Origin: Microcaldota archaeon
GTDB taxonomy: Archaea > Micrarchaeota > Micrarchaeia > Micrarchaeales > CABMGC01
Direction of reading: 5' to 3'
Assembly: GCA_021848025.1 (NCBI GenBank)
Contig: JAJZND010000022.1
Location: 1 to 32,576, forward strand
Length of the DNA: 32,576 nucleotides
Positions 1 through 32,576 of this stretch are shown one piece after another. A model generated the notes under the pieces. That model searched no databases and was not told where the DNA came from. It worked only from the letters and a program-made list of their open reading frames with translations. Each line of letters begins with the position of its first letter. The first letter of the stretch is position 1. The translations under genes and the position numbers were made by a program.

Positions 1-911
1 ATCTCAAGATTCTGCCTCATGGCAGCGATGTGCTGCTGTATGAGCTGGTGCTTGCCTATCTCTTTTCCGTGCTGAATTCTCTCCCGCGCCCTAGATACAG
101 AAGCTTTCAGCGCACCTTCTATTACGCCTACGCAGCTCGAAGCGACACCGAGCCTGGCATTGAGCAAGGCCGAGTACGCAACATGCAACCCCTTTCCTTT
201 TTCTCCCAGTATACTATCTTTTGCAACGGGCACATCCCTCATTTCTATCATGCCGGTATCAGATGTGAATAAGCCTATCTTCTCCCTGAGCCGCATCCTC
301 TCTATTCCATCCGTGCGCGTATCAACTATGAAGGCGCTGATCTCCTGCATTGCATTTTTGTTGCGTGCAAAGACCAGCAAATAATCAGATATTGTTCCAT
401 TGGATATCAGGTACTTGGTGCCATTGATAACATAGCCACCATCTTTTTCTTCGTAAGTGCACTTCATCGCTCCTGGGTCGCTTCCTGCATCAGGCTCAGT
501 AAGCCCGAAAGCATATACCTTCTTGCTTTTAACGGCCATCGGGAGGTGCTCTCGCTTCTGTTCAGAAGTGCCCCATCTCTCTATTGTCTGGGCAGTCAAG
601 AACGACTGCACGTTTATAAAACTCGATATGCCCAGCCCAAGCTGGCCTAACCTCTCCTTTACCAGTGTAGTGATAAGCGGCTTCATGCCTAGTCCGCCGT
701 ATTCCTTTCCAATAGGCACGCCTAGCAATCCGTATTTTGCAAGTATGCCTGGCGCTTCGCTGTTGAATTCATGCTTCAGGTAATGCTCATACTCGGGTAA
801 TGCAAGTTCTTCGGCAGCGCTATTCGCATCCTCTATGACCTCAAGCTCCTCATCGTCTATCTTATACGCCTTTTTTGCGTCTTCCAACGATTCCCTGAAT
901 GTTTCTTCCAT
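1..911 (-). CDS. Acyl-CoA dehydrogenase (partial, C-terminus beyond left edge)
   Basis: Reverse-strand translation from ATG at 911: MEETFRESLEDAKKAYKIDDEELEVIED...KYGLLGVPIGKEYGGLGM...YAFGLTEPDAGSDPGAMKCTYEEKDGGYVINGTKYLISNGTISDY...; the TEPDAGSDP and NGTKxxISNG motifs are typical of acyl-CoA dehydrogenases. Absent from the ORF track because it is open at the window edge. Confidence 0.93.
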   Translation of the reverse strand, partial: MEETFRESLEDAKKAYKIDDEELEVIEDANSAAEELALPEYEHYLKHEFNSEAPGILAKYGLLGVPIGKEYGGLGMKPLITTLVKERLGQLGLGISSFINVQSFLTAQTIERWGTSEQKREHLPMAVKSKKVYAFGLTEPDAGSDPGAMKCTYEEKDGGYVINGTKYLISNGTISDYLLVFARNKNAMQEISAFIVDTRTDGIERMRLREKIGLFTSDTGMIEMRDVPVAKDSILGEKGKGLHVAYSALLNARLGVASSCVGVIEGALKASVSRARERIQHGKEIGKHQLIQQHIAAMRQNLE

Positions 912-915
912 ATGC

Positions 916-1371
916 TCATCCCACTGGAATCTCGCTAAGCCTCTGTCTCGCATTGGCAATTATTGTTTCTATATATTCTGAAGATATCCTCCGTATTATG
1001 GGCTCTCCTATCCCGGTCATTATGCCTCTGATATCCGAGGTGCTCGACCACTGCAGCTGGGTAAGAGATGTACTCTTGCTGGAAAGCTCAAGTTCGAGAA
1101 CCACTTTGATGTTACTGCCGGCCCCGCTTCCTTCTATAGTATAAATGTATTTGTTATCATCCAACTCTTCAAGCCTGCAATCCATTGCCATGGTTCCCTT
1201 GACAGCGCCTATTCCCATCTCTACATTTACAGTAAAATGCGTATCATCCTTCTTGGAAAAGCCTTTCGAATACGGGATGCACGAAGCTACCTTTTCGGTG
1301 TCTCGCAGGAATGCGCGCGCTTTTTCTATAGAAGCATCAAAATCTACGCCCCCGCCAAATTTTATCTGCAT
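916..1371 (-). CDS. SRPBCC-fold protein, CoxG-like (carbon monoxide dehydrogenase subunit G family)
   Basis: 151 aa: start MQIKFGGGVDFDASIEKARAFLRDTEKVASCIPY, then MGIGAVKGTMAMDCRLEELDDNKYIYTIEGSGAG; CoxG/polyketide-cyclase-like layout. Ends 4 bp before the acyl-CoA dehydrogenase start. Confidence 0.8.
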   Translation of the reverse strand: MQIKFGGGVDFDASIEKARAFLRDTEKVASCIPYSKGFSKKDDTHFTVNVEMGIGAVKGTMAMDCRLEELDDNKYIYTIEGSGAGSNIKVVLELELSSKSTSLTQLQWSSTSDIRGIMTGIGEPIIRRISSEYIETIIANARQRLSEIPVG

Positions 1372-1548
1372 GCCCGTCTATCTATTTCAAAGCTTTAATA
1401 CTTTTGCATGCAAATTCGGATTCAAATTAATTTTATTTATGGCGATTACAGCTGCAAATAATCTCTGCCTGCTGCTCCACGCCATTTCCCATATAATCTC
1501 ATCTGCATGAGCCTGCAGGGTCCGGCATCCATGCTGCTGCCAGGAACA

Positions 1549-1962
1549 TCAAATAATGCTCCTTGCTATTCTGGAAAGCCGGTGCCCTTTTGCCTTAAGT
1601 TCCAGCTCATAGAACATTCCAAATGCGAGTTTTTGCACATTAAAGCCTTTCTCCGAAAGTGCTTTATAAAGCTGATCCAGCATGCTCTTGGCTATGTCTG
1701 GTCCGGAAGGCTCCGCAAAAAGGTGTGCAAAAGGATTGAGCACTATCGTATCAAGTTTGAGCTGCGCAGCTATTGAAGCTATCTCCTCCACAGCTTTATT
1801 TACAATCTCCATCTGCCTGGCTTCGTCGTTTTTCTCGAAGTTTGCAAATACGAGAAGTGCATTCTCTGCCTTTACCTGGCCTGCCTGCTCCACAATGGCA
1901 GACCTGCCATGCTCGGTAGGGGTGGCAACAAGATATTCGAGATGCCAAGCCAGGAATCTCAT
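1549..1962 (-). CDS. Stand-alone archaeal threonyl-tRNA synthetase editing-domain-like protein (tRNA-Thr_ED / DTD-like fold)
   Basis: 137 aa: MRFLAWHLEYL...ENALLVFANFEKND...TIVLNPFAHLFAEPSGPDIAKSMLDQLYKALSEKGFNVQKLAFGMFYELELKAKGHRLSRIARSI; matches the archaeal ThrRS N-terminal editing domain pattern (YPFAHL, FGxxYxxxLxxKGHPLxxxSR-like). No catalytic synthetase domain is attached. Confidence 0.72.
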   Translation of the reverse strand: MRFLAWHLEYLVATPTEHGRSAIVEQAGQVKAENALLVFANFEKNDEARQMEIVNKAVEEIASIAAQLKLDTIVLNPFAHLFAEPSGPDIAKSMLDQLYKALSEKGFNVQKLAFGMFYELELKAKGHRLSRIARSII

Positions 1963-2049
1963 GCTTAAACAACACTCGCAATGTCTTTAAGCTGGACGGT
2001 GCGCTGCTGGCACGTGCCGTTCCAAGCAATGTAAAAGATGCAAGGCAAC

Positions 2050-2064
2050 TGTTTTTATAAATTT
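2050..2064 (+). promoter_or_regulatory. Archaeal box A (TATA)-like promoter upstream of the 2-oxoacid:ferredoxin oxidoreductase genes
   Basis: TGTTTTTATAAATTT about 45-55 bp upstream of the start at 2106. Confidence 0.5.
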
Positions 2065-2105
2065 CTGTGTGAATAGCTGTTTATGCAGCAAGCACAATTG
2101 AAGGT

Positions 2106-4884
<2,779 letters not shown>

Positions 4885-5097
4885 TTAAGAATCTCCGGCT
4901 CCGCAGGCGCACATTCCGTTTTCGTCAATCCTGCTTCCGCATATAGGGCACACGTGCTTGTATACTGCTTCGTGGTATTCCTTTTTGTAAAGCTCTGCAT
5001 GCGCATCACTGGACCTATATTTTCTTTTTATCCTGCGCTTGAGTTCTTCCTTCGGTTTTGCATGCAAACTATTCAAGTTCGAACTTTTTGCTTTCAT
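4885..5097 (-). CDS. Small basic zinc-ribbon protein
   Basis: 70 aa with C-terminal HVCPICGSRIDENGMCACGAGDS (CPxCG...CxCG) and a Lys/Arg-rich N-terminus; stop directly abuts the convergent beta-subunit stop. Confidence 0.6.
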   Translation of the reverse strand: MKAKSSNLNSLHAKPKEELKRRIKRKYRSSDAHAELYKKEYHEAVYKHVCPICGSRIDENGMCACGAGDS

Positions 5098-5176
5098 TTA
5101 ACCTAATCCCTATTTAGATTTTAGATATTTAAAACTTCATATAATTATCTTATCGGGCACTAAATCAGGTTCAATC

Positions 5177-6067
5177 ATGTTAAGCCTAAAAACCATAAGC
5201 AAATGGCTTGTACTAAGCAGGTGGTGGTCTTACATTACTGATTTTATAGCTGTTACGATAGGTAGCATGCTGGCCCTTTCCGAGTTCAACACAGCGTTGT
5301 ATATCGCAATGCTCATAAGCACAATCTCGATAAATGCGTTTGCCAATTTCATAAATGACATATACGACTTTAAAAAGGGCGAAGGACGGAAAAACGGCCC
5401 AAAGCCTAAACAGCCAAATCCAATAGCAAGCAGCGCGGCCAGCCTTGCAGACATAAGGGCAGCAAGCATATTGGCGCTGGGTATAGCTGTTCTCTCCGGA
5501 ACATATCTAATAATGTACCGTGGCATAACAATTTTGCTATTGGGCTTGATTGGCATTGCAGCAGCATATTTTTACAGTGCAGGAAAGAGCATCAAGTCGC
5601 TGGCACTTGGAGAAGTATTGGTTTTCATAATTTTTGGCCCTATTATGACTATTGCCGCGTATTACGTAGAATCGGGCGGGGTGAGTCCTGCCGCAATCGC
5701 GATGTCCATAATTATCGGCATACTGGTAATGCTGGTACTACTGGCAAACAATATCCGTGACATAAAAATAGACAGAGAGGCAGGTGCAAGGACAATAGCA
5801 ATTCTCCTCGGTTACGATAAATCTGTGTTGATGTTTTATGCCTTTATGGCTTTGGCATACCTTCTGTTCGTAATGCTGGTAGCTACAGGTGTGCTACCCC
5901 TTCTTTCTCTCATCGCCTTGGTCAGTGCCCTTCCGGCCGTAAGGCTCTGCATTTCCATGCATGCAAATGTCAGTAAGAATTCTGCAGAGCTTGTTGCGAG
6001 AATTGCATTTTTCTTTTCAGTGTTGTTTTCTATAGGGATGATTGCACATCAACTAACCCTGCTGTAG
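5177..6067 (+). CDS. UbiA-family prenyltransferase, MenA-like
   Basis: 296 aa polytopic protein with NFINDIYDFKKGEGRKNG (NDxxD) and NNIRDIKIDREAGARTIAILLG, the two Asp-rich motifs of MenA-type UbiA enzymes. Confidence 0.88.
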   Translation: MLSLKTISKWLVLSRWWSYITDFIAVTIGSMLALSEFNTALYIAMLISTISINAFANFINDIYDFKKGEGRKNGPKPKQPNPIASSAASLADIRAASILALGIAVLSGTYLIMYRGITILLLGLIGIAAAYFYSAGKSIKSLALGEVLVFIIFGPIMTIAAYYVESGGVSPAAIAMSIIIGILVMLVLLANNIRDIKIDREAGARTIAILLGYDKSVLMFYAFMALAYLLFVMLVATGVLPLLSLIALVSALPAVRLCISMHANVSKNSAELVARIAFFFSVLFSIGMIAHQLTLL

Positions 6068-6121
6068 CAAGGCATTGATACCATTTCTTCAATTCCCTTT
6101 AATCACAGCAAAAACGTAATA

Positions 6122-6155
6122 CTTATATTTATGATATATCATAATATGATATATG
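6122..6155 (+). promoter_or_regulatory. Promoter with overlapping palindromic operator for the PadR-TRASH regulator
   Basis: CTTATATTTA (box-A-like) followed by the perfect palindrome ATGATATATCAT (6131-6142) and a second ATGATATATG copy (6146-6155) 15 bp later, reaching the ATG at 6153. Confidence 0.55.
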
Positions 6156-6605
6156 CATTCCGATATGAAGATAAAGAATCTGACGAAACTTTTTGCAATA
6201 CTCCTTCTCAATGAGAAGAACCAGCACGGATACGACATAATGAAATCAATAGAAGCAAGACTGGGCAGCAAACCCAGCCCGGGGCAGATTTATCCCTTTT
6301 TAAGGCAATTAAAAAGGTACGGATACATTGATGCAAAAGGGGTGAAAGGGGAAAGAGACAAACAGATATACTACCTTACACCAGAAGGCATAAAATTCGT
6401 AAAACGCTTATCAAGCAAACTTGAGGACCTCTTCGAAATTGCAATAAAGCCTAACATTAGCATATGCGCACATTGCGGCTGCGAGATATACAAAGGAGGC
6501 TACAAGGAAAAGATCAATGGGAAATATCTGAGCTTCTGTTGCAGTAATTGCGCTAAAGGTTACAGGCTGATACCTGAATTTGGGATAAATCAAAGAAGCG
6601 TATAA
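6153..6605 (+). CDS. PadR-like winged-helix regulator with C-terminal TRASH metal-binding domain
   Basis: 150 aa: N-terminal PadR-like HTH (LTKLFAILLLNEKNQHGYDIMKSIEARLGSKPSPGQIYPFLRQLKRYGYI) plus ICAHCGCEIYKGGYKEKINGKYLSFCCSNCAKGYRLIPE (TRASH: CxxCG...FCCSNCxxxY). Confidence 0.85.
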   Translation: MHSDMKIKNLTKLFAILLLNEKNQHGYDIMKSIEARLGSKPSPGQIYPFLRQLKRYGYIDAKGVKGERDKQIYYLTPEGIKFVKRLSSKLEDLFEIAIKPNISICAHCGCEIYKGGYKEKINGKYLSFCCSNCAKGYRLIPEFGINQRSV

Positions 6606-6606
6606 A

Positions 6607-6681
6607 ATGGCAAATAAAGGAACCAAAGCAGATTGCGGCGGATGCCCTTCAACAATTACGGAAAAAATAGGGTGCCTGTGA
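6607..6681 (+). CDS. Putative Cys-containing micropeptide MANKGTKADCGGCPSTITEKIGCL
   Basis: ATG one base after the regulator stop; 24 codons plus TGA; contains a CGGC motif. Below the ORF-track size cutoff. Confidence 0.4.
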   Translation: MANKGTKADCGGCPSTITEKIGCL

Positions 6682-6726
6682 ATGGCATCTGAAAATATGC
6701 ATGCAAAAATGCAAGGTAAATGTTAA
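6682..6726 (+). CDS. Putative Met/His/Cys micropeptide MASENMHAKMQGKC
   Basis: ATG directly after the preceding TGA with no gap; 14 codons plus TAA; 3 Met, 1 His, 1 Cys. Confidence 0.25.
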   Translation: MASENMHAKMQGKC

Positions 6727-6738
6727 ATTGGTGAAAAA

Positions 6739-6882
6739 ATGATAGATCCGGTATGTAATATGGAGATAAACGAAAAGTCCAAATTCAAAAGCAGCTATAA
6801 TGGCAAGGTTTACTTCTTCTGCTCTGCAAGTTGCAAGCAGAGTTTCGAAAAAGAGCCTGATAAGTATGTGAAAAGGAAATGA
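6739..6882 (+). CDS. Stand-alone YHS-domain metal-binding protein (47 aa)
   Basis: MIDPVCNMEINEKSKFKSSYNGKVYFFCSASCKQSFEKEPDKYVKRK: DPVCxM...YFFCSxxCKxxFxxxPxxY is the YHS signature. Missing from the ORF track (<60 aa). Confidence 0.85.
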   Translation: MIDPVCNMEINEKSKFKSSYNGKVYFFCSASCKQSFEKEPDKYVKRK

Positions 6883-6895
6883 AAGTCTGTTGCGC

Positions 6896-7000
6896 ATGTC
6901 AGACGATGTCCATTTCTGTAGTAAGATGGCATTCAAGTTCTGCCATGCGTGTCAAGCTGGGCTCAACTGCAGCATGCGCTGCAATGAAATGCCAGTATGA
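6896..7000 (+). CDS. Putative Cys-rich micropeptide MSDDVHFCSKMAFKFCHACQAGLNCSMRCNEMPV
   Basis: 34 aa with 5 Cys, 2 His and 4 Met; fits between the YHS gene and the ATPase gene without overlap. A different-frame Cys-rich ORF (6879..7061) overlaps it, so the coding frame is unresolved. Confidence 0.42.
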   Translation: MSDDVHFCSKMAFKFCHACQAGLNCSMRCNEMPV

Positions 7001-7023
7001 AAGGCAAGCGAAAGGCGTAATAA

Positions 7024-9099
7024 ATGGCAAACGATCCTGTATGTGGAATGTATGTCGATGAGAAGAAATCCTCATTAACTAGTGAGAAGGAAGGCAGAAA
7101 GTATTATTTCTGCAGCACTACCTGCAAAATACAATTCGACAGGCCTGAACTTGAGATGAAGGTTCTGAAGAAAGCACTTGCAGTTTCATGGCCGTTGACT
7201 GTGGCAATTGCAATAATGACGTATGTTCTTCATTTCAGTTATAGCAACGACGTAATGCTTGTACTCGCGAGTATAGTGCAGTTCTATGCCGGCAAAAGAT
7301 TCTATGCAGGAATAGCGGATGCCATAAATAATAAATCAGCAAATATGGATACGCTGATAGCAATAGGTTCGAGTACAGCATGGGCATATAGCGCAGCTGT
7401 TGTATTATTACCTGCATTTTTTCCCGCAGGAAATACGTACTTTGATACATCTGCAATAATAATCTCGTTAATATTGACCGGAACATATATGCAGAGAATT
7501 GCAGAGTCAAGGGCTTCAACAGCAGTCTCCGCCCTTGTAGCTCTGCAGCCGAAGATTGCACATCTTGTGAAAGGAAACAGGATAACTGATGTTAGCATCG
7601 AGGGAGTAAAAATTGGAGACATACTTCTTGTGAAGCCTGGAGAAAAGATTCCTACCGACTCTGTAGTTATCGAAGGAGAAAGCTCCTTAGACGAATCGAT
7701 GATTACCGGGGAGAGCATGCCTATCACAAAAAGAAACGGCAATAAAGTTACTGGCGGGACAATCAATTTAACAGGCTCGCTGAAGATCAGGGCGTACAAA
7801 GTCGGCAATGACACTGCGCTCGCACAGATAATAAAAATAGTACAGGATGCAACCTCAAGCAAGGTTCCGATACAGAAACTTGCTGATAAGGTAGCATCCT
7901 ACTTTGTCCCTGTAGTGGTGCTAGTAGGCATAATCTCTGCCCTTGGATGGTATTTTGTTGGTGCAGTAGGGCTCAATACCTCCATACTGATATTCGTCAG
8001 CGTGCTTATCATAGCCTGCCCCTGTGCGCTAGGCATAGCTACTCCTGCAGCCCTGCTTGTTTCATCCGGAAAGGCAGCGAAGGAAGGCATACTCGTGAAA
8101 ACAGGAGAAAGTCTGCAGGTCGCAAGCAAAGTCAATACGATAGTCTTCGATAAGACAGGCACCCTTACTAAAGGCAAGCCTGAAGTTACAGACATAGTTG
8201 CTGTATCCGGCTACAATGATAAGGAGATCCTTGAACTTGCAGCGACCGCAGAGCTGAATTCAGAGCATGTACTGGGCAAGGCCATAGTAGCTAAGGCAGA
8301 AAAAGAGGGGATAAAAATAGGGCATCCTAAAAAATTTATATACAGGCAAGGTTTCGGAGTCAGCGCAGTCAATAAAAAGGGTAAAAAAATTGCCGTAGGA
8401 AATAAGGGCATGGCCAATATTAAACTGGAAGATAGCTTAGAAAAGAAGCTTCTGGAAATGGAGGCGGAGGGAAAAACAGCCCTGATTGTAAGTGTAGATG
8501 ACGGAGCTGCCGGTCTCATATCTCTCGCAGATGCACTTAAGGAAGATAGCAAAAAGGCAGTGAATGCTTTTCGAGGCTCTAAAATTGACCTTTGGCTGAT
8601 TACAGGCGATAACGAACGCGTCGCAAGCGCAGTTGCAAGAAAGCTAAGAATAAAGAATGTCATGTCACAGGCAAAGCCCAGTGAGAAAATGGAAAAAATT
8701 ATCGAGCTGCAAAAATCAGGCAAAGTGGTGGCCATGATTGGCGATGGAGTCAATGACGCACCTGCACTTACAAAAGCAGATCTCGGCATAGCCATAGGCG
8801 CAGGAACTGAAGTAGCCATACAGGCAGGCGGCATAATCTTGATAAAGAACAGCATTTATGATGCCTATGTGGCAATTGAACTTGGAAAGAGCACCATGTC
8901 CAAGATAAGGCAGAATCTCCTCTGGGCCTTTGGCTACAATGTAATACTTATCCCTGTTGCAGCTGGCGCACTTATCCCAATATTTACGGTAAGTATCTAT
9001 AACTTCCTGCCTCTGCTTGCTGCTTTTGCAATGGCATTTAGTTCGGTCACAGTCGTGGTAAATTCCCTTCTTCTTGGCAGGTTCAGGGTAAAAGGATAA
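7024..9099 (+). CDS. P1B-type metal (copper-type) transporting ATPase with N-terminal YHS domain
   Basis: 691 aa: N-terminal DPVCGMYVDEKKSSLTSEKEGRKYYFCSTTCKIQFDRPE (YHS), TGES, CPC (ACPCALGIATPAALLVSSG), DKTGTLTKGKP, GDGVNDAPAL. Confidence 0.95.
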   Translation: MANDPVCGMYVDEKKSSLTSEKEGRKYYFCSTTCKIQFDRPELEMKVLKKALAVSWPLTVAIAIMTYVLHFSYSNDVMLVLASIVQFYAGKRFYAGIADAINNKSANMDTLIAIGSSTAWAYSAAVVLLPAFFPAGNTYFDTSAIIISLILTGTYMQRIAESRASTAVSALVALQPKIAHLVKGNRITDVSIEGVKIGDILLVKPGEKIPTDSVVIEGESSLDESMITGESMPITKRNGNKVTGGTINLTGSLKIRAYKVGNDTALAQIIKIVQDATSSKVPIQKLADKVASYFVPVVVLVGIISALGWYFVGAVGLNTSILIFVSVLIIACPCALGIATPAALLVSSGKAAKEGILVKTGESLQVASKVNTIVFDKTGTLTKGKPEVTDIVAVSGYNDKEILELAATAELNSEHVLGKAIVAKAEKEGIKIGHPKKFIYRQGFGVSAVNKKGKKIAVGNKGMANIKLEDSLEKKLLEMEAEGKTALIVSVDDGAAGLISLADALKEDSKKAVNAFRGSKIDLWLITGDNERVASAVARKLRIKNVMSQAKPSEKMEKIIELQKSGKVVAMIGDGVNDAPALTKADLGIAIGAGTEVAIQAGGIILIKNSIYDAYVAIELGKSTMSKIRQNLLWAFGYNVILIPVAAGALIPIFTVSIYNFLPLLAAFAMAFSSVTVVVNSLLLGRFRVKG

Positions 9100-9193
9100 A
9101 TTATGCCGTAGCCTGATGATACGCTATTATGCCTGCAGGTCCAAATCTTAGAATGGCATCCTGTAAAGTAAATGCCGTTCAGGGCGGATTTTC

Positions 9194-9727
9194 ATGAAAA
9201 AAAAGTTTAATCAGGGATTGTTTATAGGAAGATTTCAGCCATTCCACAAAGGTCATTTATACGCGCTTGAAGTTGCCTCATCTTTCTGCAAGAAACTGGT
9301 TATAGGCATAGGAAGTTCCCAGGAAAGAGGCACAGCGGCAAATCCTCTTTCAGCAGAGGCCCGTATAAGGATAATAAAAGCCGGCATTAGAGGAACACAG
9401 ATTAAAACTTCCAATCTAAAGTTTATTGAAATACCGGATTTCCGCGACAATGATGCATGGTTCGAATACATAATTAAAAAAGAGCCGAAAATAGATATTA
9501 TATTCTCCAGGAATGCACTTGTAAAGAAGATCTTTTTAAGTCATGGAATCCCGATAATGTCTCCAGAATGGTATAAACGGAAGACATTTGTTGCAACAAG
9601 GATAAGGGGCCTGATAAAGAACGGAAAAAGGTGGCAAGACTGTGTTCCAAAAGGCGCGGTAAATGAAATAACTGCGCATGAATCTACAATAAAGGAGGCG
9701 GAAAGCTGGACAACAAAAAGAAGCTAA
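9194..9727 (+). CDS. Nicotinamide-nucleotide adenylyltransferase, archaeal NadM-like
   Basis: 177 aa: GLFIGRFQPFHKGHLYALEVA (GRFQPFHxGH nucleotidyltransferase motif), IGIGSSQERGTAANPLSAEARIRIIKAG. Confidence 0.85.
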   Translation: MKKKFNQGLFIGRFQPFHKGHLYALEVASSFCKKLVIGIGSSQERGTAANPLSAEARIRIIKAGIRGTQIKTSNLKFIEIPDFRDNDAWFEYIIKKEPKIDIIFSRNALVKKIFLSHGIPIMSPEWYKRKTFVATRIRGLIKNGKRWQDCVPKGAVNEITAHESTIKEAESWTTKRS

Positions 9728-9823
9728 GACGCCCTGTAATGACGCGCGAACAATACAGGAAAAGCAGCAAAGAAGAGGCGTTCCTGCTAATTAGACTGAT
9801 ATAGCAAAGGTGTTACTGCGTAT

Positions 9824-10828
9824 TTATTTCCTGTCTTTGACAGCTTCATAATTCTCTATTTTTGTTGAACGGTCATACAAGTACGCAAATCTCTTTGCCG
9901 CGTCTTTGAAATTTATCCTTGTTATATGTTCACTTTTCTTGTTTATTATATTGAATGGTGGTATCTTGTAAGCTACATGATCATCCATGAGAAACCTCTC
10001 ATGCTGCTCTATAGCATCACTTTCATTCATTATTCTCGTCTCAAGATCTACGCCAGGAATAGTAAGTTCTTTCCTGAAATCCTTCACATCTTCAGAGAAA
10101 TGCGAATCCATCATTTCTACTGAAGTGAGTATCGTTATTTTCTTGAAATTATGTATGCTGGGCATGCAGAAACGGTATAGATTTGAAAGTGCAGTAGAGT
10201 TGAAATGCTTATCTATTATACGTAGGTGCCCTCCCATGCCGGGAAAGAGCCTGTCCTGCAATGCCATATAGTTGGCAAAAGGCCGAGAAGGATCTATAGA
10301 GAGCATGGTAACGCCTTTAGCGGCCTTGGCAACATGGCTTCTTATAAGATACTCTATATAAAGGCTCGCGGATAAAGAAACGGCTGCGCCTAAGTATGGC
10401 GCGTATATGTAGATGCTGGCTAATTCTGCAAAAAGGCTTTCGGATGCAATATAAAAGAGGAGCACATAAACCAGTGTAAGGCCGGCGTGCAGGAATGTGT
10501 ACTTGCTGGTGTCCCTTCCCGGCCTTTCTTTCCGATTTATCAGCAAAAAGAATGAAATCCCGGTAAGCATCAGCGAGACAATGAATATAACATAAGATTC
10601 AGTAAGGCTTATCCCTATAATCTGCAGCTGGGCCGTGATAGGCTGTATCAAAGGTATCACGTTGCCTATGTTGGGCGATACTTGCAATGACGCGCCAAGT
10701 CCAATGCCATATAAAAGCGAGAGCGTTCTCAGCAGATATACTGAGCCGAAAATCAGAAGCAGTGAAGCTATATATAACACCAAATAAGCAACTGACGCTC
10801 TGGATCTGATCTTGTCATTTTCCACCAT
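9824..10828 (-). CDS. Membrane protein with N-terminal TM region and C-terminal PLD-like domain
   Basis: 334 aa; several hydrophobic segments in the first ~170 aa, then a soluble domain with ITILTSVEMMDSHFSEDVKDF...EQHERFLMDDHVAYKIPPFNIINKKSEHI; HxRx4D resembles a degenerate PLD HKD / MIT_C-like motif. Confidence 0.65.
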   Translation of the reverse strand: MVENDKIRSRASVAYLVLYIASLLLIFGSVYLLRTLSLLYGIGLGASLQVSPNIGNVIPLIQPITAQLQIIGISLTESYVIFIVSLMLTGISFFLLINRKERPGRDTSKYTFLHAGLTLVYVLLFYIASESLFAELASIYIYAPYLGAAVSLSASLYIEYLIRSHVAKAAKGVTMLSIDPSRPFANYMALQDRLFPGMGGHLRIIDKHFNSTALSNLYRFCMPSIHNFKKITILTSVEMMDSHFSEDVKDFRKELTIPGVDLETRIMNESDAIEQHERFLMDDHVAYKIPPFNIINKKSEHITRINFKDAAKRFAYLYDRSTKIENYEAVKDRK

Positions 10829-10984
10829 ATAATTACTAATTGCCAGGAAACGTTATTAGCACTTAGCTCTACAGGCTTGGTAACTGCTTTTTCATTCGGA
10901 TAAGAAAAATGTCTCAATCGCATACCGTGCAGTGCTAGCGATATAATTGAAAATATTTTTAACGTTTTTCATTCAATTAAACAT

Positions 10985-11938
10985 GTGCACTTAAAGAATC
11001 AAAGAGCCGGAAAGCAGGAGAAAACCCAGTCTGCCATGGAATATCTGATGACATACGGGTGGGCTCTGCTGCTAATTATAATAGTTATTGCCATCATGTA
11101 CGAGATAGGCTTATTTAATTACGTGTATATAGAGCCGAGGGAGCCTCCGGGCTCATGCCAGGTAGTAAGGCCAAATGGGCCAGGGTCCACAGTACCTATA
11201 GCAATGGTGGGGAATTGCGGCAGGGCCCTGCCAGAATGGGTGATGGGATCTAAAGGCGCAGGCGATTTTGTGATAGTGCGTGGCTCAAATGAATCTTCCA
11301 GCATGTTAAATATAGAGGGAAATAACATAACTATCTCCGCATGGGTTCTTATTTCCGGCTCGCCATACCATGATATAATAGATAAAGAAGGCCAGTACGG
11401 CATGAAAATAGATTACAACAACTACCCTCATGCATGCACTCCGAGCGGCAATACCGGGTTGTGCCTAGAGTGGGATACTTCAAATAACTGGGCTGGAAAT
11501 AGCTTTCCCATACCTTCCGGAACCTTTGGAAAATGGATGTTCCTTGCAGTCACGATGTCCGGTTCGAAGAAATATTGGTATGCGAACGGTGTGCAGATTG
11601 GAAACATTACCGTTACCGGTGGCCTCACGTATTCGGATGCCAATTTCACAATAGGTGCCATTTCCAACGACTTTAGCGGATACGGTGAAGCAGAATGGTT
11701 TAATGGCACCATCTCAAATGTGCAAGTATACAACTCAACGCTGACTCCTGGAGACATACAGGTTCTGTATAATGAGGGGATTAACGGTGCCCCCATAAAT
11801 TTACAGTCTCTCGTAGGATGGTGGCCTCTTGATGGAAATGCCAATGACTCAAGCGGAGACAACCTTAATGGATATGTATATAACTCGTATTTCTCTAATG
11901 CATGGGTAAACCGGTACCCGCTCATAGGCGCGCCGTGA
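10985..11938 (+). CDS. Class III signal peptide (type IV pilin-like) protein with LamG/concanavalin-A-like domain
   Basis: 317 aa: KTQSAMEYLMTYGWALLLIIIVIAIMYEIGLF (archaeal class III signal peptide) followed by Con-A/LamG-like sequence (NITISAWVLIS..., WMFLAVTMSGSKKYWYANGVQIG, NGTISNVQVYNSTLTPGDIQVLYNEG, LVGWWPLDGNANDSSGDNLNG). Start at GTG 10985 is uncertain. Confidence 0.82.
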   Translation: MHLKNQRAGKQEKTQSAMEYLMTYGWALLLIIIVIAIMYEIGLFNYVYIEPREPPGSCQVVRPNGPGSTVPIAMVGNCGRALPEWVMGSKGAGDFVIVRGSNESSSMLNIEGNNITISAWVLISGSPYHDIIDKEGQYGMKIDYNNYPHACTPSGNTGLCLEWDTSNNWAGNSFPIPSGTFGKWMFLAVTMSGSKKYWYANGVQIGNITVTGGLTYSDANFTIGAISNDFSGYGEAEWFNGTISNVQVYNSTLTPGDIQVLYNEGINGAPINLQSLVGWWPLDGNANDSSGDNLNGYVYNSYFSNAWVNRYPLIGAP

Positions 11939-11941
11939 GGT

Positions 11942-13276
11942 TCAATATCTGCGGCTATCCCTGCGTCCTCCGCGCCGTTTGTTTCCCCAATTATTCCTAT
12001 AGCCTCGATTTTCGTTCCTTTTTATAGGCCTGAAGCCATTTCCCGGCCTATTATCATAGCCTCTGCTCCTATTGTCATAACCGCCGCTGCTTCTAAACCC
12101 CTCCCTGTTCCTGCTTCTAAAGAGGGATATGTGCTGGAAAGGCGAGGTATCCAACCCTATCTTCTCCATATGTATATTGGCTATATACTCCAAATCCTTC
12201 ACATTCTCTATCTGGCTTGTGGATGCAATAGTAAAGGATCTGCCATCAGCGTCCATCCTGGCAGATCTGCCTACCCTGTGTATATAAGTGTGTGGATCAT
12301 CAGGGATATCAAAACTTATTATGTCGGATATGCCTGAGATATCTATGCCTCTCGCTGCTACATTGGTGGCTATGAGAAATCTTTTGCTTGTCTTAAATTC
12401 CCTTAATGAGTGCTCTCTTTTAGCCTGAGTAAGCCCGCCATGTATTTCAGCTACATCAAATCCCTGCCTGCGCATTTCATCGTAAAGCGCACTAGCCGCG
12501 AACTTCGTCTGCACAAATATTATCGCCTTCTTTGGATTATACTGCTTAATATAAGCCAGGAGAGCTGCAAATTTGAGCCTGTTGTCTACTACTGTATAAT
12601 AATGCTTTATCTTGGTAACAACCAATTCGTCGTCACTACCAACCTTTATTATCGATATATCGTGCATGTGCCTCCTTGCCACGGTTATAATTTTTTCAGG
12701 CATTGTTGCGGAGAAGAGCAGCGTCTGTTTGGTTTTTGGCGTCTGGGAAAGTATAAATTCTATGTCCTCTATGAAACCCATGTCAAACATTGTGTCTGCT
12801 TCATCAAGAACCAGGAACCTTATCTTATTCAGATTTAGCGCCCTCCGCTCCATAAGATCTATTATTCTGCCAGGAGTTCCTATCACTATATTCGGATTCC
12901 TGCTAAGCGCCTGCATCTGCACGTTTATAGATGCTCCGCCATAGACTACTACTGCATTCCTGCCGCTTCCATGCCTTAATTTGTTTGCAACTTCTGCTAT
13001 CTGAAGCGCAAGTTCCCTAGTGGGCACTATTATCAATGCTTCAGTATCATTTCCGTTAGCACCCATCTGCCTTATCGGTATCAGGAATGCGGCGGTTTTG
13101 CCTGTACCAGTCTTTGCCCTGACTATCACGTCCTTTCCCTGTAGGGCTACCGGTATGACCTGTTCTTGTACTTCTGTAGAGTTTATAAAATTCATTCTCT
13201 TTAGCGCCTCGACTAGCGAGGTATCTAGATTCATCTCTGAAAACGGCTTCAATTTAGCACCTGTGTATGGAAGCAA
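11942..13276 (-). CDS. DEAD-box RNA helicase with RG-rich C-terminal tail
   Basis: 444 aa: AKTGTGKTAAFLIP, PTRELALQIA, TPGRIIDLM, VLDEADTMFDMGF, LFSATMP, ARGIDI, HRVGRSAR; C-terminal GYDNRSRGYDNRPGNGFRP...NKRRGGRRDSRRY. The start at 13276 is TTG. Confidence 0.95.
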   Translation of the reverse strand: MLPYTGAKLKPFSEMNLDTSLVEALKRMNFINSTEVQEQVIPVALQGKDVIVRAKTGTGKTAAFLIPIRQMGANGNDTEALIIVPTRELALQIAEVANKLRHGSGRNAVVVYGGASINVQMQALSRNPNIVIGTPGRIIDLMERRALNLNKIRFLVLDEADTMFDMGFIEDIEFILSQTPKTKQTLLFSATMPEKIITVARRHMHDISIIKVGSDDELVVTKIKHYYTVVDNRLKFAALLAYIKQYNPKKAIIFVQTKFAASALYDEMRRQGFDVAEIHGGLTQAKREHSLREFKTSKRFLIATNVAARGIDISGISDIISFDIPDDPHTYIHRVGRSARMDADGRSFTIASTSQIENVKDLEYIANIHMEKIGLDTSPFQHISLFRSRNREGFRSSGGYDNRSRGYDNRPGNGFRPIKRNENRGYRNNWGNKRRGGRRDSRRY

Positions 13277-13298
13277 AAGAAGTAGTATGCACAGATTT

Positions 13299-13311
13299 TC
13301 TTATAAAAATC
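13299..13311 (-). promoter_or_regulatory. Box-A-like promoter for the DEAD-box helicase
   Basis: Minus-strand TTTTTATAAG (plus CTTATAAAAA, 13300-13309) about 25-33 bp upstream of the TTG start at 13276, compatible with a nearly leaderless transcript. Confidence 0.45.
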
Positions 13312-13455
13312 AACTATCTAAGCCAACTTTTTAGTCCAGTTGTATTGTACTACTGCATCTGCTTTTAATAATGTTATAATTACTCAGATATTTAAAGGCT
13401 TCTGAAAGCGTTCTGTTGCATAATCAATGTCTCACCATATATCATGGCGTTCAAG

Positions 13456-13806
13456 TCACTTCCTTGCTATGTGGAAAAACCTATCCAGCTCTTCATGGTA
13501 TGCCTGTCTGGTTTTGTCATCGAGGTAGGAATGGTTTACGGGGCGTCTTAGCTTCACTATGTTTCTTATGTCACCTGCAATGTCCATATCTGGCATGTAA
13601 GCCGAGAGTGAAATCAAGAGCTTTTCTGCAGATCTGAATCCATTAGAAGGTAACTCCCGGTATCTTGAAATTGCACGTGCTCCTCCCTGGGTCCTGGTGG
13701 CACCTTGCAAATCATTCCGTGAGCCAGGCATTTCCCGTTCAGCCTTTTTATCCGAAGTCCATCGGCTAGAGCCATCATGGTGTTTTTCCCATGTTAAGTT
13801 CAACAT
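13456..13806 (-). CDS. Hypothetical protein
   Basis: 116 aa ORF filling the space between the helicase and the radical SAM gene; C-terminal half (FRSAEKLLISLSAYMPDMDIAGDIRNIVKLRRPVNHSYLDDKTRQAYHEELDRFFHIARK) looks protein-like. No family recognised. Confidence 0.4.
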   Translation of the reverse strand: MLNLTWEKHHDGSSRWTSDKKAEREMPGSRNDLQGATRTQGGARAISRYRELPSNGFRSAEKLLISLSAYMPDMDIAGDIRNIVKLRRPVNHSYLDDKTRQAYHEELDRFFHIARK

Positions 13807-13876
13807 CCCATTATCTGAACCTGTAGCAGTAGCTAAACTCTATAAGTTTATCCTCAATCCCTTCAGCAGCGAGCCT

Positions 13877-14935
13877 TCAAAGGAAGAGCCTGTGCGCGCT
13901 TCCCAGGATGGTCTGATATGCTTCACACGAGGTCCAGTGTTGCGGATCCTTGCCCTGGGCTATAATCCTCCTTGCTGCTGCTGCTCGTTCGCCATTCCAT
14001 GCCTTTGAGAGATCAAAGTCAATCTCCCTAAGGTTGGCTATCTTATAATCCCACATTATCGAGGGATATATGTTGCCCCAGTTGTCCAGAAAAAAGGACG
14101 AATCCATGCTCCTGCATCTCATAGGCGCCTTCGAGGTATCAGCAAACCGTATAAGATTCCTTAAGAAAGATGCCTCTATGACTTCTTCAGGATTAAGGCT
14201 GAATACCCTGCCAGAATATGCAAAGTTCAGATCCTTCAGCGCTGCCTCTTTATCAGCCACTATTTTCGCGCCTTCATTCCTGTAATATGCTCCTGAGATC
14301 TGTGCAAGGTTTATGTGGAAATCGTTGAGTGTCAACCCGGGAACGTCACGCTTCACTTTATTGTATGTCTCCTCGAAGCTTCCATTGTTCATGGTGCTTA
14401 TGGTGTAGCCGAAGACAACTCCCAGGTTCTTGTATTCCTTGGAGAGATTCCGTATGGCCCTAAATAGGCTTAGTGCCCTGTCGTAATTTCCAGGAACGCC
14501 TCTTATTTTGTCATGCAGCTCACTGTACCCGTCAAGGCTTACTGTTATGGTGATTTTAGGGACTCCAAGCAGAGCCATCTCCCTGAGGTTGTCTATTATC
14601 TTGCCTTCCCTGCATAGTGAGTTTGTAGGTATTGTGACCAGATAAAGTCCCTTCCAGTTTTCCTTAAAGGCCCTTACTATTTCAACAATATCCTGCCTAA
14701 GGAAAGGTTCTCCGCCGGTAATGCTTACCCACCTGAAATAAGGGTTCTTCTGCGCAAATGTGCGTATCTCTTCCAAGCTAAGCTCGTTCGAAGGCTTGAG
14801 CTGCCAGATGTTGCATGTAAGGCATCTGCTCTGGCAGTTCATGGTTATCGCAAACGTCAGCTTATAAGGCTTGTCAAGCGCAGCGAAATTGCTTTTCAAG
14901 GCCTCATAGGCCAGCCCGAAGGGTTTGCTGTCCAT
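13877..14935 (-). CDS. Radical SAM protein
   Basis: 352 aa: LTFAITMNCQSRCLTCNIWQL (CxxxCxxC), WVSITGGEPFLRQDIVEIV, later MRCRSMDSSFFLDNWGNIYPSIMW...WTSCEAYQTIL suggesting extra C-terminal Cys ligands. Confidence 0.9.
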   Translation of the reverse strand: MDSKPFGLAYEALKSNFAALDKPYKLTFAITMNCQSRCLTCNIWQLKPSNELSLEEIRTFAQKNPYFRWVSITGGEPFLRQDIVEIVRAFKENWKGLYLVTIPTNSLCREGKIIDNLREMALLGVPKITITVSLDGYSELHDKIRGVPGNYDRALSLFRAIRNLSKEYKNLGVVFGYTISTMNNGSFEETYNKVKRDVPGLTLNDFHINLAQISGAYYRNEGAKIVADKEAALKDLNFAYSGRVFSLNPEEVIEASFLRNLIRFADTSKAPMRCRSMDSSFFLDNWGNIYPSIMWDYKIANLREIDFDLSKAWNGERAAAARRIIAQGKDPQHWTSCEAYQTILGSAHRLFL

Positions 14936-14981
14936 ATACTAAGTTATCTTAGATGTAATGAGATATAATAAGATTTCGCAT

Positions 14982-15902
14982 TTATTGCTTCTCAAGTGCC
15001 CTGGCTACGCCTTTTGCTATCTCCAGGCCTGCCTCATGCGCAGCCTCAGCGGTAGATGCGCCGATATGCGGGGTTATTATTAAATTAGAATTATTTCTGG
15101 CATACTCTACAATAAGAAGGTCCTTTTCAGATAACGGTTCGTCTGCAAATACGTCTATCGCCGCACCATTTATCTTGCCGCTCTTTAGTGCCTCTATAAG
15201 CGCTGTGTTATCTATCAGGCCTGCCCTTGCAGTGTTTATCAGAAGTGCATTTCTCTTCATGAGCTCAAATTCGTGTTTGCCGATTAGGCCGGTACTTTCC
15301 CCGGTTAGAACCGCATGCAAAGTTATAATGTCAGAATTTTTTAGGAGAGACTCGAGATCCACAAGTTTCGCATCATTGCTGCTCTTTACATATGGATCAT
15401 AGGCTATGATCTTCATTCCAAAGGCTTTTGCATACTCTGCTACCTTGCTTCCTATCCTGCCTATGCCTATTATGCCGAGTGTCTTCCCATCCAGCTGCTC
15501 ACCGATAAATCGGTATCTTTCCCACTTACCTTCAGAGACACTTAAGTATGCCCATGGTATCTTTCTTGAGAGGCTTAGCATAAGTGCCATTGTGTGCTCT
15601 GCAGTTGGAATTGTATGCGTTCCATGGAGATTTATTATCCTGATTCCCATTTCCCTGGCATAATCTGTATCTATATGGTTCAGGCCAGTGGTGGCAGAGC
15701 CTATAATCCTGAGTCTTTTAGCCCTGGCAAGCATCTTCTTGTCAAGATGAGTTTCTATCCTTACAATTATTGCATCGAAATCAGCTATCTTTTCTGCAAG
15801 CTCCTCTTTTCCCATCCTCTTCGCTACAACATCTCCGCAGCTTTCCAATATTCTTACAGCATCGCCATCAAAGTATTCTGGCTCAGTCACAAGTATCTTC
15901 AT
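14982..15902 (-). CDS. D-isomer-specific 2-hydroxyacid dehydrogenase, SerA-like (short form)
   Basis: 306 aa: LDGKTLGIIGIGRIGSKVAEYAKAFGMKIIAYDPY (NAD-binding), NTARAGLIDNTALIEALKSGKINGAAIDVFADEPL, ITPHIGASTAEA. Confidence 0.9.
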   Translation of the reverse strand: MKILVTEPEYFDGDAVRILESCGDVVAKRMGKEELAEKIADFDAIIVRIETHLDKKMLARAKRLRIIGSATTGLNHIDTDYAREMGIRIINLHGTHTIPTAEHTMALMLSLSRKIPWAYLSVSEGKWERYRFIGEQLDGKTLGIIGIGRIGSKVAEYAKAFGMKIIAYDPYVKSSNDAKLVDLESLLKNSDIITLHAVLTGESTGLIGKHEFELMKRNALLINTARAGLIDNTALIEALKSGKINGAAIDVFADEPLSEKDLLIVEYARNNSNLIITPHIGASTAEAAHEAGLEIAKGVARALEKQ

Positions 15903-16254
15903 AATTACACCTTAACCCTGCTACATGCGTAAAGCAGGATTTGCTGCTTCCTGCATCTACATTACAGGAATACATCCTAAGCATTTATATGCCACCTATA
16001 CTGGCAGATAACCGCATAGCCATCCGTCAAACCATTGAGAAAGCAGTATATATCTCATTATTCACAATATGATATGTGAAGGCAGGCAAGTGTTTAGCTG
16101 TTAATAATCTGCTTACCGCATGCCGTCTTCCGGCGTCTTCGGATGCCTCTTCCTCCACCCGGTGTTCAGGGTGTAAACATGAGGGATAGTAGCGTGAGAT
16201 TGAAGTGTTAGGTCTGTTAAGTGCCTTTCGCAGCTTTCTTCTCTGTTTTTGCCA

Positions 16255-17628
16255 TTAGATTATGCCGAAGAGATATGCGCTCGCATGGCTTATTATGTTG
16301 ATAAGTGCATTCGGATATACGCCAAAGAAGAGAGTCGCGAAAATGCAGGCAATCAGCACTACCTGCAATCCTAATTCCATTTCCAGTTTCCTTTCGTTCT
16401 GCTTTCCAGTGTATGCTGCAAGTATGGGCCTTGCATAATAGTAGATTGAGATCACGCTGTTGATTATTCCGAGTATGGCTAGCACAAGCAGCCCGGAGTT
16501 TATAGCACTTAAGAAAAGGAGGAATTTGCCCACGAAACCTGTTGTCAGAGGCAGGCCCACCAGGGAAAGCATGAGCAGGGCCATAGCGAATGCGGCAAAC
16601 CTGTTCTCGCCATTCAATCCTATCAGGTCATCGATGCTGCTCCTGTTATTCTTCTCAAGCCAGGCAATAATGCCCAGTAAGCCTATGAAGATGAATGCGT
16701 GCGCAAATATCTGGAAAAGGGATCCTGTAATGCCGAGCTGGGAACGCGTAGCAATGCCTATTAAAATGTATCCCGCCTGCGAGATCGAAGAGTACGCCAT
16801 CATCCGCTTAAGATTCGTCTGCTTCAGGGCCACTATATTTCCATAGAACATAGTAAGGATGCAGAGCGCGGCCACCACTAAAAAGGCAGAACCATATCCG
16901 ACAAATACCAGTATCAGCACTTGTATAAGTGCGGCGAAGCCCAGCTTCTTATTCACACCGCCCAGCATTCCAGTGACATATGCGTCTGAGCCCTGGTACA
17001 CGTCAGGCACTAATACATTGAATGGGAACATTGAAGTTTCAAAGCCCAGTGCAATTATAAAAAGAACCGAAGCAAACATCATTATACTGTTCTTGCCGTG
17101 TTGCATGATTGACAGGCTGTTTGTTCCTCCATAAACAAGAACAATGGCGAGCGAGAGCATCGCTATCGCTATGGATGACATTATGAAGAATTTCGCAGAA
17201 GCCTCAAGGCTCTTTTTCGATAGCAATATGACAAAGACAGTAGGTATGGATGCTAGCTCAAGGCCGATAAAGATGCTTATAAGCGAGTTGGAGAGTGAAA
17301 CGGTAAACATTCCGATAAGCACAAAGCTGGCAAGAACGGAGAAATCGCCGTAATTGCGCGAGTATTCGAATGCAAGTATGTTTACAAGCAGCATCGATGC
17401 AGTGAAGAGTATTGAAAAGAAGAGCCCGTATGGATTAATGCTAACCAGATGAAATTCGGTGAAATTCCCATAAGCCACGCCGGTATATCCCAATACTATG
17501 CCTATAAGGCCCATGGCTATGATGTTGACTGCAAGCTGTGCCTTCTTTCTCCCAAGGAGCCTTACAGCAAGGTTTCCCAGCACAAGAAGAGCGCAGAGAA
17601 ATGCAAATACATAAAATATAAGCACCAT
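16255..17628 (-). CDS. nuoN: NADH-quinone oxidoreductase-like subunit N
   Basis: 457 aa polytopic; FPFNVLVPDVYQGSDAYVTGML, NLKRMMAYSSISQAGYILIG, MALLMLSLVGLPLTTGFVGKFLLF, LGIINSVISIYYYARPI: NuoN signatures. Confidence 0.9.
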   Translation of the reverse strand: MVLIFYVFAFLCALLVLGNLAVRLLGRKKAQLAVNIIAMGLIGIVLGYTGVAYGNFTEFHLVSINPYGLFFSILFTASMLLVNILAFEYSRNYGDFSVLASFVLIGMFTVSLSNSLISIFIGLELASIPTVFVILLSKKSLEASAKFFIMSSIAIAMLSLAIVLVYGGTNSLSIMQHGKNSIMMFASVLFIIALGFETSMFPFNVLVPDVYQGSDAYVTGMLGGVNKKLGFAALIQVLILVFVGYGSAFLVVAALCILTMFYGNIVALKQTNLKRMMAYSSISQAGYILIGIATRSQLGITGSLFQIFAHAFIFIGLLGIIAWLEKNNRSSIDDLIGLNGENRFAAFAMALLMLSLVGLPLTTGFVGKFLLFLSAINSGLLVLAILGIINSVISIYYYARPILAAYTGKQNERKLEMELGLQVVLIACIFATLFFGVYPNALINIISHASAYLFGII

Positions 17629-17643
17629 ATTTCCACATCAAAG

Positions 17644-19425
17644 CTATACAATATAAATGTAAATTGTCAGTATCACAAGTCCGATGGCAAACAGGAGCGC
17701 ATAGAAGTTGATGCTTCCTGAGGAAAGTCTGCGCAGGTAAGAACCGAAATCAGAGACCAGGCGCCCTGCATAATCAAATAAATCGCTAAGATAAAGGTCG
17801 AAAAGAGCAAGGCCTTCCGCAAATCCGTAGATAAAGCCGGCTACGGCAAGATAAAGCGCGTTTATGGCCATGCTGCTGTAAATCAGATAGTTCAAGAGTC
17901 TCTGCTTTACTGCCATCCTTCTACTGAATGCAATGTAGCTTATGATCAGGCCAGCCACCGCTATTGCCATGACCGTGGCCGCGCCTATCGGCTGAAGTGA
18001 GGATGAGAGGAAAGAGCCTAGGAAGCTGTTTAGATAATAATTGGAATTCAGGGAGAGATATCTATTGAAATAAAAAAACGCGCCGGAAGCAAGCAGCGTA
18101 AATACAGACAGTACGGCCATTGCAGAAGTCATGCTCCTTGGCGTAGACTGATACCTGTTTATTACATCACTGTTGTGCGTATCTCTCGAAATCAGAAACA
18201 GCCATCTGAAGATATAAAAGCTTGTCAAGAGTCCTACGCCTGAGATTATTGCATATGCCAAGAGGTTTGCGGAGAATGACGCGCCGAGCCCAAGATTGGC
18301 GAAAAACCCGTCAAAAGGCACAAAGCCGGCAAGCGCAAGCACACCAAATAGCGTAGTAACATATGCTAACCTGCTGCTCTTCAGGCCTGATGTTTTGTCA
18401 ATATCGGTAGTCTCGTTCGCATCCATCACCACGCCTGAACCGAAGAAGAGCAACGCCTTATAGAAACTCTGCGCGAAGAAGAAGTAAAGAGCGGCTACAA
18501 GTGCGCCGCTGCTTACTGCTGCAAGCATAAGCGCCAGCTCCTGAACCGTGGAATATGCGATTACTTTCTTTATATGCTTCTCCTTCGAAGCGTTAAGTGC
18601 GGCAAGCACCGCTGTTATCACGCTTACGATGAGTATAATCCTGATTACGCCAGTCACTTCAAAGAGCGGGAGGAGAACTATCGCCGCAAAGACGCCTGCC
18701 TTTACCATTGTAGTCGAATGAAGGAATGCGGAAACAGGAGTCGGGCCTTCCATGGCATCAGGAAGCCACTCCATGAATGGAAATTGCGCTGATTTGGTAA
18801 AGATTGCTATGGCCATCATGGTGGCAGCAAGGGTGGCGAAGAGTGTATGCGAGCTCAATTGCTGGAATATAACTGCAAATTCCAGGCTGCCAAAGACGTT
18901 CAGGAATATAACCATCGTAGCCAGTATCGAAAGATCGCCGATCAGTATTATAGTAAAGGTCTTTCTCGCAGCTCTAGCGGCTCTCGGTTTCCAGTACCAA
19001 AATCCTATGAGCATATAGCTTGTGAGGCTGAGCATCTCCCATCCAATAAACAGCACTATAAAATTGCCGCTCATTGCAAAGAGCAGCATTGCGGCTTCAA
19101 AAGTCAGCATCTGAAAATAGAATCTTCTCTGCTCATCCTTGTTCTTCATATAGCCGAAGGAATAGAAAAGTATGAACGGAGCTATGAAGAGCACTATCGC
19201 AATGAGCATAAAACTTATCGGAGTGACTGTTGTAGTTATAGTGAAGGCCAGATTCCCTGCGCTGAACCATTCTGCGCTCCATGTGCCATACTGCAGTAAA
19301 GGAAGAAGTGCGAGGCTCACAATTGATCCTGCCAGAGCGATGTACCTGGAGAGTTTTCCGCTGCTGTCCAGAGCCACATAAGCGCTGGCAAATACAAGGG
19401 GCAATAATAAGTATAGGGTCAGCAT
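17644..19425 (-). CDS. nuoL: NADH-quinone oxidoreductase-like subunit L
   Basis: 593 aa polytopic; FIGWEMLSLTSYMLIGFWYWKPRAARAARKTF, AQFPFMEWLPDAMEGPTPVSAFLHSTTMVKAGVF, IKKVIAYSTVQELALM, SFYKALLFFGSG. Confidence 0.93.
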   Translation of the reverse strand: MLTLYLLLPLVFASAYVALDSSGKLSRYIALAGSIVSLALLPLLQYGTWSAEWFSAGNLAFTITTTVTPISFMLIAIVLFIAPFILFYSFGYMKNKDEQRRFYFQMLTFEAAMLLFAMSGNFIVLFIGWEMLSLTSYMLIGFWYWKPRAARAARKTFTIILIGDLSILATMVIFLNVFGSLEFAVIFQQLSSHTLFATLAATMMAIAIFTKSAQFPFMEWLPDAMEGPTPVSAFLHSTTMVKAGVFAAIVLLPLFEVTGVIRIILIVSVITAVLAALNASKEKHIKKVIAYSTVQELALMLAAVSSGALVAALYFFFAQSFYKALLFFGSGVVMDANETTDIDKTSGLKSSRLAYVTTLFGVLALAGFVPFDGFFANLGLGASFSANLLAYAIISGVGLLTSFYIFRWLFLISRDTHNSDVINRYQSTPRSMTSAMAVLSVFTLLASGAFFYFNRYLSLNSNYYLNSFLGSFLSSSLQPIGAATVMAIAVAGLIISYIAFSRRMAVKQRLLNYLIYSSMAINALYLAVAGFIYGFAEGLALFDLYLSDLFDYAGRLVSDFGSYLRRLSSGSINFYALLFAIGLVILTIYIYIV

Positions 19426-19429
19426 GCAT

Positions 19430-19738
19430 CTACCACTTCATCTTAGAGAGCCTGGTGACGTCAAAATCAAGGCCTCTGGCTTTCACGTAGACATAGAAGG
19501 CAATGACTGTTATTACTTCTACTGCGGCTACAGTCCATATGCTTATAAGCATCACTATCCCTGACGGATCCGGGCTCTTCTGGTAAGTGAAAAAGGTAAC
19601 AAGCAGGATGGTGCTTGCGAGCAGTATGAGTTCAACCGCAAGCATTATTACCACAAAATGTCTGTCGGTTGAGATCCCGGCAAGGGCAATCCCCACAAGA
19701 GAGAATGCTATTGCAATAATATAAGGAACATAAATCAT
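19430..19738 (-). CDS. nuoK: NADH-quinone oxidoreductase-like subunit K
   Basis: 102 aa, three TM segments, VIMLAVELILLASTILLV and WTVAAVEVITVIAFYV with conserved intramembrane Glu residues. Confidence 0.9.
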   Translation of the reverse strand: MIYVPYIIAIAFSLVGIALAGISTDRHFVVIMLAVELILLASTILLVTFFTYQKSPDPSGIVMLISIWTVAAVEVITVIAFYVYVKARGLDFDVTRLSKMKW

Positions 19739-20214
19739 ACTATCAACCGAATATACTTTTTTAGTATAATTATGCTGCCTATTGCTGCTGAGAAAAGCAG
19801 CAGTGAAGCCATGACAAATAATAAATAATACGTGGATACTGCCTGTCCTATTACGCTGACAAAATTGGCCGTTGAAAGCTGCTCCCCAGCAGCATCATAT
19901 CTGAAGGCTATAAGCATGAGCGCTGCTGAGACTATAATTGCCATGATAAAAAAAGCAGGCAGGCTCTCAAGGCTCCTTTCTTTCTCGTCAGCAGCTAGAG
20001 CAACTATCAGGTAAGTAGAGAGTCCGCCTACAAAAATGAAGAGCTGCATCAGGGCAAGGAAGATCTGCCCCATAACCGCAAAAATCAGGGCGCTTCCTAC
20101 AAATGCAAAAGTTAGGCTTATAACAGAGAAAATGAGCTTTCTGGAAGTGAATATACCTACACTAGCGGCGAGGGTGAATAATCCTATGGCAACAGCAGCT
20201 AGCGTATCGAGCAT
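19735..20214 (-). CDS. nuoJ: NADH-quinone oxidoreductase-like subunit J
   Basis: 159 aa polytopic between nuoK and nuoI; LIFSVISLTFAFVGSALIFAVMGQIFLALMQLFIFVGGLSTYLIVALA. Confidence 0.88.
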   Translation of the reverse strand: MLDTLAAVAIGLFTLAASVGIFTSRKLIFSVISLTFAFVGSALIFAVMGQIFLALMQLFIFVGGLSTYLIVALAADEKERSLESLPAFFIMAIIVSAALMLIAFRYDAAGEQLSTANFVSVIGQAVSTYYLLFVMASLLLFSAAIGSIIILKKYIRLIV

Positions 20215-20219
20215 GTGAT

Positions 20220-20594
20220 CTACTCAAGCTCCTCGGGCCTTTTAATAAGATCCCTCTTATCGTATGCTTCAAAGCTGTAATCCTTACTTAACGTTAGGCA
20301 CTTGGGCGGACAGACTTCTTCGCATAGCGCGCAAAAGAGGCACCGCTCTATGCCTACCTGTGGCATGACCTTGACCCCTTTGTCGGTCTTTACCTCAACC
20401 ATCGTTATGGTTTTGTTTGGGCATATCTTCTCGCAGGCAGTGCAGCTTATGCACGTATCCATATCCAGCCTGAGCATGCCTCTGTAAGTATCTGGCATGG
20501 ATTCGCGCTCTTCAGGATACTCTACAGTAAATCTCTTTTCTGCAAGAGTCTTTGCAGCTTCAACAAGCGGTTCTACCAACATGGCTACCCCCAA
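20220..20594 (-). CDS. nuoI: NADH-quinone oxidoreductase-like subunit I (2x 4Fe-4S)
   Basis: 124 aa: CISCTACEKICPNKTI and CLFCALCEEVCPPKCL. Confidence 0.92.
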   Translation of the reverse strand: MGVAMLVEPLVEAAKTLAEKRFTVEYPEERESMPDTYRGMLRLDMDTCISCTACEKICPNKTITMVEVKTDKGVKVMPQVGIERCLFCALCEEVCPPKCLTLSKDYSFEAYDKRDLIKRPEELE

Positions 20595-20595
20595 A

Positions 20596-21603
20596 TCATA
20601 CGAACAGTATGTATGTTATTACAAGGTTTATTAATGATAACGGTATAAGCCAGATCCATCCAAAGCGCAGTATCCTGTCTATGCGCATCCTGAACATAGT
20701 TACCCTTACCATTATTACTGCAAGGGCCACTATGAACGCCTTTCCTATCAGCCATGCAATAGGCGGCAGGAAAGACGGGCCGAGCCATCCGCCCAGGAAG
20801 AGTATGGAGAGCAGCAGCCCGCCAAGGAACACCTTGGAATAATCGAGGAATAAGTAAAGTGCATAATACGGCGCACTGATGTCAGTGAGCCAGCCTGCTA
20901 TCAATTCAGAATCTGCCTCATTCAAGTCAAAAGGCGGCCGCTCAAGCTCCGCAAGCAGGGCGATGAAGAAGATCACAAAGCCAACCGGCATTAAAAATAA
21001 GAACCATCCCCTCTCCTGCGCGCTTATCAGCGCCTGTATATTGTAACTGTTCGTTATGAGCACTGTGGAAGCTATTACCAGCATCATCGGTATTTCATAG
21101 CTGAGAAGAAGCAAGACCGACCTCTGCGCGCTGATATCTGCATACTTGTTACCGCTGGCGAACGCTGCGATAAAGAGTATTATCGGGGTAAATCCAAGCA
21201 AAACGAATACGGCAAGCAAGCCGGGCCCTATATTCGCAGCCTGCAGAGACGGCGAATATGGCAGAAGAAGCACAAGAAATACCGTAAGAGCCACAAGAAG
21301 CTGCGGCGCAAGCGAGAAAAGCACCGGATATGCAGTCTTAGGTGCTACTTTTTCTTTCGCAATAAGCTTGATAAGGTCAGCCAGATTCTGCAGTATGCCA
21401 AACTTACCAAGATAAGTGGGGCCATGCCTGTAGTGCGCTTTTGCAATGAGTTTCCTTTCTATCCAGCCAAAGAGGTAGGCGAAGACTGACATTATTAAGA
21501 GAACGAAGATTACATATATCACAAGGAAGACTAAGCTGATCAGTATATTTCCGGAGTTCAGTCCGTTCTGCATTATTGTATATACATCTATCATGCCGGT
21601 CAT
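20596..21603 (-). CDS. nuoH: NADH-quinone oxidoreductase-like subunit H
   Basis: 335 aa: GWIERKLIAKAHYRHGPTYLGKFGILQNLADLIKLIAKE, ELERPPFDLNEADSELIAGW. Confidence 0.94.
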   Translation of the reverse strand: MTGMIDVYTIMQNGLNSGNILISLVFLVIYVIFVLLIMSVFAYLFGWIERKLIAKAHYRHGPTYLGKFGILQNLADLIKLIAKEKVAPKTAYPVLFSLAPQLLVALTVFLVLLLPYSPSLQAANIGPGLLAVFVLLGFTPIILFIAAFASGNKYADISAQRSVLLLLSYEIPMMLVIASTVLITNSYNIQALISAQERGWFLFLMPVGFVIFFIALLAELERPPFDLNEADSELIAGWLTDISAPYYALYLFLDYSKVFLGGLLLSILFLGGWLGPSFLPPIAWLIGKAFIVALAVIMVRVTMFRMRIDRILRFGWIWLIPLSLINLVITYILFV

Positions 21604-22694
21604 CTATCTACATCAGCCATTATGAAATCAAGCGTGCTTGTTATTGCAAAGAGATCCGCAATCCTGCAACCCCTTGCAATGTGCCTGAGTGCTGCCAGGT
21701 TTATGAAGGTCGGTGCGCGTATAGAGAGTCTGTAAGCGCTCTGCGGATCAGCTACAAGATACATTAGTTCTTCGCCGCGCGGCACCTCTCTGCTCACTAT
21801 GGAAATGCGGTTCTTTGCATTAGGCATTACCAGCTTGACAGGCATGCCCACTGCGTCGCCTTCAGGCATTGTCCTAAGGGCTTCCCTGACAAGCCTTATG
21901 CTCTCGCCTATCTCCATCATCCTAACTTTATATCTTGCGAAATTGTCTCCGCTGACAGCGTGCTTGGAGCTGAAATGAAGCTTGTTATATACATAATAGG
22001 TATTATCCTTCCTCACATCGTAATCTACGCCAGAAGCCCGCAGAATCTGTCCCGTAACGCCCAGGTCGAGCGCATCCTCCTTCGATAGGATGCCTACGCC
22101 TTTCATTCTCTCTATAAAGACGGGATTCTTCTCAATGAACCTCTCGTATCGTGGCAGCCTCTTCTCAAGGTAATCAAGAAGCTTGTTGGCATGTTCATCA
22201 AAACCTGCAGGCAGATCACGCACCAGGCCTCCAAGACGCATGTTCACATAGAACATTCTGCTGCCTGTTGCTTCCTCAAGCAGCCTTAATACAAGGTCCC
22301 TGTCCATAAATGCCCACATGAAACCTGTTGTAAGCTGCCCCAGGTCATTGCATGTGGTGCCAAGCCAGAGAAGATGGCTTGCAATTCTCTGCAGCTCAAG
22401 CAGCACAACCCTGATATACTGGGCGCGCTCCTTTACTTCTATTCCAAGTGCTTTCTCCACGGTTGCGACAAAGAGCTCGTCTACCGAGAGTGGCGCTGCA
22501 TAGTCAAGCTTCTCCATATATGGCGGGCATTGCATATATTTTCTGTTCTCTACAAGCTTCTCCACGCCCCTGTGCAGGAAGCCTATCCTTGTATCGACAT
22601 CAACTACTGTGTCGCCGTCAAGATCTACAACCAGGCGGAGAACTCCGTGTGTGCTGGGATGGACAGGGCCTATATTTATCCTGGTTAATGCCAT
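21600..22694 (-). CDS. nuoD: NADH-quinone oxidoreductase-like subunit D (49 kDa)
   Basis: 364 aa: INIGPVHPSTHGVLRLVVDLDGD, DTRIGFLHRGVEKLVENR, LELQRIASHLLWLG. Confidence 0.95.
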   Translation of the reverse strand: MALTRINIGPVHPSTHGVLRLVVDLDGDTVVDVDTRIGFLHRGVEKLVENRKYMQCPPYMEKLDYAAPLSVDELFVATVEKALGIEVKERAQYIRVVLLELQRIASHLLWLGTTCNDLGQLTTGFMWAFMDRDLVLRLLEEATGSRMFYVNMRLGGLVRDLPAGFDEHANKLLDYLEKRLPRYERFIEKNPVFIERMKGVGILSKEDALDLGVTGQILRASGVDYDVRKDNTYYVYNKLHFSSKHAVSGDNFARYKVRMMEIGESIRLVREALRTMPEGDAVGMPVKLVMPNAKNRISIVSREVPRGEELMYLVADPQSAYRLSIRAPTFINLAALRHIARGCRIADLFAITSTLDFIMADVDR

Positions 22695-23072
22695 TCATTC
22701 ACGCTTCTCGTATGGCTCATTCCATGCAAAATTTTTCCTAAGCGGATACCCCCTGCCGTCCCATTTCGCAAGGATAAGCCTTTTCGCCTTTCTCCCCTTT
22801 ATCTCCACGCCAAACATTTCTGCAAGCTCGCGCTCGTACCAGTCTGCGGCTTTGTAATAATTCATTATCGTGTGCACATAGAGGTCAGAAGGGTCAAGGT
22901 CAACTTCGAGCACCTCGTCCTTCAATGCAGAGGTGTTCCTGAGAATATAAATAAGCTGTACGCTCTTGATGTAATCCACCGCAGTTATCTTAACCAGATA
23001 ATCATACCCGTTCTTTTTCATCTCCTCTATCTTGCTGTGCAAGTTCTCTCTATCTACCTTCAATGTCTCCAC
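22695..23072 (-). CDS. nuoC: NADH-quinone oxidoreductase-like subunit C (30 kDa)
   Basis: 125 aa: AADWYERELAEMFGVEIKGR...LAKWDGRGYPLRKNF. Confidence 0.92.
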   Translation of the reverse strand: METLKVDRENLHSKIEEMKKNGYDYLVKITAVDYIKSVQLIYILRNTSALKDEVLEVDLDPSDLYVHTIMNYYKAADWYERELAEMFGVEIKGRKAKRLILAKWDGRGYPLRKNFAWNEPYEKRE

Positions 23073-23622
23073 CTAATTTTTTCTGAAGCTTTATCATCGC
23101 CCCAAACAGGTTCTCCGGTTTTGGCGGGCAGCCAGCTACAAAGACATCTACAGGGAGTACCTGGTCTATGCCCTTTATTATATTGTAGCTCTCCCACCAC
23201 GGCCCCCCGCACGTGGCGCACTCTCCGTAAGCTATAACATATCTCGGCTTTGCCATCTGCTCATACATGCGCTTTATTTCAGGTATCATTGATTTTGTAA
23301 CCCATCCTGCAATGACCATAACATCTGCCTGCCGCGGGGTTGGCCTTAGCATGAGAAAGCCCTTTCTCTCAGCATCCACTCTCGAGGAAGCAAAATCCAT
23401 GAGCTCCATCGCACAGCAGGCGAGGCCAAACTGCAGCGGCCATACTGAGTTGACCCTTGACCAATTCACAAGCTTGCCAGACACGCCCTTGCTGAGGTCA
23501 GAGAGCTTAGCGAAGAGGACATTCGGCTTAATCTCCCTCCCCTTCAGCGAGTCCTGGACCAGCTTGTCCATCTCCTTGCGCGCATTCTCAAATTCCTGGC
23601 CATCGTAATCTATTCCGTTCAT
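23050..23622 (-). CDS. nuoB: NADH-quinone oxidoreductase-like subunit B (N2 cluster)
   Basis: 190 aa: LQFGLACCAMELM, LRPTPRQADVMVIAGWVTKSMIPEIKRMYEQM, ECATCGGPWWESYNIIKGIDQVLPVDVFVAGCPPKPENLF. Confidence 0.94.
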   Translation of the reverse strand: MNGIDYDGQEFENARKEMDKLVQDSLKGREIKPNVLFAKLSDLSKGVSGKLVNWSRVNSVWPLQFGLACCAMELMDFASSRVDAERKGFLMLRPTPRQADVMVIAGWVTKSMIPEIKRMYEQMAKPRYVIAYGECATCGGPWWESYNIIKGIDQVLPVDVFVAGCPPKPENLFGAMIKLQKKLGGDIEGR

Positions 23623-24041
23623 TCATCCACCCACGAATCCTTCCTGGCATAAATGACTATTATGATCTCAAGCAGGAAGCCTGCCGCAAGGAAAGCAAGC
23701 ATGAAGTAATTGTAAACATAGCTGACAGAGCGTGCAGCGATAACCCAGAAGAGAGTAATTGTAACCAGTATCTCAAAGAAGAGAAAGAGGGAAAAGTAGT
23801 GGAAATACTCCTTCATTATGGTTATCCTGCTTCCGACGCTCTCTTCCCCGCTCTCAAAGTTGAGTTCTGCAACCTGTGACGAGCTGCGCCTTTTCCTTAT
23901 CATCATCGAGCCTATTATCATTGATGCAGGCACGAAAACGGCAAAGAACGCGAATACAAGTATTGCCACATAGTTCGGATACATAGAATAAGTGTTGATA
24001 AATAATTTAAAATAAGCTTCGGATAAATTCTCGGATTTCAT
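23619..24041 (-). CDS. nuoA: NADH-quinone oxidoreductase-like subunit A
   Basis: SQVAELNFESGEESVGSRITIMKEYFHYFSLFLFFEILVTITLFWVIA: NuoA. The track ORF extends to 24152, but an internal start (Met at 24041 or 23984) is likelier because the longer form overlaps the divergent ORF at 24092. Confidence 0.88.
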   Translation of the reverse strand: MKSENLSEAYFKLFINTYSMYPNYVAILVFAFFAVFVPASMIIGSMMIRKRRSSSQVAELNFESGEESVGSRITIMKEYFHYFSLFLFFEILVTITLFWVIAARSVSYVYNYFMLAFLAAGFLLEIIIVIYARKDSWVDE

Positions 24042-24091
24042 TCCGGGCCTGTAAGTATTATAAATTTTGATAAGGAAAAAAGAATGTTGAA

Positions 24092-24373
24092 ATGGGAGAG
24101 AGTGATAGGCGCATATCAGAAAAGGCGCGCCAGATATTAAATGCGGGTTCAATCAAGGTCCGCGTCGTAAGAAGCGGGATGGCCCAGCAGCTGACATTTA
24201 CTGTTAAGAAAGTCAAATTCGGAAATATAGAGTATACAGAACTTTTTACCAGCAGGACTGTCGATCTGGCTGAAATAAAGAGGATTGTGGCGGAAATAGG
24301 CCTGCCGGTAGAATCCCAGAACTGCAAAGTCTTCCCCGAAGGTACATCCGCATCAGATTTTCAAGGGCTGTAA
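24092..24373 (+). CDS. Conserved-looking small hypothetical protein
   Basis: 93 aa ORF in the divergent gap between nuoA and the zinc-finger gene; plausible composition, no family recognised. Confidence 0.5.
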   Translation: MGESDRRISEKARQILNAGSIKVRVVRSGMAQQLTFTVKKVKFGNIEYTELFTSRTVDLAEIKRIVAEIGLPVESQNCKVFPEGTSASDFQGL

Positions 24374-24378
24374 AATTG

Positions 24379-24549
24379 TCATCTGCGCGCGCGGCCTCCG
24401 TCTATTTTCGCAGCCATTCTCCCACGCGCACAGCTTGCACATACATTCATAGTTTTGTCGTAATGCTCATTGCATACTGGCCTCCCGCACATAGAACACT
24501 TCATACTTGCAGGCTGCCCGCACATATGGCACAATCCTTTCTTCTCCAT
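24379..24549 (-). CDS. Small zinc-finger protein (56 aa)
   Basis: Translation from ATG 24549: MEKKGLCHMCGQPASMKCSMCGRPVCNEHYDKTMNVCASCARGRMAAKIDGGRARR; CxxC...CxxC...CxxH...CxxC spacing like HIT/B-box-type fingers. Missing from the ORF track (<60 aa). Confidence 0.75.
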   Translation of the reverse strand: MEKKGLCHMCGQPASMKCSMCGRPVCNEHYDKTMNVCASCARGRMAAKIDGGRARR

Positions 24550-24564
24550 CCATTCACCAGATAA

Positions 24565-25524
24565 TCATAATTCCACAAGGCCTTTGAGCATCTCTTTCGC
24601 GCGCTCGAGCGAAAGTGGCTTCATTCCCTTCTCCTTTGCATACCTGCACTGATATGCTATATATGTCTGATTAACGTTGGTATTCGGCTCGATCTGCTTG
24701 CACCTTTCTATATACTCTCTTATGACCTCTGCTGCCTCGTTCACGCCAAGACCTTTTACATTGGTAAGGTACGGTGCAAGTATAAGGTTAACGGTTCTAT
24801 GCCTTACGTCAGGTATGGGCTTATCGAGCAGTTTCTCGATCCATGCATATTTGGCACCGTCGCTGCCATTACTTCTGGGAATCTTAATCTTATGTTCCGG
24901 TATCTTGAGCGTTTTGGAATAGGCGAGTACCTCTGGGTAAAGATACCTTCTCTCTATCGGCAGGTTTTTAATAACCTCCCTTTCTACTTTTATTCCTACC
25001 ACTTTCGCAGCCCTCTGCCTATCCATGTAAACAAAGCCTTCGCTAAGCCTCTGCCTGATAAGCTTAAGCTCATTAGATGGTCTTGAATATTCAAGGAAAT
25101 CTTCAAATCTCATTGAGAATACCTCCCGGTTCTCAAGCAGATCAACTCCAAGCCTGACTGCAATCCTAGCAAAGTCTGCAGGACTTTCCTGCGCCAGACA
25201 CTCCAATGCCCTTGAAGCTTCGGCTTTAGCAAATGCCGATGCAATCCAAGGGGCATAAACTGCGCTCAAAAGCATCCTTGCATAGATGTAACTCATAAGA
25301 GATGAGAATTTGAGATCAGTCATGCCAATTTTCGAGAATCTAACCTTTCCATCATTAAGCGCTTCAGTAAGCCTAAGGCCGCCCAGCTTGAGAAATCTCT
25401 CGTCTAGCCTGGCTTCTATGCCAGAAGCTATTTCCTTAGCTTCATTCGAGAAAGGAAATCTGTAAGCAAAATCCAGTTTTCCTTCATCTATGCCGGACTG
25501 CAGCGCCATGCAAATGCCTCTCAA
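24565..25524 (-). CDS. priL: DNA primase large subunit PriL
   Basis: 319 aa: FEDFLEYSRPSNELKLIRQRLSEGFVYMDRQRAAKVVGIKVEREVIKNLP (PriL N-domain-like) followed by YAWIEKLLDKPIPDVRHRTVNLILAPYLTNVKGLGVNEAAEVIREYIERC. Start may be Met at 25509. Confidence 0.72.
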   Translation of the reverse strand: MRGICMALQSGIDEGKLDFAYRFPFSNEAKEIASGIEARLDERFLKLGGLRLTEALNDGKVRFSKIGMTDLKFSSLMSYIYARMLLSAVYAPWIASAFAKAEASRALECLAQESPADFARIAVRLGVDLLENREVFSMRFEDFLEYSRPSNELKLIRQRLSEGFVYMDRQRAAKVVGIKVEREVIKNLPIERRYLYPEVLAYSKTLKIPEHKIKIPRSNGSDGAKYAWIEKLLDKPIPDVRHRTVNLILAPYLTNVKGLGVNEAAEVIREYIERCKQIEPNTNVNQTYIAYQCRYAKEKGMKPLSLERAKEMLKGLVEL

Positions 25525-25680
25525 TCAAAGTATAAAATCCCAACAGCACAGCCCATATGCCTGCCGAATCCGCTTCTGTGCACTGCAAGGCCATATGCCG
25601 CAGGAAGACACCAGGAAAAAGATATTCAAACTGCAGATTGCAGAAAATGCAGGCAATCCCTGTTCTGATAAGCCCATGCG

Positions 25681-25694
25681 CCTTTTTATATACC
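25681..25694 (+). promoter_or_regulatory. Box-A-like promoter for the coiled-coil protein / kinase / UbiE genes
   Basis: CCTTTTTATATACC about 30-40 bp upstream of ATG 25724. Confidence 0.5.
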
Positions 25695-25723
25695 TTTTTG
25701 TATTATACAAAGTAGGTGCCGAT

Positions 25724-26392
25724 ATGGCAACAGAGGAAAACGTGCCACAGTGGGATGATCAGACAGATGTATTCATTTCGGCTATGGAAGATGAAATTCA
25801 GAAGGATGTACAGGTAAGCCTGAGGGATATGCTAGAGAATCCTGAATCATTCTCGTCTAAGAAGGGAGCGCTCGACAAGGCAACGCAGGTTAAGTCGCTT
25901 GTAGAAGAATATTTCCGGGGACTGCTTGAAGATATGGACGACGAACAGAAAAGCCTTGACCAGTATCTGGAAAGCATCGACTCACAATACAAGCGGATAG
26001 ATGAGGTAATAGCTTCAAAGACAGCTTCGTACAAGATCCCATACATGAAGCCATTTGCGCTGAATATGAACCAGGACCAGACAGAAGAAATTGTAATCGA
26101 CCAGTATAATGACCGCATAGATACGCTTGTGGGCAAGCTCGTAAGCATCTCCAATTACGTTGCGGATGTTTCCGGTAATTATAAGGAGCACATGATAGGC
26201 TCATGGGTCTTCTCTGGTCAAAAGCCTTACATGCTCTCGCTCAATCCTCCAGACAGCTTTATAATTACCATAGAACAGGCCCAGAAGACTATAAGCGACA
26301 TGGTGGACGATGTTATAAATATGTCTAAGGTAAACCAGCCCGCAGCTTCAGCGCAGGCATCTGGGGCAAAGCCGCAGACTGGTCAAAAATAA
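25724..26392 (+). CDS. Acidic coiled-coil-rich hypothetical protein
   Basis: 222 aa from internal start MATEENVPQWDDQTDVFISAMEDEIQKDVQVSLRDM...; preferred over the 25490 start because a TATA-like element sits just upstream and the longer form overlaps priL. Ends QPAASAQASGAKPQTGQK. Confidence 0.7.
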   Translation: MATEENVPQWDDQTDVFISAMEDEIQKDVQVSLRDMLENPESFSSKKGALDKATQVKSLVEEYFRGLLEDMDDEQKSLDQYLESIDSQYKRIDEVIASKTASYKIPYMKPFALNMNQDQTEEIVIDQYNDRIDTLVGKLVSISNYVADVSGNYKEHMIGSWVFSGQKPYMLSLNPPDSFIITIEQAQKTISDMVDDVINMSKVNQPAASAQASGAKPQTGQK

Positions 26393-26402
26393 TCTGGATG
26401 CG

Positions 26403-26954
26403 ATGAAGAGGATAGTGGCAATTACCGGTACTCCGGGGGTGGGGAAGAGCACCTTTGCAAGGAAACTTGCGCTAAATCTGGATGCAAGATTAATAGACGT
26501 GAATTCCATAGTGAACGAATTTGGGCTTTTTTCGGGGTATGATAAAGACGGAGCGAAGCTTGTAGAGCTAAACGCCCTGAAGAAACAGCTTGAGAAAATG
26601 ATACGCAGTATTGGCGGCTCAGTAGTAGTTGAAGGCCATCTTCTCTGTGAGATAAAGATAAAAGGGGCTTCTGTCATCGTGCTTCGCGAACACCTGGAAA
26701 CAATAAAGAAAAGGCTGCTTAAGCGCAGATATCCTATCACAAAGGTGCGTGACAATATAGTATCTGAGGCTCTGGACTATTGCGGCGTACGCTCGCATGC
26801 AAATTACACTGAGGTCTTTGAAGTAATGAACGACAATAATTCTTTAAGAAAGGCCATGGCCATGTTAAACGGCAGAAAGGCACGCCTGAAGCCCATAGAC
26901 ATGATAGGCGAGCTGGAAGCTGTGATAAAAAAGGACAGGAGGTTTGCAATATAA
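26403..26954 (+). CDS. AK6/Fap7-like adenylate kinase family NTPase
   Basis: 183 aa: MKRIVAITGTPGVGKSTFARKLA (P-loop), VVVEGHLLCEI, VLREHLETIKKRLLKRRY, NIVSEALDYCG. Confidence 0.85.
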   Translation: MKRIVAITGTPGVGKSTFARKLALNLDARLIDVNSIVNEFGLFSGYDKDGAKLVELNALKKQLEKMIRSIGGSVVVEGHLLCEIKIKGASVIVLREHLETIKKRLLKRRYPITKVRDNIVSEALDYCGVRSHANYTEVFEVMNDNNSLRKAMAMLNGRKARLKPIDMIGELEAVIKKDRRFAI

Positions 26955-26970
26955 GTACACGGGTCTTTGC

Positions 26971-27672
26971 ATGAGCGATAGAATAAACGAGCTCTTTTCT
27001 TCAATCTCCGGAAAATACGACTTCATGAATCATTTCCTGAGCATGGGTATAGACAAGAGATGGCGTGCAGCCACCGCAATGGAAGCGATAAAGGAGAAGC
27101 GCAGCTACCAAATTCTCGATGTTGCTACCGGCACAGGAGACCTTGCAATCGCGCTTGCAAAAGAGGCACGCCGAAAAGGTGCAACGGCCAAGATAACGGG
27201 CATGGACTTCAATACAGAAATGATAAGGCTGGCCAAGGGAAAGATAAGCAGATTTGGACTGAAAAGCGAAGTGCTCATAGAGAAAGGCGATGCCATGAAA
27301 ATGAAATACAAGCCCTGCAGCTTCGATGTAGTTGTTTCCGGCTTTGCCCTGCGCAACTTCGATAGCCTGCAGGTCTTCTCGAAGGAGCTGATGAGGGTGC
27401 TCAGGCCAGGAGGCAGATTTGTTCTTCTGGACATGGCAATGCCCGACAGCGGCATAAGCCGGTCCTTTTTCAAGTTTGATTTTAAGGTCATAAAGTTAGT
27501 CGGCTCTGTTGTGCAGAAAGGTGCATATTCGTGGCTTGTCTCCAGCGTCAGCGACTTCGACAAGAAGGGGTTTGCCAAGATGCTGGAGAAGGAAGGCTTC
27601 AAGGACGTGAGCATAAGCAACCTGACTACCGGCCTGGCATTTTTTGTTAGCGGAATGAAGCCGGTAAGCTAA
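26971..27672 (+). CDS. UbiE/MenG (demethylmenaquinone methyltransferase-like) SAM methyltransferase
   Basis: From ATG 26971: MSDRINELFSSISGKYDFMNHFLSMGIDKRWR...QILDVATGTGDLAIALAKEA...VVVSGFALRNFDSLQVFSKELMRVLRPGGRFVLLDMAMP: UbiE/MenG signatures. Confidence 0.92.
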   Translation: MSDRINELFSSISGKYDFMNHFLSMGIDKRWRAATAMEAIKEKRSYQILDVATGTGDLAIALAKEARRKGATAKITGMDFNTEMIRLAKGKISRFGLKSEVLIEKGDAMKMKYKPCSFDVVVSGFALRNFDSLQVFSKELMRVLRPGGRFVLLDMAMPDSGISRSFFKFDFKVIKLVGSVVQKGAYSWLVSSVSDFDKKGFAKMLEKEGFKDVSISNLTTGLAFFVSGMKPVS

Positions 27673-28580
27673 AATTTCAGTCTGACTGCTTCTGCGTATT
27701 TCTCCAGAATACCTGCATTCCCTGTATTTTCCAGTGCATCAAGCGACAGTTCAATGTATTTGTTGTTTTCATGAACTGCCCTGTCAAGTGCCTCTTCCTT
27801 ACTTAAGTTCTCATGATCCAGCAGGCCTTTTACTATGTTTGCATTAAGCTTGTTGGAGTCAACACGCTTTTCTGTATTCAAACTTGCGAATTCCAGGACG
27901 TCATCCCTTATCTGGAAAGCCATGCCTAAGTGGGATCCAAAGTTGTAAAGGCCCGCAAAATCCTTCTTCCCCATGCTCACTGCGCCTATGCTTGCAGAAG
28001 CTCCGGTAAGCGAAGCGCACTTCAACTTGGCTATATTAAGATATGTTTTCAGATCCGGTGATCTGCCATTTCTCTGGTACTCAAAATCAAGTATCTCTCC
28101 GGCGCACATCTCCATCGCTGCCTTAGAGACAAAATCCACGGCTCCAACGCCAAACTTGCATGCCATCTGTATTGCTTTGGATATTAGCGCATCCCCTGCC
28201 AGCACAGCAGCTTCGTTCCCGTATTTGAGGTGCACAGCTTCAAGTCCCCTCCTGCGTGCATCCTGGTCTATAAAATCATCATGTATGAGTGAAGAAACAT
28301 GCAGCAGCTCGATTGCTACTCCAAGGTCGATGAACTCTTTCGGATCTTCGCCAAGGTAGCTTATGCCTAAGAAAACCAGCGAAGGGCGCAGCAGCTTTCC
28401 TGAAGCCCTGAGCAGGTGCGTGGAAGGTTCAGCCAGCCTGCTTTCCACAAAGTCGTCTGTACCAAGCGAACCAAGCCGTTTGACTGCTTTCTCCAAGGCG
28501 ATATTAATCTCGCCGGGCAATTCTGCCCATTCCTCGGGATTGCGGCTTATAAGCATCTCCTGGTACTTCTCATACTCCAT
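27669..28580 (-). CDS. Polyprenyl diphosphate synthase (trans-isoprenyl)
   Basis: 303 aa: HVSSLIHDDFIDQDARRRG (first Asp-rich motif), GMAFQIRDDVLEF (second), KLLRPSLVFLG. Confidence 0.92.
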   Translation of the reverse strand: MEYEKYQEMLISRNPEEWAELPGEINIALEKAVKRLGSLGTDDFVESRLAEPSTHLLRASGKLLRPSLVFLGISYLGEDPKEFIDLGVAIELLHVSSLIHDDFIDQDARRRGLEAVHLKYGNEAAVLAGDALISKAIQMACKFGVGAVDFVSKAAMEMCAGEILDFEYQRNGRSPDLKTYLNIAKLKCASLTGASASIGAVSMGKKDFAGLYNFGSHLGMAFQIRDDVLEFASLNTEKRVDSNKLNANIVKGLLDHENLSKEEALDRAVHENNKYIELSLDALENTGNAGILEKYAEAVRLKF

Positions 28581-28586
28581 ACCGTC

Positions 28587-29426
28587 TCATCTCTCGCAAC
28601 TCTTATAATACCCTAAAAGCTTTATATTAAAAGAGCCCATCTCAAGCTCTCCGAGTGTCTCCCCGAATCTTTCGTTGCCGCCATTAAGCTGACATTCTAC
28701 ATAGAAGTTGTACTTCCACGGCATGCCAAGTATCGGCCTTGATTGTATGTAAGTAAGGTTTATCCCGTGCTTCGCGAATCTCCCCAGCGCATCATAAAGC
28801 ATTCCTGGTTTATTGCTTGTTGAAAAAGTCAAAGCAACCTTAATCGATCCACCCTTGTTCTTCTTCACGAAGCTGTCCACCACATCTGACTTCTTGGCAA
28901 GTATCAGGAACCGTGTGTAATTCCTTCTATCAGTCTCTATGCCTTTCTTCAGAATCCTGAGTCCGTACATCTTCGCGGCCTCTTCGCTGGCTATCGCTGC
29001 AGAATCTGCGAGACGCTTTTCTTTCAGCATTTTAACACTCCCTGCAGTGTCAATATATGCTATAGGTATGAACTTCATTTCCTGGATGTACTTGCGGCAT
29101 TGGCCCAATGCCTGCACATGCGAATAAACATATTTTATGTCCTTCAGCCTGGTGCCCGGATCTGCTATAAGGCAGTGGTGCACACGCAATACAAATTCCC
29201 CTATTACCTTCAGCTCGCTCTCTATCAAGAGATCGCATGCCTGCAGCACACCTCCCTCTATCGAGTTCTCAATGGGCATAACCCCGTAATCTGCAGTTTT
29301 ACCTACGGCCGCGAAGACTTTGTCGAATGACTCCAGCGGAAGTGTCTTTATCCGTTTGCCGAAATAGCCGAAGGCTGCTGCTTCGCTGAATGCTCCGTGC
29401 TCTCCTTGAAATGCTACTATCTTCAT
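28587..29426 (-). CDS. pheA: Prephenate dehydratase with ACT domain
   Basis: MKIVAFQGEHGAFSEAAAFGYFG, GVMPIENSIEGGVLQACDLL, NYTRFLIL (TRF motif), GMLYDALGRFAKHGINLTYIQSRPILGMPWKYNFYVE (ACT). Internal Met at 29426 preferred over the track start 29471. Confidence 0.92.
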   Translation of the reverse strand: MKIVAFQGEHGAFSEAAAFGYFGKRIKTLPLESFDKVFAAVGKTADYGVMPIENSIEGGVLQACDLLIESELKVIGEFVLRVHHCLIADPGTRLKDIKYVYSHVQALGQCRKYIQEMKFIPIAYIDTAGSVKMLKEKRLADSAAIASEEAAKMYGLRILKKGIETDRRNYTRFLILAKKSDVVDSFVKKNKGGSIKVALTFSTSNKPGMLYDALGRFAKHGINLTYIQSRPILGMPWKYNFYVECQLNGGNERFGETLGELEMGSFNIKLLGYYKSCER

Positions 29427-29508
29427 TAGTTCACTCAAATGAAATTCAAAACAGGTACCAACTAAAATCATTTAAATACTGCATAATATAATAATCTTCG
29501 GTGCAAGG

Positions 29509-31002
29509 ATGCACAAGTACGAGCAAAAAGTTCTCGAGGCACTCGCTGGCCTGGATACGGCTACCCTCGATGTTATTATGAAATTTACGGGCCTTGGCAG
29601 AGACGAGACGCTCTGGGCTCTTGAAAATCTTTCGCAACGCGGTCTTGCAGAGATAATAAGGGAAAAGGTAAGCTCTGCCGAGCTTACAAGCGAGGGCGTC
29701 GAGTATGCGAATGGAAAGCTGCCAGAAGAGGAACTTATGGAAAAGGTCTCTAAAAAGGAGACGAGGATTTCAGAGCTCAGAGACAGGAAGGAACAAATAG
29801 GCATACAGTGGGCTAAGAAGAAGTCGCTTATCAAGATAAAAGATGGCGGAGTGCTTGAGCTTACCGAGGACGGCAGAAAAGCGCTTTCAGGGGAGCTGGC
29901 TGAAGCAAGCGTGCTGAGGAAACTGCATGGCAATCCGTCCCTCTACGGCGAATTGGAGCATAGATACGGCGCAGCGATAGAGAATCTGGTAAGGAGAGGC
30001 CTTCTCGCTGTCAGCTCCAGGAACGAGATAAAGGAAATACGCATAACAAAGGAGGGGAAAAATATAATAGAAAATGGAGAAGCTGCGAATGATGACGAAA
30101 TAGATTCGCTCACAAAAGGAGTCATCTCCTCAGGATCCTGGAAAGGAAAAAGATTCAAGGGTTACGATATTTCGTTAGAAGTAGAAAGGGAGCGGGCTGC
30201 CATAAAACATCCTCTGCGCCGTCTAATAAGCCAGCTGAAGGATACTTATCTGAGCATGGGATTTTCTGAAATCTCCGGACCTATAATAGAACCATCATTC
30301 TGGGTCTTCGACTCCCTTTTTGTGCCGCAAGACCATCCTGCAAGGGACGCACAGGATACCTTCTACCTCTCAAACCCGGAAACAATCGATATAAAAGGCA
30401 CTCCTGATATCGACAGGGTAAGGAAGGTGCACAGGAGCGCATGGAAGGCAGGCTGGTCGGCCAGCAAAGCAGGGGAAGCAGTGCTGAGGACCCATGTAAC
30501 TAGCGTCTCCAGCAGGTTTGTATATGATATACTGAGCAAGGCCAACGTAGAGAAATACGAGGGACAGATGCCAATAAAACTCTTTTCTGTCGGAAGGGTC
30601 TTCAGGAACGAGAATGTTGATTACAAGCACCTTACTGATTTCTACCAGACTGACGGCGTAATAATAGGCAAGAATCTTACACTGGCAAACCTTTTCGGCG
30701 TGCTCGGTAACATCTATGCCAGTTTTGGCATGAAGGTGAAGTTCAAGCCTGCCTATTTTCCATTCGTGGAGCCGGGAGTAGAGGTATATGCATATTCAAC
30801 TAAGGTAAACGACTGGATAGAGATGGGCGGCGCGGGCATTATAAGGAAGGAGGTAACTGGCTTGCCGAGGAAGAGCACTACCGTGCTTGCATGGGGATTG
30901 GGCGTGGAGCGCATTGTTCTGCTCAAAGACGAGAGCATAAAATCAATAACGGAGCTATACAACGGCGGTGTCGGCTGGATAAGGGAAAGGAGAGTGGTAT
31001 AA
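29509..31002 (+). CDS. pheS: Phenylalanyl-tRNA synthetase alpha subunit
   Basis: 497 aa: N-terminal winged-helix region, then HPLRRLISQLKDTYLSMGFSEISGPIIEPSFWVFDSLFVPQDHPARDAQDTFYL, KLFSVGRVFRNENVDYKHLTDFYQTDGVI, AYFPFVEPGVEVYAY, WGLGVERIVLL. Confidence 0.96.
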   Translation: MHKYEQKVLEALAGLDTATLDVIMKFTGLGRDETLWALENLSQRGLAEIIREKVSSAELTSEGVEYANGKLPEEELMEKVSKKETRISELRDRKEQIGIQWAKKKSLIKIKDGGVLELTEDGRKALSGELAEASVLRKLHGNPSLYGELEHRYGAAIENLVRRGLLAVSSRNEIKEIRITKEGKNIIENGEAANDDEIDSLTKGVISSGSWKGKRFKGYDISLEVERERAAIKHPLRRLISQLKDTYLSMGFSEISGPIIEPSFWVFDSLFVPQDHPARDAQDTFYLSNPETIDIKGTPDIDRVRKVHRSAWKAGWSASKAGEAVLRTHVTSVSSRFVYDILSKANVEKYEGQMPIKLFSVGRVFRNENVDYKHLTDFYQTDGVIIGKNLTLANLFGVLGNIYASFGMKVKFKPAYFPFVEPGVEVYAYSTKVNDWIEMGGAGIIRKEVTGLPRKSTTVLAWGLGVERIVLLKDESIKSITELYNGGVGWIRERRVV

Positions 31003-32576
31003 TGCCTGTCATAACTCTTAACAAGAATTATCTGTCAGAGCTAATTTCTGATGGCATCACGCATGAGGAGGTAAAGTCGCAGCTTGGCAAGCTGGGAATC
31101 GGCATCGAAGCCGAGTCTGAAGATTCAATAAGCCTGGAGATAAGCGCAAACAGACCGGACCTGCTCGGTGCGGTAGGCGTAGCCAGGGCACTAAGAAATT
31201 TCATGCACAAGACAAAGCATTACTCCTATTCAGTAGGGGAGGGCGAGCCTGAGCTTACCATCAGGATAGGCAGGAACGTTAAGGGCATACGCCCATTTTT
31301 TTCTGCTATAGTGGTAAAAAACGCTTCGCTGACAGAGGAATCTGTCTCGGACATGATGAACTTCGCAGAGAAATTCTGCGAAACTCACGGAAGAAGCAGG
31401 AAGAAGCTTGCCATAGGCATCCACGATCTTGGCAAGGTAGATACGAAGAGCCTGGCATATGATGCATACGGCGATGAGTATTATATTCCCTTAAATAAAA
31501 CCGCGCAGATGAAGTACAGCGAGGTAGTATCGGGGGAGCCGAAGGGAATCGAATACGGACGGACGATTAGCAACAGGAAGAACCTATATCCTGCGTTGAA
31601 AGATAGCAACGGCACGCTCTCGCTTATACCTATACTGAATTCGGAAAGGACCCGCGTGAGCCCGAAAACAAAGGATATGCTGGTCGACGTAACCGGCACA
31701 TCCGAATGGCTCGTCAAGAAAACTGCAGACATGCTTGCATGCATGTTCATAGATATGAAGGCGGATGTACGAAAAGTCAGGGTAATTTCTGGCAACAAAG
31801 AGCACATCTTTCCGGAAATGAGTACAAGCTACATCACGATGCAGATGCACATGGCGCAGGTCCAGATCGGAGTCATGATAGGTCCAAATAACATACTCTC
31901 GCTTGCAAACAAGATGGGCTACGATGCTGCAGCAATAGGCAATAAGGTAAGGTTGCGTATTCCCGAATACCGCCTTGATGTCTTCAATGAGCAGGATGTG
32001 ATAGAAGACATAGCTATAGGGTATGGATATGATTACATACAACCATTGCCGATAATGGCGTGGCAGAAGGGCGAGCTGGAAGGCAATACAAAAATAGCAG
32101 GGAGCATATCTGACATTATGGCCGGAATGGGCTTTAGCGAGATGATGAATTCGTATCTTACCAATGACGAGATAAACTACGATAAAATGATGGTCAAGCG
32201 AAGCGAAGATGCGGCAAGGCTGAAGAATCCAAAGTCAAGAACAATAAGCATGATGCGCACATGGCTGCTTCCGTCGCTTATGAAGAATCTTGCATTATCG
32301 GTGCATGAGAAGATGCCGCAGCGCATATACGAGTACGATATGGCGTTTGTTGTTGAAAAAGGCGTGCCGAAGGAGTCGTACCATCTTGCGGCCGCTTCTG
32401 CTGATCCAAAATCCAATTTTAATTACATTAAGTCTGTGGTTGAAGGGATGGCGTATCTGCTTGGTCTTGATATAGAAGTGACAAAGAAAGAGCACAAAAG
32501 CTTCATAGAAGGACGATGCGCAGGCATATTGCTGGGAAAGAAGGAAATAGGATTCTTCGGAGAGCTGCACCCGGAG
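31002..32576 (+). CDS. pheT: Phenylalanyl-tRNA synthetase beta subunit (partial, C-terminus beyond right edge)
   Basis: 525 open codons from ATG 31002 overlapping the pheS stop by one base: MPVITLNKNYLSELISDGITHEEVKSQLGKLGIGIE...ISANRPDLLGAVGVARALRNF...YRLDVFNEQDVIEDIAIGYGYDYIQP. Absent from the ORF track because no stop lies in the window. Confidence 0.95.
   Translation, partial: MPVITLNKNYLSELISDGITHEEVKSQLGKLGIGIEAESEDSISLEISANRPDLLGAVGVARALRNFMHKTKHYSYSVGEGEPELTIRIGRNVKGIRPFFSAIVVKNASLTEESVSDMMNFAEKFCETHGRSRKKLAIGIHDLGKVDTKSLAYDAYGDEYYIPLNKTAQMKYSEVVSGEPKGIEYGRTISNRKNLYPALKDSNGTLSLIPILNSERTRVSPKTKDMLVDVTGTSEWLVKKTADMLACMFIDMKADVRKVRVISGNKEHIFPEMSTSYITMQMHMAQVQIGVMIGPNNILSLANKMGYDAAAIGNKVRLRIPEYRLDVFNEQDVIEDIAIGYGYDYIQPLPIMAWQKGELEGNTKIAGSISDIMAGMGFSEMMNSYLTNDEINYDKMMVKRSEDAARLKNPKSRTISMMRTWLLPSLMKNLALSVHEKMPQRIYEYDMAFVVEKGVPKESYHLAAASADPKSNFNYIKSVVEGMAYLLGLDIEVTKKEHKSFIEGRCAGILLGKKEIGFFGELHPE

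Follow-up and report, generated by a model that had tools for sequence, protein, structure and literature searches.

A predicted copper operon of the archaeal cop kind in a Micrarchaeota genome, with a PadR–TRASH regulator and a single candidate operator

Does the interval between a TRASH-type regulator and a metal-transporting ATPase in a Micrarchaeota genome encode a series of tiny metal-binding peptides, or is it largely spacer around one small chaperone gene? The locus lies on contig C10 of a 1.05-Mb draft assembly (88% complete, Micrarchaeota lineage), within the 32,576-nucleotide stretch analysed here, which we call the window. An earlier note had recognised a compact set of metal-handling genes resembling the known copper operons of archaea, as our results bear out; the positions it gave for the regulator, four small ORFs and the ATPase were correct, and Pfam searches confirmed the regulator, a YHS peptide and the ATPase. 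Our comparison set comprised 164 genomes of the order: two congeners, namely the window genome and its sister G001 (the sole congener found), and 162 others. The features of the locus are as follows.

6123..6130, plus strand: TATA-like element TTATATTT, putative operon promoter, judged by its sequence
6134..6154, plus strand: 21-bp near-palindrome ATATATCATAATATGATATAT, candidate operator, from its conservation before PadR–TRASH genes
6153..6605, plus strand: PadR-type winged-helix regulator with a C-terminal TRASH (metal-sensing) domain, from Pfam, alignment and AF2 model
6607..6681, plus strand: 24-aa frame (CGGC), no conserved gene, from shuffles, sister alignment and homologue search
6682..6726, plus strand: 14-aa frame continuing the 24-aa frame past a TGA, no conserved gene, from sister alignment
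6739..6882, plus strand: 47-aa stand-alone YHS peptide, CopM-like putative copper chaperone, from Pfam and order-wide occurrence
6883..7023, plus strand: spacer containing the 34-aa frame, at the position of the SCN gene in relatives, from gap length and sister alignment
6896..7000, plus strand: 34-aa frame with 5 Cys, within this spacer, from sister indels and ATG->ACG
7024..9099, plus strand: YHS-CopA, predicted P1B-1 ATPase for export of Cu(I)/Ag(I), its N-terminal domain being YHS in place of HMA, from TIGR models, structures and motifs

The regulator is a protein of 150 aa whose N-terminal half matches Pfam PadR (PF03551, E 8.6e-14, 51.7 bits at a cut-off of 27). Its tail stays below threshold in Pfam, with an HVO_1752-type TRASH match at E 4e-4 (score 20.9 against a cut-off of 27); cysteines 105, 108, 110, 129, 130 and 133 of this tail are invariant among 15 homologues at 45–70% identity. 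Compared with PadR structures, the AF2 model is closest to 3elk (E 6.5e-6; Foldseek probability 1.00), and dN/dS against the sister is 0.12 (NG86). Other families of the class have PadR–TRASH proteins too, and two of them (L234, L236) encode an HMA-type CopA directly after the regulator.

The 47-aa peptide downstream is assigned to Pfam YHS with E 2.6e-19. In the alignment, its residues D3, C6, C28 and C32, the presumed metal ligands, are invariant, and an SD-like GGTGA stands 4 nt before its ATG. Against the sister its dN/dS is 0.12 (NG86) or 0.45 (YN00), a ratio that is unreliable at 31–47 codons, so that the argument on small frames made below is carried by indels and codon counts. Order-wide, 52 of 92 stand-alone YHS peptides have a YHS-ATPase at most 1.2 kb downstream, and 31 of the 92 have a PadR–TRASH gene at most 1.5 kb upstream. 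Both congeners also encode a second, orphan YHS peptide, which in the window genome has 50 aa (L221:647-799, G000 contig C8) and is 43% identical to the first. Between PadR–TRASH and YHS, several relatives have a gap of about 400 nt holding a Met/Gly/Tyr-rich membrane protein of ~110–130 aa (L014:1637-2035 on the minus strand; also L017 and L080), for which a Pfam search returned no match. In G027, a plastocyanin-like protein (L015:822-1472) is encoded directly upstream of the YHS gene, with a weak match to Pfam Copper-bind (E 0.009); this neighbour may speak, weakly, for a copper operon.

The third gene encodes an ATPase of 691 aa with Pfam matches to E1-E2 ATPase (4.6e-57) and, at its N-terminus, to YHS (1.4e-11). 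TIGR01525 (1.7e-179) and the copper model TIGR01511 (3.2e-168) both score above their cut-offs, and the nearest solved relatives are the CopA structures 7r0g (2e-163), 3j08 and 3j09. Besides DKTGT, TGES and GDGVNDAP, the protein contains the motifs CPC (332), N-x6-YN-x4-P (631) and M-x2-SS (670). The latter three motifs and the proximity to CopA structures make Cu(I)/Ag(I) the likely substrate, the P1B-1 signatures being unable to tell Cu(I) from Ag(I). The ATPase gene has a dN/dS of 0.10 against the sister; like the regulator and YHS genes, it shows 90–91% identity to G001 with zero indels.

In their order on the plus strand, a PadR–TRASH regulator, a CopM-like YHS peptide and a YHS-CopA with Cu(I) P1B-1 signatures, these genes reproduce what distinguishes archaeal cop (copTMA) operons: a helix-turn-helix regulator with a C-terminal TRASH domain, a small YHS chaperone near the ATPase and a P1B-1 ATPase. 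The Lrp/AsnC DNA-binding domain of CopT and CopR is absent from the window regulator, which is PadR by Pfam and by fold; we therefore class the operon as a cop-like variant rather than a strict copT member. The same type of cassette occurs in other labelled genomes, mostly of Candidatus Micrarchaeota, and the lineage given above for the window genome is based on this.

The near-palindrome ATATATCATAATATGATATAT lies between the TATA-like element and the regulator gene and overlaps the start codon; in relatives, a TATA-like TTTATATA keeps the same position relative to it. With 0–2 mismatches the palindrome precedes most PadR–TRASH genes, its flanks not being conserved. At no more than one mismatch there are 23 sites among the 164 genomes, one per genome, and checking their coordinates against the PadR–TRASH search placed 22 of the 23 just upstream of a PadR–TRASH gene and the remaining one before a broken PadR–TRASH frame. 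A reversed-pattern control gave 1 match in all 164 genomes, and in the window genome the operator is unique at this threshold. At L233 (G070 contig C33) the operator is intact, while the PadR–TRASH gene stops after ~60 codons, near the contig end. The operon is thus apparently autoregulated through one site per genome. Repression by the regulator is suggested by the operator position, since the placement would suit steric repression of the regulator's own operon, with activation as the alternative.

Many relatives have a further gene between the YHS peptide and the ATPase. It encodes a peptide of ~47 aa with six cysteines and the motif WCSxHxSCN, which we call the SCN peptide (consensus YxCxICGLHYxSKxLAxxCxKWCSxHxSCNLxxARHSIEA) and for which neither Pfam nor NCBIfam gave a convincing match. 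The six cysteines are invariant in 45 diverse members, and one close pair has a dN/dS of 0.056. Of the 164 genomes, 109 have a match at E <= 0.1, some of these matches being weak and at chance level; of 107 listed copies, convincing or broken, 51 directly follow a YHS peptide. About half of the order's copies are not beside a YHS peptide; members of the family lie at loci L068–L143 (e.g. L068:4001-4147). The structure model is confident (pLDDT 89.7); no PDB fold resembles it significantly (best E 2.9), and C2H2 zinc fingers account for several of the top weak matches. The family is also found in genomes labelled Thermoplasmata, Nanoarchaeota, Aenigmatarchaeota, Woesearchaeota, Nitrososphaerales and CPR bacteria. 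At L113:3971-5632, an SCN domain stands N-terminally in a 554-aa frame, which also shows a CPVC motif and apparent membrane segments and has no Pfam match. Related oxidoreductase genes accompany SCN at L129, L130, L131, L140 and L141; Pfam identifies the one at L141 as a pyridine-nucleotide disulphide oxidoreductase, which looks MerA-like by eye, and a thioredoxin/glutaredoxin-like protein is encoded in the neighbourhoods of L129, L130 and L140. Some SCN genes are split near residues 21–23 (G131/G132, G135). We considered programmed frameshifting and rejected it: the lesions differ in site and kind, which fits independent decay.

What, then, are the small frames in the window? The earlier note had read the interval 6606–7023 as a run of ORFs encoding, besides the YHS peptide, candidate metal-binding peptides of 24, 14 and 34 aa that, once translated, would act together with the YHS peptide as a metallochaperone relay feeding the pump. 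The plus-strand ORFs are present where they were placed, and their near-gapless tiling speaks for this reading, as do the Cys/Met/His content of the 34-aa frame and the single 38-aa frame of the sister. However, the run of the 24- and 14-aa frames is not exceptional and close to chance expectation for such DNA, as judged by dinucleotide shuffles (longest ORF P=0.32, Cys P=0.08, coverage P=0.05). Of ordinary length (P=0.09), the 34-aa frame is rich in Cys, Met and His (Cys P=0.025, C+M+H P=0.001 against the same kind of shuffles), an enrichment that, examined post hoc, may be chance or the trace of a lost Cys-rich gene. The codon-substitution comparison with a relative that the earlier note had proposed as a check speaks against all three frames, leaving the YHS peptide alone conserved; this is the outcome that the note had named as refuting its reading. 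Relative to the sister, the 24-aa stretch (81% identity) has a 1-nt indel, the 14-aa stretch a 2-nt indel and the 34-aa stretch (78% identity) one 2-nt and one 1-nt indel, its ATG being ACG in G001. Synonymous bias is absent as well: the 24- and 14-aa frames together have 2 synonymous and 9 nonsynonymous codon changes and the 34-aa frame 0 and 7, whereas the ATPase has 131 and 54 (Fisher p 0.0007 and 0.0003, respectively; p 0.019 for the former against PadR plus YHS). With one congener only, these counts come from few codons (31 and about 17). Neither the 34-aa nor the 24-aa frame has an SD-like site before it. The relay thus does not survive comparison within the genus, and we regard it as most improbable. 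A narrower version of it would be that a genus-specific Cys/Met/His peptide of 38 aa is real, intact in the sister and broken in the window copy by a compensated frameshift or an assembly error. A TGA at 6679 splits one frame of the window into 24 and 14 aa, where the sister has a single unbroken 38-aa ORF with 4 Cys; the indels add up to a net multiple of 3, and both congeners keep the tail ASENMHAxMQxKC in frame. Yet the 2:9 ratio and the even spread of substitutions over codon positions (5/4/4) argue against coding constraint, and a search of the 164 genomes with the sister frame gave convincing matches in the two congeners only and none in the other 162, making this version unlikely, if less so than the relay. 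Searches for a spacer RNA gave no Rfam match of note and folding z-scores of -1.7 and -1.3. The start of the 24-aa frame resembles that of the ATPase gene over 17 nt (88%). The intervals 6606–6738 and 6883–7023 are taken to be non-conserved spacer between genes.

The second of these spacers occupies the position of the SCN gene, and whether it is a decayed copy is a question that adds to the spacer reading rather than competing with it. The gap between the YHS and ATPase genes measures 157–177 nt in 30 of 35 SCN-bearing loci, and 16–42 nt in most SCN-less ones. In the window genus it is 154/155 nt, a length that resembles the SCN-bearing loci and suggests an emptied slot, gap length being its sole support. 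SCN genes visibly broken by differing lesions in G131/G132, G135, G066, G018 and G142 are consistent with such decay. On the other side, SCN is absent from the window and its sister, neither showing the six-cysteine WCSxHxSCN pattern at the YHS–ATPase junction, and a frameshift-tolerant SCN profile, which does detect the broken copies in G131, G135, G066, G018 and G142, found no signal above shuffles in either congener (z -1.4 at the strict setting, -0.5/-0.1 at the lenient ones). The 34-aa frame itself, which by eye could be aligned as a frameshifted SCN (VHFCSK.AFKFCH), failed this profile test at three settings. We consider the odds of a decayed SCN copy to be evenly balanced. The remaining alternative concerns the metal, namely that the cassette handles Zn, Cd or Hg instead of copper or silver. 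The metal is not readable from the sequence of the TRASH domain, and the MerA-like oxidoreductase near the SCN domain at L141 would suit such a role, but the Cu(I) signatures of the ATPase, its far closer match to CopA structures (2e-163) than to ZntA (1e-77) and the TIGR01511 score above cut-off render it very unlikely.

We therefore read the cassette, with high probability, as an operon of three genes for copper (silver) homeostasis, of the archaeal copTMA/copRTA kind, in which the 24-, 14- and 34-aa frames are non-functional spacer. In this operon, a PadR–TRASH dimer would most likely occupy the 21-bp operator overlapping its own start and block the single promoter, and Cu(I) bound to the TRASH cysteines would release it. 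The ensuing transcript would provide the YHS peptide as a Cu(I) carrier and, from the same message, the YHS-CopA pump for Cu(I) export. The domains, the ATPase signatures, the conservation and one-site occurrence of the operator and the lack of coding constraint on the small frames are results of the analysis; the identity of the metal, the direction of regulation and the transfer of metal from peptide to pump we infer. A broader proposal, which we hold tentatively and at slightly less than even chances, is that PadR–TRASH proteins form a class of copper regulators of their own, with a one-site regulon in these archaea, and that SCN, as a rule encoded between the YHS chaperone and CopA, is a widespread dedicated partner in copper export that was lost in the window genus. 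The claim of a multi-peptide copper relay, tempting as it is, is wrong, and two testable leads take its place: a TRASH sensor joined to PadR, with apparent control of one promoter per genome through 21 bp, and an unannotated six-cysteine peptide family that goes with copper pumps in Micrarchaeota and also occurs in other archaea and in CPR bacteria.

The cop cluster of archaea, described in Sulfolobus, in Ferroplasma (copYZB) and in Pyrococcus (copR-copA), consists of a TRASH regulator, CopM and CopA (PMC3595675, PMC5328820, PMC7830388). It shares with the window the regulator with C-terminal TRASH, the small TRASH/YHS chaperone, the CopA with a CPC motif and the tandem order. The stacking of YHS modules, which the earlier note had counted as part of an unfamiliar elaboration, is already known, since archaeal CopM and CopA carry TRASH, YHS or HMA domains (PMC5328820, PMC3595675). 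CopM of the cluster has 56–71 aa and contains the DPVCGM primer site (PMC3595675, PMC5328820, PMC7830388); this is the sequence encoded by the degenerate copM primer of Orell et al. (PMC5328820, PMC3595675), from which the start of the window peptide, DPVCNM, differs in one residue. An Asp and three Cys have been proposed as ligands in the YHS copper sensor of an M. phlei adenylyl cyclase (PMC4626032), matching D3, C6, C28 and C32 of the window peptide, although the M. phlei module is part of a cyclase sensor, whereas the window YHS is a stand-alone protein of 47 aa beside a pump. Closer in lineage, 'Ca. Mancarchaeum acidiphilum' Mia14, an acidophilic ARMAN-2-related archaeon of the Micrarchaeota, has a copper fitness island reported as acquired from Thermoplasmatales, and an ARMAN-2 ATPase was noted as only a distant relative of the island ATPase (PMC5498576). 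This Mia14/Thermoplasmatales island, too, brings together a Cu-ATPase, a TRASH/YHS-like metallochaperone and a regulator, the latter of the Lrp-AsnC type (PMC5498576) in contrast to PadR in the window. The PadR family (TA0346, Rv3488, RosR, LmrR, Bacillus PadR) supplies the best structural matches to the window regulator and shares its winged-helix fold, but these matches are limited to the winged-helix half, behind which the window protein adds TRASH as the presumed sensor. Among full-text, open-licence PMC papers, we found none that mentions 'PadR' and 'TRASH domain' together. The PadR DNA-binding half, in place of the Lrp/AsnC half of the archaeal cop cluster, is a real departure from the cop template. 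The operator differs as well: the Pyrococcus CopR motif TTNNCAWWWTGNNAA is located upstream of the BRE, while that of the window is a different palindrome between TATA and start codon. The operon is real and a variant of the archaeal cop cluster, its departures being the PadR DNA-binding domain and the operator that goes with it.
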